A stretch of 64,000 bases of DNA from Dietzia aurantiaca (GTDB taxonomy: Bacteria > Actinomycetota > Actinomycetes > Mycobacteriales > Mycobacteriaceae): positions 1 to 64,000 of the forward strand of contig NZ_JAIFXZ010000014.1 in the NCBI RefSeq assembly GCF_021033825.1, written 5' to 3'. How positions within the stretch are numbered: the first letter of the stretch is position 1; each line of letters opens with the position of its first letter. The notes below the pieces were generated by a model. It ran no database searches. It was given only the letters and a program-made list of their open reading frames with translations, and was not told the DNA's origin. This document shows positions 1 through 64,000 of this stretch, piece by piece. Made by a program: the position numbers and the translations under genes.

Positions 1-91
1 CCGCGCCGACGCACCGGTGCCGCCCGGCGCCGAACGGGATCCAGGTCCACCTGTTGACGATGTCCTCCTGCCGCGGCCCGACCGGAGGTCG
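1..91 (-). pseudogene. CYP51-like cytochrome P450 heme-loop fragment, runs off the left edge
   Basis: Reading the minus strand toward position 1, codons from about 88 downward give PRQED and then NRWTWIPFGAGRHRCVG. This is the Cys-ligand heme loop (FxxGxxxCxG) in the wording typical of sterol 14-alpha-demethylase CYP51 of mycolata. The ORF is open at the window edge, so the C-terminal helix may continue outside. Upstream of about position 95, none of the three minus frames shows the expected P450 sequence (ExxR, the meander, F-x-P-x-R), so the N-terminal nine tenths of the enzyme is absent here. I infer a truncated remnant or a rearrangement or assembly junction. The motif itself is hard to explain by chance; whether the gene is broken or the window simply starts at a junction is less certain. 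Confidence 0.6.
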
Positions 92-467
92 GCGGGGCGG
101 CACGCAACGGCAGCGTCGACAGGTCGTCGACCACCCGCTCCCCCACGCCCTCGCCGGCCGCGGCGTCCTGACGATCCGACGACGGCCCGTCGGGAACCGT
201 CTCGCCCCGGGCCGGCGGGCCGCCGCCGGTAGCTGCCCGCGCCTGCGCACCGATCGTGATCCGGTTCGGCGGCGACTGCTCCTCCCGCTCCCCCGTGCCG
301 GCTCGCTCGGCATCGGTCTGCCCGGGCCCCGCGGCCGACCGGGCCGGGGGCTCCGGGGGCGCGACCGAGGCGTCGGCGGCCGGACCGGAACGCAGCCACG
401 GCGGAACGGTCACTTCCGGGAGGACGGGGGCGTTGTCGTCGTCGTCCGACCCTGGTCGACCAGCCAC
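92..467 (-). other. Open Pro/Ala/Gly-rich reading frame, product unknown
   Basis: One minus-strand frame is open from a GTG at 467 to the window edge, with an in-frame stop just upstream of that GTG. Its translation is acidic at first (an Asp4 run), then rich in Pro, Ala and Gly, without any domain I recognise, and would be predicted disordered. It is in a different frame from the P450 fragment it abuts, so it cannot be that protein's N-terminus without a frameshift. It could be the start of another gene cut by the same rearrangement, or non-coding GC-rich sequence that happens to be open. I assign no function. Confidence 0.25.
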
Positions 468-568
468 GTCCTCGCCCTCCCCGCCCGACTCGTCCCACGC
501 CGGGTGACGCGGTGATCCGTGAGGATCCTAAGCGGCGACGCGCCCCGCCGGGGGCCGCATATACGAGC

Positions 569-600
569 GGACCGCGCCGACACGATGGTCGGCGCGGCCC
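569..600 (-). terminator. Hairpin downstream of the DUF5926 gene
   Basis: A 13-bp stem (one mismatch) with arms 569-581 and 588-600 around a 6-nt loop lies just past the stop of the minus-strand DUF5926 gene. There is no clear T tract after it on the minus strand, as is common for actinobacterial terminators. Confidence 0.6.
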
Positions 601-628
601 GGGGCCGGCCCGTGGGGCCGGCGGGATG

Positions 629-1537
629 TCAGCGGAGAGTGACCTGCCGAGCCCGGAGGCCGTCGCGCGAGGAGCGCTCCTCGGACGTGAGCGGGGCCTC
701 GTTCGCCAGCGCCTCGCCCAGACGCGCGTCGAGAGCCTTCAGCCCGTCGGCCCACTCCTGGTGGTGCATCTCCGGATCCAGGTCGAACACCGGGACCAGC
801 AGGCCGTGGGTGCGGAACGAGCCCGCGAAGCGCGAGCCCTCCCCCAGGTCGAGGGCGCCCGCGGAGTGCACGCGGGCGAGGGCCTCGAACAGCGCCTCCT
901 CGTCCTCCGGGCGCACCCAGCGGATGTGGGCCTTCTCGCCGGCGTCGACCCACCACGCCGCCTCGATACCCTCGGCCGACACGCGCGCCGACGGCATCAT
1001 GACCTCGTTGGCGTTGCGGATCGCCTGCTCGATCTCCGGGCGCACCTCGACGCCCTCGGCGACCCACCAGGAGAAGTCGTTGTGGACCTCGATCTCCAGC
1101 GGGGCGTCGGCGACCACGACGTCCCCCAGGGCCGGGGTGGAGCCGTCCGGATGCGCGGCGCTCAGGGTCTCGCCGTGGCCGGCGCGCGTGGCCCACTCCA
1201 CGGCGTACGCGAGGTCCGCGGCGACATCGGGGCCGTGGACCTGCACCTGCAGTCCGACGAACGCCTCGCCACCCAGTTCCTCGTCGCGGACCAGGCCCGC
1301 GATGGCGCCGGGCAGGACCGTCGCGATGGTGACATCGCGGCCGTCCGCGACCGTGGTCAGGCGCCCGGTGGCCGACGGCACGAACTCGCGCATGGCGACC
1401 ATGTCGCACTCGCCGGCGAAGCCGACGAACGGACGCGGATCGACGCTCAGTTCCTCCCGCTCGGCCGCGCGTGCGGCGATCTTGGCCTGGCGATTGCCGC
1501 CGGACTTGGGCTCGTTATGGCGATTCCTTCTACCCAC
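629..1537 (-). CDS. DUF5926 family protein
   Basis: This is a conserved actinobacterial protein of unknown role. The N-terminus is basic and Lys/Arg-rich (GRRNRHNEPKSGG), followed by a segment VxxREFVPSATGRL and a long acidic body, the layout I associate with DUF5926. I chose the GTG at 1537 because it gives the usual short basic start and only an 8-bp overlap with the upstream GDPD gene; an ATG at 1561 would add eight hydrophobic residues of no evident purpose. No membrane segment or catalytic motif is visible. It is the last gene of a three-gene minus-strand run (DUF4328, GDPD, DUF5926) and is followed by a hairpin. The family assignment is from recognition of the sequence style and is fairly secure; the function is unknown. 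Confidence 0.75.
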   Translation of the reverse strand: MGRRNRHNEPKSGGNRQAKIAARAAEREELSVDPRPFVGFAGECDMVAMREFVPSATGRLTTVADGRDVTIATVLPGAIAGLVRDEELGGEAFVGLQVQVHGPDVAADLAYAVEWATRAGHGETLSAAHPDGSTPALGDVVVADAPLEIEVHNDFSWWVAEGVEVRPEIEQAIRNANEVMMPSARVSAEGIEAAWWVDAGEKAHIRWVRPEDEEALFEALARVHSAGALDLGEGSRFAGSFRTHGLLVPVFDLDPEMHHQEWADGLKALDARLGEALANEAPLTSEERSSRDGLRARQVTLR

Positions 1538-2405
1538 GGCCACCACGATACGGTGCGCCACCGCTTCCCGCGCCCCCGGACCTCGGAGTTCTCCGTCCGG
1601 CCCGCCCGGGCCCGTCCAGCACGGCGAGCGCCCGCGACGGCACGTTGGTGCCCACCCAGTCCACGCCGAGATCCCGGCACAGCAGCAGGTCGGCCGGGTC
1701 GTCGACGGTCCAGCAGTAGGTACCCATCCCGCGCGAGCGCCAGTAATCGACCAACCACGGCCGCGCCCGGATCGCCGCGATGCTCGGCCCCATCAGCTGG
1801 GCCCCGAACCCCTCGGCGGGCCACGACTTGAGCACGTTGCGGCGCTCGCGCAGCTGCACCGTCGGCACCGCGGGCGCGAGCTGCCGGAACCGTCGCACCG
1901 CCATCACGGAGAAGCTCATCATCACGGCCCGCGAGTCGGAGAAGGAGGCGGGCCGGTCCAGGCCGAAGTACGCGAGCTCGTCGCGCAGCGCGACCTCGAC
2001 CCTCCCGCCGGAGGGCACCGGGTGCTTGGTCTCGACGAACAGCCTGACGTTCGGGTACGCCTCGGCCAGCACGAGGAAGCTGCGGAGCGTCAACACGGGC
2101 TCGGGCGAGGAGTGGACGGGGTGCCACGACCCCACGTCGAGGCCGGAGAGCTGTTCGAGGGTGCTGGAGTGCACCCACAAATCGCGGTCACCGACGCGGG
2201 TGGTCCGCGGATCGTGCAGCAGCACGGGGACGCCGTCGGCGGTGAGTCGGACGTCCACCTCGAGCGCCTCGGCGCCCTGTTCGAGCGCCTGCTGGTAGGC
2301 GATCAGGGTGAGTTCGGGGAACTCGGCGGAGGCGCCACGGTGGGCGACGACCCCGCTGCGCGTGGGCACCGGGGACGGCAGGTGGGTGGCCTCGTGGACC
2401 GTCAC
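1530..2405 (-). CDS. Glycerophosphodiester phosphodiesterase
   Basis: Predicted to hydrolyse glycerophosphodiesters (deacylated phospholipids) to sn-glycerol 3-phosphate and an alcohol. The GDPD TIM-barrel signature is at the N-terminus: AHRG (His22, Arg23), then P-E-L-T (Glu31, a metal ligand, with Leu where Asn is usual), LEVDV (Glu49, Asp51) and LLHD (His64). The C-terminal part keeps YCWTVDD and DWVGTNVP, typical of the end of the barrel. There is no signal peptide, so a cytoplasmic enzyme is likely. At 291 residues it is a little longer than minimal GDPDs because of a Gly/Arg-rich tail that overlaps the DUF5926 gene by 8 bp. Translation is probably coupled with the DUF4328 gene, whose stop is 3 bp away. 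Confidence 0.88.
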   Translation of the reverse strand: MTVHEATHLPSPVPTRSGVVAHRGASAEFPELTLIAYQQALEQGAEALEVDVRLTADGVPVLLHDPRTTRVGDRDLWVHSSTLEQLSGLDVGSWHPVHSSPEPVLTLRSFLVLAEAYPNVRLFVETKHPVPSGGRVEVALRDELAYFGLDRPASFSDSRAVMMSFSVMAVRRFRQLAPAVPTVQLRERRNVLKSWPAEGFGAQLMGPSIAAIRARPWLVDYWRSRGMGTYCWTVDDPADLLLCRDLGVDWVGTNVPSRALAVLDGPGRAGRRTPRSGGAGSGGAPYRGGRG

Positions 2406-2408
2406 GTC

Positions 2409-3254
2409 TCACTCCTTCCGGGATGCGGACTCCGGCTCCACGATCCCCGCCGCGATGAACCGGCGGGTGAACCGAGGGGAAGGGTCGTTGAAACTCCGCA
2501 TGACACCCCGTGTCTCGCGGAACGCCCAGGCGGCGGTGAGCGCCGCGACCACGGTGAGCAGGACGGTGTCCGCGGCGGCCTGGGGCCCGTCACCGGTGCT
2601 CCTCCAGTAGGCCACCGCGACGGCCCCGACGTTGACCGCCCAGGCCGCCCACCAGCGGCGCAGTGCGGATCGGGACGGGGCGCGCGGGGACGCCCGGCGC
2701 AGTTCCTCCAGGTAGACGGGGAGGCGGAAGAAGTTGACGACGACGACGAGGCTGCCCGCCCATACGCCGATCCGCGACCGGGGGTCCGTACCGGGCTCGT
2801 ACGCCCGTCGGCGTGCCTCGACGAGCCAGGCCGTGGCCGTGACGGCCGCGCTGACGGCGATCGCGATCGCGACGGTGCCGGTCACCCACACCAGGGCGGT
2901 GGTGACCGCCTCGATCCACCAGGGCGCCACCCGGTCGGCGTACCAGGCCAGGGCGAGGTAGCGCAGGCCGTGCGCGACGGCGGTGGCGACGAACCAGGCG
3001 ATGGCCGCGCCCGCGATGCCGGGGGCCGCGTCGGCCATCCGGGTCCGTCTCGCGGCGGCGGGCGGCTCGAGCTGCCTGGGGATCGCGACCAGCGGGAGTC
3101 CCCAGCGCGGGGTGGCCGGGTAGTGGGGCGTCCGCTGCCCCCACGCCGGCCCGGCGCGGTGCCGGGGGATCGGCGGGCGGGCCACCTGAGTCGGGGGGCG
3201 CCACGGCGGGTGCGCGACCCAGCGCCACTGCCCCTGCCGTCGCGGTGTGGTCAT
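2409..3254 (-). CDS. DUF4328 domain membrane protein
   Basis: A 281-residue protein with a Pro/Arg-rich cytoplasmic N-terminus of about 75 residues and then five or six hydrophobic helices, including a stretch around ALVWVTGTVAIAIAVSA. This is the arrangement seen in actinobacterial DUF4328 proteins, whose function is unknown. I chose ATG 3254 (MTTPRRQ); an ATG three codons upstream is equally possible, and the longer frame reaching 3632 is antisense to the DUF488 gene. It is the first gene of the DUF4328-GDPD-DUF5926 run, divergent from DUF488. A membrane role connected with the phospholipid-degrading GDPD downstream is possible but unproven. Confidence 0.7.
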   Translation of the reverse strand: MTTPRRQGQWRWVAHPPWRPPTQVARPPIPRHRAGPAWGQRTPHYPATPRWGLPLVAIPRQLEPPAAARRTRMADAAPGIAGAAIAWFVATAVAHGLRYLALAWYADRVAPWWIEAVTTALVWVTGTVAIAIAVSAAVTATAWLVEARRRAYEPGTDPRSRIGVWAGSLVVVVNFFRLPVYLEELRRASPRAPSRSALRRWWAAWAVNVGAVAVAYWRSTGDGPQAAADTVLLTVVAALTAAWAFRETRGVMRSFNDPSPRFTRRFIAAGIVEPESASRKE

Positions 3255-3331
3255 GCGCCCCATGCTGGCACAGCGCGGGCTGGCGCCGTCGACGCTGGCC
3301 CCGAGGCAGGTAGGAGGCGCAGGATGGACAC

Positions 3332-3718
3332 ATGGCCGTGACGTGCATCCGAGTCCACGACCTCGTCTCGGGCGAGGCCGATCCCGGCGGCGCGAGCGTG
3401 GTGCTCGTGGACCGCCTGTGGCCGCGGGGCGTGCGCAAGGACGCCTTCGCCCACGACGAGTGGTGCAAGGACGCCGCCCCGAGTCCGGAGCTGCGCACGG
3501 AGTTCCACGGCGGGGACCTCGATTTCGCGGAGTTCTCCGAGCGCTACCGGGCCGAGCTCGACAGCGGCGAGGGTGCGGAGGCCGTCGACCACCTGGCCGG
3601 GCTGGCCGCCGATCCCGGGGTCGTGCTGGCATATGCCGCCAAGGACACCGAGCACAACCACGCGCTGGTCCTCGCCGAGGTGGTGCGGGCGGCCGCCCGC
3701 GGAGGCCGACACCACTAG
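3332..3718 (+). CDS. DUF488 family protein
   Basis: A 128-residue soluble protein with the DUF488 hallmarks: VDRLWPRGVRK near the N-terminus, W-C-K-D-A-A-P-S-P-E-L-R in the middle, and F-x-x-R-Y-x-x-E-L after it. Family members are widespread small proteins of unknown biochemical role. The ATG at 3332 follows a CAGGAT hexamer by six bases, so a leaderless transcript is possible; no convincing Shine-Dalgarno sequence precedes it. It stands alone, divergent from DUF4328 and upstream of the cold-shock gene. Family assignment is confident; function is unknown. Confidence 0.85.
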   Translation: MAVTCIRVHDLVSGEADPGGASVVLVDRLWPRGVRKDAFAHDEWCKDAAPSPELRTEFHGGDLDFAEFSERYRAELDSGEGAEAVDHLAGLAADPGVVLAYAAKDTEHNHALVLAEVVRAAARGGRHH

Positions 3719-3922
3719 TTCATGTACGCGTCATCACGAAGACGTGACGTAGCGCCTCTTGGTATGTAGTGTCATTGCCAGTAGTTGAAACAGTACGTTG
3801 TATTTCTGTAGACCACCGTCCTCTCGGGGATGATGCGGCACCGCAGGGAAACACAGCTCGCTCTCTGCTGCATCACCTGGTGTCCCGACAAGCGGGGCAC
3901 CGACTCTCGAAAGGACGCCACT
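3719..3922 (+). promoter_or_regulatory. Promoter and long 5' leader of the cold-shock gene
   Basis: This 204-bp gap is clearly less GC-rich than its surroundings and carries a TTGAAA at 3785-3790 followed by an AT-rich GTTGTATT stretch, a plausible promoter. If transcription begins there, the leader would be about 110 nt, as in many cspA-type genes whose leaders act as RNA thermosensors. The leader role is inferred; I did not fold it. An AAAGGA ribosome-binding site sits about 10 bases before the ATG. Confidence 0.4.
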
Positions 3923-4126
3923 ATGGCTACCGGTACCGTGAAGTGGTTCAACGCTGACAAGGGCTTCGGCTTCATCGCCCCCGACGACGGCTCGGCCGAC
4001 GTCTTCGCCCACTTCTCCGCCATCCAGGGCTCGGGCTACCGCTCGCTCGAGGAGAACCAGCAGGTCTCCTTCGACGTCGCGCAGGGCGCCAAGGGCCTGC
4101 AGGCGGAGAACATCACCGTCATCTGA
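3923..4126 (+). CDS. cspA: Cold-shock protein (CspA family)
   Basis: A 67-residue single cold-shock domain, the standard length for the family. It binds single-stranded RNA/DNA and acts as an RNA chaperone. The RNP1 motif KGFGFIAP and RNP2-like VFAHFSAI are both present, after the usual TGTVKWFN start. I chose ATG 3923, preceded by AAAGGA; the frame is open further upstream to 3830 but those residues lack the domain. It is monocistronic: a strong bidirectional hairpin follows and msrA lies convergent. The long AT-richer leader suggests post-transcriptional control. Confidence 0.95.
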
Positions 4127-4178
4127 TCCGAGCATCCGGCCCCGTGACCTCACGGTGAGCTGAACTCGCAGGATCCGA

Positions 4179-4221
4179 CAGAAGGGCCCCGCCCGGGAAT
4201 TCTCCCGGCGGGGCCCTTCTG
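4179..4221. terminator. Bidirectional terminator between cspA and msrA
   Basis: A perfect 15-bp stem (4179-4193 with 4207-4221), extended inward by further pairs, has T-rich 3' ends on both strands (CCCTTCT). It separates convergent genes. Confidence 0.9.
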
Positions 4222-4238
4222 CATCCCTCCGGCCGCGA

Positions 4239-4916
4239 TCAGGCCGGGCAGGCGACCCCGCTGCGCACGTGGCAGTCGTAGCCGCCGGGGTTCTTGACCA
4301 GGTACTGCTGGTGGTAGTCCTCGGCGAAGAAGTACCGCCCCGACCTGACCTCGTCCAGCATGCCGAGCTCGGTGGTCACCGACCCGAAGCCGGCATCGGC
4401 GAGCTTCTCGCCGTAGGCGTCGGCGATCCGGCGGGCCGCCTCGAGCTGTGCCGGGGTCGAGGTCAGGACCGCGGAGCGGTACTGCGTGCCCATGTCGTTA
4501 CCCTGACGCATCCCCTGGGTGGGATCGTGCCATTCGAAGAACGTCGCCAGCAGCTTCTCGACCGACAGCACCCGGGGATCGAACACCACCCGGACGACCT
4601 CCGTATGGCCGGTCCCGCCGGTGCAGACCTCCTGATACGAGGGGTTGGGGGTCCAGCCGCCGGCGTACCCCACCGAGGTGGTCCAGACGCCGTCGAGTTC
4701 CCAGAGCACCTTCTCCGCACCCCAGAAGCAGCCCAGCCCGAGCACGATCGATTCGTGCCCGTCCGGGAACGGAGGGGTCATGGGATTGCCGGTGACGATG
4801 TTCGCCGGCGCGACCGGGACCGGCTCATGCCGGCCCGGCAACGCCGATTCGGCGTCGATGACCTCGGTCGCCGTACGCATCGCGGAAAGTCGGATCGCAT
4901 CCTGTAGCCAGCCCAT
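4239..4916 (-). CDS. msrA: Peptide-methionine (S)-S-oxide reductase MsrA
   Basis: Reduces methionine-S-sulfoxide in proteins and free methionine, repairing oxidative damage in the cytoplasm. The catalytic motif GCFWG places the nucleophilic Cys at residue 63, followed by VGYAGG, GHTEVV and FFEWHDPTQ, all standard for MsrA. Near the C-terminus DYHQQYL is present, and a Cys close to the end (GVACPA) could be the resolving residue. At 225 residues, with an N-terminal extension of about 40 residues before the domain, it resembles actinobacterial MsrA. It is convergent with cspA and diverges from a small membrane protein gene at 5019. Proximity to sodA fits an oxidative-stress theme, but they are not co-transcribed. 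Confidence 0.94.
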   Translation of the reverse strand: MGWLQDAIRLSAMRTATEVIDAESALPGRHEPVPVAPANIVTGNPMTPPFPDGHESIVLGLGCFWGAEKVLWELDGVWTTSVGYAGGWTPNPSYQEVCTGGTGHTEVVRVVFDPRVLSVEKLLATFFEWHDPTQGMRQGNDMGTQYRSAVLTSTPAQLEAARRIADAYGEKLADAGFGSVTTELGMLDEVRSGRYFFAEDYHQQYLVKNPGGYDCHVRSGVACPA

Positions 4917-5018
4917 GTCGCCAGGGTAACCCTGTTCCGCGATCGTGACCCGGATGAGATGTGACGAGTGCCATAGTTCGCGTTAGGCTGACGCAAGTAC
5001 GAGCGAGGGGGTCCCGAC

Positions 5019-5192
5019 GTGTCAGGTTCCAAACCCGTCGCGCAGCAACTGCGCGACATCCTCGACGGCGAACAGAACCAGCCGTTCGAGGGTTCGGGAT
5101 GCAGCGACCACGTCCGGCGCCGCAACCTGCGGATGACCGTGACGGCCGCCCTCGTCCTCCTGGTCCTCCTCGTCGCGCTCCTCGCCGTCTGA
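5019..5192 (+). CDS. Small single-span membrane protein, 57 residues
   Basis: A GTG at 5019 preceded by GAGGGGG opens a 57-codon frame. The first 35 residues are polar (MSGSKPVAQQLRDILDGE, then a Cys and a basic VRRRNLRM cluster) and the last 20 are a Val/Leu-rich helix ending four residues after the membrane segment. The basic cluster just before the helix predicts a cytoplasmic N-terminus. I do not recognise a family. It lies between divergent msrA and the convergent Nudix gene with its own ribosome-binding site, and a TAGGCT box at 4985-4990 could be its -10. Too short for many gene finders, but the layout is convincing. Confidence 0.65.
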   Translation: MSGSKPVAQQLRDILDGEQNQPFEGSGCSDHVRRRNLRMTVTAALVLLVLLVALLAV

Positions 5193-5214
5193 CCACGGCC
5201 GGCAGACACGGCGG

Positions 5215-5667
5215 TTACGTGAGGTGGTCGCGGGCCACGCGGACCAGCAGCGGAGCCCACGGCGCACAGTCCGACTCGTCGCGCGCGGCGATCTCCGCCA
5301 TCTGACCGGTCGTCACCCACCTCGCCTCGGCGATCTCGGCCTTGGGTCGCTGATGTCCGTCGACCCCTGCCGCGAAGACCTCCGACACCAGCCGGAAACC
5401 GGGTTCGTTGGCGGTGGCCGTGGTGAACCGGCCGAGCGGCGTGAGCTGCCCGGGTGACAGCCTCACCCCCAGCTCCTCGTCGAGCTCGCGGATCGCGCAC
5501 TCGAGCGGAGATTCGTCGCGCTCCCATTTCCCACCGGGGAGCATGAAGCGGTCGGTGCCCGCTTTGCGCACCGTCACCACCGCGCCGTCGGGTCGGGTCA
5601 GCACCACCGCTGAAACGGTGATGACACGGCCGGCTGACCTATCCGAGTGATTCACGCCCCCGATCAT
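5215..5667 (-). CDS. Nudix hydrolase
   Basis: Predicted to hydrolyse a nucleoside diphosphate linked to another moiety. The Nudix box is complete: G-x5-E-x7-R-E-x2-E-E-x-G appears as GKWERDE followed by RELDEELGV. Before it are the typical ITVSAVVL strand and [10 protein letters not shown] start at ATG 5667 (about 150 residues), with a GTG at 5655 as alternative; the longer frame to 5859 lies antisense to the sodA leader and is not Nudix-like. No substrate-specifying motif is evident, so the substrate is unknown. It is convergent with the small membrane protein gene and divergent from sodA. Confidence 0.88.
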
Positions 5668-5860
5668 GGCAGTTCGTCCCGCATCCGCGAACCCGCACAC
5701 CGACGGGCCGGGGCGCCGCCCGGCGGAGGGAGCCGGAAACCGCGGGGACGGGGCCGACGCGACGGCTGCCGGATCACTATGGTGGGTAGCGGACGTCGTG
5801 ACGGGCGACACGGGCGAGACCCGAGCGCAGCGCGTCACCCAATTGAAAGGACACTCCACT

Positions 5861-6463
5861 ATGGCCGAGTACGTTCTTCCCGATCTCGACTACGACTACG
5901 GCGCTCTCGAGCCCCACATCTCGGGCGAGATCATGGAGCTCCACCACTCCAAGCACCACGCCACCTACGTCAAGGGCGCCAACGACGCCCTCGAGCAGCT
6001 CGCCGAGGCCCGCGAGGACGGCACCATCGCCGCCAAGGCCCCGCTGCTGAGCAAGAACCTGGCCTTCCACCTGGGCGGCCACACCAACCACTCGGTGTTC
6101 TGGAAGAACATGTCGCCGAACGGCGGCGGCCAGCCCGAGGGTGAGCTCGCCGCTGCGATCGACGCCGAGTTCGGCTCGTTCGACAAGTTCCAGACCCACT
6201 TCAACGCCGTGGCCACCACGCTGCAGGGTTCGGGCTGGTCCGTCCTGGGCTGGGACCACATCGGGCAGCGGCTGGTCATCCAGCAGCTCACCGACCAGCA
6301 GGGCAACATCTCCGTCAACATCACCCCGCTGCTCATGCTGGACATGTGGGAGCACGCCTTCTACCTCCAGTACAAGAACGTCAAGCCGGACTACGTCAAG
6401 GCCTGGTGGAACGTCATCAACTGGGAGGACGTCGCCCAGCGCTACGCCGCTGCCAAGGGCTGA
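5861..6463 (+). CDS. sodA: Superoxide dismutase, Mn-type
   Basis: Converts superoxide to hydrogen peroxide and oxygen. The 200-residue protein follows the mycobacterial SodA pattern: metal ligands His28 ([10 protein letters not shown]), His77 (GHTNHS), Asp161 and His165 (LDMWEHAFY). At the position where Mycobacterium tuberculosis Fe-SodA has its discriminating His in YDHQTN, this protein reads TDQQGN (Gln146-Gln147), as in Mn enzymes, so I infer manganese use. There is no signal peptide. The ATG follows GAAAGG at 5845-5850. A perfect 18-bp hairpin 50 bp downstream makes it a single-gene unit. Confidence 0.95.
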
Positions 6464-6512
6464 CACCGCTCGCCTGACCCGGGCGGCGACGCCCCGCGCA
6501 CGATCGAGCACC

Positions 6513-6553
6513 CCGGAGGCCGGGGTAGGACATGCTCCTACCCCGGCCTCCGG
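6513..6553 (+). terminator. Terminator of sodA
   Basis: Perfect 18-bp inverted repeat, arms 6513-6530 and 6536-6553, with a 5-nt loop, 50 bp after the sodA stop. Confidence 0.9.
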
Positions 6554-6709
6554 CCGTGTGGAAGGCAAGCCCTGACAGGGGGCTGCAGGCCAGTCGACCT
6601 GCAGAGAGAACCGCCGGACGAGCGTCCGATTGGGTACCGTCGCCCTGAACGACGTGACCTCGATCGCCGGACCCGGGTCACCTGCCGCCCACGCACCCGG
6701 GGAGCCCCG

Positions 6710-8803
6710 ATGACCGCCGACCAGACCCACGGCAGCCCGAGCACCGCCGACCCGATACCCGCACGCCCGGGCGCGGTCAGCCGCCGCACAGTACTCGGCG
6801 GGGCGGCAGCGCTCGGCGGGGTCGCAGCCCTGCAATCCGTCCTGCCACCCCTGGCGAACGCTCAGCCCACCGCTATGTACGTCGGCCGCGGTATCGGCGA
6901 CATGACCGGAGAGCCACTGGGTGCCGGCTTCAACGGGTACGCGGACACCGAGCAGATCTCGGTCGGCCTGCATCTGCGGCAGCGCGCGCGGGCATTCGTC
7001 TTCGCGGACTCGTCGTCGTCACCCCGGTTCCTCCACGTCACGGCGGAGATCGGGCTTGTCTTCCAGTCCATCCAACAGGAGGTCCTGCGCCGCCTGGCGG
7101 CCGAGTTCGGCAGCACCTACCACGAGGGCAACGTGGTCATCACGGCCACGCACACCCACGTCGCGCCCGGCGGCACCTCCGGCCACCCGATGGTCGACCT
7201 GTCGATGCTGGGCTTCCGCCCGGTCACCTTCGAGGCCAACTGCGCCGGCATCGTCGACGCGGTCCGCATGGCGCACCACGACCTCGCCCCGTCGACCGTC
7301 GGGGTGAGCACCGGCGCCCTGCACGACGCCGGCGTCAACCGCTCGCGTGGCTCGTTCGACCGCGACACCGACGAGGAGCGCGCACACTTCCCCGAGGGCA
7401 TCGACCCGCGCTCCCAGTCTCTCCAGATCACCCGCGGCGGCCGGCTCGTCGGCGTGCTCAACTGGTTCGCCACCCACGCCACCTCCATGACCTCGCACTC
7501 GTTGCTCGCGTCCTCCGACAACAAGGGCTACGCCGCCTGGCACTGGGAGCGGGAGGTCGCCGGGCAGGACTACCTCGCCGGCGGCACCCCCGGCCTGATC
7601 ACCGCGTTCGCCCAGACCAACCCCGGCGACATCAGCCCCAACCTCGACCTCCAGCCAGGTAAGGGGCCGACCGCCGACGAGTGGCTCAACACCCGTATCA
7701 ACGGCGAGCGGCAGTACGCCGCGGCGCGGGACCAGATCGGCCGCGGCGTGCGCGGACTCGGCGGCGGCATCGACGTGCGGCACACGTGGGTCGACATGTC
7801 CTCGGTGGAGGTGCGCCCCGAGTTCACCGGTGACGGCCGCACACACCGGACCGCCGTCGCGGCGCTGGGCGCATCGTTCGCCTCCGGCAGCCAGGAGGAC
7901 GGCGGCGGTGGCGACGAACTGCCCTTCGCCGAGGGTGATCGCGGCGGCAACCCCGCGATCAAGTCCATCACCGATGTGGTGATCCCGGCCTGGCTCCGCG
8001 AGGCGCACGCCCCCAAGGACGTCCTGCTCCCCATGGGGCTGGTCCCGAACGCCATCCAGCGCGTCTTCCCGTTCCACCTGGTGCGGCTCGGCGGGCACCA
8101 TCTGTTCGCCCTCGGGTTCGAACCCACCATCGTGGCCGGGCTGCGGCTGCGGCGGACACTCGCCGCGGAACTGCGCGTGCCCGAGGATCACGTCACCGTG
8201 CAGGGCTACTCCAACGCCTACGGTCACTACGTCACCACTCCCGAGGAGTACGCCGCACAGAACTACGAGGGCGGCGCGACCATCTTCGGCCCGTGGACCC
8301 TGCCGGCGATCCAGCAGGTCGCCGCCGACCTGGCCCGCTCCATGCGCGCGGGCACGCCGCTCGACCCCGGCTCCCCGGAGCGTGACCTCACCGGCCGGGT
8401 CCCCACCTCGCCGCTCGGCAACCCGCTCGTGGACACCCCGGCCCCGCTGCGGAACTTCGGCGACGTGCTCGATCCGCCGCAGACCGAGTACCGGATCGGC
8501 CAGCGGGTGACGGTCCGGTTCAGCGGCACCCATCCCAATTCCGACCTGCGCCGCGGCGACACCTACCTCGCTGTCGAGCGCAACGACGGCGGCCGCTGGG
8601 TGCGGGTCCACGACGACGGCGACTGGTCCACGATGATCGTGTTCGAGGGCCTGCTCACCGTCACGAACGCCCTGATCACCTGGGATATCCCGCAGGGCAC
8701 CCCGGGCGGCGAATACCGGATCGTCTACACCGCCTCCGGCCGTGGAATCGACGGCCGCCTCTTCCCCGTGCGGGGGGAGAGCCAGGCCTTCCACGTCCGC
8801 TGA
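6710..8803 (+). CDS. Neutral/alkaline ceramidase, Tat-exported
   Basis: Predicted to hydrolyse the amide bond of ceramide into sphingosine and fatty acid outside the cell. The 697-residue length and the motifs match the non-lysosomal (neutral) ceramidase family: GIGDMTGEPLGAGFNGYA at the mature N-terminus, ATHTHVAPGG (zinc-binding His residues), NWFATHATSM, QTNPGDISPN, and a C-terminal immunoglobulin-like domain from about residue 580. The N-terminus has a twin-arginine signal (SRRTVLGGAAALGGVAAL) ending in ANAQP. Bacteria of this kind do not usually make ceramide, so a host or environmental lipid substrate is an inference. It stands alone between sodA and an SDR gene. Confidence 0.9.
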   Translation: MTADQTHGSPSTADPIPARPGAVSRRTVLGGAAALGGVAALQSVLPPLANAQPTAMYVGRGIGDMTGEPLGAGFNGYADTEQISVGLHLRQRARAFVFADSSSSPRFLHVTAEIGLVFQSIQQEVLRRLAAEFGSTYHEGNVVITATHTHVAPGGTSGHPMVDLSMLGFRPVTFEANCAGIVDAVRMAHHDLAPSTVGVSTGALHDAGVNRSRGSFDRDTDEERAHFPEGIDPRSQSLQITRGGRLVGVLNWFATHATSMTSHSLLASSDNKGYAAWHWEREVAGQDYLAGGTPGLITAFAQTNPGDISPNLDLQPGKGPTADEWLNTRINGERQYAAARDQIGRGVRGLGGGIDVRHTWVDMSSVEVRPEFTGDGRTHRTAVAALGASFASGSQEDGGGGDELPFAEGDRGGNPAIKSITDVVIPAWLREAHAPKDVLLPMGLVPNAIQRVFPFHLVRLGGHHLFALGFEPTIVAGLRLRRTLAAELRVPEDHVTVQGYSNAYGHYVTTPEEYAAQNYEGGATIFGPWTLPAIQQVAADLARSMRAGTPLDPGSPERDLTGRVPTSPLGNPLVDTPAPLRNFGDVLDPPQTEYRIGQRVTVRFSGTHPNSDLRRGDTYLAVERNDGGRWVRVHDDGDWSTMIVFEGLLTVTNALITWDIPQGTPGGEYRIVYTASGRGIDGRLFPVRGESQAFHVR

Positions 8804-8836
8804 CGGCGGTTCTGGGACACTGGTGGGCGTAATCAC

Positions 8837-8869
8837 TTGCACTGCCTAGTAATTGCACTTCCCCAGTGC
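8837..8869 (+). promoter_or_regulatory. Repeated TTGCACT motif upstream of the SDR gene
   Basis: TTGCACT occurs at 8837-8843 and 8853-8859, 16 bp apart, and the second copy forms an inverted repeat GCACT-N5-AGTGC at 8855-8869. It lies 30-60 bp before the SDR start, where a promoter and operator are expected. The binding protein is unknown. Confidence 0.35.
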
Positions 8870-8898
8870 TTGACCCCCCCAAGGAAAGGACATCGCCC

Positions 8899-9666
8899 GT
8901 GGACATCAAGGGTGCATCCGTCATCGTCACCGGCGCCGCCTCCGGTCTGGGCAACGCCACCGCGCGGTCGTTCGCCGAGAAGGGCGCCACCGTCTTCGGC
9001 CTGGACCTGCAGCAGTCCATCGACAAGGCCGTCGAGCAGGGCATCGACGAGGGCATCACCCTCATCGCCGCCGACGTCACTAGCGAGTCCGACGTCCAGG
9101 CCGCGATCGCCCGCGCCACCGAGGCCGCCCCGCTGCGCGTCGTGGTCAACTGCGCCGGCATCGCCCCGGCCGCCCGCATCGTCTCCAAGCGCGGCGTGCA
9201 CGCCCTCGACCTGTTCCAGACCTGCATCTCGGTGAACCTCGTGGGCACCTTCAACGTCATGCGTCTGGCCGCCGAGGCCATGTCCACCCAGGACACGGTC
9301 GACGAGGACGGCCAGCGCGGCGTCATCATCAACACCGCCTCCGTCGCTGCCTACGAGGGCCAGGTCGGCCAGATCGCCTACGCCGCCTCGAAGGGTGGCG
9401 TCTACTCGATGGGCATCTGTGCCGCGCGTGACCTCGCCCAGTTCGGCATCCGCGTCAACACCATCGCCCCGGGCACCATCGAGACCCCGATGCTCAAGGG
9501 CCTGACCGAGGAGTTCCAGAAGTCGCTGGAGGCCGCGATCCCGTTCCCGTCGCGCCTGGGCCGTCCGTCGGACTACGCGCAGCTGGCCAACGCGATCGTC
9601 GAGCACGACTACCTCAACGGCGAGAGCTTCCGCATGGACGGCGCCCTGCGCATGGCCCCGCGCTAA
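8899..9666 (+). CDS. SDR dehydrogenase, 3-hydroxyacyl-CoA dehydrogenase (HSD17B10-like)
   Basis: A classical short-chain dehydrogenase of 255 residues: TGAASGLG for nucleotide binding, NCAGIAPA, an active-site Ser in NTASVAAYEG, and Y-A-A-S-K for catalysis. The insertion before the Ser (MSTQDTVDEDGQRGVI) and IAPGTIETPML are typical of the type-10 17-beta-hydroxysteroid / 2-methyl-3-hydroxyacyl-CoA dehydrogenase group, which oxidises 3-hydroxyacyl-CoA with NAD+ in fatty-acid or isoleucine breakdown. The GTG at 8899 follows AAGGAAAGGA by eight bases and is better than the upstream ATG at 8866. Its last codons are part of a 20-bp tandem duplication. Confidence 0.88.
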   Translation: MDIKGASVIVTGAASGLGNATARSFAEKGATVFGLDLQQSIDKAVEQGIDEGITLIAADVTSESDVQAAIARATEAAPLRVVVNCAGIAPAARIVSKRGVHALDLFQTCISVNLVGTFNVMRLAAEAMSTQDTVDEDGQRGVIINTASVAAYEGQVGQIAYAASKGGVYSMGICAARDLAQFGIRVNTIAPGTIETPMLKGLTEEFQKSLEAAIPFPSRLGRPSDYAQLANAIVEHDYLNGESFRMDGALRMAPR

Positions 9667-9689
9667 GCAGCATGGCCCCGCGATAAGCG
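9650..9689 (+). repeat. 20-bp tandem duplication over the SDR stop codon
   Basis: GCATGGCCCCGCG-C/A-TAAGC is present twice in direct succession (9650-9669 and 9670-9689), with two differences. The first copy encodes the last residues and stop; the second is just downstream and also contains an in-frame TAA, so the duplication is silent. Confidence 0.85.
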
Positions 9690-9731
9690 TCGCTCGCAGG
9701 CCCCCCGCGGCCGCGTGGCGCGCCGCCGCCT

Positions 9732-9836
9732 CGGGTTGCACGACGTGTCACCGCAGTTGCACGACAGAATGCGCGAATTCCAGCCGGGATCTCGCGCATT
9801 CTGTCTTGCAGCCCGAGGGCGATGTCGTGCAACCCG
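9732..9836. repeat. Nested palindromic intergenic element
   Basis: Two perfect 13-bp inverted repeats are nested: the outer arms 9732-9744 and 9824-9836 (CGGGTTGCACGAC and its complement), and the inner arms 9764-9776 and 9792-9804 (ACAGAATGCGCGA and its complement). TTGCACGAC also recurs directly at 9736 and 9757. The whole could fold as a long cruciform or RNA hairpin on either strand. It lies between convergent genes and has no coding potential that I recognise. It resembles a REP- or MITE-like element, but there is only one copy in this window. Confidence 0.75.
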
Positions 9837-9877
9837 CGGCGCGGTCCGGGCGGTGGCTGACGCGGCGGGCCAAGCGA

Positions 9878-9918
9878 CAGCGGACAGCGGCAGCGGGCAG
9901 CGGGCAGCGGGCAGCGGC
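9878..9918. repeat. Short tandem repeat of CAGCGG(G/A)
   Basis: About six head-to-tail copies of a 6-7-bp CAGCGG unit sit immediately past the stop of the RecB-like nuclease gene. Likely slippage-prone low-complexity DNA. Confidence 0.8.
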
Positions 9919-9921
9919 GGA

Positions 9922-11619
9922 TCACGGCATCCGCGAAATCCACTCCCGCACCGCCCGCGTGGCCCGCACGTCGTCCTCGTTGTAGGCCAGGATCCGGGCC
10001 CGGCCCGAGTCGCGCTCGACACCCCGCGCAGCCTGTGCGTCGCGGTACCAGCCGATGGAGGCCTCGCCGCCGGCCTCGGGGTCGCGCCACGTGAACCCGG
10101 CGACCGGCGCCACGACCTTGAGGCCGAGCCCCGAGGTGGAGACGAACTGGCCGGTCACCGCCTCGTGCACGTCGACCCACTGCGGGGAGGACAGGAACCG
10201 CCGCACCTCGGCGACCGACGGCACCCCCTTGACGACGGCCCGCGTGCCCTCCGGCCCGAACCTCGACGCCGTCGACAGCATCCAGCCGTTCTCCGCCGAC
10301 TTGGAGTAGCAGTAGGCCCGGAACGTACGCCCCTGCCCGGCCGCCCGGTCCCGGATCGCGGTGAGCCAGCGCCAGAATTCGGCGAAGGACCGGCCCTCGT
10401 CCGGATCGGGCAGGCGGGCCCATGTGGCGAACGGGCGGTACCCCTCCTCCTCGAGCGGCCGCCCGTCGCGCAGCGTCAGCAGCGTGCCCCACAGGTAGGC
10501 GCCGTCGTCGAGGTGGCTCTCGAGATCCACGTCGACCTCGATGTCGGCGCGCGGGATGGACGGCCGGGCGACCTTGGGCACCACTACCTCGCCGTCCCGG
10601 TGCGCCCGCGCGCGCAACACGGCGTCCGCGAACGGCTCGCCGTTCCAGTCGGCCGGCCGGTCGGGACCGGCGTCCGCGAGCTCGGCCACGGTGCGGATCC
10701 CCACCGCGTGGAGGGGGCCGACCTGTCCGCCCCCGACGACGAGGCTGACGTCATCCGCCACGACCAGCCGGTCGCGACAGCCCGTCACCGGCCCGTCCCG
10801 GCCCGCCCATCCCTCCCACCAGGGGCAGGTGCGACATTCGCCGATCCGGCTCGGGACGGTGTCCAGCTCGCCGCGCACGACCGCCAGCCGCGTGTCATGC
10901 GCGCGTCCCGCCGACTCGAGGACCGGCCGCAGGTCGTGCACCACCGACCGGGACGACCCCAGCCCGAGCACCGCCCCCACCGGCTCCGCCGCGGCGTGGC
11001 CGACCGCCTCCAGCAGGTGCCAGGCGTGGACCAGCCGGTCCAGGTCCCCGGGGTGCCGCCGCACCCGCAGGGTCGGATCCGGTGCCGGATGCCAGTCCAG
11101 GAGCCGGGTGACCAGCGCCCGCGAGGAGCTCCCGCCGCGTCGCGGGTCGACCACCTTGTGATTGACCACCAGCACCGGGGCGTACCCGCCCCCGGGCACC
11201 GCCGCCAACGCACAGCGCATGCCCTCCCGACCGGTGACCGGATCAGCGGGCAGGGCGGCACCCCACACCAATGTCGCCCCGTCGGTGAGCGCGTGCAGGG
11301 TCGCGGCGACGTCGTCGTCGTCGGGCTGATCCCCCGGCAGGTCCGTCCAGTGGTCCCCCACCACATCCACCACATACGCGTCCGAGGCCTGGTCGCCCGG
11401 ACCCGCTCCGCGCAGCGCCCGCTCCCGCAGACCCGCGCGGCGATCCGCGGCCGCCATCGCACGCAGCCGCACGCCCTCGTCCACCGGCGCCCACCGCCAC
11501 CAGCCCGGGCCCGCGTCCCGCTCCCGCGCCACGCGGTGCAGACAGCGGGCCCCGGACGCCGGCCCCACCACCGCATCGTCGGGGGACCCTGGCGTGGCGT
11601 TCGCGGCATCCTCCATCAC
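9922..11619 (-). CDS. TM0106-family RecB-like nuclease
   Basis: A 565-residue predicted nuclease. The C-terminal third has an RNase H-like (YprB) domain: DIEVDVDLES near residue 350 supplies acidic metal ligands, and LAYNEDDVRATRAVREW at the end is the closing DDxxA helix. The middle contains a RecB-like region with CRTCPWWEGW (Cys-x2-Cys) and a helix-hairpin-helix-like HAVGIRTVAELAD. This architecture fits TM0106 RecB-like putative nucleases, whose cellular role is not established. I keep the ATG at 11619, though some N-terminal residues may be over-predicted. It is convergent with the SDR gene and divergent from DUF6474. Confidence 0.8.
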   Translation of the reverse strand: MMEDAANATPGSPDDAVVGPASGARCLHRVARERDAGPGWWRWAPVDEGVRLRAMAAADRRAGLRERALRGAGPGDQASDAYVVDVVGDHWTDLPGDQPDDDDVAATLHALTDGATLVWGAALPADPVTGREGMRCALAAVPGGGYAPVLVVNHKVVDPRRGGSSSRALVTRLLDWHPAPDPTLRVRRHPGDLDRLVHAWHLLEAVGHAAAEPVGAVLGLGSSRSVVHDLRPVLESAGRAHDTRLAVVRGELDTVPSRIGECRTCPWWEGWAGRDGPVTGCRDRLVVADDVSLVVGGGQVGPLHAVGIRTVAELADAGPDRPADWNGEPFADAVLRARAHRDGEVVVPKVARPSIPRADIEVDVDLESHLDDGAYLWGTLLTLRDGRPLEEEGYRPFATWARLPDPDEGRSFAEFWRWLTAIRDRAAGQGRTFRAYCYSKSAENGWMLSTASRFGPEGTRAVVKGVPSVAEVRRFLSSPQWVDVHEAVTGQFVSTSGLGLKVVAPVAGFTWRDPEAGGEASIGWYRDAQAARGVERDSGRARILAYNEDDVRATRAVREWISRMP

Positions 11620-11740
11620 GGTCCATCATGGACCAGACAGAGCCGAACTCCCGCTTCCGGGCGACCGTCCGGTCCTGCGGCACCGGCAGTTCGCCTAGGC
11701 TGGTGGCCTGATGTTCGCGACGAGAGAAGGATCGACGCCC

Positions 11741-12583
11741 ATGGGCAAGCTGACGACCTACCGCGACAAGCGTGCCGAGCTGAAGGCCCACGCCCGGGCC
11801 CTGAAGTCCACCGCGATGACCGAGGCGAAGCTCGCCGCCAAGGAGACCCGCGAGAAGGCCCGGGAGGCCCACCGCGTCGACCTGGCCGAGACCAAGGAGC
11901 GGGCCAAGCTCGCCCGGCGCAACGCGGACCGCAAGGCCCGGCGCGAGGAGAAGCGCGCCAAGAAGATGGACAAGCTGTCCCAGAAGTCCTCCAAGCTGGA
12001 CCGTAAGGCCGAGAAGGCGCTGGCCAAGCAGGAGCGCGCCACCCTCAAGCGCGAGGGGAAGGTGCTGGCCAAGGACCGCAAGCTGGCAGAGAAGATCGAC
12101 GCCGCCGGCCGCAAGCACGAGTACCAGCTCGCCGAGATGGAGCTGAAGAAGCTCGACGGCACCAAGATCGGCAAGGAGGACCTGCAGCGTTGGCTGGGCC
12201 TGGCAAAGATCGCCACCCCGGTCCTGCTGCCGATGATCTACAAGCTCGTCTCCAACGCGCAGTCCTCCGACTCGGGCTCGACCGCCGGCGCCGTGGACCT
12301 CAAGTCGGCCGGCATCAACGCCACCGGCCCGGGTGCGGCGCTCGGTGTGCGCATCGTGCGGCTCGAGCAGACCCTCGACCAGCTCGAGGTGACGCGCGGC
12401 GGCGAGCGGGAGGTCACCGACTTCGTCGCGTCCACCCGCACCCGGCTCCGGGATCTGCGTGCCGCCGTCGAGGCCGCCGAGACCACGCCCACCTCACAGC
12501 GTCGCGAGGTGCACTCCTCGATCTCCGGGGAGCTCGACCGGATCAACAAGGACGTGTTCGCGCGTCTCGGGGTGAAGCCGTGA
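11741..12583 (+). CDS. DUF6474-like coiled-coil protein
   Basis: A 280-residue protein of which the first 150 residues are an extremely Lys/Glu/Arg/Ala-rich helix, predicted coiled coil, beginning MGKLTTYRDKRAELKAHAR. After it comes a short hydrophobic piece (IATPVLLPMIYKLV) that may touch the membrane and a C-terminal helical region with VEAAETTPTSQRREV. I associate this with the actinobacterial DUF6474 family of unknown function. ATG 11741 is chosen because GAGAAGG precedes it by ten bases; an in-frame ATG at 11711 lies nine bases after a TAGGCT box (11696-11701) and could be used on a leaderless transcript. Its stop overlaps the CopC gene by 4 bp, so the two are translationally coupled. 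Confidence 0.65.
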   Translation: MGKLTTYRDKRAELKAHARALKSTAMTEAKLAAKETREKAREAHRVDLAETKERAKLARRNADRKARREEKRAKKMDKLSQKSSKLDRKAEKALAKQERATLKREGKVLAKDRKLAEKIDAAGRKHEYQLAEMELKKLDGTKIGKEDLQRWLGLAKIATPVLLPMIYKLVSNAQSSDSGSTAGAVDLKSAGINATGPGAALGVRIVRLEQTLDQLEVTRGGEREVTDFVASTRTRLRDLRAAVEAAETTPTSQRREVHSSISGELDRINKDVFARLGVKP

Positions 12584-13194
12584 GCGGATTCCGTAGGAGG
12601 CTCGGGGCCGTCGCGGCGGCCACGGCCCTGCTCGGAGGGGCGAGCGTCCCGGCCGTGATGATGGCGCCGGTGGCGGCGGCTCACTCGGTGCTGCTCTCCG
12701 TCGATCCGGAGGACGGTAGCGAGGTCGCCGACTCACCCGAGCAGATCGTGTTGACCTTCAACGAGGAGATCAACCAGAACTTCGTGACCGTCGCCGTGAC
12801 GTCCGCGGAGGACACCACCAATCGGGTGTCCGGCGAGCCGACCGTCGCGGGCGAGACCGTGACCGCGCAGGTCGAGGACCTGGCGCCGGGCAACTACACC
12901 GTCGGCTACCGCGTGACGTCGGCCGACGGGCACGTCGTGAGCGGGTCCTCGGTTTTCAGCGTGATCGACTCGGGCACCGGCGAGGGTGCCGACTCCACGG
13001 GCGCCGCCGGGAGCGAGGCGCAGCCCGGGAGCGGCGGTGACCGGAGCGCGGAGACCGAGGCCGGAGAGGCCGAGGTCGACGCAGCCGAGGAGTCGGCGTC
13101 CGACGAGGGCGTCAACCCGGTGATCTGGGTGGTCGCCGGCCTGGCGGTCGTGCTGATCGGCGGAGCGTTCTTCCTCCTGCGCCGCGGCGACTGA
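12580..13194 (+). CDS. CopC-domain exported protein with C-terminal anchor
   Basis: A 204-residue copper-resistance CopC-like protein. After a signal peptide ending AAAHS, the mature N-terminal His is the usual first copper ligand, and SPEQIVLTFNEEI and YRVTSADGHVVSGSSVFSV are the conserved CopC strands (the late His in ADGH is another ligand). An acidic Ser/Gly/Glu linker leads to one C-terminal transmembrane helix and the basic tail LLRRGD, so it is anchored on the outside of the membrane. The GTG start overlaps the DUF6474 stop as GTGA. Unlike YcnJ-type proteins it lacks a CopD domain, so copper transport is not implied. Confidence 0.85.
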   Translation: MSGFRRRLGAVAAATALLGGASVPAVMMAPVAAAHSVLLSVDPEDGSEVADSPEQIVLTFNEEINQNFVTVAVTSAEDTTNRVSGEPTVAGETVTAQVEDLAPGNYTVGYRVTSADGHVVSGSSVFSVIDSGTGEGADSTGAAGSEAQPGSGGDRSAETEAGEAEVDAAEESASDEGVNPVIWVVAGLAVVLIGGAFFLLRRGD

Positions 13195-13212
13195 GGCCGT
13201 CCGGCCAACGTT

Positions 13213-13242
13213 GTGGCTGCGTGGCTGCGTGGCTGCGGCTGC
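13213..13242. repeat. 8-bp tandem repeat GTGGCTGC
   Basis: Three exact copies of GTGGCTGC and one partial copy, just after the CopC stop. Non-coding, probably slippage-generated. Confidence 0.85.
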
Positions 13243-13257
13243 AGAACCTGAATAGAG

Positions 13258-13299
13258 CAGAGGGGCAGCGCAACCGGCGATGGTTACGCTGCCCCTCTG
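13258..13299. terminator. Bidirectional terminator between CopC and SSADH genes
   Basis: Perfect 13-bp stem with arms 13258-13270 and 13287-13299 and a partly paired inner loop, between two convergent genes. Confidence 0.88.
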
Positions 13300-13300
13300 G

Positions 13301-13369
13301 CTTGCGCTGCCTCAATGGTCCATTTCGGGCGCGTAACCCCTGCAAAAGGGTGCATTCTCCCAGCGCAAG
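13301..13369. repeat. Spaced inverted repeat after the terminator
   Basis: CTTGCGCTG at 13301-13309 and its perfect complement at 13361-13369 enclose 51 bp that includes a smaller ACCC/GGGT hairpin. It directly abuts the terminator and precedes the SSADH stop. It may be a second transcript-end structure or a small palindromic element. Confidence 0.55.
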
Positions 13370-13385
13370 TCAGCAAGCCCTCAGG

Positions 13386-14951
13386 TCACCGGGTCGGCAG
13401 GAACCGCATCGCGTTGGTGGCCGGCGCGAGCATCTGCTGCCAGCGCTTGCGCGGCACGAAGCCCGGCCCGCTCATGTTGATCAGACGCTGGGTGGCGATG
13501 GTCTGCGCCTCGGTGTATTTGAGCAGGCCCTCGTCGCCGTGGCGGCGGCCGACGCCCGAGACGCCCATGCCGCCCATCGGACCCGCGACGGAGCCCCAGC
13601 CGGCGACGTACCCCTCACCGACGTTGACGGTGCCGGTCCGCAGCCGGGCGGCGATCTGCTCGCCCTCGGCATCCGAGCCGGCGAACACCGACGAGTTGAG
13701 TCCGTACTCGGTGTCGTTGGCCTTGGCGATCGCTTCCTCGACCGAGTCGACCGGGTAGATCGACACGACCGGCCCGAAGGTCTCCTCCTCGTAGCAGGTG
13801 GCGTCCTCGGGGACATCGGTGAGCAGCGTCGGCTCGTAGAACAGCGGCCCCAGATCCGGGCGGGGACGCCCACCGGCCAGCAGGCGGGCGCCCTTGGCCA
13901 CGGCGTCGTCGACGTGCGTGGTCACCACATCGAGCTGGTCCCGGGAGATGAGACTGCCCATCTCGGCCTCGAAGTCGTAGCCGGGCCCGACGCTCATCGC
14001 GCGCACCCGCGCGGTGAGCGTCTCGATGAGCTGCGGCGCGATCGACTTCTCCACGTACACGCGCTCGACCGAGATGCACAGCTGCCCGGAGTTCGAGTAG
14101 AACGCCCGGGTGGCAACTTCGGCCACCTCGTCGAGGTCCGCGCCGGCGGTGACGATCATGGCGTTCTTGCCGCCGAGTTCGGCGGAGTAACCAATCAGCC
14201 TCTCGCCGCACTGACGCCCGAGCACTCGGCCGGTCGCGGTGGAACCGGTGAACATCAGGTAGTCCACGTTCTCCACGATCGCGCCGCCGACGGTCCCGCC
14301 CGATCCGGGCACGACCTGGAACAGGTCCCGGGGCAGGCCGGCCCGGTAGAACATGTCGGCCGCGGCGAGCGCACAGAACGGGGTGATGGACGCGGGCTTG
14401 ATCACCACGGCGTTGCCGGCGGCCAGCGCGGCCAGGGCGTCGGTGGCGGCGAGGTTGAGCGGGTAGTTCCACGGCGCGATCACGCCCACGACGCCCTTGG
14501 GCTGGCGGTGCACGACGGCCTTGGTCAGGCCCGGCAGCATGCCCTGGACGCGCTTGGGCGCGAGCAGGCCGGGTGCGACCTTGGCGTAGTGACGCGCGGT
14601 GATGAGGCAGTCGAGCACCTCCTCCTGCGCGGAGGCGCGGCTCTTCCCGGTCTCGGCCTGGACGATGTTCATCAGCTCGTCGCGGTTCCGCATGACCAGC
14701 TTGGCGAACCGCTCGAGGACGGCGACGCGGTCCTTGGGGTCGCGTTCTGCCCACGCCACCTGCGCGGCGCGGGCCCGCTCGACGGCGGCCACCACGTCAT
14801 CGGCCGTGCCGGCGGGGATCTCGGCGAGCGGGTCGCCGGTGAAGACCTCGTTGATCGCCGAGACGGGGCGGCTCGTGGGGTCGGTACGGAATTCGGGGAT
14901 CGCGACAAGGTCGAGAAGACGGTCGTACACGCGGGTGGTGGGTCGGCTCAT
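13386..14951 (-). CDS. gabD2: Succinate-semialdehyde dehydrogenase-like aldehyde dehydrogenase
   Basis: Oxidises an aldehyde to the acid with NAD(P)+; the closest pattern is the actinobacterial GabD2 group (succinic semialdehyde to succinate). The ALDH motifs are complete: APWNYPLN, FTGSTATGR for cofactor binding, ELGGKNA with the general-base Glu, and SGQLCISVERV with the catalytic Cys, followed by EETFGPV. I start at ATG 14951 (MSRPTTRVYDRLLDL), giving 521 residues; the frame to 14999 adds a stretch that looks like leader. It is monocistronic, convergent with CopC and divergent from the MerR regulator. Substrate specificity is inferred. Confidence 0.82.
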   Translation of the reverse strand: MSRPTTRVYDRLLDLVAIPEFRTDPTSRPVSAINEVFTGDPLAEIPAGTADDVVAAVERARAAQVAWAERDPKDRVAVLERFAKLVMRNRDELMNIVQAETGKSRASAQEEVLDCLITARHYAKVAPGLLAPKRVQGMLPGLTKAVVHRQPKGVVGVIAPWNYPLNLAATDALAALAAGNAVVIKPASITPFCALAAADMFYRAGLPRDLFQVVPGSGGTVGGAIVENVDYLMFTGSTATGRVLGRQCGERLIGYSAELGGKNAMIVTAGADLDEVAEVATRAFYSNSGQLCISVERVYVEKSIAPQLIETLTARVRAMSVGPGYDFEAEMGSLISRDQLDVVTTHVDDAVAKGARLLAGGRPRPDLGPLFYEPTLLTDVPEDATCYEEETFGPVVSIYPVDSVEEAIAKANDTEYGLNSSVFAGSDAEGEQIAARLRTGTVNVGEGYVAGWGSVAGPMGGMGVSGVGRRHGDEGLLKYTEAQTIATQRLINMSGPGFVPRKRWQQMLAPATNAMRFLPTR

Positions 14952-15020
14952 GCGCACGAGGCTACCGGCGAGTAGCAACGGATGCGTGTCCGAGGTCACG
15001 TGGGCGCGCCGCTTGCGGCC

Positions 15021-15051
15021 TTGACCCTGACGTCGCGTCAGGCCCGAACCT
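15021..15051 (+). promoter_or_regulatory. MerR-type promoter with operator in a 19-bp spacer
   Basis: TTGACC (15021-15026) and GAACCT (15046-15051) are 19 bp apart, the lengthened spacing typical of MerR-activated promoters. Between them sits the near-perfect palindrome CCTGACG-TCG-CGTCAGG (15026-15042). It lies 26 bp before the regulator's own ATG, implying autoregulation. Confidence 0.7.
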
Positions 15052-15076
15052 CGTTGATGTGAGAGATGCTGGAGGA

Positions 15077-15871
15077 ATGACGACTGGCGAGGGCCTCACC
15101 GTGGGCGCGGTCGCCGAGCTCGTAGGCGTGAGCGTCCGGACCCTGCACCACTGGGACCGGATCGGGTTGGCACCGGCGAGCGGGCGGACGTGGTCGGACT
15201 ACCGGGTGTATGACGACGACGACGTCGCCCGCATCCACCGCGTACTCGTCTACCGGGAGCTCGGATTCGCACTGGCTGAGATCGGCGAGCTCCTCGACGA
15301 TCCCGCGGTGGACGAACACGCCCATCTGGTCCGCCAGCGCGAGTTGCTCCTCGGGCAGATCTCTCACCTGCAGGAGATGGTCTCCGCAGTAGACCGCCTG
15401 AAGGAGGCGATCACCATGAACGCTCCGTTGACCCCCGAGGACCGGGCCGAGATCTTCGGCACGGACTGGAACGAGGAGTATCAGGACGAGGCTGCCGAGC
15501 GGTGGGGGAACACCCCGCAGTGGGAGCAGTCGCAGCGGCGTGCCGACGGCATGTCCAAGCAGGACTGGCAGCGCATCAAGAATGAGGGCGAACAGTTGAA
15601 CGCCGACCTGGCCGCGGCAAAGCGGGCCGGTGTGGCCGTCGATTCGCCGGAGGCGGCGGCCATGGCCGAGCGGCATCGGGCTTCGATCGCGCAGTTCTAC
15701 GACTGCACGCACTCGATGCAGGTGTGCCTGGCCCGGATGTACACGCAGGACGCGCGGTTCACGGAGACGTACGACAAGGTCGAGCCCGGCCTGGCCGTAT
15801 GGCTGCGTGAGCTCATCGAGGCCAATGCCCGCGCGCACGGCGTCGACCCGGAGACGGCGACCTGGGAGTAA
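15077..15871 (+). CDS. MerR-family regulator with TipAS-like effector domain
   Basis: A 264-residue transcription activator. Residues 1-75 are a MerR winged-helix domain (VGAVAELVGVSVRTLHHWD, then YRVYDDDDVARIHRV), followed by a coiled-coil dimerisation helix and a C-terminal domain with W-x-x-E-Y-x-x-E-A near residue 140 and FYDCTHSMQVCLARMY, the TipAS fold that in Streptomyces TipAL binds thiopeptide antibiotics. A Cys is present in FYDCTH and in MQVCLA; TipAL binds ligand covalently through a Cys, so a similar mode is conceivable. GGAGG just precedes the ATG. The MerR-type promoter upstream suggests that it activates itself on ligand binding. The ligand is unknown. Confidence 0.85.
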   Translation: MTTGEGLTVGAVAELVGVSVRTLHHWDRIGLAPASGRTWSDYRVYDDDDVARIHRVLVYRELGFALAEIGELLDDPAVDEHAHLVRQRELLLGQISHLQEMVSAVDRLKEAITMNAPLTPEDRAEIFGTDWNEEYQDEAAERWGNTPQWEQSQRRADGMSKQDWQRIKNEGEQLNADLAAAKRAGVAVDSPEAAAMAERHRASIAQFYDCTHSMQVCLARMYTQDARFTETYDKVEPGLAVWLRELIEANARAHGVDPETATWE

Positions 15872-15943
15872 GGCGGGCGGGTTCGGGAGCTCGGCGGCGG
15901 TTGGCACCACATCGGTCGGCGTCGCGTCCGTACGCTGGCTCGC

Positions 15944-16831
15944 ATGAGCCGATGGACCACCGCCGAGATCCCCGACCAGACCGGGCGCACGGTCGTCATC
16001 ACGGGCGCCAACTCGGGCCTGGGCCTGCAGGCCACGGAGGCGCTCACCGCCGCCGGCGCCCGGGTCATCATGGCCTGCCGGGACACCGCCCGCGCCGAGT
16101 CGGCACGCGCCGGGCTCGCGCAGCCGGAGCGGGCCGAGGTCGCCCAGCTCGATCTGGCCGACCTCGACTCGGTCCGTGCCGCCGGTGAGCTGCTGGCCGC
16201 GCGCGAGCCCGACGTCCTGATCAACAACGCCGGCGTCATGAACATCCCGCTGGCCCGCACCCCGCAGGGCCACGAGATGCAGTTCGGCGTCAACGTGCTC
16301 GGGCACTTCGCGCTCACCCGGAAGCTGGCCCCGGCCCTGTCCGACCGGGTGGTATGGCTGGGCTCGGCCATGCACCGCTTCGGTTCGATCGATCTGGACG
16401 ACCTGGACTGGACCCGCCGCCGCTACATCCCGATGGCCGCGTACGCCGCCTCCAAGCTCGCGTGCGTGATGCTCGCCTACGAGCAGCAGCGCCGGCTCGA
16501 CGCACAGGGGTCACACCTCAAGGCGGTGGCCGCCCATCCCGGCTATTCGGCCACCAACCTGCAGTACCACAGCGGCAGCGGCATCCAGGACCTGTTCATG
16601 CGGGCAGCCGAGAAGATCCCGTTCCTGGTCCAACCCGCTGAGCGGGGCGCCCTCCCCGAGCTCTACGCCGCGACCGTTCGCGACGTGCCGGGCGGCGCCT
16701 ACATCGGCCCCGACGGGCCGGGCGAGCTCACCGGTTATCCGAAGATCGTCGGCTCCACGCGCACGTCCCGCGACGAGGCCGTGGCCGCCGCACTGTGGGA
16801 CCGCTGCGAGGAGATGACCACACAGGCCTGA
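15944..16831 (+). CDS. Short-chain dehydrogenase (retinol-dehydrogenase-like)
   Basis: A 295-residue NAD(P)-dependent oxidoreductase: TGANSGLG for nucleotide binding, NNAGVM, WLGSAMHRFG supplying the Ser, and Y-A-A-S-K for catalysis. The arrangement, with C-terminal AAHPGYSATNLQ, matches the large WW-oxidoreductase/retinol-dehydrogenase-like SDR subgroup that is abundant in actinobacteria and has uncertain substrates. The ATG follows a TACGCT hexamer by seven bases with no Shine-Dalgarno, so the transcript may be leaderless. It is downstream of the TipA-like regulator by 72 bp but seems to have its own promoter. Confidence 0.82.
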   Translation: MSRWTTAEIPDQTGRTVVITGANSGLGLQATEALTAAGARVIMACRDTARAESARAGLAQPERAEVAQLDLADLDSVRAAGELLAAREPDVLINNAGVMNIPLARTPQGHEMQFGVNVLGHFALTRKLAPALSDRVVWLGSAMHRFGSIDLDDLDWTRRRYIPMAAYAASKLACVMLAYEQQRRLDAQGSHLKAVAAHPGYSATNLQYHSGSGIQDLFMRAAEKIPFLVQPAERGALPELYAATVRDVPGGAYIGPDGPGELTGYPKIVGSTRTSRDEAVAAALWDRCEEMTTQA

Positions 16832-16888
16832 CGGCACTCCGCGCCGAGGCGCCCGCCCGGGTCGCTGACGGAGGGCCGCCGCGCGGGA

Positions 16889-17653
16889 TCACCCCTCGGC
16901 AGCGCCGTTCGCCTCGGCGGCCGCCGCGGCTGCCTCGGCCTCCACGCGGCGGCGCTCGTTGTCCGCGTGGGGATCCGACTCGGCGGCGATCTGCACCGCA
17001 TCGATGCTCCCGGTCAGCGGACCGGGCAGTTCCGCCCCGGCGGCGTTGGCCGCGTCCTCGATCATGGTGCCGCCCTCGGCGGAGCCCTCGACGACCCCGT
17101 GCCAGAAGTTCAGCTCGCCCTCGTTCAGCTCCCCGCGCTCCTGGCGCGCGCCCATCTCCGCGGTGACGATGCCGGCGACCTGCACGCTGAGCACCGGGAA
17201 GACGTACTCGGGGATGACCACCGAGCCGAGCCCGATGGTGCCCGAACCGAGCGAGCCGACCGCGTTGACATAGGTCGATCCCGGAACGAGGCCCGAGGAG
17301 GCCACCGAGGCCACCGCGGACCCGCCCGCGGAACCGACCGCCTCGAGCGGGGCCACCGAGCCCAGCGTCTGGCCGACCGACAGCGCCGTGCCGACGAGCT
17401 CGCCGCTACCGGCCGCCTCCAGCCCCGCGGAGCCGAGGGCCGGGCCGCCCACGACGATCTCGTCGGGAACCTGCTCGATCAGCGTGTCGACGCTGCCCTC
17501 GCCCGAGCCCTGGCCGATCTGCTCGACCGACAGCGCGCCCGCCTCGGTGTCGGCATGGGCGATGGCCGGAACGCCGACGATCGTCAGCGTCATGGCCGCG
17601 AACGCTGCGCCGAGGCGCTTGACTCGGGTTCCGACGACACGGTTCAGGGACAT
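16889..17653 (-). CDS. Secreted Gly/Ser-rich protein, unknown function
   Basis: A 254-residue exported protein. The signal peptide MSLNRVVGTRVKRLGAAFA, continuing to PAIAHA, is followed by a Gly/Ser/Ala/Val-rich domain with recurring GS pairs (SAGLEAAGSGELVG, VGSLGSGTIGLGSVV) and an AEMGARQERGELNEGELN helix. The C-terminus is acidic and then Ala/Glu-rich. I start at ATG 17653, where the signal peptide begins; the frame is open upstream to 17740. I do not recognise a family, but two other proteins in this window (21021-21431 and 34522-35139) have the same signal-peptide plus GS-motif style. It lies between the SDR gene and the cardiolipin synthase gene. Confidence 0.7.
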   Translation of the reverse strand: MSLNRVVGTRVKRLGAAFAAMTLTIVGVPAIAHADTEAGALSVEQIGQGSGEGSVDTLIEQVPDEIVVGGPALGSAGLEAAGSGELVGTALSVGQTLGSVAPLEAVGSAGGSAVASVASSGLVPGSTYVNAVGSLGSGTIGLGSVVIPEYVFPVLSVQVAGIVTAEMGARQERGELNEGELNFWHGVVEGSAEGGTMIEDAANAAGAELPGPLTGSIDAVQIAAESDPHADNERRRVEAEAAAAAAEANGAAEG

Positions 17654-17711
17654 CGTGAAAGGCCTCTCGTTACACCTCGGACTCCGATGGTCCGTGCATT
17701 CCAGCAGGGTA

Positions 17712-19232
17712 CTACTGCAGCGCGGAGGTGAGCCGGGCAACGTTGTCCACGTAACGTCCCGGCCACGGTCGATTCATCCAGGTATCGAGATCCAGAGTGC
17801 TGCTCTCCAGGAGATACCTCTCCACCACGTCGTTGAGGTCGGCCACCGCCGCGCCGCCCAGGACGAGCATGCTGACCTCGAAGTTCAGGTTGAACGAGCG
17901 CAGGTCCATGTTGCTCGAGCCGACGATGCCGCCGTAGTCGTCCACCAGCATCATCTTGGTGTGCAGGACGGCCGGTGACCGGAATCTGTGGATGATGACG
18001 CCCGCCTCGAGCAGCGCCCGGAAGTAGGACCGCTGCGCGTGGTGGACCATGAACTGGTCGGCCTTGTCCGGCACGAACAGCTCCACCTCCACGCCCCGGT
18101 AGGCCGCCGAGGTCAATGCGTGCAGCAGCGCCTCGTCAGGGACGAAATAGGGGCTGACGATCCGCAGTCGCTCGCGTGCCTGCGAGATGAGCTGGGTGAA
18201 CATCCGGAGATTGGGCTGCGTGCGGTACCCCGGCCCCGACGGCACGAGCTGGAAAGCACTCACCGGATCACCGGCCGTGGGGTCGCCCCCCATCGACCCC
18301 GCGGTGGCCGGCAGCCCCTTGGCGAGTTCGCCGACGGTCTCGATGATCTCCCCGCACTCGGAGTACCAGTCCACGGCGAAGACGGCGTCCATGGAGTGGA
18401 CGATCTCGCCGCGGACCTCCATCATCAGGTCCACCCACTCCCGCCCGAGCTTGGCGTTGCGCGCGCTGCCGTAGTGCCGTTCGATGAGATTCTGTGAACC
18501 CACGAACCCGTGGTCACCGTCCACCATGAGCATCTTGCGGTGGTTGCGCAGGTCCGGGCGACGAAAACGGCCGACGAACGGGTTGATCGGAAGCATGAGG
18601 TGGAACTCGACCGGCGTGTTCCGCAGGCGGCGCCGCAGCACCTTGAACCCCTTGTACTTCCCGGAACCGAGATGGTCGGCCAGGACGCGGACCGTCACCC
18701 CGCGTTCGGCGGCCTCCACGGCGGCGGTGAAGAACTCGTCGGTCTCGTCGTCCCAGGACTGGGCGTAGAACTCGATGTGCACCCGGTCCGTCGCCGCACG
18801 GACGGCCTCGGTCATGGCCGCGAGCGACTGCTTGTAGTCCGAGTACAGCGCCACGAACTCACCCGACATGCACGGGATCTCGGTGAGCTTGCGGTTCATC
18901 TCGAGGATCGTGTGCACCCCCGGCGCGACCCGGACTCCCACCGGGACCGTGGGGCGGTTCTTCAGCGCGCCCTCGTACAGCTGGTTGGCCTGGGCCTGGA
19001 TGACGTGCCTTCGTCCCGTGATGTACGGGTTACCGAACAGCAGGAAGAGCGGCACGCCGACAACCGGGATGAACAGGATGGCCAGCAGCCAGGCCTGCGA
19101 CGACCCCGGCTGGCGGTTCTCCGGGACCATGCCCAGAGCGAGGATCTTGATCGCGTATTCGGTGATGAGGATGGCCGAGGTGAGGCCCTCGGGCATGTGC
19201 AGGAGCGCGAGTTCCTGGGTTCCTGTGTTCAC
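17712..19232 (-). CDS. cls: Cardiolipin synthase (phospholipase D family)
   Basis: Condenses phospholipids to cardiolipin at the membrane. Two HxKx4D motifs are present, HRKMLMVDG and HTKMMLVDD, each followed by the downstream N-x-x-E/S pattern (GSQNLIE; GSSNMDLRSF). The N-terminus has two membrane-spanning helices (one containing AWLLAILFIPVVGVPLFLLF) and the PEGLTSAILITEY segment. The GTG at 19232 is chosen because it gives a 506-residue protein and a GTGA overlap with the amidohydrolase stop; the longer frame to 19490 is antisense-like Arg-rich sequence. It is co-transcribed with the amidohydrolase-like gene upstream. Confidence 0.9.
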   Translation of the reverse strand: MNTGTQELALLHMPEGLTSAILITEYAIKILALGMVPENRQPGSSQAWLLAILFIPVVGVPLFLLFGNPYITGRRHVIQAQANQLYEGALKNRPTVPVGVRVAPGVHTILEMNRKLTEIPCMSGEFVALYSDYKQSLAAMTEAVRAATDRVHIEFYAQSWDDETDEFFTAAVEAAERGVTVRVLADHLGSGKYKGFKVLRRRLRNTPVEFHLMLPINPFVGRFRRPDLRNHRKMLMVDGDHGFVGSQNLIERHYGSARNAKLGREWVDLMMEVRGEIVHSMDAVFAVDWYSECGEIIETVGELAKGLPATAGSMGGDPTAGDPVSAFQLVPSGPGYRTQPNLRMFTQLISQARERLRIVSPYFVPDEALLHALTSAAYRGVEVELFVPDKADQFMVHHAQRSYFRALLEAGVIIHRFRSPAVLHTKMMLVDDYGGIVGSSNMDLRSFNLNFEVSMLVLGGAAVADLNDVVERYLLESSTLDLDTWMNRPWPGRYVDNVARLTSALQ

Positions 19233-20395
19233 CCGTCCGCCTTGCTCAGCACCGCGCCCACGGGCAGCGTGCGTGGGTCGATCACCCCGCCGCGACGCAT
19301 GGTCCACCGCACCACACCGGCGAGTGCCCGCTGGGTGTAGACCGAATCCGCCCGACCGAGCTCGCGGGCGCCGGGCAGGACGATGAACGCCTCGTCGTCC
19401 GCGACGACGGCGAAGTCGGCCCGCAGACCCTGCCGGATCCCCCCGCGGTCGTCCAGACCCACGATCTCGGCGGGCCGGCCGGACATCCACCGCGCCACGT
19501 CAGCCAGATCGAAGCCGCGTCGCCGTGCCTCCGTCCACACCACGGACAGACCCAGCCGGGCCGAGGCGACGGCGTCGATCGTGCCGTCACGCAGCGCCTC
19601 CCACAGCAACTCCCGGTTCGCGGCATCCCGGACCGGCGGGTCGAGGGTCGCCGCGGCGGCCGCACCCCGGGTGATCTCCGAGACCAACGCCAGCATGTGG
19701 GGGTTCGTCGAGGCGGTCACGGCCAGGCCGTCCCGCGACGCCGCCCGAAGCATCGGCAGCTCCTCGTGGTCCGCCACCGAGCGGACATGCATCCGGCCGC
19801 CGGTCCGGCGCAGAACATCGAGCAGGTCGGGCAGCACCTCCACACCCGCGTCCACCGCGAACAGGGCACCGCGGCCCATGACCTCCTCGGCGGCCGCGAC
19901 CAGCCGCGCCCGGTCGAGCGTCGGCGCGCCCGCCACGCCCTTACCCTCCGCGACGGCCGACACCCCGAACACTCCCCGGTCCAGCAACTCGCCCAGCCGA
20001 CCCACGTTGCCCGGCACCGCCGCGCCCCACAGGCCCACGTCGACGGCCGCCTCCCCGGTGACCTCGTCCCGCCAGGTGTCGACCTCCGCCGGAGTGGTGG
20101 CGGACGGCTCGCCGTCCGTGCCGTAGTCGATCACCGAGGTGATGCCACCCTGCGCGGCCGAGCGGGTCCCCACGGCCACGTCCTCGGTGCTGACGTGCGG
20201 GTCGACCAGTCCCGGCACGAGCACCACGTCGTCACCCAGATCGATCGTGTGATCGCCGGCCAGACCGATGTCCCGCGCCTCGGACCCCGTGCGCACCGAC
20301 GAGATCACGCCCCCGTCCACGGTCACCGCCGCCTGCTGGATGCGGTCGTCGACCACGGCCCGGCGGGCGTGAATCAAGAGTTCGTACTGGGCCAC
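19229..20395 (-). CDS. Amidohydrolase-fold protein (allantoinase/dihydroorotase-like), metal ligands lost
   Basis: A 388-residue protein with the cyclic amidohydrolase layout: the N-terminal beta strand region, VPGLVDPHVSTEDVAVGT, a central barrel and a C-terminal RADFAVVADDEAF strand region as in dihydroorotase and allantoinase. The metal-binding HxH of the family is here His67-Val-Ser69; the carboxylated-Lys site (usually FK) reads VFGVSAVAEG; the later metal His residues fall in FAVDAG and MHVRSVA; and the catalytic Asp-His-Ala-Pro segment is replaced by VASARLG. It is therefore probably not a metal hydrolase, and could be a structural or regulatory relative. GGGGAGGAA precedes GTG 20395. 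The stop overlaps the cls start by 4 bp. Confidence 0.75.
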   Translation of the reverse strand: MAQYELLIHARRAVVDDRIQQAAVTVDGGVISSVRTGSEARDIGLAGDHTIDLGDDVVLVPGLVDPHVSTEDVAVGTRSAAQGGITSVIDYGTDGEPSATTPAEVDTWRDEVTGEAAVDVGLWGAAVPGNVGRLGELLDRGVFGVSAVAEGKGVAGAPTLDRARLVAAAEEVMGRGALFAVDAGVEVLPDLLDVLRRTGGRMHVRSVADHEELPMLRAASRDGLAVTASTNPHMLALVSEITRGAAAAATLDPPVRDAANRELLWEALRDGTIDAVASARLGLSVVWTEARRRGFDLADVARWMSGRPAEIVGLDDRGGIRQGLRADFAVVADDEAFIVLPGARELGRADSVYTQRALAGVVRWTMRRGGVIDPRTLPVGAVLSKADG

Positions 20396-20529
20396 GGCAG
20401 GTTCCTCCCCGTAGTGCGGACATCGGGCGGCGCTGTTCTCCGGCCATTGTCCCCCACGGGTGGGCCGACCCGTGGTCGGCTGGCCGGATAGCGTGAGGGG
20501 TGTTGACCGCATCGTTCAGGAGGACACGC

Positions 20530-21012
20530 ATGACCGACAGCCCCACCGGATTCGTCCCCACGGCGGACCTCGTCGACGAGATCGGCGAGGACGTCCGCAG
20601 CTGCGACACCCAGTTCCGCGACCTGGGCGGACGCACCGAGTTCTTCGGCCCCGTCTCCACCGTCCGGTGCTTCCAGGACAACGCCTTGCTCAAGAGCGTG
20701 CTCGGCGAGGCCGGCGAGGGCCGGGTGCTGGTGATCGACGGCGGCGCGAGCGTCCACACCGCCCTGGTGGGCGACCTCATCGCCGAGCTGGGCCGCTCCA
20801 ACGGGTGGGCCGGTGTGGTGGTCAACGGCGCGATCCGCGACTCGGCGGTCGTCGGCGGCATGGACTTCGGCTGCAAGGCCCTGGGCACCAACCCGCGCAA
20901 GTCCACCAAGACCGGCGCGGGCGAGCGCGATGTCACGGTGAGCTTCGGCGGGGTCGACTTCGTGCCCGGCGACATGCTCTACGCCGACACCGACGGCATC
21001 GTGGTGCGCTGA
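20530..21012 (+). CDS. rraA: RraA-family protein
   Basis: A 160-residue protein of the RraA / 4-hydroxy-4-methyl-2-oxoglutarate aldolase fold. [19 protein letters not shown] at the N-terminus and [12 protein letters not shown], with the Arg-Asp metal/pyruvate site, are characteristic, as is DTDGIVV at the end. In Escherichia coli, RraA inhibits RNase E; several relatives are instead class II aldolases (the Arg and Asp fit either). It is sometimes misannotated as a demethylmenaquinone methyltransferase. ATG 20530 follows AGGAGG; the frame is open upstream to 20500. It is divergent from the amidohydrolase-like gene across a 134-bp gap. Confidence 0.9.
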
Positions 21013-21020
21013 CGGCCTCG

Positions 21021-21431
21021 TCAGAAGGCCCCGCCGAGGCTCGCGAGCGGCGCAGTGAGGAGCTGCCCGACCGACGCCTCCGGCCCGTAGCTACCGGTCG
21101 ATCCGGGCGCGTAGGACCCTGTCGAGTTGGGCACGCCCACCGACAGCACCACGGATCCGGTGTTGATGAGCCCGCTGATCAGGTCCGCCAGAGAGCCGGT
21201 GCCCAGCGAGCCGTATCCGAAACTCCCGGCCGCGAGGGCGGCGGTCGCCGCGTCGAGGGTCATGCACCGCACCACGCCGGTGTAGGTGTGGATGAACACA
21301 CAGCCTGCCGGGGTGTCCAGATCGACAGGGGGAGCCGGCTCGCCCTCCTCGGCGTGAGCGGCCCCGGTTGCGGCGAGGATCGTGGCCGCGGCCAGAGCCG
21401 ACGCGGCAGAGACGAGGGCGGTCTTGCGCAT
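21021..21431 (-). CDS. Small secreted Gly/Ser-rich protein
   Basis: A 136-residue exported protein: signal peptide MRKTALVSAASALAAATILA ending ATGAAHA, then EEGEPAPPVDLDTPAG, two Cys residues about 15 apart (GCVFIHTYTGVVRCM) that could form a disulfide, and a GS-rich tail (FGYGSLGTGSLADL, TGSYAPGSTGSYGP). The GSL/GSY repeats recall the proteins at 16889-17653 and 34522-35139. I do not recognise a family. It is convergent with rraA, only 8 bp apart. The gap upstream (21432-21568) contains an AT-richer stretch near 21482 that may hold its promoter. Confidence 0.65.
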   Translation of the reverse strand: MRKTALVSAASALAAATILAATGAAHAEEGEPAPPVDLDTPAGCVFIHTYTGVVRCMTLDAATAALAAGSFGYGSLGTGSLADLISGLINTGSVVLSVGVPNSTGSYAPGSTGSYGPEASVGQLLTAPLASLGGAF

Positions 21432-21568
21432 GGGGGCATCCTCCGGAGTCGCTGGCCCGCGCCACGGCGGGACTACGCAGCGTATGTTAACTCTCTTTCA
21501 TCCGGATTGTGCGCTGCACCCCGGCCGGCCGGACGGACCGGCACAGCCTGCCCGCGAGGGGAGTCAGC

Positions 21569-22123
21569 TCAGGCCTCCCGGCGAATCCAGCGCAGCAGCG
21601 GACCGAGCGAGACCCTGTCGGTGAGATCGAGCCCGCCCAGCTCGAGCATCGCGTCCTCCTCCGGAGTACGGTCCGACTTCCGGCGGAGTGCGGCCAGCGC
21701 TGTCTTGATCCCCAGGCGCTGGCGGAAGCCGAGCTGGTCCGGGGTCACCACCCCGCGCAGCTGGAACAGCTTGAGCTTGCTGAGCTGGTCCGCGGAGAAC
21801 TCGGTCGACATCAGCTCGATCCGCGCGTCGTCGGTGACGGGCGTGCCGCCCACCATCACCACCGAGACCCGGCGACCTGCCTCGACCAGCGCCTCCCAGT
21901 TGTCGGTGATGAACGTCGAGCCGCCGAGACCACCACCGGGCTGCATGCCGGTGAACAGCACGACCGTGCCGGCGACCACCATCTCGCCGGGGTCCGCCTC
22001 GTCATAACGGGTGGCCCGCGTCTCGAAGTCCTCCGCCAACCACTCGGCATACCGACGGGCGCCGGCGTCGTCGTCATGCAAGATCACCGGGGCCGGAACC
22101 GACCCCTGTGCCCCCACGCTCAT
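21569..22123 (-). CDS. Flavodoxin-like domain protein
   Basis: A 184-residue protein whose first half has the flavodoxin fold pattern: a beta strand VILHDDDAGARRYAEWLAED, where the phosphate loop would be, then VVLFTGMQPGGGLGG and VSVVMVGGT as later strands. The typical FMN phosphate loop (S/T-x-T-G-x-T) is replaced by DDDAGA, so FMN binding is doubtful. The C-terminal helix-rich part (MLELGGLDLTDRVSLGPLLRW) is like that seen in HemG/MioC-like flavodoxin-domain proteins. Its start overlaps the S4 gene stop by 4 bp, so both are in one operon. Function unknown; the family link is moderate. Confidence 0.55.
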   Translation of the reverse strand: MSVGAQGSVPAPVILHDDDAGARRYAEWLAEDFETRATRYDEADPGEMVVAGTVVLFTGMQPGGGLGGSTFITDNWEALVEAGRRVSVVMVGGTPVTDDARIELMSTEFSADQLSKLKLFQLRGVVTPDQLGFRQRLGIKTALAALRRKSDRTPEEDAMLELGGLDLTDRVSLGPLLRWIRREA

Positions 22124-22422
22124 CGGTTCCCCTCCGCCCCGGACCGGGCCACCACGCGGGCCGCGCGACCACCGGTGGCCACCACGTCCCCGTCGACCAT
22201 GCCGCGGCCGCGCCGCAGGTCGACCTCACCGTTGACACTGACCTCGCCGGCGGCGACGGCGTCCTTGGCGTCGGCGCCGGAGTCCAGCAGCGAGGACAGC
22301 TTGAGGAACTGGCCCAGCGTCAGTTTGCGGCTCAGGTCGCACTCGACGGCGTCGACCGGCGGACCGGCCGGCGCGGGTGCGGACCGGCCGGCGCGTCCTC
22401 GTCCTGCGATGTGGCGGCTCAT
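22120..22422 (-). CDS. S4-domain RNA-binding protein
   Basis: A 100-residue protein. From about residue 30 it has the S4 domain pattern LTLGQFLKLSSLLDSGADAK, then AAGEVSVNGEVDLRRGRGM and DGDVV, as in YaaA/YbcJ-type S4 proteins that bind structured RNA. The N-terminus is a Gly/Pro/Ala-rich basic segment that may contribute to RNA contact. ATG 22422 is chosen as the first Met before the domain; a longer frame exists to 22602 but looks like shadow. It overlaps the flavodoxin-like gene and lies 10 bp from the exported protein gene upstream, suggesting a three-gene operon. Confidence 0.8.
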   Translation of the reverse strand: MSRHIAGRGRAGRSAPAPAGPPVDAVECDLSRKLTLGQFLKLSSLLDSGADAKDAVAAGEVSVNGEVDLRRGRGMVDGDVVATGGRAARVVARSGAEGNR

Positions 22423-22432
22423 GCCGCTGAGC

Positions 22433-22792
22433 TTATCGGGCGACCGGCGGCGGGGTCGGAGCGCGCCGCGGCGCCTCCTCCGGCAGGGTCCCCCGGCCGC
22501 GCCGCGTGACCAGCGCCAGACCTGTCCCGCCTGCGACGAGGGCGCCCACGGCCAGCACGAGCGCCACCATCTGCACCGCCGACATGCCAAAGGTCCCCTC
22601 ATCGGGCGCCTTCTCCTCCACGACGTCCTCTCCCCCGGCGGGCAGCGGGGGCAACTGGCTGAGCGCCGGCAGGTCGGTGAGCACCACCCGCGGCCCCGGC
22701 TCGAGGACCTGCGCCGTCGCCGCCGGGGCGCCCTGCAGCGCGATCACGGCGCAGAGTGCACCGATCACGGCGAGAGGGCGACGGCGGACCAT
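22433..22792 (-). CDS. Exported membrane-anchored protein, unknown
   Basis: A 119-residue protein with a signal peptide (MVRRRPLAVIGALCAVIALQ ending APAATA), a Pro/Leu-rich outer segment (LPALSQLPPLPAGGE), one transmembrane helix (MVALVLAVGALVAGGTGLAL) and a basic Pro-rich cytoplasmic tail. This is a type-I topology surface peptide; I do not recognise a family. The ATG at 22792 is 55 bp downstream of an iron-box-like site, so iron control is possible. It appears to be the first gene of an operon with the S4 and flavodoxin-like genes. Confidence 0.65.
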   Translation of the reverse strand: MVRRRPLAVIGALCAVIALQGAPAATAQVLEPGPRVVLTDLPALSQLPPLPAGGEDVVEEKAPDEGTFGMSAVQMVALVLAVGALVAGGTGLALVTRRGRGTLPEEAPRRAPTPPPVAR

Positions 22793-22846
22793 AACCTGCC
22801 TTCCGTGACGGCGGCCGGGCGGCCTGGAATTGTGATGCGCCCAATC

Positions 22847-22865
22847 TTAGGTTCGCCTCAGGTAT
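22847..22865. promoter_or_regulatory. DtxR/IdeR-like iron box
   Basis: TTAGGTTCGCCTCAGGTAT matches the palindromic DtxR/IdeR consensus at 14 of 19 positions by eye, including the first seven in a row. It lies 55 bp upstream of the minus-strand exported protein gene, in promoter position, and beyond the terminator of gltD. It may alternatively be chance in a short AT-richer gap. Confidence 0.45.
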
Positions 22866-22870
22866 TACGC

Positions 22871-22909
22871 CACGGCGCCCCTCGAGTCGCAGTGCTCAGG
22901 GGCGCCGTG
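22871..22909 (-). terminator. Terminator of gltBD
   Basis: Perfect 12-bp stem with arms 22871-22882 and 22898-22909, six bases after the gltD stop on the minus strand. Confidence 0.88.
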
Positions 22910-22915
22910 TCGCCG

Positions 22916-24388
22916 TCAGCGCTGGGCGAGGTCCGTCGGTCGGACGGGAGACGGCAGCGCCGTCTCGCCCATCAGGTACCGGTCCACCGCGGCCGCCGCC
23001 GAGCGGCCCTCCGCGATGGCCCACACGATGAGCGACTGGCCGCGGCCCATGTCGCCGGCCACGAAGACGCCGTCGACGTTGGTCGCCCACGTGCCGTCCC
23101 GGTCCACGTTGCCGCGGTCGGTGAAGTCGACGCCCAGGTCCGAGCACAGGCCGGAGCGTTGCGCACCGGTGAACCCCATCGCGAGCAGCACCAGGTCGGC
23201 GGGGTACTCGAAGTCGGAGCCGGGCACGGGCTCGAACCGGCCGTCGACCATCTTCACCTCGGAGCCCTTGAGCGCGGTCACATGCCCGTCGGAGCCCACG
23301 AACTCGGCGGTCGACACGCTGTACACCCGCTCACCGTTCTCCTCGTGCGCGGAGGCGGTGCGGAACATCAGCGGGTACACCGGCCACGGCGTCGAGGCCG
23401 CGCGGGTGGCCGGCGGGCGGGGCATGATCTCGAAACTCTTCACCGACCTCGCGCCCTGGCGGGTGGCGGTGCCGAGGCAGTCCGCGCCGGTGTCGCCGCC
23501 GCCGATGATGATCACGTGCTTGTCGCGCGCGTGGACCTCCGGCAGCCCGTCCGCGTCCACCACCGGATCCCCCGCGGCGGCCTTGTTGGCCAGCGGCAGG
23601 AAGTCCATCGCCTGGTGGATCCCGTCGAGCTCACGGCCGGGGACCGGCAGGTCGCGGCGCAGGGTGGCGCCGCCGCACAGCACGATCGCGTCGAACTGCG
23701 CACGCAGCTGGGCGGCGGTGATGTCCTTGCCGACGTTGACGCCGGGTCGGAACACCGTGCCCTCGGCCTCCATCTGCGCCAGGCGGCGGTCGAGGACCGC
23801 CTTCTCCATCTTGAACTCCGGGATCCCGTACCGCATGAGCCCGCCGATGCGGTCGTCCCGCTCGAAGACCGTGACGGCGTGCCCGGCACGGGTGAGCTGC
23901 TGGGCGGCGGCCAGCCCGGCCGGGCCGGAGCCCACCACGGCGACGGTCTGCCCGGTACGGAACGACGGCACGACCGGGTCCATCCCGCCCTCGGCCCACC
24001 CGGCCTCGGCGATCTCGACCTCGATCTGCTTGATGGTGACCGGTTCCTGGTTGATGCCCAGGACACACGACCCCTCGCACGGCGCCGGGCACAGCCGACC
24101 GGTGAACTCGGGGAAGTTGTTGGTCGCGTGGAGCCTGTCCACCGCCGCGTCCCAGCGTCCGCGGTGCACCAGGTCGTTCCACTCCGGGATGATGTTGCCC
24201 AGCGGGCAGCCCTGGTGACAGAACGGGATGCCGCAGCTCATGCACCGGGAGGCCTGCGTCCTCAGGTGGTCCTCGGGCAGGGTCGTGGACTCGTAGACCT
24301 CCTTCCAGTCCATGATCCGGAGGTCGACCGGCCGGCGCTTCGGCAGCTCGCGCTCGGTGTGCTTGAGAAAGCCCTTCGGGTCAGCCAT
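22916..24388 (-). CDS. gltD: Glutamate synthase small subunit
   Basis: The 490-residue small subunit of NADPH-dependent glutamate synthase. It passes electrons from NADPH through FAD and 4Fe-4S clusters to the large subunit. The N-terminus has the two Cys clusters ([17 protein letters not shown] and [12 protein letters not shown]); then come [15 protein letters not shown] for FAD, and [14 protein letters not shown] for [23 protein letters not shown] is the FAD-ribityl site near the end. Its ATG overlaps the gltB stop by 8 bp, giving coupled 1:1 expression. A hairpin lies just after the stop. Confidence 0.96.
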
Positions 24389-27300
24389 TTGCGGCCTCCA
24401 TGATCGCCTCGTCCACGTTGCGTCCGTCCTTCTCCGCCTGCTCGATGGCCAGCAGCACGCGCTTGTAGTCGCGCGGCATGACCTTGGCGAAGTGATTCAC
24501 GTTCTGGGCCCAGCCGCCCAGGATGTCCCGGCCCCGGGCCGAGTCGGTCTCGGCGACGTGCCGCTCCACGATGTCGTGGAGGAACTTCACGTCGTCGGCG
24601 TCGAGCTCCTCGATGTCGACGAGCTCACCGTTGAGGTTCTCGGCCAGCGCGCCGTCGGGGTCGTAGAAGTAGGCCACGCCGCCCGACATGCCGGCGGCGA
24701 CGTTGCGGCCGGTGGAGCCGAGCACCACGACCTTTCCGCCGGTCATGTACTCGCAGGCGTGGTCGCCCACGCCCTCGACGACCGCGGTGACGCCGGAGTT
24801 GCGCACGCAGAACCGCTCGCCCACGATCCCCCGCAGGAACACCTCGCCGGCGGTGGCGCCGTAGCAGATCACGTTGCCGGCGATGATGTTGTTCTCGGCC
24901 ACGAAATCGGGGGCCGCGTCGTGTGCCGGGCGGACCACGATCCGGCCGCCGGACAGGCCCTTGCCGACGTAGTCGTTGGCGTCACCGAAGACGCGCTGGG
25001 TCACGCCGGAGGCGAGGAACGCGCCGAAGGAGTTGCCCGCCGATCCGGTGAAGGACAGGTCGATGGAGCCGTCGGGGAGTCCGGCGGCGCCGTGCGCCCT
25101 GGAGATCTCGTGGCTGAGCATCGTGCCCACCGAGCGGTTGACGTTGGCGATCGGGTAGGCGCCGGTGACGGGCCCGCGCGAGGGGTCGACGACGACGTCG
25201 CGGCAGTCGTCGATCAGCGTCCGGTCGAGCACCTTCCCCAGCTTGTGGTCCTGCTTCTTCGTGCAGCGCAGGTCCTGGTGCATGAACGGCGAATCGGCCT
25301 GGGCGAAGATCGGCTCCAGATCGAGTCCCGCGATGCGCTTGTTGTGGGCGAACGCCCGGGACTTGTCGAGGCACTCCGAGTGGCCGATCGCCTCGTCGAG
25401 GGAGCGGAAGCCCAGCTCGGCGAGATACTCGCGGACCTCCTCGGCGATGAACTCCATGAAGTTCACGACGTACTCGGCCTTGCCGTTGAACCGCTCGCGC
25501 AGCACCGGGTTCTGGGTGGCCACGCCGACGGGGCATGTGTCGAGATGGCAGACGCGCATCATGACGCAGCCGGCCACCACGAGCGGGGCGGTGGCGAAGC
25601 CGAACTCCTCCCCGCCGAGCAGGGCCGCGATGATCACGTCGCGCCCGGTCTTGAGCTGCCCGTCGACCTGCACGACGATGCGATCACGCAGGCCGTTGAC
25701 CAGCAGGGTCTGCTGGGTCTCGGCCAGGCCGAGCTCCCACGGCCCACCGGCGTGCTTGAGGGAGGTCAGCGGGGAGGCCCCGGTGCCGCCGTCGTGACCG
25801 GAGATGAGCACCACGTCGGCGTGTGTCTTGGACACGCCCGTGGCCACGGTGCCGACGCCCTGCTCGGCGACCAGCTTCACGTGGACCCGCGCCTGCGGAT
25901 TCGCGTTCTTCAGGTCGTAGATGAGCTGCGCCAGGTCCTCGATCGAGTAGATGTCGTGGTGCGGCGGCGGCGAGATGAGGCCGACGCCCGGCGTCGAGCC
26001 CCGGACCTCGGCGACCCACGGGTACACCTTGTTCGGCGGGAGCTGGCCTCCCTCACCGGGCTTGGCACCCTGGGCCATCTTGATCTGGATGTCGGTGCAG
26101 TTGGCGAGGTAGTGGCTGGTCACGCCGAACCGGCCGGAGGCGACCTGCTTGATGGCCGAGCGTCGCCAGTCGCCGTTCGCGTCCGGGGTGAAGCGGTCCG
26201 TCGACTCGCCGCCCTCGCCGGAATTGGACCGCGCGTGGAGCCGGTTCATGGCGATCGCTAGGGTCTCGTGTGCCTCGGCGGAGATCGAGCCGTAGCTCAT
26301 GGCACCGGTGGAGAACCGCTTGACGATCTCCGAGACCGGCTCGACCCGGTCGATCGGTATGGGCGGGCGGTCACTGCTGAGTTCGAACAGGCCGCGCAGG
26401 GTGGCCAGTCGCTCGGACTGGTCGTCGACCAGGCGTGTGTACTCCTTGAAGATCTCGTAGCGGCCGGACCGCGTGGAGTGCTGGAGCTTGAACACCGTGT
26501 CCGGGTTGAACAGGTGGTACTCGCCCTCGCGGCGCCACTGGTACTCGCCACCGATCTCGAGCTCCCTGTGCGCGGCCTCCTCGGGCCGCGGCAGGAAGGC
26601 GAAGCGGTGACGGCGGGCCACGTCCTCGGCGATCTCGTCCAGGTCGATGCCGTCGATGGGGCTGATCGAGCCGGTGAAGTACTCGTCGCACAATTCCTGC
26701 GACAGACCGGTGACGTCGAACAGCTGGGCGCCGGTGTACGAGGCGAGGGTGGAGATGCCCATCTTGGACATCACCTTGAGCACGCCCTTGGCGGCCGCCT
26801 TGCGGTAGTTGGCGTAGGCCACCTCGGTCTCGACGCCGGTCAGGTCGCCGGTCTTGACGAGCTCGTCGATCGACTCGAACGCCATGTACGGGTTGATCGC
26901 CTCGGCGCCGTAGCCGAAGAGCACGGCCATGTGGTGGACCTCGCGGGCATCGCCGGACTCGATCACCAGGCCGACGCGGGTCCGGGTCTTCTCCCGCACC
27001 AGGTGGTGGTGGACGGCCGAGGTCAGCAGCAGCGACGGGATCGGCGCGTTGCGCTCGTCCGACTCGCGATCCGACAGCACGATGATCGACGCGCCGTCTT
27101 CGATGGCGCGGGAGACCTCGCGGCGGATCCGGTCGAGCGCGATGCGCAGGCCGCGACCGCCGTGGGCGACGTTGTACAGGCCCCGGACGACGACCGACTG
27201 CAGGCCGGGCCGGACCCGACCGGCCGCCATGAGCGTGGTGAGGTCGGTGTTGCTGAGGATCGGGTTGTCCAGTCGGACCTGCCGGCACGAGTCCGGCCCC

Positions 27301-28982
27301 GGGTTGATGAGATCGCCCTCCGGGCCCAGGGTCACGCCGTAGCTGGTGACCAGTTCCTCGCGGATGGCGTCGAGCGGCGGGTTGGTGACCTGGGCGAATC
27401 GCTGGGCGAAGAAGTCGAACAGCATCCGCGACCGCTGGGACAGCACCGGCAGCGGGGTGTCGGTACCCATGGATCCGATCGCCTCGGCACCCGTTGCGGC
27501 CATCGGCGAGACAAGTATCCGCAGCTCCTCCTCGGTGTAGCCGAAGACCCGCTGGCGCAGCACCACGCGCTCGTGGCTCATGATCTCGTGTCGGACCTCG
27601 GGCAGGTCCTCGAGGCGGGTGATGCCCTCGTCGAGCCAGGTGCGGTACGGGTGCTCGGCGGCGAGGGAGGTCTTGATCTCCTCGTCGTCGATGATCCGGC
27701 CCTGCTCGGTGTCGACCAGGAACATCCGGCCCGGCCGCAGGCGGGTCTTGGTGACCACCTTGTCCTGCGGGATGTCGAGCACGCCCACCTCGGAGGCCAT
27801 CACGACGAGGCCGTCGTCGGTCACCCAGATGCGCGAGGGGCGCAGACCGTTGCGGTCGAGCACGGCGCCGATCACGGTGCCGTCGGTGAAGGTGATCGAG
27901 GCCGGTCCGTCCCAGGCCTCCATGAGCGAGGCGTGGTACTCGTAGAACGCCCGCTTGGCGGGGTCCATGGTCGCGTGCCGCTCCCAGGCCTCGGGGACCA
28001 TCATGAGCACGGCGTGCGGCAGCGGCCGCCCTGCCAGGGTCAGCAGCTCGAGCGCCTCGTCGAAGCGGGCGGTGTCCGATCCGCCGGGGGTGCAGATCGG
28101 CAGCGCCGCCGACAGGTCCTCGATGTGCTCGCTCGACATGAGCGACTCGCGGGCCCGCATCCAGTTCTCGTTGCCGCGCGCGGTGTTGATCTCGCCGTTG
28201 TGCGCGACGTAGCGGAACGGGTGGGCCAGGGGCCACGCCGGGAACGTGTTGGTGGAGAACCGGGAGTGCACGATGCCCAGCGCCGACTCGACGCGCTCGT
28301 CCCGGAGGTCGACGTAGAAGTCCGGGAGCTGCTTCTCGGTGAGCATACCCTTGTAGACGATGGTCCGCGGGCTCAGTGAGGGGAAGTAGACCGTCTCGGA
28401 GCCGATGTCGCCGCGGCCGGGGCCCTTGCTGCCCAGCTCGTGCTCGCACCGCTTCCGGACGACGAAGCACTTGCGCTCGAGTTCGAGCCCGGTGAGCAGC
28501 CGTCCGTCCGGGCCGGCGGCCTTGACGAAGATCTGGTGGATCGTGGGCTGCGCGTCGCGGGCGATCGCACCGACCGAGGAGTCGTCGACCGGGACCTCGC
28601 GCCAACCGATCACGCTGACGCCCTGCTCGGCGCCTATCCGCTCGACCATCCGCATGGCGTCCATGGCCAGCATCCGGGACTGCGGGAGAAAACAAAGGCC
28701 GGTTGCATACGCACCGGCCTCGGGTAGTTCTCTGTTCTGCTCCTCACGCAACACCTCGCGGAGGAACCTGTCAGGTATCTGGATCAACAAGCCCGTGCCG
28801 TCGCCGGTGTTCACCTCGGCGCCCACGGCGCCGCGGTGCTCGAGGTTCACCAGCGCGGCGATCGCCTTCTCGACGATGTCCCGGGACTGACGTCCGTACA
28901 TGTCCACCACGAACGCGACGCCACAGGCGTCGTGCTCGTACTCCGGGCGGTACAGGCCTTGTGGGCCGGGATTCGTCGTCAT
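24381..28982 (-). CDS. gltB: Glutamate synthase large subunit
   Basis: The 1533-residue large subunit: glutamine plus 2-oxoglutarate gives two glutamates. I start at ATG 28982, so the class-II amidotransferase nucleophile Cys20 ([11 protein letters not shown]) becomes the N-terminus after cleavage of a 19-residue propeptide. Later motifs are [10 protein letters not shown] and, in the FMN domain, [21 protein letters not shown] and the 3Fe-4S Cys pattern [12 protein letters not shown]. The C-terminal GXGXG-type beta-helix ([20 protein letters not shown]) is intact. The frame is open to 29144, but that extension is not family-like. Transcribed with gltD. Confidence 0.96.
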
Positions 28983-29082
28983 CTGTTCGCCTTCGCTTGT
29001 CGACGGGTCGACTCCGTGGTTGTCGGAACACCCGCACACAGAGAACCGAGGCTCTCTGGCTGGAAAATAATATGGGGAGAAG

Positions 29083-29111
29083 GGGTTACCCACACAAGTC
29101 GCGCAAGTCAA
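29083..29111 (-). promoter_or_regulatory. Putative gltB promoter and the 512-bp gltB/yihY gap
   Basis: On the minus strand TTGACT (29106-29111) and TAACCC (29083-29088) are 17 bp apart, about 100 bp before the gltB start. An AT-rich TATTAT box (29067-29073 region) is an alternative -10. The rest of the gap between divergent gltB and the BrkB gene (28983-29494) shows no gene or strong repeat; a poly-A run near 29130 forms a weak hairpin. Nitrogen-regulator binding was not recognisable to me. Confidence 0.4.
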
Positions 29112-29494
29112 ACCACCGCCCCTGACGTGGGAAAAAAATTCCACCTTGTGAGATTTCTCTCAGGGCTGGCACGTACTCCGGGGCCCGACGGCCGTCCCCG
29201 GCGACCCGGGTCAGCGAAGAATGCCGCGGCGGTCCCGCCCGGGACCCCCACGGACCCGGCCCACGGCGAGGCGGCGAAAAGGAACGGAGGACTTCACCCT
29301 CTCAGCCTACTGTTATCCAGATCACAGTTCCAGACCTGTTCGCCGCCGACCGGGGCCGGTGCACGTCAACCGGGCATCGCCGTCGTCGTCGTCCTGCCAG
29401 AGTGGGGAGGATCGGGGCCGCCACCCACCGCGGCGCGGAGCCCGATCCCCACGATCAGCAGGCGGTGCCCCGGCACCGGGGAGGCGGGACGACG

Positions 29495-30616
29495 GTGACC
29501 GACGCCAGGGCGGCCGAACTCATCGCAGGCGACGAGACACTGCATCGCCGCGGCATCGGGTATCTGCGGGAGAGGGAGGGGGCGTCCGAGGTCCCGGGCA
29601 CGCTGGCGCGCCGCGGCGCCGTGTACGCGCTCAGACGCGCCCTGCCGAAATTCAACTCGGACAACTGCATGGACATGGCCTCCGGGCTGACCTACCACGC
29701 GGTGCTGTCGCTGCTGCCGACGATGATCGTGCTGGTCTCCCTGCTCGGCGTCTTCGGCCGCGGCGACGAGACGGTCCAGGCGGTGATGCAACTGCTCAAC
29801 GATTCGGTTCCGCAGGCGACCGTCGAGTTCCTCCGCGGCCCCGTGGAAAGCCTCGTGCGCACGAGGGCCGCCGGCTTTGCGCTGGTGGTCGGCCTGCTCG
29901 GCGCGCTCTGGACCGCCTCGAGTTACGTCGGCGCGTTCGGCCGCGCCCTCAACCGCATCTACGGCGTCGGGGAAGGTCGCCCGTTCTGGTGGCGACGACC
30001 GGCGTTCGTGCTGCTCACCGCGTTTCTCGTGGCGCTGCTGGCGTGCGCGGCCCTCATCCTCACCCTCACCGGCGGGCTGGCCGAGAGCGTCTTCAGATTC
30101 GTCGGGCTGGGTGATCTCGCGCTCACGGTGTGGTCATTCCTCAAGTGGCCGGCGCTGGTGGCCATCGTGGTGCTGGTGATCGGGATCCTCTACCAACTCA
30201 CCCCGAACGTCCGCCGGCCGCGTTTCCGCTACCTGTCCCCCGGCACGATCGTCGCCCTGGTCGTGACCATCGCCGGCGGCTGGGGCTTCACCTTCTACGC
30301 ATCCCACTTCAGCAACTACAACGCCACCTACGGCTCGCTGGCCGGCGCCATCATCTTCCTGTTCCTGATCTGGATCTCGAACAACGCGCTGCTGCTGGGT
30401 GCCGAGATCGATTCCGAGCTCATTCGCGCGCGCCTGTTGCTCGCCGGTGTCGAGGCCGAGGAGGTGATCCCGCTGCCGCTGCGCGACGGGACCTCGGTCA
30501 TCAAGGCCCACCGCAAGACCGCGGCCCTCGTCGCCGACGGGGCCGCGCTGCGTCTTGAGGCCGAGCTCGGCGACGGGGCCGAGCTGCGCCACGAGGTCGC
30601 CGGGGCGGGGGCCTGA
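29495..30616 (+). CDS. YihY/BrkB-family membrane protein
   Basis: A 373-residue inner-membrane protein with about six transmembrane helices in the YihY/BrkB pattern. Conserved pieces are MASGLTYHAVLSLLPTMIVLV in the first helix region, SSYVGAFGRALNRIYGV, ILYQLTPNVRRPRFRYLSPG and FYASHFSNYNATYGSLAGA near the C-terminus. The family is sometimes labelled ribonuclease BN, which is wrong; a transport or permeability role is suspected but unproven. GTG 29495 follows GGGGAGGCGGGA. The C-terminal tail after the last helix is charged and cytoplasmic. Convergent with the glutaredoxin-like gene. Confidence 0.88.
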   Translation: MTDARAAELIAGDETLHRRGIGYLREREGASEVPGTLARRGAVYALRRALPKFNSDNCMDMASGLTYHAVLSLLPTMIVLVSLLGVFGRGDETVQAVMQLLNDSVPQATVEFLRGPVESLVRTRAAGFALVVGLLGALWTASSYVGAFGRALNRIYGVGEGRPFWWRRPAFVLLTAFLVALLACAALILTLTGGLAESVFRFVGLGDLALTVWSFLKWPALVAIVVLVIGILYQLTPNVRRPRFRYLSPGTIVALVVTIAGGWGFTFYASHFSNYNATYGSLAGAIIFLFLIWISNNALLLGAEIDSELIRARLLLAGVEAEEVIPLPLRDGTSVIKAHRKTAALVADGAALRLEAELGDGAELRHEVAGAGA

Positions 30617-30693
30617 CCCCCTCGCACGGTCAGTCTCCTCGCAGCTAGCGCTTAAGCAGCTTGCCCGCTCGCCGCCCTGCGTCTTGGTGGCCT

Positions 30694-30725
30694 CACTGCG
30701 AGGATTTCACGAGAACATCGCAGTG
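30694..30725. terminator. Possible weak hairpin in the yihY/glutaredoxin gap
   Basis: An 8-bp perfect inverted repeat CACTGCGA/TCGCAGTG encloses 16 nt in the 237-bp gap between two convergent genes. Loop size makes it weak. Nothing else recognisable lies in 30617-30853 apart from an unremarkable GC-rich 3' half. Confidence 0.35.
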
Positions 30726-30853
30726 ACGCCGACAAGATCCACGCTGATGGCGACAAAACGGCCGAGGGCGGCGGGCAGCGGCCGGCAGCGAGAAACGGGG
30801 AACGGGCGGCGACTGCGGTGGTCGACACCGTCGCCGCGGCCGCCCCGGCCTAC

Positions 30854-31390
30854 TCAGCGGCGGCGCACCGCGCGGGACTGGAGGGAGCGGGTCACGGTGG
30901 CCTCGCGGATCCCGGGGACCGAGGCCGGGATGACGACGGGGCCGCCGACCCTGGGGTCCAGCACCATGGCCGTGGGTGTCTCCTCGGAGCCACGGTTGAT
31001 GCTGCGGCACAGCTCGTAGGCGTCCTCGTCGCGCCAGATGTTCACCCAATGGACCTCGAGGCCCTCGCGGGCGGCCCGGCGGCGCAGCGCCGACGAGTAG
31101 GCGCAACCCGGACGCCAGAGCACCACGACGGCCTTCTCGGAGTTGGAATCGGCCCGGCTTCGCACCGAATCCAGTGGCACGTGCCCGGTCGCCCGGAGCG
31201 GGGAATTCCACAGCGCCACGGCGGCAATGGCCGCGAAGACCGCGATCGCCAGCGGGACGCCGTGCCCGAACCCCACGACGGTCAGAGCGAGCGCGCACCC
31301 GAGGGCCAGCACGGCGGCGGAGCCAAACCAGTGGCCGGGGACGAGTTCCCTCCCGGCCCGCGCGAATGGGTGGGTCACGAGCAAGACCAT
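30854..31390 (-). CDS. Membrane-anchored glutaredoxin-like protein
   Basis: A 178-residue protein with two N-terminal transmembrane helices (one containing AAVLALGCALALTVVGFG, the other PLAIAVFAAIAAVALW) followed by a glutaredoxin-like domain. The active site reads WRPGCAYSSALRRRA: Cys-x2-Ser, so monothiol rather than dithiol. VHWVNIWRDEDA and TPTAMVLDPRVGG with the cis-Pro are the rest of the fold. I start at ATG 31390; GTG 31378 is an alternative. Similar mycobacterial proteins are annotated glutaredoxin family. It is divergent from the DUF4185 gene. Its redox partner is unknown. Confidence 0.75.
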   Translation of the reverse strand: MVLLVTHPFARAGRELVPGHWFGSAAVLALGCALALTVVGFGHGVPLAIAVFAAIAAVALWNSPLRATGHVPLDSVRSRADSNSEKAVVVLWRPGCAYSSALRRRAAREGLEVHWVNIWRDEDAYELCRSINRGSEETPTAMVLDPRVGGPVVIPASVPGIREATVTRSLQSRAVRRR

Positions 31391-31564
31391 ACGCCTCCGC
31401 AATCGACATGTGTGGACTGCACTGAAAATTTCTGTGACCCGACAACGACCCCCGCCTCCGGCCTCGGAGGTCTCCGTTCGACGCCTGCAGCCCCGCCGAC
31501 CACCCCCGCCGGACCTCGGCCGGTGTCGGTCCCCGTCACGCCGTGGCGCGGTAGCGTCTGCTCC

Positions 31565-32728
31565 ATGACGGAGACGCCGCAGGCCCCCGCCGCGCCCTCG
31601 ACCGCGACCCGCAAGGTCCGTGACCTGAGCGGGCCGGGGATCACCACCCGGTTCGGCATGGAGGGCACAGACCTGGGAATCGTCGCCCGGACCCCCGCCG
31701 GGCGGTTGCTCGCCGTGTTCGGGGACACCTTCGCCGGTGCGGGGATGGGCGCCCCGCACGTCGGCAAACCGCATCCGGGGATCGCGCAGTGCGCGCCCAC
31801 GACCGACGACCGGCCCGGGCCCGGCAACCCGGACTGGCGCTCCCCCGTCGGGCTGTTCTCCGACACCACCGATCCGGCCGCCGGCATCGAGTGGGCGGAC
31901 GCCGCCGGCCCGGGCCCGCGCGACTACGCGTCGCAGCTCCTCGGCTACGTGCACGGCCGCGGCTGTTCGACCGTCCTGCCGAGCGACGTGCTGACCATCG
32001 ACGACACCATGTACCTGCACGTCATGGTGAACGAGGGACTCGGCACGGTCACCCGCACGCAGATCCACCGATCCACCGATGACGGCCGCACGTGGGAGCC
32101 GACGGGCGCGGAGTTCTCGCCCCGACTCGAGGGCGGACACCGCCAGCTGTGGACGTGGGAGCGGGGCGGCGACGGCTGGGTGTACGTCATGTCGACGGGC
32201 TTCCAGCGCGACAAGGGCGCCATCCTCATGCGCGTCCGCGAGGAGCACCTCGACGACCCGAGCACCGGGCGCTGGCAGACCTACGGCTACAAGGACGGCC
32301 ACTGGGACTGGGGCAACCCCACCACCATCGTCCTGCCGGGCCGCATCGGCGAGATGTACCTGCGGCGATGCGAGGACTTCTGGACCCTGACCTACTTCAA
32401 CGCCGAGCACTACCGGATCGACTGCCTGACGTTCCCGCGGATCGGGGCGGACCTGCTGGACCGCTCGGTGACGGCCCACGCCACGCTGCTGCCGGGCAGC
32501 GCGTGGGGCGACGAGTCCGACGGCACCGACCCGGCCTCCGGCCCCGCCCGCGTGGCCCAGTTGTACTGCGGCTGCCCGATCCCGGGCTCCACGCCGGAGC
32601 AGTGGCACGTCGTGGTGAGCCAGTGGAACACCCACGATTCGGCGGCCGGGCCGGCCGGCTGGCCGTACCGGTCCATGCAGTTCGTGACATCCATCCCCCG
32701 CCCGCCCGGCCAAACGCCGTCCCCCTGA
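31565..32728 (+). CDS. DUF4185 domain protein
   Basis: A 387-residue protein with a five-bladed-propeller-like pattern typical of DUF4185: FGMEGTDLGIVARTPAGRLLAVFGDTFAG near the start, HRSTDDGRTWEP in the middle, and GCPIPGSTPEQWHVVVSQWN near the end. Family members in actinobacteria are usually exported or sugar-related, with unknown catalysis; no signal peptide is seen here. ATG 31565 follows TAGCGT (31552-31557) by seven bases and lacks a Shine-Dalgarno sequence, so it is a strong leaderless candidate. Divergent from the glutaredoxin-like gene, convergent with the APH/ATPase fusion. Confidence 0.82.
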   Translation: MTETPQAPAAPSTATRKVRDLSGPGITTRFGMEGTDLGIVARTPAGRLLAVFGDTFAGAGMGAPHVGKPHPGIAQCAPTTDDRPGPGNPDWRSPVGLFSDTTDPAAGIEWADAAGPGPRDYASQLLGYVHGRGCSTVLPSDVLTIDDTMYLHVMVNEGLGTVTRTQIHRSTDDGRTWEPTGAEFSPRLEGGHRQLWTWERGGDGWVYVMSTGFQRDKGAILMRVREEHLDDPSTGRWQTYGYKDGHWDWGNPTTIVLPGRIGEMYLRRCEDFWTLTYFNAEHYRIDCLTFPRIGADLLDRSVTAHATLLPGSAWGDESDGTDPASGPARVAQLYCGCPIPGSTPEQWHVVVSQWNTHDSAAGPAGWPYRSMQFVTSIPRPPGQTPSP

Positions 32729-32762
32729 CGGGCACCGGCGGCAGATCGTCTGACCCGGCGGA

Positions 32763-34304
32763 TCACGCCCAGGGCAGCGGACCCAACTCGCGCTCGGCCC
32801 ACCGTCGGACCGCGTCGCCGTCGCGGCCGTCCAGCGCGGTGGTGTCCAGCTCGATGGCGTCGGGCCACGGCGCCCTGTCCGCGAGCTGGGCGTCGAGCAC
32901 CTCGACAGTCGCCTCGGACGGGTCCGTTCCCGCCCGGGCGCGCTCGGTGACCCGGCGCGCGAGCTCGTCGCGGGGTGCGGTGCACGAGATCTCCACGAGC
33001 TCGGCGTGGGCGTCGGCGGCCACGGTCTCGGCCTCGGCCCGCCGCCGCGGCTCGAGCCACGTGGCATCCAGCACCACGCTGCGTCCCAGCGCGAGGTGGC
33101 CGGCCGCGCGGTCGAGCATCTCGGCGTAGACCGCCGCGATCGCCTCCGGCGAATAGCGGCCCTCCGCGCCCTCGCGTCGCGCCACGTCCGATCGCACCAG
33201 GTCCGAGCGCACCAGCTCGGCGCTCAGCGCGGCCGCGAGGGGCGCGGCGACCGTCGACTTACCGGAGCCGGAGGCCCCGCCCACCAGCACCAGCCGCACG
33301 CGCGCCCGCAGCAGGCCGTCGACGGCCCGGGCTGCCAACTCCACCGCGAGGCGGGCGTCAGCGCCGCCGGAGTCCGTCTGCGCGGCGCGGATCGCGGCGA
33401 CCTTGGCGCGCACGAGCGCGCGATACGCCATGTAGTGGTGCACGAGTGACGCCGGCGCGTCGTCGCCGGAGGCCTCGCGATAGGCCTCGAGGACGACGAC
33501 GGCGAGGTCGGTCGCCCCCGACCGGTCGAGATCCATGGCCAGGAACCCGATGTCCAGCACGGCGTCCCCGAAACGGAGCCGGTCGTCGAACTCGAGGCAG
33601 TCGATGATCCGCGGGCCGTCGCCGGTCAGATAGACGTCCGCGGCCAGTAGATCCCCGTGGCCGTCCACGACCCGGCCCGCCTCGATCCGCGATCGCAGCA
33701 GCGGACCGCGGCCACGCAGGTAGATGCCGGCGAGTTCCGCGATGTCGTCAACGATCCCCGGCGCGTCCTCGCCCACGCTCAGTCCGCGCAGGTGCTCGAG
33801 CGACTCCGTCCACAGACCGGCCACCACGCCCGGGTCGCCCGCCGCGTCGATCTCCGGCGTGCGGTGGCTGTCCGCGTGCAGACGCGCGACCTGCCGGGCC
33901 ACCTCGCCCAGGCCGCCAACGATGTCCGTATCGCCGACCCGGGACGCGCCGGCCTCCCGCTCCCGCACCAGCCAGGCGAGGCTCTCCCGCTCCGGGAGTC
34001 GACGCATCTCCACGACGTGGTCGATGACCTCGTCGTCGTTGTCGTCCTGCCCATCGGACGAGCGGGGCCGGCGCACCTGCAACACACCGAGATACACGTC
34101 CGGGGCGAGCCGACGGCCCAGTTCCACCTCCCGGTGGCTCTGCTCCGCGCGCGCCTGCACGGTGCGGTTGTCGAGGAAGCCCAGATCGATCGGTTTGCGT
34201 ACTTTGTGAGCCTTGTCACCACAGAGGAAGATGAGCGCCCCGTGGGTCTCCACCACGACGGGAGGCCCCCACGACTGGCGGTCCGGACGATCGGAGGTGT
34301 CCAT
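32763..34304 (-). CDS. APH-like / P-loop kinase fusion protein
   Basis: A 513-residue two-domain protein. Residues 1-320 are a protein-kinase-like (aminoglycoside phosphotransferase-type) domain: KVRKPIDLGFLD near the start, the catalytic loop GHGDLLAADVYLTG and the metal-binding IIDCLEFDDRLRFGD. In the catalytic loop Asn is replaced by Asp (canonical HGDLHxxN). Residues 330-513 are a P-loop kinase: GGASGSGKST is the Walker A motif and RSVVLDATWLEPRRR a Walker-B-like segment. Such fusions are widespread and annotated bifunctional APH/ATP-binding, with unknown substrates; antibiotic resistance is not implied. Divergent from the secreted GS protein gene. Confidence 0.85.
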   Translation of the reverse strand: MDTSDRPDRQSWGPPVVVETHGALIFLCGDKAHKVRKPIDLGFLDNRTVQARAEQSHREVELGRRLAPDVYLGVLQVRRPRSSDGQDDNDDEVIDHVVEMRRLPERESLAWLVREREAGASRVGDTDIVGGLGEVARQVARLHADSHRTPEIDAAGDPGVVAGLWTESLEHLRGLSVGEDAPGIVDDIAELAGIYLRGRGPLLRSRIEAGRVVDGHGDLLAADVYLTGDGPRIIDCLEFDDRLRFGDAVLDIGFLAMDLDRSGATDLAVVVLEAYREASGDDAPASLVHHYMAYRALVRAKVAAIRAAQTDSGGADARLAVELAARAVDGLLRARVRLVLVGGASGSGKSTVAAPLAAALSAELVRSDLVRSDVARREGAEGRYSPEAIAAVYAEMLDRAAGHLALGRSVVLDATWLEPRRRAEAETVAADAHAELVEISCTAPRDELARRVTERARAGTDPSEATVEVLDAQLADRAPWPDAIELDTTALDGRDGDAVRRWAERELGPLPWA

Positions 34305-34413
34305 GGACCCACCCTAGGCAGGCGCGACGCCTCCCGCCGCCGGTTGGGGCACACGCTACAAGGCACCACATCACCGAACTGTTACCTGAAGCGCCACTGA
34401 ACAAATCGGGGGC

Positions 34414-34431
34414 TGACATGGCCTGATGTCA
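34414..34431. promoter_or_regulatory. Inverted repeat upstream of the secreted Ser/Gly-rich gene
   Basis: TGACAT-N6-ATGTCA lies about 90 bp before the GTG at 34522, in the gap between divergent genes. It is a candidate operator; I cannot name a binding protein. Confidence 0.35.
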
Positions 34432-34521
34432 CTTGTAGGGTCGCCGACGCACCCCAGCCACACGGCCGGGGTGCCCGCGATGAGACACATCGTGGTCAAT
34501 GCAGATCGGAGACGTTCAGCA

Positions 34522-35139
34522 GTGACGAACACCCACCGCAAGACCACCAACCGGACCACCGCGAAGATCGCCGCCGTCGGCGCGTTCGGCATCGGTGCCG
34601 CCATCGCATTCCCGGGCCTCGCCGCCGCGCAGGACGCCACCACGCCCGAGGGCCCCACCGCCAGCCTCGAGAACCTCGCCGGCGAGGAGGGCAGCCTGTC
34701 CGACCTGACTGGTGAGGACGGCAGCCTCGAGGGCGCCCTCGGCACGGACCTCGCACTCGACGCGGGCAGCCTGGCCCTCAATGTCAATCTCGACGCCGAG
34801 ACCCCGAACCCGGGCTCGGTCGAGCTCGGCAGCCTCGGCGTCTCCCCGAACACCGGCAGCGACCTGGTCGACGGTGGCACCGGCTCGGGCTCCGCGGACG
34901 AGGACGCCACCGACGACGACGCCGCGGAGACCGGCTCGCTCGACACCGGCTCGCTGCCGGGCAGCAGCGAGGATAACGCCGACGTGGCCGCCGCGACCGC
35001 GGCCGAGGCCGACACCGGCTCCGCCGCGTCCTCCGAGAACGACACCACGGCCACCGACGACGAGGCGGAGGAGACCGGGTCGATCGACACCGGCTCGCTC
35101 GCCGGCCTGAGCTCCGGTGCCGATGAGGTCGCGGTCTAA
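34522..35139 (+). CDS. Secreted acidic Ser/Gly-rich repeat protein
   Basis: A 205-residue exported protein. The signal peptide runs from MTNTHRKTTNRTTAKIAAVG to FPGLAAAQDA. The mature part is highly acidic and built of GSL modules: EEGSLSDLTGEDGSLEGALG, then VELGSLG, ETGSLDTGSLPGS, ETGSIDTGSLAGLS. There is no C-terminal anchor or LPXTG signal. The GTG at 34522 has GGAGA nine bases before it; an ATG at 34480 is in frame but weaker. The pattern recalls the proteins at 16889 and 21021. Function unknown; a wall-associated or calcium-binding role would be guesswork. Confidence 0.7.
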   Translation: MTNTHRKTTNRTTAKIAAVGAFGIGAAIAFPGLAAAQDATTPEGPTASLENLAGEEGSLSDLTGEDGSLEGALGTDLALDAGSLALNVNLDAETPNPGSVELGSLGVSPNTGSDLVDGGTGSGSADEDATDDDAAETGSLDTGSLPGSSEDNADVAAATAAEADTGSAASSENDTTATDDEAEETGSIDTGSLAGLSSGADEVAV

Positions 35140-35192
35140 GACGACCACCGGCCGGTTCGGCCGACCTCATCCCCGCACTTCCCCGGTGCCAC

Positions 35193-35239
35193 ACGGCCCG
35201 GGATCGCGACCTCCACTTTCGGTCACGATCCCGGGCCGT
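35193..35239 (+). terminator. Terminator after the secreted Ser/Gly-rich gene
   Basis: Perfect 14-bp stem, arms 35193-35206 and 35226-35239, with an inner GACC/GGTC pair, between the gene and glycerate kinase. Confidence 0.85.
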
Positions 35240-35276
35240 CGTGTGTCCGCCGACACGCATGGGGGATGATGCAGGG

Positions 35277-36398
35277 GTGACGATCGTCGTGGCCTGCGGA
35301 GCCTTCAAGGGCTCACTCACCGCTATCGAGGCCTGCCATCACGCGGCCGAGGGCGCCCGCCGTGCGCACCCCGACACGGATGTGGTCGAACGCCCGGTCG
35401 CCGATGGTGGCGGGGGCAGCCTCGAGGTGATGGTCGCCGGCGGTGCTCGGCCGATGCCGGTGACGGCGTCCGGGCCCACCGGGGATCCCGTGGAGACCTC
35501 GTTCGCCGCCATCGACCCGGATACCGCGTTCGTGGAGATGGCCGACGCCTGCGGGCTGCTCCGACTGCCCGGCGGCGTCCCCCGACCACTCAAGGCGTCC
35601 AGCCGTGGCGTCGGAGAGGTCATGCTGGAAGCCCTGCGCTCCGGCCGTGGCAACATCCACCTGGGCATCGGTGGCAGCGCCTCCACCGACGGCGGCACCG
35701 GCATGCTGTCCGCCCTCGGCGTGCGGTTCCTCGACTCAGACGGAAACGAGCTCCCCGACGGCGGCGGCGCGCTCCGGCGGCTTGCGACCGTCGACCTGGA
35801 CGGCCTCGACCCCGCGGTGCGGGCCGCCCGCGTCCTCGTGGCCTGCGACGTCGACAACCCCCTGCTCGGCCCACTGGGCGCCGCCCGCGTCTACGCGCCG
35901 CAGAAGGGCGCCTCCCCCGAGGAGGTCGACAGCCTGGAGGCCGGGCTCGCCCGGCTGGTCGAGGTCCTGCGGAACCAAGGCCTGGACGTCGACCCGGACG
36001 CCCCCGGCTCCGGTGCCGCCGGCGGGGTGGGGTTCATCGCCCGCGAGCTGCTCGGGGCATCACTCGACCCCGGATTCGAGGTGCTCGGCACCCTCACCGG
36101 GCTGGAGGACGTGGTCTCGGCCGCGGACCTGGTGGTCACCGGCGAGGGACGACTGGACGACCAGACCATGCACGGCAAGACCCCGCTGGGCGTGGCCGCG
36201 CTCTGCCGCACCCACGGCGTGCCCGTCGTGGCGGTGTGCGGCCGCCTGGATCTCGAGGCCGACCGCGTGGCCGCCGCCGGGTTCGTCACCGCCGCCGCGC
36301 TCACAGAGAAGGAGCCGGACATCAAGCGCTCCATAGCCAACGCCGGTCCGCTGCTTGAGGCCGTCTCCTCCGAGGTCGTCTCCCGCGTCCTACCCTGA
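35277..36398 (+). CDS. glxK: Glycerate kinase
   Basis: Phosphorylates D-glycerate (to 2- or 3-phosphoglycerate), feeding glyoxylate or serine breakdown into glycolysis. The 373-residue protein has the GckA/GarK-type class I signature: ACGAFKGSLTAIEAC, ERPVADGGGGSLEVM, LGIGGSASTDGGTGML, and GSGAAGGVGFIARELLGA near residue 250; DLVVTGEGRLDDQTMHGKTPLGVA is another family block. GTG 35277 follows a GCAGGG stretch, and an ATG at 35259 is a less likely alternative. It is followed by the FMN-dependent glutamate-synthase-like gene on the same strand. Confidence 0.93.
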   Translation: MTIVVACGAFKGSLTAIEACHHAAEGARRAHPDTDVVERPVADGGGGSLEVMVAGGARPMPVTASGPTGDPVETSFAAIDPDTAFVEMADACGLLRLPGGVPRPLKASSRGVGEVMLEALRSGRGNIHLGIGGSASTDGGTGMLSALGVRFLDSDGNELPDGGGALRRLATVDLDGLDPAVRAARVLVACDVDNPLLGPLGAARVYAPQKGASPEEVDSLEAGLARLVEVLRNQGLDVDPDAPGSGAAGGVGFIARELLGASLDPGFEVLGTLTGLEDVVSAADLVVTGEGRLDDQTMHGKTPLGVAALCRTHGVPVVAVCGRLDLEADRVAAAGFVTAAALTEKEPDIKRSIANAGPLLEAVSSEVVSRVLP

Positions 36399-36496
36399 AG
36401 CTCGCCGAGCCGGTCCCGCGAGCCGCCGGACAGGGCCCCTCCGAGTGGGCCAGAATGAGGGCTCGTCGTTCCCGGACCCCCCTCCAGGAGGCTCCC

Positions 36497-38062
36497 TTGC
36501 GCAAGTGGCTCCTCGGCGCCCCGCTGGCCGCGCTGGCCGCGGTCGCGGCCGCAGACCTGCGGCAGACGCGGTATCCGATCCTGCGGACCTTCCCGATCCT
36601 GGGCCACGCCCGCATGGCACTGACCTCGATCGGACCGGAACTGCGGCAGTACATCGTCGCGGGCAACGACGAGGAGCGGCCGTTCACCCGCAACCAGCGG
36701 GACTGGGTCTACGAGTCCGCCGAGGGCCGGGCCACCACCTTCGGATTCGGTACGGACAACGACGTCGAGTTCCTCGAGGGCTATCCCCTGGTCAAACAGC
36801 GGACCTTCAGCGACGTCTCGCTGTCCGCCCACATCCACTCCGGCGAGTTCCTGCCCACCCCGCCCGCCAAGATCCTCGGCGGGGCCCGCGGCCGCGCCCG
36901 TGCCTTCCGCCCCGACTCCTTCGTGACCATCTCCGGCATGAGCTACGGCGCCCTCTCCGCCCCCGCGGTGGAGGCGCTCAACCGCGGGGCCGCACTCGCC
37001 GGAGCCCTGCACAACACCGGAGAGGGCGGGCTGAGCCCGTACCACCAGAACGGCGCCGACCTCATCTATCAGATCGGCACCGCGTACTTCGGCTGCCGGG
37101 ACGCCGACGGGCGCTTCGACATCGACAAGCTCGTCGCGGTCACGGAGAAGAACCCCATCCGGGCGATCGAGATCAAGCTCAGCCAGGGGGCCAAGCCGGG
37201 CCTCGGCGGGCTGTTGCCGGCGGCGAAGATCACCGAGGAGGTCTCGCAGCTGCGCGGGATCCCCATGGGCGAGGACTGCGCCAGCCCGTCCCGCCACACC
37301 GCCTTCCACGACGTGGACTCGCTCCTCGACCTGGTGGAGGACATCGCCGACCGCACCGGGCTGCCGGTGGGCATCAAGTCCGCGGTCGGCGACACGGGGT
37401 TCTGGGAGGATCTGGCCGACGCGATGATCCCTCGCGAGCGTGGCGTCGACTTCATCACCATCGACGGCGGCGAGGGCGGGACCGGCGCCGGCCCGCTCGT
37501 GTTCTCCGACGCCGTGTCACTGCCGTTCCGGCTCGGATTCCCCCGTGTCTACTCGATCTTCGCCGAGGCCGGGCTCACCGACGACGTGGTGTTCATGGGC
37601 TCGGGCAAGCTCGGCATCCCCGAGAACGCCGTGGTCGCGTTCGCGCTCGGCGTCGACATGATCAACGTGGCCCGGGAGCCGATGCTCTCGGTGGGGTGCA
37701 TCCAGGCCCAGCAGTGCCACACCGGCGGGTGCCCGACCGGAGTGGCCACCCAGAACCCGTGGCTCATCCGGGGCGTCGATCCCACCTCGATGGCCGAGCG
37801 CTGCGCCAACTACATCCGTTCCCTGCGCCGTGAGCTGATCAAGGTCGCCGGTGCAGTGGGCGTTCCACATCCGTCCCTGATCGGCCCGACCGACGTGGAG
37901 CTCGCGCGCGGCACCCGCGACTCCACCACTCTCGCCGAGATCTACGGCTACCAGGACGACTGGGGGCTGCCCAGCGAGGCCGACGCGGAGGCCATCACCG
38001 AGATCATGGTCGCCAACGGCGTGGCCGAGTACATCGACGCAGCCCGGCCGCCCGGGGTCTGA
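36497..38062 (+). CDS. FMN-binding glutamate-synthase family protein
   Basis: A 521-residue protein equal to the FMN-binding domain of glutamate synthase, without amidotransferase or beta-helix domains. It keeps ISGMSYGALSAPAVEAL, LSQGAKPGLGGLLPAAK, TIDGGEGGTGAGPL, and the 3Fe-4S Cys pattern C-x5-C-x4-C in CIQAQQCHTGGCPTGVA. I chose the TTG at 36497 because GGAGG precedes it by six bases; the first residues (LRKWLLGAPLAALAAVAAAD) form a hydrophobic helix, perhaps a membrane anchor. Substrate is unknown; a role as a stand-alone glutamate synthase is not established for this group. Confidence 0.87.
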   Translation: MRKWLLGAPLAALAAVAAADLRQTRYPILRTFPILGHARMALTSIGPELRQYIVAGNDEERPFTRNQRDWVYESAEGRATTFGFGTDNDVEFLEGYPLVKQRTFSDVSLSAHIHSGEFLPTPPAKILGGARGRARAFRPDSFVTISGMSYGALSAPAVEALNRGAALAGALHNTGEGGLSPYHQNGADLIYQIGTAYFGCRDADGRFDIDKLVAVTEKNPIRAIEIKLSQGAKPGLGGLLPAAKITEEVSQLRGIPMGEDCASPSRHTAFHDVDSLLDLVEDIADRTGLPVGIKSAVGDTGFWEDLADAMIPRERGVDFITIDGGEGGTGAGPLVFSDAVSLPFRLGFPRVYSIFAEAGLTDDVVFMGSGKLGIPENAVVAFALGVDMINVAREPMLSVGCIQAQQCHTGGCPTGVATQNPWLIRGVDPTSMAERCANYIRSLRRELIKVAGAVGVPHPSLIGPTDVELARGTRDSTTLAEIYGYQDDWGLPSEADAEAITEIMVANGVAEYIDAARPPGV

Positions 38063-38173
38063 CCGGCGGCCGGGATCCCGCAGCCATTCGTCGCGAAGAG
38101 TCTTTTGCACGCGTTTCCCGAGAAGCGAGTGTACGAAAGCCTCTTCTCGACGGCAGCCATGCGCTGGCTGGGA

Positions 38174-38806
38174 TCAGTCCTCGCCGAGACCCGCCCGCAG
38201 CAGCCCGAGCTCGCGATTGAGGTTGGCGTGCGCCTGGCGCTCCCACGCGTCGCGCCCCGCCCGGGTCAGGTACACCGACCTGCGTTCGAGCAGGCCCTCC
38301 AGCGCGGCGATCCGCCCCGCGACGAACCGCTCCCCCGGTACGTGCGCGTACTCGTGCCGCACGTCGTGGGTGTAGGCGTCATAGGTCTCCGGGTCCGACC
38401 CCAGCACGACCAGGTCGGCATCCGACAGGACCGAGCCGTTGGGATCTCCGGCCTCCACGCGGTGCCCGCCCATCAGTCGCACGAGCCGCGCGACCTCCTC
38501 GACGGGCGCGGCCGGATCGAGCTGCCGCTCGACCCACACCGCCGACTTCTCGTTGTTCTCCGACTCCGTGGGATCGAACTCCGCGGTGTGGCACCACGCG
38601 GCCAGGCGGACCGCGGTCCCGTCGAAGGACTCGCCGTCCGCCTCGAGGGCGTCGATCGCCCGGAGCACGGCACGCAGGTGCGTCTCGTTGTGGTAGCGCC
38701 GCTGCGGGTCGTTCCAGCGTCGCAGCAGGTCGGCGCGCAGGTCGGCGGTGAGGAACTCGACATCGACGTCGAGCGGGTCGGCAGCGTTCACTCGGTCGGT
38801 ATCCAT
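38174..38806 (-). CDS. HD-like metal-dependent hydrolase, HD pair altered
   Basis: A 210-residue protein of the COG4339 type (predicted metal-dependent HD-domain hydrolase). RRYHNETHLRAVL with His39/His43, NNEKSA, DADLVVLGSDPETY and RHEYAHVP are typical. The HD doublet itself reads His73-Thr74 (AAWCHTAEFDP), where the family usually has His-Asp, so metal binding may be weakened. No signal peptide. It lies alone between the glutamate-synthase-like gene and DUF779, both convergent or co-oriented. Function unknown. Confidence 0.8.
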   Translation of the reverse strand: MDTDRVNAADPLDVDVEFLTADLRADLLRRWNDPQRRYHNETHLRAVLRAIDALEADGESFDGTAVRLAAWCHTAEFDPTESENNEKSAVWVERQLDPAAPVEEVARLVRLMGGHRVEAGDPNGSVLSDADLVVLGSDPETYDAYTHDVRHEYAHVPGERFVAGRIAALEGLLERRSVYLTRAGRDAWERQAHANLNRELGLLRAGLGED

Positions 38807-38890
38807 GAATGGACTCTACCGCCGGAAGCCGCCCGGCCCGGGCGGATCGGCCCGGGCCGGTGCGCCCCCGGCGGCCGCGGCACGGGGCTC

Positions 38891-39439
38891 TCAGTCCTCC
38901 AGCTCGCCGCCCAGCTTCGGCGGGAACTCCTCCAGCAGTGCCAGCTCCCGCTCGTCGAACGTGCGCGCCCGCGACAGGAACCGCTTGCCGGTCGGGTTCT
39001 CGAGACTGAACCCCGAGCCCCTGCCCGGGACCGCGTCCAGCACCAGTTGCGTGTGTTTCCAGGTGTCGAACTGTGAGCCCGAGATCCAGAAGCGCACCCG
39101 GGTCGACGACGACGACGAGTTCAGGCGCGCCTCGTCGTCGTCGCCCGCCGGTACGTCCCGGTCGCCCTGCGCCAGGTCCACCTCCCCCACGAGGACATCC
39201 CGCTGACCTACGCGGAACTCCCCGTCCGGGTAGCACATGGGCGCCGAACCATCGCAGCACCCGCCGGACTGGTGGAACATCACCGGGCCGTGGCGCTCGA
39301 CCAGCTCGCGGATCAGCTGCGCGGCCGGCTCGGTGACCACGACCCGCGCGGGCAGCTCGGCCGGCGCGCCCTCGGGTGGGAGGGCCCGCGCCGCGATCGG
39401 CACGCTCCCGCCCGAGGGCAATCCGCAGACGTCGTCCAT
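38891..39439 (-). CDS. DUF779 family protein
   Basis: A 182-residue protein with the DUF779 signature FHQSGGCCDGSAPMC, holding three Cys residues, followed by PDGEFRVGQRDVLVGEV, FWISGSQFDTWKHTQL and a late GFSLENPTGKRFLSRAR. The family nearly always lies next to acetaldehyde/aldehyde dehydrogenases and may assist them, perhaps through metal or redox; this is inferred. It is 30 bp downstream of the aldehyde dehydrogenase gene in the same operon. Its own stop leaves about 85 bp before the HD-like gene. Confidence 0.88.
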   Translation of the reverse strand: MDDVCGLPSGGSVPIAARALPPEGAPAELPARVVVTEPAAQLIRELVERHGPVMFHQSGGCCDGSAPMCYPDGEFRVGQRDVLVGEVDLAQGDRDVPAGDDDEARLNSSSSSTRVRFWISGSQFDTWKHTQLVLDAVPGRGSGFSLENPTGKRFLSRARTFDERELALLEEFPPKLGGELED

Positions 39440-39469
39440 GGCCGGACTCCTCTCAGAAGAAGCGCTGGA

Positions 39470-40993
<1,524 letters not shown>

Positions 40994-41108
40994 GTCGGCA
41001 CCTCTCGCGTTCTTCGGGACGCCGACCCCTGCGGTCGACGACTGTGAGCCACGACACTATTCCCGGCGGGGTTGCACCGACGTTGCACTCACCGTGCCGG
41101 GCGCCGGA

Positions 41109-42290
41109 TCACGCTCCCAAACGTCCGTCCAGAATGTGGGTCATCGACGCCGCCGCCGACCTGCTCGCCAGGGGCGTTCCCGGCGCGAGGGAGAGGGCCC
41201 GCCACGCCTCCGGATCGTCGCGACCCGGTCCCGCGACCCAGTCCTTCAGGTCCCCCGTCGACCCGACCGCGAGCACCGCCGCCCGCACCCGGGCGTGTAA
41301 CTCCTCGCGCAGCTCCACCACCCCGGGCGCATCCGAGGCCGGGAGCAGGGGCCCGCGGTAGGCGGCCACCGCGGCCGAGACGTCGCGCCCCAGCAGGTCC
41401 TCGACCTCATGGGCATCGGTGCCGAGCAGCCCCGGGTCGAGCCGGTACGGCCGCGAGTCGATCGACTCCGGACCCAGCACGCGCCGCAGCCGGGACAGTT
41501 CCGCGCGGACACTCACCTCGTCCAACCTGCCCTCCGCGAGCAGTTCCGCGAGCGCCCCGCCGGACAGACCTTCGGGGTACGCCGCGAGCAGAAGCAGGAT
41601 CTCGGCGTGGCGGCCGGTGACGGGCCCGTGGCCCTCCAGCGTGGGCCGGTAGGTGCCGAGCACGGACAGGCGACGCGACGATCCGGACATACGCCCGGTC
41701 CACGCCAGTGTTCCCGACATCACGGCCCGCAGTTCCGACTCCACGAGCAGCACAGTCGCCCTGACGAGGGCCAACATCTCGTCCGACGCAGCGGAATCCC
41801 GGCCCGTGACATCGATGCCGCCGATCACCCGGCCGGTGATCGGGTCGTGCACCGGCGCCGCCGAACAACTCCACGAATGGGCGGGCGCCAGGTAGTGCTC
41901 CTCGCCCCGGACCCGCACCGGGACGTCGTGACGAAGCGCCAGGCCGGGCGCGTTCGCACCCACGACCTCGTCACTCCACAGTGCCCCGGGCACGAAGGCC
42001 ATGCGTTCGGCCCTCGTCCGGACGCCCCGATTGCCGTACATCCACAGCAGGCGCCCGTCGGCATCCGCCACGGCCACGAGATGGCCACTGTCCACAACCC
42101 CCGAGACCAGGACCTTCTCGACGATCGGCAGCACTGTGGACATCCGGTTGCCGTCCCGATGCGCGGACAGCGCGGCACCCTGGAGGTCGACGACCGGGTC
42201 CGAGCGCTCCGGATCGATCCCCAGTCGCCTGCTTCGCTCCCATGACCGGGCCACCATCGTGGCGGTCGCGGGCCGTACACCTGCGGACAT
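41109..42290 (-). CDS. GAF-domain transcriptional regulator of the aldehyde dehydrogenase operon
   Basis: A 393-residue regulator resembling the sensor part of AcoR-type regulators without the AAA+ domain. The N-terminal helix ATATMVARSWERSRRLGIDP is followed by a GAF domain (GHLVAVADADGRLLWMYGN, PGLALRHDVPVRVRGEEHYL, SAAPVHDPITGRVIGGIDVTG). The C-terminus has a winged-helix DNA-binding region near GRHAEILLLLAAYPEGLSGG. I start at ATG 42290, where the conserved part begins. It lies 115 bp upstream of the aldehyde dehydrogenase gene on the same strand and is a likely activator in response to alcohol or aldehyde; the effector is inferred. Confidence 0.85.
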   Translation of the reverse strand: MSAGVRPATATMVARSWERSRRLGIDPERSDPVVDLQGAALSAHRDGNRMSTVLPIVEKVLVSGVVDSGHLVAVADADGRLLWMYGNRGVRTRAERMAFVPGALWSDEVVGANAPGLALRHDVPVRVRGEEHYLAPAHSWSCSAAPVHDPITGRVIGGIDVTGRDSAASDEMLALVRATVLLVESELRAVMSGTLAWTGRMSGSSRRLSVLGTYRPTLEGHGPVTGRHAEILLLLAAYPEGLSGGALAELLAEGRLDEVSVRAELSRLRRVLGPESIDSRPYRLDPGLLGTDAHEVEDLLGRDVSAAVAAYRGPLLPASDAPGVVELREELHARVRAAVLAVGSTGDLKDWVAGPGRDDPEAWRALSLAPGTPLASRSAAASMTHILDGRLGA

Positions 42291-42427
42291 GTCGCCAGTG
42301 TAACCGTCGTCACAACAACATGATGCGCGCCTCATAAAAGGTTTCCGATAGACCGTGCTCGACACAGATCGTGAGCGGGCCTCTACACTTGCCAGTGACA
42401 CAGGCCACAAAGACCTAAAGGATCGCG

Positions 42428-44215
42428 ATGACGACCGAGTTCGCCAGCCCGCCCCCCGCCAAGCCCTTCCCCGATCAGAACCTCGGCCGAATCGTGTTCA
42501 CGAACGCCGCGGAGGCACCGAACGACGTCGCCGTGCTGCGGCTGGTCGGCAGCGACTGGAAGGAAGTCACCTGCGCCCAGTACCTCGAGGAGGTCAAGGG
42601 CGTGGCCAAGGGCCTCATCGCAAAGGGCGTCAAGACCGGTGATCGCCTCGCCATCATGAGCCACACCCGCTACGAGTGGTCGCTCATCGCCTGGGCCGCG
42701 TGGGCCGTCGGCGCCGTCACCGTCCCGATCTACGAGACCTCCTCGTCCGCCCAGTGCAACTGGATCCTCACCGACGCCGGCGTCTCGCTCGCCGTGGTCG
42801 AGGACCTCGAACTGCGCGAGGTGCTCACCGCGGAGACCGACTGGAAGGGCGACATCCTCGTCATCGAGAACGACCTGATCGCCCAGCTCAGCGAGGCCGG
42901 GGCCGGCGTCTCGGACGAGGAGCTCGAAACGGCCTCGCTGTCCACGGGCCACGAGGACACCTGCGCGATCATCTACACCTCCGGCACCACCGGCAACCCC
43001 AAGGGCTGCGAGATCGTGCACGGCGGCTTCGGCGGTGTCGTCGTCTCCGTCGAGGAGCGCCTGCAGGACGCGTTCGTCCCCAACAGCCGCACCCTGATCT
43101 TCCTCCCGCTCGCCCACGTGCTGGCCCGCATCCTCGAGGTGGCCTGCTTCTACAAGCGCGTAGCCGTGGCCCACGAGCCCGACACGACCAAGGTCGTCGA
43201 GCGCCTGTCCGAGATCCACCCGACCTTCCTGGTCTCGGTCCCGCGCGTGCTCGAGAAGGTCTACAACTCCGCCGCCGCCAAGGCCGAAACAGCGGGCGGC
43301 GCCAAGGCCAAGATCTTCAAGGCCGCCGTCCAGACCGCGATCGACTACTCCATGGCCCTCGAGAACGGCGGCAAGCCGTCGACCGGCCTGGCCCTCAAGC
43401 AGAAGCTGTTCGCCAAGCTCGTGTACTCGAAGCTGCACGAGGCCCTCGGCGGCGAGTGCAACCGCGTCATCTCCGGCGGCGGCCCCCTGGGCGCCCGGCT
43501 CGGCCACTTCTACCGCGGCGCGGGCTTCGACCTGCTCGAGGGCTACGGTCTCACCGAGTCCTCGGGCGTGCTCACCGTCAACCCGATCAACGCGGCAAAG
43601 ATCGGCACCGTCGGCAAGCCGATCCCGGGTGTGACCATCCAGATCGCCGAGGACGGCGAAGTCCTGGCCAAGGCCAAGACCCTGTTCAAGGGCTACTGGC
43701 AGAACCCGCAGGCCAACGAGGACGCGTGGACCGGTGACTGGTACCACACCGGCGACATCGGCGAGCTCGACCCGGACGGCTACCTGTCCATCACCGGCCG
43801 GAAGAAGGACCTGATCGTCACCGCCGGAGGGAAGAACGTCTCGCCGTCGCAGCTCGAGGACCTGCTCTCCTCCGATCCGCTGATCAGCCAGGCCGTCGTC
43901 GTGGGCGACAACCGCAGCTACATCGCGGCCCTCGTCACCATCGACCCGGAGACCTTCCCGGGCTGGGCCGAGAAGCACGGCAAGACCGGCTCGGTGTCCG
44001 ATCTCATCCAGGACGGCGACCTCGTGGGCGCCGTGCAGGACGCCGTGGACCGGGCCAACAAGTCCGTCTCCCGCGCCGAGTCCATCCGTAAGTTCAAGAT
44101 CCTCGCGGCCGAGTTCTCGGTCGAGAGCGGCGAGCTCACCCCGACGCTGAAGCTCAAGCGCAACGTCGTGCACGAGCGGTTCGCGGGCGACATCGAGAAC
44201 CTCTACGCCACGTAG
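42428..44215 (+). CDS. Long-chain acyl-CoA synthetase, FadD15-like
   Basis: A 595-residue AMP-forming acyl-CoA ligase: activates long-chain fatty acids with ATP and CoA. The P-loop IIYTSGTTGNPKGCE, the LPLAHVLARILE block, GYGLTESSGVLTVN, and GDWYHTGDIGELDPDGYL with ITGRKKDLIVTAGGKN are complete, and the C-terminal Lys-containing TPTLKLKRN is present. It starts at ATG 42428 with AAAGGA before it. A paralogous ligase gene lies convergent and directly downstream; both are of the FadD15 type. Divergent from the GAF regulator, with the shared 137-bp gap holding both promoters. Confidence 0.93.
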   Translation: MTTEFASPPPAKPFPDQNLGRIVFTNAAEAPNDVAVLRLVGSDWKEVTCAQYLEEVKGVAKGLIAKGVKTGDRLAIMSHTRYEWSLIAWAAWAVGAVTVPIYETSSSAQCNWILTDAGVSLAVVEDLELREVLTAETDWKGDILVIENDLIAQLSEAGAGVSDEELETASLSTGHEDTCAIIYTSGTTGNPKGCEIVHGGFGGVVVSVEERLQDAFVPNSRTLIFLPLAHVLARILEVACFYKRVAVAHEPDTTKVVERLSEIHPTFLVSVPRVLEKVYNSAAAKAETAGGAKAKIFKAAVQTAIDYSMALENGGKPSTGLALKQKLFAKLVYSKLHEALGGECNRVISGGGPLGARLGHFYRGAGFDLLEGYGLTESSGVLTVNPINAAKIGTVGKPIPGVTIQIAEDGEVLAKAKTLFKGYWQNPQANEDAWTGDWYHTGDIGELDPDGYLSITGRKKDLIVTAGGKNVSPSQLEDLLSSDPLISQAVVVGDNRSYIAALVTIDPETFPGWAEKHGKTGSVSDLIQDGDLVGAVQDAVDRANKSVSRAESIRKFKILAAEFSVESGELTPTLKLKRNVVHERFAGDIENLYAT

Positions 44216-44230
44216 GACCCCCGAACGCCG

Positions 44231-44264
44231 GAGCGCCCGGACCCTTTCCAGGGCCCGGGCGCTC
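44231..44264. terminator. Bidirectional terminator between two acyl-CoA ligase genes
   Basis: A 10-bp perfect outer stem (44231-44240 with 44255-44264) with an inner CCCT/AGGG pair lies in the 63-bp gap between convergent genes. Confidence 0.85.
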
Positions 44265-44278
44265 TCGCTTTGGTCAGA

Positions 44279-46087
44279 TCAGGCGTACATGCCCTCGATC
44301 TGCTCGGCGTAGCGCTCGGCCACCACGTGCCGCTTGACCTTCAGCGTCGCGGTCAGCTCCCCCGACTCCTCGGTGAAGTCCCGGTGCAGGACCGTGAACT
44401 TCTTGACGCCCTCGGCCTGCGAGACCTGCCGGTTGGCGTCGTCCACGGCGAACTGGATCTCGGCCTGCAGTGCGGGGTCGGTCACCAGGTCCTCGGCCGG
44501 CTTGCCACCGTGGCCGTTCTCCGCGGCCCATGCCTCGAGCTCGGCCTCGTCGACCGTGATCAGCGCGGAGACGAACTTGCGGGCCTCGCCGATCACGACG
44601 GCGTGACCGACCAGGCGGTGCGCCCGGATCCCGTCCTCGATCGGGCCCGGGGCCACGTTCTTCCCGCCCGCGGTGACGATGATCTCCTTGGCGCGGCCGG
44701 TGATCGTCAGGTACCCGTCCTCGTCGAGCGATCCGAGGTCGCCGGTGCCGAACCAGCCGTCGCGGAGGGCTTCCGCGGTGGCCTTCTGGTTGTTCCAGTA
44801 GTGGTCGAAGATCAGCGGCCCGGCCAGTTCCACCTGCCCGCTGTCGGTGATCCGGACGCTGGTGCCGGCGACCGGCCGACCGACGGTGCCGATGCGCTGG
44901 CAACCGGGCCCGTTCACGGTGGCGGCGGCGGTGCTCTCGGTGAGGCCGTACCCCTCGTAGATCGGCACGCCGAGTCCGCGGAAGAAATGCGAGATGCGGT
45001 CGGGCAGGGCGCCGCCGCCGGAGATGGCGTACTCGCACCGGCCTCCGAGCGCCTCACGGACGGCCTTGTAGACCGCCACATCGAGAGCCTTGTACTGAAT
45101 GGTGTGCACCAGCGAGGGGCGGCGGGCGTCGCCCAGCCCGTCGCCGCCGCGCAGCTCGCTGGCCTCGACGGCGATCGCCTCCGCGCGGCCGAAGATCTCC
45201 TTCTGCAGTCGACCCTTCGCACCGGCCTTGGCGGCGATCCCGTCGCGGACCTTCTCGAACACGCGCGGGACACCGAGGATCATGTGCGGCCGGAAGTCGG
45301 CGAAGCGCGGCAGGATGGTCGAGGTGTCGTCCCAGAACCCGACGGTGGCCTCGCCCAGGAACACGGTGTAGGTCACGGCGCGGGCGAGCACATGGGCGAG
45401 CGGCAGGAACATGAGCGTCTTCTTGCCGTGCTGCGCCATCGTGCCGATGGGGTGGTCGAGCAGCGCGTGGCACTCCGACAGGAGGTTGCGGTGGGTGATC
45501 ACGCAGCCCTTGGGCCGTCCGGTGGTGCCGGAGGTGTAGATGATCGACGCGGGGGCGTCGGGGTCGAGGGTGGCCAGCGAGGCCTCGAGGGTCTCGGCCG
45601 CGACGGGATCGCCGTCGGCCTCGAGGGCCTCGAGCCCGCCGTCGTCGAGGTAGAGCACGCGGGTACAGGTGGCGGGGACGTCGGTATCGCCGACGACGAC
45701 GACGTGGGCGTCGGTTTCGGCCACGAGCACCTTCGCCTCGGAATCGGTGAGGATCCACTCGAGCTGCCCGGCCGAGGACGAGGGGTAGACCGGCACGGTG
45801 ATGGCCCCGGCGGTCCAGACGGCCAAGTCGACGAGGACCCATTCGAGGCGGGTCCCGGCCATGAGCGCGACCCGGTCGCCGGGTTCGACACCGGAGGCGA
45901 CGAGCCCGGCCGCGATGCGGTCCACACGGGCGACGAGCTCCGCGTTGGAGACGGATCGCCACTGGTCACCGTCGTGATACTCGAACGGGACGGACCGTGG
46001 GTTCGTGGCGGCGCGTCCGCGCGCCACCACCGGGATCAGGTCGGAACCGGTGAAGGTTCTCTGGGTGGGGACGGTGATCTCGCGCAT
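44279..46087 (-). CDS. Long-chain acyl-CoA synthetase, second FadD15-like copy
   Basis: A 602-residue AMP-forming ligase with the same motif set as its convergent neighbour: IIYTSGTTGRPKGCV, LPLAHVLARAVT, GYGLTESTAAATVN and GWFGTGDLGSLDEDGYL, then ITGRAKEIIVTAGGKN. The last residues KVKRHVVAERYAEQIEGMY resemble the other copy's end. The alignment by eye suggests an old duplication, not a recent one. ATG 46087 begins MREITVPTQRTF. The gap to cysK (46088-46261) is a divergent promoter region. Different chain-length preference is possible but not visible. Confidence 0.92.
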   Translation of the reverse strand: MREITVPTQRTFTGSDLIPVVARGRAATNPRSVPFEYHDGDQWRSVSNAELVARVDRIAAGLVASGVEPGDRVALMAGTRLEWVLVDLAVWTAGAITVPVYPSSSAGQLEWILTDSEAKVLVAETDAHVVVVGDTDVPATCTRVLYLDDGGLEALEADGDPVAAETLEASLATLDPDAPASIIYTSGTTGRPKGCVITHRNLLSECHALLDHPIGTMAQHGKKTLMFLPLAHVLARAVTYTVFLGEATVGFWDDTSTILPRFADFRPHMILGVPRVFEKVRDGIAAKAGAKGRLQKEIFGRAEAIAVEASELRGGDGLGDARRPSLVHTIQYKALDVAVYKAVREALGGRCEYAISGGGALPDRISHFFRGLGVPIYEGYGLTESTAAATVNGPGCQRIGTVGRPVAGTSVRITDSGQVELAGPLIFDHYWNNQKATAEALRDGWFGTGDLGSLDEDGYLTITGRAKEIIVTAGGKNVAPGPIEDGIRAHRLVGHAVVIGEARKFVSALITVDEAELEAWAAENGHGGKPAEDLVTDPALQAEIQFAVDDANRQVSQAEGVKKFTVLHRDFTEESGELTATLKVKRHVVAERYAEQIEGMYA

Positions 46088-46261
46088 GCCGGTTGCGGCC
46101 TTTCGGACGACGTCGAAATGGAGCGCAGTCGATTATCGACCGGGCACGGCGCCTGTGGCAATCTCTCAGGATTTCCCGATCGCACCCTCGTGCCTTGTCG
46201 CCGCATCACGTAGACTGCGCAATAGACAGATCGGTTCATTCTCTGCAGAACGGAACACATC

Positions 46262-47197
46262 ATGGCGCAGATCTACTCCGACATCACCGAGACCATCGGC
46301 CGTACCCCGCTGGTCCGTCTCAACTCCCTGACCGAGGGCATCCAGGCCACGGTGCTGGCCAAGCTCGAGTCCGCGAACCCCGCCAGCAGCGTCAAGGACC
46401 GCATCGGCGCGGCCATCATCGACGATGCGGTCGCCTCCGGCGGCCTCAAGCCCGGCGGCACGATCGTCGAGGGCACCTCGGGCAACACCGGCATCGCCCT
46501 GTCCATGGTCGCGGCCGCCCGCGGCTACAAGGCCGTCATCGTCATGCCGGACACCATGTCCGTCGAGCGCCGCGCCATCATGCGCGCCTACGGTGCCGAG
46601 CTCATCCTCACCCCGGGTTCCGAAGGCATGAAGGGCGCCGTCGCCAAGGCCCAGGAGGTCGCCGACAGCCGCGAGAACGCTGTCCTCGCCCGCCAGTTCG
46701 CCAACCCGGCCAACGTCGACGTGCACCGTCGCACCACGGGCCCGGAGATCTGGGAGGACACCGCCGGTGAGATCGACCTGTTCGTCGCGGGTATCGGCAC
46801 CGGCGGCACCATTTCGGGCGCCGGCAACTACCTGAAGTCTCAGAAGTCGGACATCCAGATCGTCGCCGTGGAGCCCAAGGACTCTCCGCTGCTCACCGAG
46901 GGCAAGGCCGGCCCGCACAAGATCCAGGGACTGGGCGCCAACTTCGTGCCGGAGATCCTCGACCGCGAGGTCTACGACGAGGTCATCGACGCCACTCTCG
47001 AGGACTCGTTGGAGGTTGCCAGGCGCCTCGGCAAGGAGGAGGGCATCCTCGCCGGCATCTCCTCGGGTGCCAACGTGTGGGCCGCGCTCGAGGTGGCCAA
47101 GCGCCCCGAGAACGCGGGCAAGACCATCGTCGTGATCGTGTGTGACTACGGCGAGCGCTATGTCTCGACGATGCTCTTCGAGGACTACCGCGACTGA
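46262..47197 (+). CDS. cysK: Cysteine synthase A (O-acetylserine sulfhydrylase)
   Basis: Makes cysteine from O-acetylserine and sulfide with PLP. At 311 residues it has [16 protein letters not shown] with PLP Lys45, [14 protein letters not shown] binding the substrate carboxylate, and [15 protein letters not shown] for the PLP phosphate. [17 protein letters not shown] is the late Ser-containing segment. Its stop overlaps the cysE ATG by one base (TGATG), the usual actinobacterial cysK-cysE operon. ATG 46262 is preceded by a GAACGGAA stretch. The upstream gap has a TAGACT box near 46211, but the promoter is not certain. Confidence 0.96.
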
Positions 47198-47805
47198 TGT
47201 CAGGTTCTTCCGACCGCCCGGTGGGGCTCGTGCGCACTCTGCGCGAGGACCTCACCGCGGCGCGTGCACACGACCCGGCAGCCCGGGGCGACGTCGAGAA
47301 CACCGTCGTCTACTCCGGCCTGCACGCCATCTGGATCCACCGACTGTCCCACCGCATGTGGCACTCCGGCGGGGCCGGCCGCACCGCCGCGCGTGTCCTG
47401 TCGCAGTTCGCCCGCTTCCTCACCGGGATCGAGATCCACCCCGGCGCGGTGATCGGCCGGCGGTTCTTCATCGATCACGGCATGGGCGTCGTGATCGGTG
47501 AAACCGCGGAGATCGGCGACGACTGCATGATCTATCACGGGGTCACCCTCGGAGGCGTCTCGCTCAAGCAGGTCAAGCGGCACCCCACGCTGGGGGACCG
47601 CGTGACCGTCGGGGCCGGGGCGAAGATCCTGGGGCCGGTCGAGATCGGCGCGGACTCGTCGGTCGGAGCCAACGCCGTGGTGGTCAAGGACGCCCCCGCC
47701 GACTCGATCGTCGTGGGCATCCCGGGCGTCGCCAAGCCCGCCAGGTCGACCAAAGAGGAGCTGCGCGAGGCGCAGTTCTATATCGACCCGGCCATCTATA
47801 TCTGA
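47197..47805 (+). CDS. cysE: Serine O-acetyltransferase
   Basis: Transfers acetyl from acetyl-CoA to serine, producing the CysK substrate. The 202-residue protein has a short N-terminal helical part ([22 protein letters not shown]) and a left-handed beta-helix of hexapeptide repeats: [22 protein letters not shown], then [20 protein letters not shown]. It is the short actinobacterial form, without the long N-terminal extension of enterobacterial CysE. The ATG overlaps the cysK stop, so the two are translationally coupled. A strong terminator follows 50 bp after the stop. Confidence 0.95.
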
Positions 47806-47856
47806 GTCCCGGGCCCCGGCCCGGGAGGGACGCGGAACCTACACCGTCCAGTCCCG

Positions 47857-47919
47857 ATGAGGCCGTCACGCCGCCGCCCCGCACATCAGCGCGGGGCGCT
47901 CCGGCGGTGACGGCCTCAT
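47857..47919 (+). terminator. Terminator of cysK-cysE
   Basis: Perfect 13-bp stem, arms 47857-47869 and 47907-47919, with a large GC-rich inner loop that forms a second hairpin, followed on the plus strand by TTATTCC. Confidence 0.85.
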
Positions 47920-47965
47920 TATTCCCTCCACATTTTCTCGTACCGCTGGTCTAGGCTCAGCCCCG

Positions 47966-49288
47966 ATGCGCTCGTTACCCACCACCGTGTGGCTCCGGGG
48001 GCCGCTGGCGATCCTGGCGCTGTCCTCGGTCTTCATGGTGCTTCGCTTCCCGGATGAGCGGACGCCGTGGTGGGGCATCTACGGCAATCTGCTCGATGTC
48101 AACGTCTACCGATGGGGCGGGCATGCGGTCCTCGGATCCATCCCGCTGTATGAGGGTCTGCTGTCCGGCGCTGACTCGGGGCGGTTCTACGCCCCGATGC
48201 CGTTCACGTATCCACCGTTTTCGGCCCTGCTGTTCACCCCGCTGACCCAGGTCACGCCCGGCCTGATGGAAGCCGGCTGGACCGCGCTGACGGTGGGGCT
48301 GCTCTACCTCGCGATCCGCATGTGCCTGCGCACCCTGGGATACCGGTCCGACCGCGTGACCGTGCAGGTCGCGGTGTGTCTGACCCTGATCTCGCTCTCG
48401 CTGGAGCCGGTGCGCACCACCGTGTGGCTCGGCCAGATCAACGTCCTACTCCTGGTGCTGGTACTGGCGGACCAGCTCGCCTCGCGGTCCGGTCGCCGCT
48501 GGGCGGGCATCGGCTCGGGGATCGCCGCCGGCATCAAGCTCACCCCGGCGTTCTTCTGGGCTCACTGGGTGCTCACCGGCCGGTGGCGGATGGCCGCGGT
48601 CTCCGGGCTCACGTTCCTCGGCACCGTGGCGCTCGGCTTCCTGGTCATCCCCCGTGACGCCATCCGATACTGGTCGGGGACCCTGCTCGATTCGCAACGG
48701 ATAGGGCAGGACTCCCTGGTCGCCAACCAGTCTGTGCGCGGGGCCATCGCCCGTATCGCCGGGCTGGAGATGGCCCCCGCCTGGGCCTGGTTGATCGGCG
48801 CCGTCCTCGTGGCGGTCGTAGGCCTGACGGTCGCGGCGTTGACGCATCGCGCCGGGCATCAACTCCTCGGTCTGACCCTGGCGGGGATGACCATGACCAT
48901 GGTCTCGCCCTTCACCTGGGGTCACCACTGGGTCTGGCTGGTCCCGCTCCTGGTTTTGACGCTGCACTACGCGATCTCGGCCGGTCGATGGTACGTCTGG
49001 CTCCTGCCGCCCCTGGTGTGGGCGGCGGGAGCCAACTGGGTCCAGAGTTTCCCGGACACCAACTTCCCCGACGACCGCTGGGTGGGGATGGGCCTGTTCA
49101 TGCTCGGCGGCGATATCCCGTCGGTGGTCTTCTCCACGATCACCAACGTGTATCCGCTGATCTGGCTGGTCACGGTGGCCCTCACGGCGCTATACCTGGG
49201 AAAGGGATCGGCGGTGACGGCTAGGCTGGCCGACTATGGGACGGCGGACGACTCGTCACCCCGCGCTGAGGATCATCGCCGGGGCTGA
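47966..49288 (+). CDS. GT87 mannosyltransferase (polyprenyl-phosphomannose-dependent)
   Basis: A 440-residue integral-membrane glycosyltransferase with about ten transmembrane helices. The first extracellular loop carries LLDVNVYRWGG, with the Asp that is thought to be catalytic in GT-C alpha-mannosyltransferases, and PMPFTYPPFSALLFTPL after it; SPFTWGHHWVWLVPLL is near the end. This is the DUF2029/GT87 family that includes the alpha-1,2-mannosyltransferases of lipomannan/lipoarabinomannan branching. Which reaction it performs is inferred from family. ATG 47966 lies eight bases after TAGGCT (47952-47957), a strong leaderless pattern. It overlaps fdhD by 53 bp. Confidence 0.85.
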   Translation: MRSLPTTVWLRGPLAILALSSVFMVLRFPDERTPWWGIYGNLLDVNVYRWGGHAVLGSIPLYEGLLSGADSGRFYAPMPFTYPPFSALLFTPLTQVTPGLMEAGWTALTVGLLYLAIRMCLRTLGYRSDRVTVQVAVCLTLISLSLEPVRTTVWLGQINVLLLVLVLADQLASRSGRRWAGIGSGIAAGIKLTPAFFWAHWVLTGRWRMAAVSGLTFLGTVALGFLVIPRDAIRYWSGTLLDSQRIGQDSLVANQSVRGAIARIAGLEMAPAWAWLIGAVLVAVVGLTVAALTHRAGHQLLGLTLAGMTMTMVSPFTWGHHWVWLVPLLVLTLHYAISAGRWYVWLLPPLVWAAGANWVQSFPDTNFPDDRWVGMGLFMLGGDIPSVVFSTITNVYPLIWLVTVALTALYLGKGSAVTARLADYGTADDSSPRAEDHRRG

Positions 49289-50057
49289 CACCAGGCGAGA
49301 GGTGGCGACCCTCGCTGTCGAGGAGCCGCTCGAGATCCGTGTCGGCGGTGCGCCCTTCGTCGTCACGATGCGGACCCCGGGCGACGACATGGATCTGGCC
49401 GCCGGCCTCCTCGTCTCCGAGGGCGCCATCTGGGATCGCGAGCACCTGCCCACGATCCAGTACTGCACCACCGTCAGCGGGCGCTCCGAGCAGGACTACA
49501 ACACGCTCTCCCTGACCGTCTCGCCCGATGTGCCCGAGCCCGGGTCGGCGCGAACCACCACCATGACCAGCGCGTGCGGTGTCTGCGGCGTGGACTCGAT
49601 CGACGAGGTCCGCCGCACCACGCACTTTCCTCTCGGCCCGGTCGAGCCGCTCGTCGCGGCCGAGGTCCTGTTGTCGCTGCCCCGGCGACTCCGCGAACAC
49701 CAGCGTGTCTTCGACCGGACCGGAGGAGTGCACGCGGCCGGACTGTTCACCCCGGACGGGGAGCTGCTCTGCCTACGCGAGGATGTGGGTCGACACAACG
49801 CGGTCGACAAGGTGATCGGCTGGGCCCTCCGCGAGGATCGACTTCCGCTCGGCGACACCGTCCTCCAGGTGTCCGGCCGGGCGTCGTTCGAGCTGGTACA
49901 GAAGGCCTCGATGGCGGGGATCCCCGTACTGTCCGCGGTCAGCGCGCCCTCGTCGCTCGCGGTGGATCTCGCGGTCGACGCGCGCGTGACGCTCGCCGGC
50001 TTCAGCCGCGACGACAGGGCGACCGTCTACGCCCACTCCGAGCGCATCCGCGCCTGA
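49236..50057 (+). CDS. fdhD: Formate dehydrogenase accessory sulfurtransferase FdhD
   Basis: A 273-residue protein that carries sulfur from IscS to the Mo cofactor of formate dehydrogenase. The conserved segment MTSACGVCGVDSI contains the Cys-x2-Cys pair; EEPLEIRVGGAPFVVTMRTPGDD near the start, TGGVHAAGLF and CLREDVGRHNAVDKVIG are typical. The ATG at 49236 is inside the end of the GT87 gene but has its own TAGGCT box (49222-49227), so it may be leaderless. No formate dehydrogenase gene lies in this window. The later mobA-moeA fusion and nar genes also use Mo cofactor. Confidence 0.93.
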   Translation: MGRRTTRHPALRIIAGADTRREVATLAVEEPLEIRVGGAPFVVTMRTPGDDMDLAAGLLVSEGAIWDREHLPTIQYCTTVSGRSEQDYNTLSLTVSPDVPEPGSARTTTMTSACGVCGVDSIDEVRRTTHFPLGPVEPLVAAEVLLSLPRRLREHQRVFDRTGGVHAAGLFTPDGELLCLREDVGRHNAVDKVIGWALREDRLPLGDTVLQVSGRASFELVQKASMAGIPVLSAVSAPSSLAVDLAVDARVTLAGFSRDDRATVYAHSERIRA

Positions 50058-50161
50058 CCACCTCCGCGACTGGCTGGTGCACCCCGATGCCCGTGGTGAT
50101 CTCGAGGCCCGGGGCGTAGCGGCACCCGGTGCAGCTGCCGGGTCGGCCGTACCATCGTCGA

Positions 50162-50827
50162 ATGCCGCCTCCCCTGCCGCAGCCCTCGGACGCCGGGCCG
50201 CTACCACCCGACGAGTTTCGACGTTGGTATGGCGGTTGGGATCCACTCGATCCCTCGACAATCTCGGACTTCCTCGACGGATTCGACCGTCCGTGGTGGA
50301 TCGTCGGTGGGTGGGCGCTCGAGAAGTTCACCGGAGTCTCCCGCGAGCACGAGGACATGGACATCTCGATCGATGCCGGCGATGCTGAGAACCTCAGGGT
50401 GTTCCTCGCCAACCGGGGGTGGACCACATGGAACGCGGATTCGGGCTGGTTGCGGCCGTTTGACCACCGCTTTCGCGACATCCGACCGGCGAGCGGGATC
50501 TGGGTTCGTGCGGACGCCCGCTCCCCGTGGGTCCTGGACGTGCCGCTGACTCCGTTCCGCGACGGATTGTGGGTCAACAAGAAGTTGCCGGAGCAGGTGA
50601 TGCCGTTGGAGCGGGCGACCTGGGTCGACGACGACGGGCTGCGCTATCTCCAGCCTGAAATCGTCTTGTTCATGAAGGCGGCCCAGGTCCGGGACAAGGA
50701 CGTGTCGGATGCGCACACGCATCTACCGCTACTGGACGCGTCCCGTCGGGACTGGCTGCGCGAGTCCGTCAGCCGGATGGATCCCTCGCACCCCTGGGCC
50801 GACCGCGGGGCTCAGGACGCCTGGTAG
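50162..50827 (+). CDS. Nucleotidyltransferase-like protein
   Basis: A 221-residue protein of the aminoglycoside-2''-adenylyltransferase-like superfamily. WWIVGGWALEKFTG is the GG-x-A-L motif, and HEDMDISID carries two of the acidic residues for metal and nucleotide binding. The rest (LPEQVMPLERATWVDDDGLRYLQPEIVLFMKAAQ) resembles the substrate-binding half of that family. It is not close enough to a named resistance enzyme to claim resistance. ATG 50162 follows TACCAT by six bases, a leaderless-type arrangement. The end overlaps a minus-strand gene remnant. Confidence 0.75.
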   Translation: MPPPLPQPSDAGPLPPDEFRRWYGGWDPLDPSTISDFLDGFDRPWWIVGGWALEKFTGVSREHEDMDISIDAGDAENLRVFLANRGWTTWNADSGWLRPFDHRFRDIRPASGIWVRADARSPWVLDVPLTPFRDGLWVNKKLPEQVMPLERATWVDDDGLRYLQPEIVLFMKAAQVRDKDVSDAHTHLPLLDASRRDWLRESVSRMDPSHPWADRGAQDAW

Positions 50828-50949
50828 TCGAGCATCGGGACCGGGAACTGGCGGGCGATCCCCCGCAGCGCGGCGTCGTCGGTCAGGTCCACCAGGTCGG
50901 TCGGGATGGTCAGGTACGAGGCGCAGATCCGACACCGGCCCGCTGCACG
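50812..50949 (-). pseudogene. Start-less C-terminal gene remnant
   Basis: A minus-strand frame is open for 45 codons from a stop at 50952 to a stop at 50812 and reads SYLTIPTDLVDLTDDAALRG, then IARQFPVPMLDYQAS. This looks like a real protein C-terminus in composition and has no start codon upstream within the frame (only an internal GTG giving 27 residues). Its 5' side is replaced by the end of the MFS gene, which runs through it in another frame. I infer a truncated gene or a recombination junction; I do not recognise the family. The 3' end overlaps the nucleotidyltransferase gene on the other strand. Confidence 0.4.
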
Positions 50950-52454
50950 TCACCCTGCGGCACGTACCCGCGGCCCGGGGCCACGAACAGCAGCAGGACC
51001 GCCGCCCCCGCCGCGACCAGCCCCAGCGCGACCAGCGAATCGGAGATGCCGGCGGCGAAGATCTCGGCGGCGGCGTCCACGATCGGCCGGGCGGCCGGCC
51101 CGGCTGCGTTGCCGAACTCGATGGCCCCGGCGAACGAGCCCTCCACCGCCGGCCGGCCCTCCTCGGGCACGCCGGGCAGCACCTCCACGATGTCGGAGGC
51201 GTACCGCCCGGCGAGAATGCTGCCGCCGATCGCGATGCCGATCGCCGCGCCGATCTCCCGCATCGCGTCGTTCACGGCTGCCGCGACACCCTGCTCGTCA
51301 GCGGGGATGTCCGACACGATGGCCGAGGTCGCTGGCGCGGTGGACAGTCCGAGCCCGGCCGCGGCGATGCACAGCGGCCACAGGACATCCCAATACCCGG
51401 AGTCCACCGTGAGCCTCGAGAGCAGGAGCATGCCCACGGCGATCCCGCCGACGCCCACCACGGACACGACGCGCAGTCCCACGACGTCGGTGATCCTGGG
51501 CGCGATGACCGACAGCACCATCACGGGCACCACCATGGGCGCCAGGGCCATCGAGGCGCCGAGCGCGTCGTAGCCCTGTACCAGCTGGAGGTACTGCACG
51601 ATGAGCAGGAAGAACCCGAAGATCACCAGGAACTGCAGCGCCACCGAGACCGACCCGGCGGAGAAGCCGCGGCGCCGGAAATAGCGCACGTCCAGGAGCG
51701 GGTCCGAGGCGCGCAGCTCGACGCTGATGAACGCGACGAGGCTCACCACGGCCACGACGAGGGCCACCACGACGAAGGGCTCGCCGAAGCCGGTCTGCGC
51801 GCCCTCGATGAGCCAGAACACCACGCCGCCCACGGCCAGGGCCGAGAAGATCGCGCCCGCGACGTCCGGCCGACCGTGCCTGGCCGCGACCGATTCCCCG
51901 ATCGTGAACGCGGCGAGCAACACCAGGAGGCCGATCACGGAATAGACGAGGAAGATCGACTTCCAGGACCACACCTGCAGCATCAGCCCGGAGCCGACGA
52001 GACCCACGATGCCGCCGATCCCGGCGAAGCCCGCCCACATGCCGACGGCCATCCCGCGCCGCTCGACAGGGAAACTGGCGGTGAGCAGCGACAACGTGGA
52101 CGGCATGACGAACGCGGCGCCCAGCCCGGCGACGCCGCGCAGGATGATGAGCCACGTGGGCGAGTCGAGCAGGAGTGGCAGCGCGGAGGACACCGTGAAC
52201 AGGGCGAGCCCCACGATGAGGGTGGCGCGGCGTCCGAATCGGTCGCCGAGGGCGCCGGCGGTGAGCACGAGTGCGGCCAGGGCGAGCGTGTAGGAGTCGA
52301 CGATCCAGGTGAGCTCGGCCTGGGTGGCGCCGATCGCCACCGCGATGTCGGGCAGCGAGGTATAGAGCGCGGACATCGTGGCCACGACGATCGAGACGGC
52401 CACGAGGCTGACGAACAGCAGCCAACGCCGCCGTCCTGCGGACAGTTCGAGCAC
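50910..52454 (-). CDS. MFS drug exporter, DHA2 (EmrB/QacA) type
   Basis: A 514-residue transporter with 14 predicted transmembrane helices. Motif A variants GDRFGRRATLIVGL and motif C-like sequence (VMPSTLSLLTASFP) are present, as is TWIVDSYTLALAAL in the first helices, the DHA2 signature. It probably exports hydrophobic or cationic compounds by proton antiport. GTG 52454 is used because GGGAGG precedes it; the long frame upstream (to 53030) is antisense to the TetR gene. The divergent TetR regulator and the palindrome between them point to local control. The last residues pass through the gene remnant. Confidence 0.9.
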   Translation of the reverse strand: MLELSAGRRRWLLFVSLVAVSIVVATMSALYTSLPDIAVAIGATQAELTWIVDSYTLALAALVLTAGALGDRFGRRATLIVGLALFTVSSALPLLLDSPTWLIILRGVAGLGAAFVMPSTLSLLTASFPVERRGMAVGMWAGFAGIGGIVGLVGSGLMLQVWSWKSIFLVYSVIGLLVLLAAFTIGESVAARHGRPDVAGAIFSALAVGGVVFWLIEGAQTGFGEPFVVVALVVAVVSLVAFISVELRASDPLLDVRYFRRRGFSAGSVSVALQFLVIFGFFLLIVQYLQLVQGYDALGASMALAPMVVPVMVLSVIAPRITDVVGLRVVSVVGVGGIAVGMLLLSRLTVDSGYWDVLWPLCIAAAGLGLSTAPATSAIVSDIPADEQGVAAAVNDAMREIGAAIGIAIGGSILAGRYASDIVEVLPGVPEEGRPAVEGSFAGAIEFGNAAGPAARPIVDAAAEIFAAGISDSLVALGLVAAGAAVLLLFVAPGRGYVPQGDVQRAGVGSAPRT

Positions 52455-52483
52455 GGGCCCTCCCGGGGTCGTCGCGGAAACGC

Positions 52484-52494
52484 TACCGATGGTA
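52484..52494. promoter_or_regulatory. Candidate TetR operator
   Basis: Palindrome TACC-GAT-GGTA lies in the gap between the divergent MFS and TetR genes, with imperfect extension on both sides. Position fits a TetR site controlling both promoters. Confidence 0.5.
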
Positions 52495-52547
52495 TCGCTT
52501 CCTTCCGGACACCGTAACGCACGAGCCGACCGACGCGGCGGGCCACA

Positions 52548-53168
52548 ATGGTCACCATGCCCTCCCCCACCGATCCCCGACGCGCCCGCTCGCGCGGCAA
52601 GCTCCTGGACGCCGCCGCGGACCTCCTCGTCTCGGGCGGCGCGGCTGCGGTGACGGTGGAGGCGGTCACGCGCCTGTCGGGCGTCGCGCGGACCACGCTG
52701 TACCGCAATTTCCCCTCGACGGACTCGCTCATCGCCGCGGCGTTCCGGCGCCTGCTGCCCACCCCTGAGCCGCCGCCGGCGGACCTGCCGGTGCGCGAGC
52801 AGCTGGTCCACCTGTGCTCCGCCCTGACCCGGCTCATCCAGACCGTGCCCATGCAACAGTCGATGCTCGGCTGGCTCGCCATGGGGCGCGGCGCCTCCGA
52901 CGACGACGAGGTGGGCGAGCTGCGCCGCAGCGTGGTCGAGTCCTACGCCGCGCCCCTCCACGAGGTCCTCTCCGCCGCGGAGGCCGACGGCACGCTCACC
53001 CCCGGCGACCGCGACCTCGCCGTGGCCCAACTCGCCGGCCCCGTGGTGCTGGCCCGCATCATCGGCCTGCGCCCGTTCACCGAGACGGATGTCGAGCGAC
53101 TCGTCGACGACTTCCTGCGCGATCGCCTGGCCGCCCCGGCGGAACGGCGACAGGAGAGCCTGCAGTGA
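52548..53168 (+). CDS. TetR/AcrR-family regulator
   Basis: A 206-residue repressor. The N-terminal helix-turn-helix is typical: RGKLLDAAADLLVSGGAAA, then VTVEAVTRLSGVARTTLYRNF. The C-terminal ligand-binding domain (LTRLIQTVPMQQSMLGWLAM) is variable, as expected. It is divergent from the MFS exporter and most likely represses it. ATG 52548 or 52557 can serve; the second begins closer to the helix-turn-helix. Its stop overlaps the mobA-moeA start (GTGA), so the Mo-cofactor fusion gene appears co-transcribed with it, an unusual link. Confidence 0.9.
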   Translation: MVTMPSPTDPRRARSRGKLLDAAADLLVSGGAAAVTVEAVTRLSGVARTTLYRNFPSTDSLIAAAFRRLLPTPEPPPADLPVREQLVHLCSALTRLIQTVPMQQSMLGWLAMGRGASDDDEVGELRRSVVESYAAPLHEVLSAAEADGTLTPGDRDLAVAQLAGPVVLARIIGLRPFTETDVERLVDDFLRDRLAAPAERRQESLQ

Positions 53169-54925
53169 GGGGCACCGTCGGCGCGATCATCCTCAGTGGC
53201 GGCCGGGGCAGCCGGCTCGGCGGGGTGGACAAGGCCCGGCTCCCGGTGGCCGGTCGGCCAATGGTCGAGACCGTGCTCGGCGCCGCCCGGGCCGTCGCGG
53301 GGCCGGCCATCACGGTGGGACCGGGTGGTGACGCCCGCGAGGACCCGCCCCATTCCGGACCGGTCGCGGGGATCGCCGCGGGACTGGCGTGCCTTCCGGA
53401 CGGTGTCGACGTCGTCGTCGTCGTGGCCTGTGACCTGCCCCAACTCGACTCCGGCACCCTCCGCGCGCTCGTCGACACCGTGCGCACGTCGGGCGCGTCG
53501 GCCGCGCTTGGCGTGGACGCCGCCGGTCACGAGCAGTACCTCCTCGCCGCGTGGGACCGTCGCGCGCTCGCCGCGCGCCTGGCGCGGCTCGAGGCCACGG
53601 GCGGCGTGGCCGGTCGAGCGGTGCGCGCCCTGTATGACGACGACGACACCGTCGCCGCCGGGTTCGTCCACGTGCCCGTCGGCGCTCAAGCACTCGACGT
53701 CGACACATGGGCCGACCTGGCCGGGCGCGGGCCGGTGGCGCTCGCGCACGTCGGCGCGATCCTGGCCGCGGGCCTGGATGCCGTGCCGGCGGCCCGGCTG
53801 GCGCCGCTTTACGCGGTGGGCGCGGTGCTGGCGGCGCCGCTGATCGCGGCCGATCCGATGCCGCGCGGGCGGGTGTCGGCGATGGACGGGTACGCGCTGG
53901 CCGGGCCCGGCGACTGGCGGCTGACCGGGGCCGCGCGGCGGGCCGGCGACGGTTCCGCGGCGACCCTGGAGCCCGGATGCGCGGCGCCGATCGCGACCGG
54001 CGCGCTCGCCCCCGCCGGAGCCGACCGGGTGCTGCGCCATGAGTTGGTCGAGGTCTCGCCTTCCGACGGCGGACCGGCACTGGTCACCGCCCTGGGCGCG
54101 GCCGAGGGCATCGACGACCTGCGGCCGGTCGGCGAGGACTGGCCGGCCGGGCACGTCCTCGCGCCGGAGGGCGCCACGCTCGACGCCGCGCTGGCCTCGG
54201 CGGCGCTGTCCTCGGCACTGACCGGGGTCGTGGCGCGGGGGCCGGTTCGGGCGACCGTCGTGACCACCGGCGACGAGGTACTGCCCGCCGACACCCCGCC
54301 CCCGCTGCCCGACGGGCGGATCCGCGACACCATCGGGCCGCTGCTCGGCGCGGTGCTCGAGCGCGCCGGCTTCGGACCCGCCACCGCCGCGGTGGAACAC
54401 TGTCCGGACACCGAGGCCGAATTCGAGGCGCTGCTGCACCGGCCGCGCGGGGCCGGGGAGGTGCTGGTGCTCGTCGGGGCCACCGGCCGCGGGGTGGCCG
54501 ACCACCTGCGACCGGCACTCGAGCGGGCCGGCGCCCGGATCGTGCTCGACGGCGTGCGGGTCCGACCCGGCGGCTCGCAGATCGTCGCAGCGCTACCCGG
54601 CGGTGGCGTGCTGCTGGGACTGCCGGGCAACCCGCTGGCGGCGGTGTGCGCTGCCGCCACCACCGGCCGCGCGCTGGTCGACGCCCTCACGGGTCGACGG
54701 CGGACGCCTGTGCTCGCGCCCGTCCCCGACCTTGCGGAACTGGCCGCCCCGACCCGATCCCGGATCCTGCCCGCGCGACCCGACGGCTCCGGCGGCTGGT
54801 CCGTGGACGAGCGGGTCCGCACCGCGCACCTCGCCGATCTCGTGGGGGCGCCGTCGCTTGCCCTGATCCCCGAGGACGGGGCCGGGGCCGGGGCCGAGCT
54901 GGTCGAGTTGATCGACTGGATCTGA
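53165..54925 (+). CDS. MobA-MoeA fusion, Mo-cofactor biosynthesis
   Basis: A 586-residue two-domain protein. Residues 1-190 are a MobA-type guanylyltransferase: ILSGGRGSRLGGVDKARLPV is the NTP-binding loop, and VVVVACDLPQLD the metal-binding strand. From about residue 200 it is MoeA-like: VSAMDGYALAGPGDWRLTG (residue 240 on), TVVTTGDEVL, and GLPGNPLAAV. The MoeA signature GGVSVGxYD reads VGATGRGVADHL, and the usual S-N-G segment reads DTIGP, so the MoeA half may be altered in activity. GTG 53165 overlaps the TetR stop by 4 bp. The fusion would join molybdate insertion and GMP attachment; narGHJ downstream needs the product. Confidence 0.85.
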   Translation: MRGTVGAIILSGGRGSRLGGVDKARLPVAGRPMVETVLGAARAVAGPAITVGPGGDAREDPPHSGPVAGIAAGLACLPDGVDVVVVVACDLPQLDSGTLRALVDTVRTSGASAALGVDAAGHEQYLLAAWDRRALAARLARLEATGGVAGRAVRALYDDDDTVAAGFVHVPVGAQALDVDTWADLAGRGPVALAHVGAILAAGLDAVPAARLAPLYAVGAVLAAPLIAADPMPRGRVSAMDGYALAGPGDWRLTGAARRAGDGSAATLEPGCAAPIATGALAPAGADRVLRHELVEVSPSDGGPALVTALGAAEGIDDLRPVGEDWPAGHVLAPEGATLDAALASAALSSALTGVVARGPVRATVVTTGDEVLPADTPPPLPDGRIRDTIGPLLGAVLERAGFGPATAAVEHCPDTEAEFEALLHRPRGAGEVLVLVGATGRGVADHLRPALERAGARIVLDGVRVRPGGSQIVAALPGGGVLLGLPGNPLAAVCAAATTGRALVDALTGRRRTPVLAPVPDLAELAAPTRSRILPARPDGSGGWSVDERVRTAHLADLVGAPSLALIPEDGAGAGAELVELIDWI

Positions 54926-54933
54926 CCCCAAAA

Positions 54934-54956
54934 AATGCGTTGTCCGAATTCGCATT
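54934..54956. promoter_or_regulatory. NsrR operator upstream of nsrR
   Basis: Inverted repeat AATGCG-N11-CGCATT, 17 bp before the GTG of nsrR. The same arrangement is found upstream of hmp (55513-55535). I infer NsrR binding and autorepression. Confidence 0.7.
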
Positions 54957-54972
54957 ATGGGATCATGGACGG

Positions 54973-55437
54973 GTGAACATCTCCCGCCACTCCGACCTCG
55001 CGCTTCGCACCCTCATGCTGCTCGCGGTGGGCGACCGGGACGGCGAACGGATGACCGCGGGCGCCATCGCCGGTTCGGTCAACGCCTCCCCCAGCCACGT
55101 CGCCAAGATCGTCTCCCGCCTGGTGGATCTCGAGGTCATCGCCTCGCGCCGCGGCCGCGGCGGAGGGCTACGGATCACCGACGCCGGACGGAACCACTCC
55201 GTGGGCGCCCTGCTCCGCACCCTCGAGGGCCCGGGCGAGGCGGTCGACTGCGAAGGCGAGCAGCCCTGCCCGCTCGCCGGGAACTGCCGACTGCGCCGGG
55301 CCTTCGCCGAGGCCCGCGAGGCATTCTTCGCCACCCTCGATCCGCTCACCGTCAACGACATCGTCCACTCCCCCACACGGCAGATCCTGCTCACACTGGA
55401 GCCGAGATTCGCCCCGACGGTCGCGGACAGCCCCTGA
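54973..55437 (+). CDS. nsrR: NsrR, nitric-oxide-sensing Rrf2-family repressor
   Basis: A 154-residue Rrf2-type winged-helix repressor. The N-terminus SRHSDLALRTLMLLA is NsrR-like; the recognition region SPSHVAKIVSRLVDLEVI leads to a Gly-rich wing. Iron-sulfur ligands are clear: Cys93, Cys99 and Cys105 in DCEGEQPCPLAGNC, and Asp8, numbering identical to that reported for the Streptomyces coelicolor 4Fe-4S NsrR. Nitric oxide attacks the cluster and releases DNA. GTG 54973 is 17 bp after the operator. It is followed by hmp on the same strand with its own operator. Confidence 0.93.
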   Translation: MNISRHSDLALRTLMLLAVGDRDGERMTAGAIAGSVNASPSHVAKIVSRLVDLEVIASRRGRGGGLRITDAGRNHSVGALLRTLEGPGEAVDCEGEQPCPLAGNCRLRRAFAEAREAFFATLDPLTVNDIVHSPTRQILLTLEPRFAPTVADSP

Positions 55438-55512
55438 CGTGCACTTCCTCAGCACTACGTACGTAGAGCACAAATATCCAGTTCAGGTGGGTATTCGAAC
55501 TCACACGGCGTG

Positions 55513-55535
55513 AATGCGCATATCGAGGTCGCATT
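55513..55535. promoter_or_regulatory. NsrR operator upstream of hmp
   Basis: AATGCG-N11-CGCATT, identical half-sites and spacing to the nsrR-proximal site, 58 bp before the hmp ATG and in promoter range. Confidence 0.72.
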
Positions 55536-55593
55536 CTGGCAGGCTCGGATTCAACGCCTCCACACCCGTAGGGGCCGGTCCGGAAAGGCTGCC

Positions 55594-56856
55594 ATGACCA
55601 CGTCACTGATCTCCCTCGAGTCGATCCTCGCCCGCCCCCGGGCGCTGTCCCCGCACAACGTCCCGGTCATCCGCGAGACACTGCCGGTCATCGGGGCCCA
55701 CATCGACGAGATCACGCCGCTGTTCTACACGACGATGTTCGACAACCACCCCGAACTGATCCGCGACACCTTCAACCGCGGCAATCAGAAGCTGGGCGCC
55801 CAGCAGCGCGCCCTGGCCGCCTCGATCGCCACGTTCGCCACCATGCTCGTGGACGGCAAGAGCCCGGTCGACCTGCTCTCGCGCATCGGACACAAGCACG
55901 CGAGCCTGGGCATCACCCCGGACCAGTACCAGATCGTCCACGACAACCTGTTCGCCGCGATCGCCCGCGTGCTCGGCGACGCCGTCACCCCCGAGGTCGC
56001 CGAGGCGTGGGACGAGGTCTACTGGATCATGGCCTCCGTCCTCATCGACTTCGAGAAGGGGCTGTACGCCGAGGCGCAGGTCGAGCCGGGTGACGTGTTC
56101 CGGACCGCCACCGTCGTCGCCCGCGAGGACGTCACGGACTCGGTCGCCGTCTTCACCCTCGCCGGGCCCGACGGCGAACGCCTCCCCGACTTCCGCCCCG
56201 GCCAGTACACCTCGGTCGGCGTGGTGCTGCCCGACGGCGCCCGCCAGCTGCGCCAGTACTCACTCTCGACCGCCTCCGGCGACGGCACCTGGCGGATCGG
56301 CGTACGCCGCGTGGACCCCGCCGCCGGCGGCTGTCCCGCCGGCGAGGTCTCCGGCTGGCTGCACGCGACGGCCGCGGTCGGTACCACACTGCAGGTCACG
56401 CTCCCGTTCGGCGACCTGGTCCTGGACCAGGCCGACGCCGAGACCGCCTCCGCCCCGGTGGTGCTGTGCTCGGCCGGCATCGGCATCACGCCGATGCTCG
56501 GCATGCTCGCCCAGCTCGCCGCGGAGGAGACCTCGCGTCGCGTGCTCGTCCTGCACGCGGACCGCTCCCCCGACCAGCACGTCCTGGCGGGCGAGGTCGC
56601 CGGCGAGGCCTCCCTGCTCGCCGACGCCGAGGTGCACTCCTGGTACGAGGACGGCGCCGACACCGCTTCCGGCCCGGGCACCGTCCACCACGGGCTCATG
56701 GACCTGTCCGCGGTGCCGCTGCCCGCCGACGCGCACGTCTTCCTGTGCGGCTCCGCCGGGTTCCTGCAGGCGGTACGGCCGGCCTTCCTGGCGGCCGGCA
56801 TCCCGGAGGATCGGCTCCACGCCGAGCTGTTCGCCCCCAATGACTGGCTCGTCTGA
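55594..56856 (+). CDS. hmp: Flavohemoprotein, nitric oxide dioxygenase
   Basis: Converts nitric oxide to nitrate using O2 and NAD(P)H. Domains of the 420-residue protein: globin 1-150, with the distal Tyr45 (LFYTTM) and the proximal His102 (GHKHASLGI); a FAD domain from about 160, with RQYSLSTAS; and the NAD domain with CSAGIGITPMLGML. ATG 55594 follows CGGAAAGG; the frame is open upstream to 55510 but that part includes the operator. It is controlled by the NsrR site in front. Placed between nsrR and narK, it removes NO produced from nitrate/nitrite reduction. Confidence 0.95.
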   Translation: MTTSLISLESILARPRALSPHNVPVIRETLPVIGAHIDEITPLFYTTMFDNHPELIRDTFNRGNQKLGAQQRALAASIATFATMLVDGKSPVDLLSRIGHKHASLGITPDQYQIVHDNLFAAIARVLGDAVTPEVAEAWDEVYWIMASVLIDFEKGLYAEAQVEPGDVFRTATVVAREDVTDSVAVFTLAGPDGERLPDFRPGQYTSVGVVLPDGARQLRQYSLSTASGDGTWRIGVRRVDPAAGGCPAGEVSGWLHATAAVGTTLQVTLPFGDLVLDQADAETASAPVVLCSAGIGITPMLGMLAQLAAEETSRRVLVLHADRSPDQHVLAGEVAGEASLLADAEVHSWYEDGADTASGPGTVHHGLMDLSAVPLPADAHVFLCGSAGFLQAVRPAFLAAGIPEDRLHAELFAPNDWLV

Positions 56857-57034
56857 GCCACTCTCTGTTGACGCTGAAAACATTGCTGCGGCGAATATTT
56901 GTCCGGTAACGAACCCCGCCACATTCGCCGAACCGCCCACGGCGCGGTGACGGACTGTCGCACACTCGGGATTCGGGCCCGTTCCCCTGTCGTCCGTGCC
57001 CGACCCGCGAGACTCTGACGTGAAAGGGCCACCC

Positions 57035-58312
57035 GTGTCCTCAGGCTCCGACCCCGTGACCACCGACCCCTCCGGCGCGCCCGCCATCGATCCCAAGAAG
57101 GCTAACCTCGCCCTGGCCCTGTGCTTCGCCGGGTTCCTGCTCACCTTCTGGGCGTGGGCGCTCATGGGCCCCCTCGGCGCCACCTACAAAGAAGACCTGG
57201 GGCTCTCCTCGTTCCAGCAGTCCCTGGTGGTGGCGCTGCCCGTGGTGGTGGGATCGCTCGGCCGGATCCCGGTGGGCGCGCTGACCGACCGGCTCGGCGG
57301 CCGCACGATGTTCCCGCTCGTCGCGGCGTTGACGATCATCCCCACGCTCTTCGTCGGCTTCGTCGACAGCAGCCTGATCGTCCTGCTCATCGGCGGCTTC
57401 TTCCTCGGGATCGGCGGCACCTCCTTCGCGGTGGGCGTCCCCACCGTCAACTCGTGGTTCCCGCCGAACCGGCGCGGCACGGCGATCGGCATCTTCGGCG
57501 CCGGCATGGGCGGCACCGCGGTCGCGGCGTTCACCACGCTGCGGCTCCGCGACGCTCTCGGCGACCAGGCCCCGTTCATCCTGGTGGCGGTCCTGTTGGC
57601 GATCTACGCCGTGACAGCCCGGATGCTGCTGCAGAACTCGCCGGCCTGGGCACCGGCCCAGGGCAACTGGGTGGTCAAGGCCGCCAGGACGCTCGCCCGA
57701 CCCGTGACGCTCAAACTGTCGTGGATGTACGCGATGGGCTTCGGCGGGTTCGTGGCGTTCTCCGTGTACCTGCCCACCTACCTGCACAACTTCTACGAAC
57801 TGGACATCGAGGACGCCGCGCTGCGCACCGCGATCTTCGTGGTGGTCGCCGTGGCGTGCCGCCCCCTCGGCGGTGCGCTGGCGGACCGGTTCGACGGCGG
57901 GTGGGTCCTGGTCATCAGCTACGTGGTCACCGGCCTCATGGCCGCGGCCGCGTCCGAGCGCATGCCCCTGATCGGGATCGACGACGGCAGCTTCTACCCG
58001 GTGGGCACGGCCGTGTTCCTCGTCATGGCCGCCTCGCTGGGTGTCGCCTCCGGCGCGGTGTTCGCCCTGGTCGCCGAACTGGTCGAGCCGTCCTCGGTCG
58101 GGTCGGTCACAGGCATCGTCGGCGCCGTGGGCGGGCTCGGCGGGTTCGTCCCGCCGCTCCTGCTCGGCTACTTCTGGACCGCCGACAGCAACTACCGCAC
58201 CGGCCTGCTGCTGCTGTTCGCCCTCTCGGTCATCACCGCGGCACTCACCTGGCTGTGGTTCCTCCGCACCAGTCGCAGCGCGTCCACCGCCACGGAAAGG
58301 ACTCCGGCATGA
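57035..58312 (+). CDS. narK: Nitrate/nitrite transporter NarK
   Basis: A 425-residue MFS protein with 12 transmembrane helices that imports nitrate or exchanges nitrate for nitrite. GIGGTSFAVGVPTVNSWF and RRGTAIGIFGAGMGGTAV are the two nitrate-signature regions with their Gly-rich motifs; FLLTFWAWALMGPLGATY in helix 1 is typical. GTG 57035 follows AAAGGG; upstream GTG 56996 is also in frame but less supported. Its last codon overlaps the narG ATG (ATGA). The 178-bp gap upstream has a TTGACG box (56869) but I see no copy of the NsrR site. Confidence 0.94.
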   Translation: MSSGSDPVTTDPSGAPAIDPKKANLALALCFAGFLLTFWAWALMGPLGATYKEDLGLSSFQQSLVVALPVVVGSLGRIPVGALTDRLGGRTMFPLVAALTIIPTLFVGFVDSSLIVLLIGGFFLGIGGTSFAVGVPTVNSWFPPNRRGTAIGIFGAGMGGTAVAAFTTLRLRDALGDQAPFILVAVLLAIYAVTARMLLQNSPAWAPAQGNWVVKAARTLARPVTLKLSWMYAMGFGGFVAFSVYLPTYLHNFYELDIEDAALRTAIFVVVAVACRPLGGALADRFDGGWVLVISYVVTGLMAAAASERMPLIGIDDGSFYPVGTAVFLVMAASLGVASGAVFALVAELVEPSSVGSVTGIVGAVGGLGGFVPPLLLGYFWTADSNYRTGLLLLFALSVITAALTWLWFLRTSRSASTATERTPA

Positions 58313-61300
58313 CCAGCACAGACCCCCGCCTGGACGGCCCCGCCTCCGAGGCCATCCTCAAGGCCGGCCGGTTCTTCCGCCGCGGCACGGCCTCCGACGA
58401 TCTGCGCACCGTGACGATCGAGGGCGGCCGCGAGGCGGACGTGTTCTACCGCGACCGCTGGAGCCACGACAAGGTGGTCCGCTCCACGCACGGCGTCAAC
58501 TGCACGGGCTCGTGCTCATGGAAGGTGTACGTCAAAGAGGGGATCATCACCTGGGAGGCGCAGCAGACCGACTACCCGGACATCGGTGACGACATGCCGG
58601 GGTACGAGCCCCGCGGCTGCCCGCGCGGTGCCGCCTTCTCCTGGTACACCTACTCGCCCACGCGGGTGCGCTACCCGTACATCCGCGGTCGCCTGCTCGA
58701 GTTGTGGCGGGCGGCGCGCGCCGAGCACGCCGACCCGGTGGACGCCTGGGGGTCGATCGTCTCCGACACCGCCAAGACCGCCTGGTACAAGCGCGCCCGC
58801 GGCAAGGGCGGCCTGGTCCGCTGCCGCTGGGAGGACGCAGTCGAGATCGCGGCCGCGGCCCACGTGTACACCGCCAAGACCGCCGGCCCGGACCGGGTCG
58901 CGGGCTTCTCCCCGATCCCGGCGATGTCCATGGCCTCGTTCGGGGCGGGCTCGCGGTTCATCGAGTTGTTCGGCGGCTCCATGCTCTCGTTCTACGACTG
59001 GTACGCCGACCTGCCGGTGGCCTCGCCGCAGGTGTTCGGCGACCAGACCGACGTCCCCGAGTCCGCCGACTGGTTCAACTCCTCCTACCTCGTGATGTGG
59101 GGTTCCAACGTCCCGGTCACCCGCACCCCGGACGCCCACTTCATGACCGAGGCCCGCTACAAGGGCCAGAAGGTCGTGGTGGTCTCGCCCGACTACGCGG
59201 ACAACACCAAGTTCGCCGACGAGTGGCTGCACCCGCACCCGGGCACCGACGGTGCGCTGGCCATGGCGATGGTCCACGTGGTGCTCACCGAGTTCTACGC
59301 CCGCCGGGCCACGCCCGAGTTCGAGCGCTACGCCAAGCAGTACACGGACCTGCCGTTCCTGGTCACGCTGCGCACGCGCTCCGACGGGACGGTCCTGCCG
59401 CACAAATTCGTCACCGCGGACATGGTCGGTGCGGGTGTGCTCGCGGAGGATCCCGGCGAGAACGCGGCCAACAAGACCGTCCTGCTCGACGCGGTCACGG
59501 GTCGGCCGGTCGTCCCGAACGGCACGCTGGGCCACCGGTTCGGCGAGCAGGGCGCGGGCGACTGGAACCTGGATCTCGGCGAGGTCGACCCGGCCCTGTC
59601 CCTGCTCGAGGAGAGAGAGGGAACCACGGAGGTGGTGCTGCCGCGCTTCGACACCACGCGCGGCGACGCCGGCACCATCACCCGTGGGGTGCCCTACCGG
59701 ACCATCAGGGGCCGCGACGACGACAACCCCACGGACCTCCGCGTCACGACCGTCCTCGATCTGATGATGGCGCAGTTCGGCGTGGGCCGGGAGGGGCTGC
59801 CGGGCGACTGGCCGACCGGGTACGACGACCCGCAGCCGTACACACCTGCCTGGCAGGAGGAGCACACCGGCGTCCCGGCCGCGCAGGCCGAGCGGATCGG
59901 GCGGGAGTTCGCCCGCAACGCGCTGGAGTCCGGTGGGCGCTCGATGATCCTCATGGGGGCGGGCACCAACCACTGGTTCCACTCCGACCTCATCTACCGG
60001 GCGTTCCTCGCGCTGACGATCCTCACGGGCACGCAGGGCGTCAACGGCGGCGGCTGGGCGCACTACGTGGGCCAGGAGAAGGTCCGCCCGCTGACCGGGT
60101 TCCAGCAGGTCGCGATGGGCCTGGACTGGTCCCGGCCGCCGCGGCAGATGATCGCCACCGCGTTCTTCTACCTGCACACCGGGCAGTGGAAGTACGACGC
60201 GTACGGCGCGGACACCCTCGCCTCCCCGACCGGCGAGAACCGCTTCGCCGGGATGAGCACCCCGGATCTGGTGGCGATGTCGGCGCGACTGGGCTGGATG
60301 CCCTCGTTCCCGACCTTCTCGGCCAACCCGCTCGACCTGGGGGATGAGGTCGCCGAGGCGGGCGTGTCCGCGGCCGAGCACGTGGTGGACCGGATCAAGG
60401 ACGGGTCGATGCGCTTCGCCGCCGAGGACCCGGACGGCCCCGGCAACTCCCCCAAGGTCCTCACCGTGTGGCGATCGAACCTGCTCGGCTCGTCGGCCAA
60501 GGGTGACGAGTACTTCCTCCAACACCTGCTGGGCACCGACTCGTCACTGCGCGCCGACCAGGCCCCGGAGGGGCACCGGGGTCGGGACATGGTGTGGCGC
60601 GAGGACGCGGAGGACGGCAAGCTCGACCTGCTCGCCACGCTCGACTTCCGGATGACCTCCACCACGCTGTTCTCGGACCTCGTGTTCCCGGCGGCCACCT
60701 GGTACGAGAAGCACGACCTGTCCTCGACCGACATGCACCCGTTCGTGCACTCGTTCAACGCCGCCATCGACCCGCCGTGGGAGACCCGGACGGACTTCGA
60801 CACCTTCCGGCTGCTCGCCGAGAAGGTGTCGGAGTTGAGCCACGGGCACCTCGACACCCGCACCGACGTCGTGGCGGTCCCGCTGGCGCACGACACCCCG
60901 GATGCCCTGGCCAACCCGGGCGGCACAGTGTCGGACTGGAAGGACGGCTCGTGTGAGCCGGTGCCGGGGCGGAACTTCCCCAAGATCGTCACGGTCGAGC
61001 GCGACTACCGGCTGATCGGCGAGAAGTTCGGCTCCCTCGGGCCACTCGCCGAGAAGGCGGGGATGCCGGTCAAGGGATTGCTGCTCAAGCCGGACGAGGA
61101 GATCGGCATCCTGCGGGGGGCCAACGGCGAGACCCGCACGGGCGCCGGCCGGGGCCGCCCGCGCCTGGACACCGACATCCGCATGTGCGAGGCCATCCTC
61201 ACCCTGTCCGGGACCACCAACGGGCGACTCGCGACCCAGGGTTTCGAGCAGCTCGAGGCCCGCACCGGCCGGGAGCTCGCCGATCTGTCCCGCGGTGAGT

Positions 61301-62049
61301 CCGGCAAGCGCATCAGCTTCGCCGACACCCAGTCCCGCCCGCAGCCGGTCATCACCTCCCCGGAGTGGTCCGGCTCGGAGCACGGCGGCCGCCGGTACAG
61401 CGCGTTCGTCATCAACGTCGAGCGGCTCAAGCCGTGGCACACGCTCACCGGCCGCATGCAGTTCTTCATGGACCACGACTGGATGGCCGAGGTGGGCGAG
61501 CAGCTCCCCGTCTACCGCCCGCCGCTCAACATGCACGAGCTGTACGGCGAGCCGGTGCTCGGCAGCACCGACGGATCCGGTGGCGCCGGCGCGGCGCTGA
61601 CGGTCCGCTACCTCACCCCGCACAACAAGTGGTCCATCCACTCGGAGTACCAGGACAACCTCCTCATGCTCAGCCTGTCCCGCGGCGGGCCGACCATCTG
61701 GATGAGCAGGGAGGACGCCGAGCTGATCGGGGTGGTCGACAACGACTGGGTGGAGGCGGTCAACCGTAACGGCGTCGTCGTCGCCCGCGCCGTGGTCTCG
61801 CACCGGATGCCGTCCGGCACGGTCTACATGCACCACGCCCAGGACCGCACGGTCGACGTGCCGATCGCGGAGGCCTCCGGTAAGCGCGGCGGTATCCACA
61901 ACTCGGCCACGCGGATCCTCATCAAACCCAGCCACCTCATCGGCGGGTACGCCCACTTCACCTACGCGTGGAACTACATCGGCCCCACCGGAAACCAGCG
62001 CGACGAGGTGACGGTCATCCGCCGTCGCTCGCAGGAGGTGCAGTACTGA
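58309..62049 (+). CDS. narG: Respiratory nitrate reductase alpha subunit
   Basis: A 1246-residue molybdoenzyme subunit reducing nitrate to nitrite with a bis-MGD cofactor. The FS0 cluster ligands are at the N-terminus: THGVNCTGSCSWKVYVKEG (His, Cys, Cys) and EPRGCPRGA. The Mo ligand Asp lies in SFYDWYADLP, followed by DQTDVPESADWFNSSYL and RTPDAHFMTEARYKGQKV. Late conserved regions include WSIHSEYQDNLLML and NYIGPTGNQRDEVTV. The ATG overlaps the narK stop by 4 bp. No Tat signal, so it faces the cytoplasm. Cofactor supply may come from the mobA-moeA fusion 3 kb upstream. Confidence 0.97.
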   Translation: MTSTDPRLDGPASEAILKAGRFFRRGTASDDLRTVTIEGGREADVFYRDRWSHDKVVRSTHGVNCTGSCSWKVYVKEGIITWEAQQTDYPDIGDDMPGYEPRGCPRGAAFSWYTYSPTRVRYPYIRGRLLELWRAARAEHADPVDAWGSIVSDTAKTAWYKRARGKGGLVRCRWEDAVEIAAAAHVYTAKTAGPDRVAGFSPIPAMSMASFGAGSRFIELFGGSMLSFYDWYADLPVASPQVFGDQTDVPESADWFNSSYLVMWGSNVPVTRTPDAHFMTEARYKGQKVVVVSPDYADNTKFADEWLHPHPGTDGALAMAMVHVVLTEFYARRATPEFERYAKQYTDLPFLVTLRTRSDGTVLPHKFVTADMVGAGVLAEDPGENAANKTVLLDAVTGRPVVPNGTLGHRFGEQGAGDWNLDLGEVDPALSLLEEREGTTEVVLPRFDTTRGDAGTITRGVPYRTIRGRDDDNPTDLRVTTVLDLMMAQFGVGREGLPGDWPTGYDDPQPYTPAWQEEHTGVPAAQAERIGREFARNALESGGRSMILMGAGTNHWFHSDLIYRAFLALTILTGTQGVNGGGWAHYVGQEKVRPLTGFQQVAMGLDWSRPPRQMIATAFFYLHTGQWKYDAYGADTLASPTGENRFAGMSTPDLVAMSARLGWMPSFPTFSANPLDLGDEVAEAGVSAAEHVVDRIKDGSMRFAAEDPDGPGNSPKVLTVWRSNLLGSSAKGDEYFLQHLLGTDSSLRADQAPEGHRGRDMVWREDAEDGKLDLLATLDFRMTSTTLFSDLVFPAATWYEKHDLSSTDMHPFVHSFNAAIDPPWETRTDFDTFRLLAEKVSELSHGHLDTRTDVVAVPLAHDTPDALANPGGTVSDWKDGSCEPVPGRNFPKIVTVERDYRLIGEKFGSLGPLAEKAGMPVKGLLLKPDEEIGILRGANGETRTGAGRGRPRLDTDIRMCEAILTLSGTTNGRLATQGFEQLEARTGRELADLSRGESGKRISFADTQSRPQPVITSPEWSGSEHGGRRYSAFVINVERLKPWHTLTGRMQFFMDHDWMAEVGEQLPVYRPPLNMHELYGEPVLGSTDGSGGAGAALTVRYLTPHNKWSIHSEYQDNLLMLSLSRGGPTIWMSREDAELIGVVDNDWVEAVNRNGVVVARAVVSHRMPSGTVYMHHAQDRTVDVPIAEASGKRGGIHNSATRILIKPSHLIGGYAHFTYAWNYIGPTGNQRDEVTVIRRRSQEVQY

Positions 62050-63704
62050 TGCGCGTCATGGCCCAGATGTCCATGGTGATGAACCTGGACAAATGCATCG
62101 GGTGCCACACGTGTTCGGTGACCTGTAAGCAGGCCTGGACCAACCGGTCCGGCACCGAGTACGTGTGGTGGAACAACGTCGAGACCCGCCCCGGCCTCGG
62201 CTATCCGCGAACCTACGAGGACCAGGAGCGGTGGAAGGGCGGCTGGGAGCTCGGACGGAGCGGCAGGCTGCGCCTCAAGGCCGGCGGGCGGATGAAGAAG
62301 CTGCTGGAGATCTTCTCGAGCCCCACCATGCCGTCGCTGGACGACTACTACGAGCCGTGGACCTACGACTACGACATGCTGGTCTCGTCCCCGCTGCAGG
62401 AGCACACCCCGGTCGCGCGGCCGTACTCGCTCATCAGCGGCGAGCCGATGAAGATCTCGTGGTCGGCCAACTGGGACGACGACCTCGGCGGGTCGCCGAC
62501 CCACATGTCCGGCGACCCGATCCTGGCCAAGGTGGGCGAGGACATCAAGGCCGAGTTCGAAGAGACCTTCATGTTCTACCTGCCGCGGATCTGCGAGCAC
62601 TGCCTCAACCCGTCGTGCGTGTCCTCCTGCCCCTCCGGGGCGATGTACAAGCGCGTCGAGGACGGAATCGTGCTGGTGGACCAGGACCGCTGCCGCGGCT
62701 GGCGCCAGTGCGTGACCGGCTGCCCGTACAAGAAGGTGTACTTCAACCACCGCACGGGCAAGGCCGAGAAATGTACGTTCTGCTTCCCGCGCGTCGAGGT
62801 GGGCATCCCCACCGTGTGCTCGGAGACCTGCGTCGGCCGGCTGCGCTACATCGGCCTGGTCCTCTACGACGCGGACCGGGTGCTCGAGGCGGCGTCGGTG
62901 CCGGACGAGCATGACCTGCTGGCCGCCCAGCGCGAGTGCTTCCTCGACCCGAACGACCCCGAGGTCATCGAGGCCGCCCGCGAGGCGGGCATCCCGGAGG
63001 ACTGGATCGAGGGCGCGCAGCGTTCGCCGATCTGGCAGCTCATCTCGCGGTTCGAGGTGGCCCTGCCGCTGCATCCGGAGTACCGGACCATGCCGATGGT
63101 CTGGTACGTCCCGCCGCTGTCGCCCATCGTCGACCGCGTCGCCGCGGACGGCGGCGACGGGGAGGACTCCGACACGCTGTTCGGCGCGATCGACACGATG
63201 CGCATCCCCATGGAGTACCTCGCCGAGCTGTTCACCGCCGGGGACGTCGACACCATCCAGACGGTGCTCAACCGACTCGCCGCGATGCGCACCTACATGC
63301 GTGACATCAACCTCGGCCGCGAGCCGCGGGGCGAGATCTGTGAGGCCGTGGGCATGAGCGAGGAGGACGTGTACGACATGTACCGGCTCCTGGCCCTGGC
63401 CCACTACGACGAGCGGTACGTCATCCCCACCGCCCACCAGGAGCAGGCGCATTCCCTCGAGGAGCTGGTCACCGACTGCAGCCTCGACTACAACGGCGGC
63501 CCCGGGATGATGGGCGACTCCGGCCCGTTCGGGGAGGGCTCGGGCGATCAGGCGCTGCCCATCGCGGTGGAGAGTTTCCACGCGTTGAAGCAACGCCAGA
63601 CCTCGGACACCATCGCCTCCCCCGCGGACAAGGGCCGGCGGGTCAACCTGCTCAACTGGGACGGCCTCGGCACCGGCGGCCTCTTCCCGGGAAAGAAGGG
63701 CTGA
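62049..63704 (+). CDS. narH: Respiratory nitrate reductase beta subunit
   Basis: A 551-residue iron-sulfur subunit that passes electrons from NarI to NarG. Four Cys clusters are visible: CIGCHTCSVTC, CEHCLNPSCVSSC, CRGWRQCVTGC and CTFCFPR. The Trp in CRGWRQC replaces a Cys, giving one 3Fe-4S centre, as in other NarH. AHYDERYVIPTAHQEQAHS late in the sequence is a conserved contact region. ATG 62049 overlaps the narG stop by one base. Followed 3 bp later by narJ. Confidence 0.97.
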   Translation: MRVMAQMSMVMNLDKCIGCHTCSVTCKQAWTNRSGTEYVWWNNVETRPGLGYPRTYEDQERWKGGWELGRSGRLRLKAGGRMKKLLEIFSSPTMPSLDDYYEPWTYDYDMLVSSPLQEHTPVARPYSLISGEPMKISWSANWDDDLGGSPTHMSGDPILAKVGEDIKAEFEETFMFYLPRICEHCLNPSCVSSCPSGAMYKRVEDGIVLVDQDRCRGWRQCVTGCPYKKVYFNHRTGKAEKCTFCFPRVEVGIPTVCSETCVGRLRYIGLVLYDADRVLEAASVPDEHDLLAAQRECFLDPNDPEVIEAAREAGIPEDWIEGAQRSPIWQLISRFEVALPLHPEYRTMPMVWYVPPLSPIVDRVAADGGDGEDSDTLFGAIDTMRIPMEYLAELFTAGDVDTIQTVLNRLAAMRTYMRDINLGREPRGEICEAVGMSEEDVYDMYRLLALAHYDERYVIPTAHQEQAHSLEELVTDCSLDYNGGPGMMGDSGPFGEGSGDQALPIAVESFHALKQRQTSDTIASPADKGRRVNLLNWDGLGTGGLFPGKKG

Positions 63705-63707
63705 GCC

Positions 63708-64000
63708 GTGGCGTCGCAGTTCCTCGCCGGGACCGGCTTCGGCACCGATCTGTTCTCCCGGGTCCGCAGGGCGGTGATGCCCGGTTCCTCCCCGGCCGTC
63801 GGCCGCGGGTCGCCGGAGGACCGCTCGCTCTATCAGGCTGTCTCGCTCCTGCTGGACTACCCGACCCCCGAGCTCCTCGAACGGCTGCCGCTCATCCGCG
63901 AGCTGGTCGACGACCGGGGTGAGGCCGCGCGGCCGCTGCTCGGCCTGGTCGAGCACCTCGAGTCGACGCCGCTGGGCGAGGCGCAGGAGGAGTACGTCGA
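63708..64000 (+). CDS. narJ: Nitrate reductase assembly chaperone NarJ, partial
   Basis: The first 97 residues of the TorD/DmsD-type chaperone that inserts the Mo cofactor into NarG; the rest is beyond the window. After a short variable start, YQAVSLLLDYPTPELLERLP is the typical NarJ helix, and the later EHLESTPLGEAQEEYV continues the fold. GTG 63708 begins three bases after the narH stop, in the standard narGHJI order, so narI is expected next. Confidence 0.9.
   Translation, partial: MASQFLAGTGFGTDLFSRVRRAVMPGSSPAVGRGSPEDRSLYQAVSLLLDYPTPELLERLPLIRELVDDRGEAARPLLGLVEHLESTPLGEAQEEYV

Follow-up and report, generated by a model that had tools for sequence, protein, structure and literature searches.

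A rare pair of predicted NsrR operators and a second conserved element at the nsrR-hmp locus of Dietzia aurantiaca

Genes and features at the locus

The window, that is, the whole stretch of 64,000 nucleotides of Dietzia aurantiaca DNA analysed here (G+C content 70.7%), carries an Rrf2-family regulator gene, nsrR (54973..55437, + strand, 154 aa, GTG start), followed by hmp (55594..56856, +), which encodes a flavohaemoglobin of 420 aa with globin, FAD-binding, and NAD-binding domains. A terminator-like hairpin, recognized by consensus match only, lies at the end of hmp (56845..56860, +). Next comes a gene for a NarK-family transporter (start at 57035 or 56996, end at 58312) and then narG (identified by eye), narH and narJ (Pfam), and narI (by eye). 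Directly upstream of nsrR, MobA-like and MoeA-like domains are found together in a single reading frame of 585 residues (53168-54925).

The motif AATGCG-N11-CGCATT, claimed in an earlier note on this DNA to occur twice, is indeed present in two exact copies: predicted NsrR operator 1 (AATGCGTTGTCCGAATTCGCATT, 54934..54956, +) before nsrR, and predicted NsrR operator 2 (AATGCGCATATCGAGGTCGCATT, 55513..55535, +) before hmp. The same note placed them "just before" the genes; both are upstream, at distances of 16 bp from operator 1 to the likely GTG start of nsrR (54973) and 58 bp from operator 2 to the likely ATG start of hmp (55594).

An exact operator pair that is rare in the genome

At full match, the genome of this Dietzia (3,768,721 bases) contains the two copies in the window and none besides, the reversed-pattern control having no exact copy; the scatter of copies through unrelated genes that the earlier note had raised against its own reading is thus absent at this stringency. 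From base composition, 0.073 exact copies would be expected per genome, and 1.6e-6 pairs at so short a distance. When up to two mismatches are allowed, both copies remain the sole matches in the window, but shuffled sequences average 1.22 matches at that looseness, so that the strength of the pair rests on its exactness. Genome-wide, the search with mismatches that had been proposed yields 38 sites with up to two mismatches versus 34 for the reversed-pattern control, which places the looser matches at chance level. Scored with the operator matrix described below, the window sites stand out from these 38 near matches with 17.8 (operator 2) and 16.1 (operator 1), the next best reaching 8.8, and we rejected further operators among them. 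Across 23 Dietzia genomes, seven exact sites occur in five genomes, versus one for the control; six of the seven precede nsrR or hmp, and the other, in G002:C18, overlaps the terminal part of an ORF that by eye resembles a transposase.

Position of the operator across the order

We surveyed 298 genomes of the order to which Dietzia belongs and found an nsrR homologue in 62, the present genome included. The 66 loci analysed comprise 17 from Dietzia and 49 of the 61 from other genomes (12 were left out). A symmetric matrix, whose seeds included sites of Streptomyces coelicolor NsrR (ScNsrR) that are no longer part of its final version, was refined on the 66 regions upstream of nsrR and then applied to these same regions, in which close relatives are not independent; the fixed position of the site and the published ScNsrR operators are more independent checks than the matrix counts. 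Mononucleotide-shuffled upstream regions give best scores per 150 bp with a 95th percentile of 4.7 and a 99th percentile of 8.2. The usual place of the site is 13-20 bp from the start codon; 48 of the 66 loci (14 of 17 in Dietzia) reach a score of at least 5 there, and 57 have a score above 7 within 150 bp, about a dozen of them away from the usual place, while nine loci have no score above 7 within 150 bp upstream of nsrR. Among the 18 loci with no site of at least 5 at the usual place are three from Dietzia (G003, G019, and G022) and seven with a strong site 88-114 bp before nsrR instead. These seven (L105-L107, L109-L111, and L113), all from one genus, have operator scores of 20.2-25.7 and no adjacent hmp within the stretch read.

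The published ScNsrR operators of hmpA1 and hmpA2 score 18.5 and 17.5 on the final matrix, compared with the 16.1 and 17.8 of the window sites. The consensus reads AAnnSG-mAT...ATk-CSnnTT. Of the earlier description, identical halves around a differing 11-bp centre, the first part stands, the halves being exact; the centre, however, is not free, since its outer mAT...ATk is conserved in other genera. The window site can be regarded as the version found in Dietzia of a 23-bp operator common before nsrR. Although patterns with up to two mismatches are common in the genome, chance, or a repeat without regulatory role, is an extremely improbable explanation for an exact close pair so rarely expected, at a position that is conserved in nearly three quarters of the loci.

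The position of the operator can also be related to putative promoters. In 31 of 49 loci, a TAnnnT hexamer begins at -13 or -12 relative to the start codon of nsrR. This placement suggests that the nsrR transcript has no leader and that the operator covers the -35/spacer region. By analogy with these loci, the -10 hexamer of nsrR in the window would be GATCAT (xAnnnT; 54961..54966, +) and its transcript is probably leaderless. The putative -10 hexamer of hmp is CAGGCT (55540..55545, +), based on alignment by eye to the nsrR-hmp promoter of the Dietzia genomes that we call group B (see below). Both hexamers are weak -10 matches, and a generic scanner found no canonical sigma-70 promoter. The leader of hmp appeared by eye to contain a conserved RNA hairpin, a reading that we dropped because its folding did not clearly surpass that of shuffles (z values of 0.25, 1.08, -1.57, and -0.78).

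Identity of the regulator

The gene names proposed from the letters alone, nsrR and hmp, hold: the regulator has an Rrf2 domain (PF02082, 98.3 bits, cut-off 30) and 53% identity to ScNsrR over 145 residues, and hmp encodes a three-domain flavohaemoglobin. Residues Asp8, Cys93, Cys99, and Cys105 of the regulator align without gaps with the cluster ligands of ScNsrR, as given in the part of PMC5411485 consulted, where Arg12 is also noted; this arginine is kept, as is Arg60, described as a wing residue of ScNsrR (PMC9338935). By contrast, Asn97 of ScNsrR, which is assigned a part in positioning the recognition helix (PMC5411485), is a glutamine in the Dietzia protein. In a search of PDB chains, ScNsrR was the closest match (5n07/7b0c, E 4.4e-43 and 3.8e-39), the other three matches within E 0.001 being CymR (two) and a putative regulator.

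The operators might instead serve another Rrf2 sensor, RsrR-, IscR-, or RirA-like, that responds to redox state or iron and not to NO. In fact, the Dietzia protein scores 64.2 bits against the NCBIfam NsrR equivalog model NF008240, below its cut-off of 182 and close to the 60.2 bits it obtains for RirA, and RsrR of Streptomyces venezuelae was itself initially taken for an NsrR homologue (PMC5015018). Nevertheless, the characterized ScNsrR also falls below this cut-off (91.6 bits) and gives 67.4 bits for RirA, the close solved relatives are ScNsrR, with no chain named RsrR, IscR, or RirA within E 0.001, and the gene adjoins hmp in every one of the 16 Dietzia genomes that yielded both, all of which makes a different sensor very unlikely.

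Four Dietzia genomes (G002, G005, G013, and G014; L037-L040) carry between nsrR and hmp a ferredoxin-like ORF recognized by eye (~72 aa, DDCEGYGRC...), for which no NCBIfam match was found and whose closest protein elsewhere in the present genome is 42% identical. The window is devoid of this ORF; in the region 55380-55450, a tail (GACGTGCACTTC) remains and appears to supply the stop codon of nsrR.

One operator or two

The 23 Dietzia genomes contain an nsrR homologue in 17 cases, hmp in 17, and both in 16, always as neighbours, in two main arrangements. Group A (the present genome G000, G002, G005, G006, G013, G014, and G017) has a site before nsrR and, in the six of its genomes that yielded hmp, a promoter-like region of its own for that gene. 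In group B (G003, G004, G009, G010, G012, G015, G016, G018, and G019), hmp follows nsrR at a distance of 89-140 bp and there is a single operator, located before nsrR, which reads AATGCG-N11-CGCAAT in six of the nine genomes and is weaker in G003, G016, and G019. The remaining genome, G022 (L035, L052), encodes a divergent NsrR homologue (37%) beside hmp (69%) with no recognizable operator, and this gene pair is possibly of different origin. Outside Dietzia, both genes are in line at 36 loci with a median gap of -5.5 bp (gene starts extrapolated from alignments). In 12 of these the gap is too short for scoring a site before hmp, and two of the 24 scorable loci exceed the shuffle 99th percentile of 7.2: L100 (15.6) and L074 (18.2), the latter from a distant family member with the very AATGCG-N11-CGCATT found in the window. 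These two loci, both from family members with small genomes (2.9 and 2.7 Mb, respectively), have a scoring site before hmp and not before nsrR.

The autoregulated repressor also controlling hmp that the earlier note envisaged is supported by the conserved operators, but a separate hmp operator is not general: a layout with two operators is exceptional, and a single one ahead of an nsrR-hmp operon seems to suffice in most relatives. This raises the alternative that operator 1 alone matters, with read-through from the nsrR promoter driving hmp and operator 2 surviving as a decaying relic of a joint promoter. The mostly end-to-end arrangement of the two genes outside Dietzia would fit such a scenario, as would the poor hmp operator of three of the six group-A genomes (-12.5 in G002 and -2.9 in G013/G014, at a homologous place chosen by eye). 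Yet operator 2 scores 17.8 in the window, 20.4 in G005, and 18.3 in G006, and it stands 8 bp after a second conserved element (see below), so that we consider read-through from a single functional operator unlikely, if less so than the two alternatives discussed above.

A second conserved element beside the hmp operator

This element (AAATATCCAGTTCAGGTGGGTATTCGAACTCAC, 55472-55504) ends 8 bp upstream of operator 2. Its left part (AAATATCCAGTTCAGGTGGGTATTCG, 55472..55497, +) is the sole match to AAATNY-N12..13-GTATTYG in the genome, and the stretch GTA-N8-CAC (GTATTCGAACTCAC, 55491..55504, +), with CRP/GlxR-like spacing, reaches its downstream end. The same arrangement of element and operator precedes nsrR in group B and in other family members. 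Of the 48 operator loci, 22 (7 from Dietzia, 14 from other family members, and 1 from outside the family) have a GTR-N8-CAC that ends 7-9 bp short of the operator, and 27 loci have one anywhere in 60 bp, versus 1.34 expected from mononucleotide shuffles; AAA-N14..16-GTRTT is present upstream of nsrR in 9 of 17 Dietzia loci and 11 of 49 others (dinucleotide-shuffle means 0.06 and 0.34), both patterns having been drawn up after viewing these sequences, among which close relatives are not independent. In all 20 loci the latter pattern ends 54-57 bp before the start codon, and the 11 non-Dietzia cases all belong to the same family as Dietzia (24 non-Dietzia family loci examined). We rejected the upstream element as an extra NsrR site (AATATC-N11-GGTATT), since it scores 4.9 and, by eye, the groups differ in its spacing (N11 versus N10).

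The consensus of CRP is TGTGA-N6-TCACA, and GTG-N8-CAC has the CRP spacing, although the left half of the window element reads GGTAT. The genome encodes a Crp/Fnr-family protein (L117:1489-2262, E 1.5e-113 to 3i54) that we take to be the GlxR orthologue, the matched PDB entries presumably being Mycobacterium tuberculosis CRP and Corynebacterium glutamicum GlxR. Because of this close CRP/GlxR-type protein and the CRP spacing, cAMP-CRP/GlxR would be the first candidate for the protein binding the second element, at about even odds. A second CRP/FNR-family protein, without cysteine, is encoded at L118:1495-2172 (minus strand).

Related patterns occur before narK. Among 12 Dietzia narK loci, of which L092 is partly masked and the match in L093 begins inside the gene, AAA-N14..16-GTRTT is present in 8 and GTRTTTR-N5..7-TAACRA in 9 (shuffle means 0.06 and 0.00); L083 misses the first pattern only, and L092, L093, and the window miss both, the window having a degenerate copy of the element (AAAACATTGCTGCGGCGAATATTT, 56877..56900, +) that matches neither. 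The narK and hmp elements share AAA...GTATT and differ beyond it. The narK upstream regions L083-L091 have a conserved GTRTTTR-N5-TAACRA with a TTG-N8-CAA dyad, of FNR type, that can be seen by eye; the corresponding stretch of the window is 56877-56910. As the earlier note had found by eye, the narK gap of the window has no third operator copy (best matrix score -5.5); we rejected an NsrR site at narK in general, the best of the 12 Dietzia loci scoring 5.1 (L086) inside the start of the gene.

A possible source of NO is an 885-aa copper nitrite reductase-like protein encoded downstream, beyond the window (L114:7497-10154, minus strand; G000:C6:69396-72053). By eye its N-terminal part looks membrane-like; it also has a cupredoxin domain, and its C-terminal part resembles copper nitrite reductase, obtaining 169 bits against TIGR02376, below the cut-off of 296. 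No NsrR site was accepted at this gene, the top score in the 13.1-kb L114 being 4.8.

We tentatively propose, at somewhat less than even odds, that the nsrR-hmp promoter of this family is composite: a second regulator would bind AAA-N14..16-GTRTT...CAC directly before the NsrR operator and would, within Dietzia, also act at narK, tying nitrate respiration to NO removal by a protein other than NsrR, and one Dietzia lineage would have split the composite promoter off to hmp alone, with nsrR gaining a simple operator. An nsrR tree (midpoint rooting, long branches) gives only moderate support to the two Dietzia groups, with 90/96 for the split between group A and the rest (group B and outgroups) and 90/84 for group B as a unit. 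The composite promoter precedes nsrR in group B and several outgroups and hmp in group A, which would be most simply explained if, in group A, nsrR was moved from behind this promoter and acquired a new simple operator. This suggests how a single shared operator became two in one lineage. The second element also offers a concrete DNA bait for a protein that may couple the removal of NO to nitrate respiration or energy state.

Proposed switch and comparison with known systems

Most likely (with a probability of about 0.92), both sites serve as operators of the NsrR encoded next to them, an iron-sulphur repressor of the Rrf2 family. By analogy with work on S. coelicolor, from which we infer operator binding, the [4Fe-4S] cluster, and release by NO, a cluster-bearing NsrR dimer would occupy both 23-bp sites when NO is absent, covering what, from the predicted promoter positions, would be the -35/spacer regions of nsrR and hmp and keeping their expression low. 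NO would attack the cluster and NsrR would release the DNA, upon which hmp would be made and NO removed, while newly made NsrR would restore repression. According to the sections of PMC4432287 available to us, ScNsrR recognizes a 23-bp 11-1-11 repeat and binding is lost when the AA/TT ends are removed; both ends are present in the two window sites. Also described are a site for each of nsrR and the adjacent hmpA1 in S. coelicolor and its retention in six Streptomyces nsrR promoters, but only weak binding of ScNsrR to Escherichia coli and Bacillus subtilis sites, so that binding across species should not be assumed.

Among the known systems, ArnR of C. glutamicum is likewise an NO-reactive Fe-S repressor governing hmp in an actinobacterium with narKGHJI, although, as far as the consulted part of PMC12343034 goes, it has no significant homology to Rrf2 proteins. 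ArnR also represses narK (PMC12343034), whereas Dietzia narK is devoid of an NsrR operator; narKGHJI is activated in C. glutamicum by GlxR (PMC12343034). Vibrio vulnificus hmpA combines NsrR repression with CRP input (PMC8175989), to which the CRP-like element of Dietzia bears a resemblance only; there, in contrast with Dietzia, nsrR and hmpA are divergent, and CRP acts probably via repressing nsrR and lrp (PMC8175989).

NsrR control of hmp in actinobacteria is already well established, and none of the matches listed in our literature search concerned Dietzia NsrR by title. Like the S. coelicolor NsrR/hmpA1/hmpA2 regulon, as described in the portions consulted of PMC4432287, PMC9338935, PMC5411485, and PMC2577008 (see also PMC4861436), the Dietzia system has an Rrf2 repressor with the same ligand positions, a 23-bp operator of the 11-1-11 type that keeps the AA/TT ends, a site before each of nsrR and the adjacent hmp, and few targets. 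It differs in the perfect outer arms AATGCG/CGCATT of its sites, with less of the inner CAT/ATG, in the single hmp found instead of two, and in a locus that adjoins respiratory nar genes and bears a second conserved element beside the hmp operator. By means of an explicit operator matrix, the experimentally known Streptomyces NsrR circuit can be extended to Dietzia and further members of its order.
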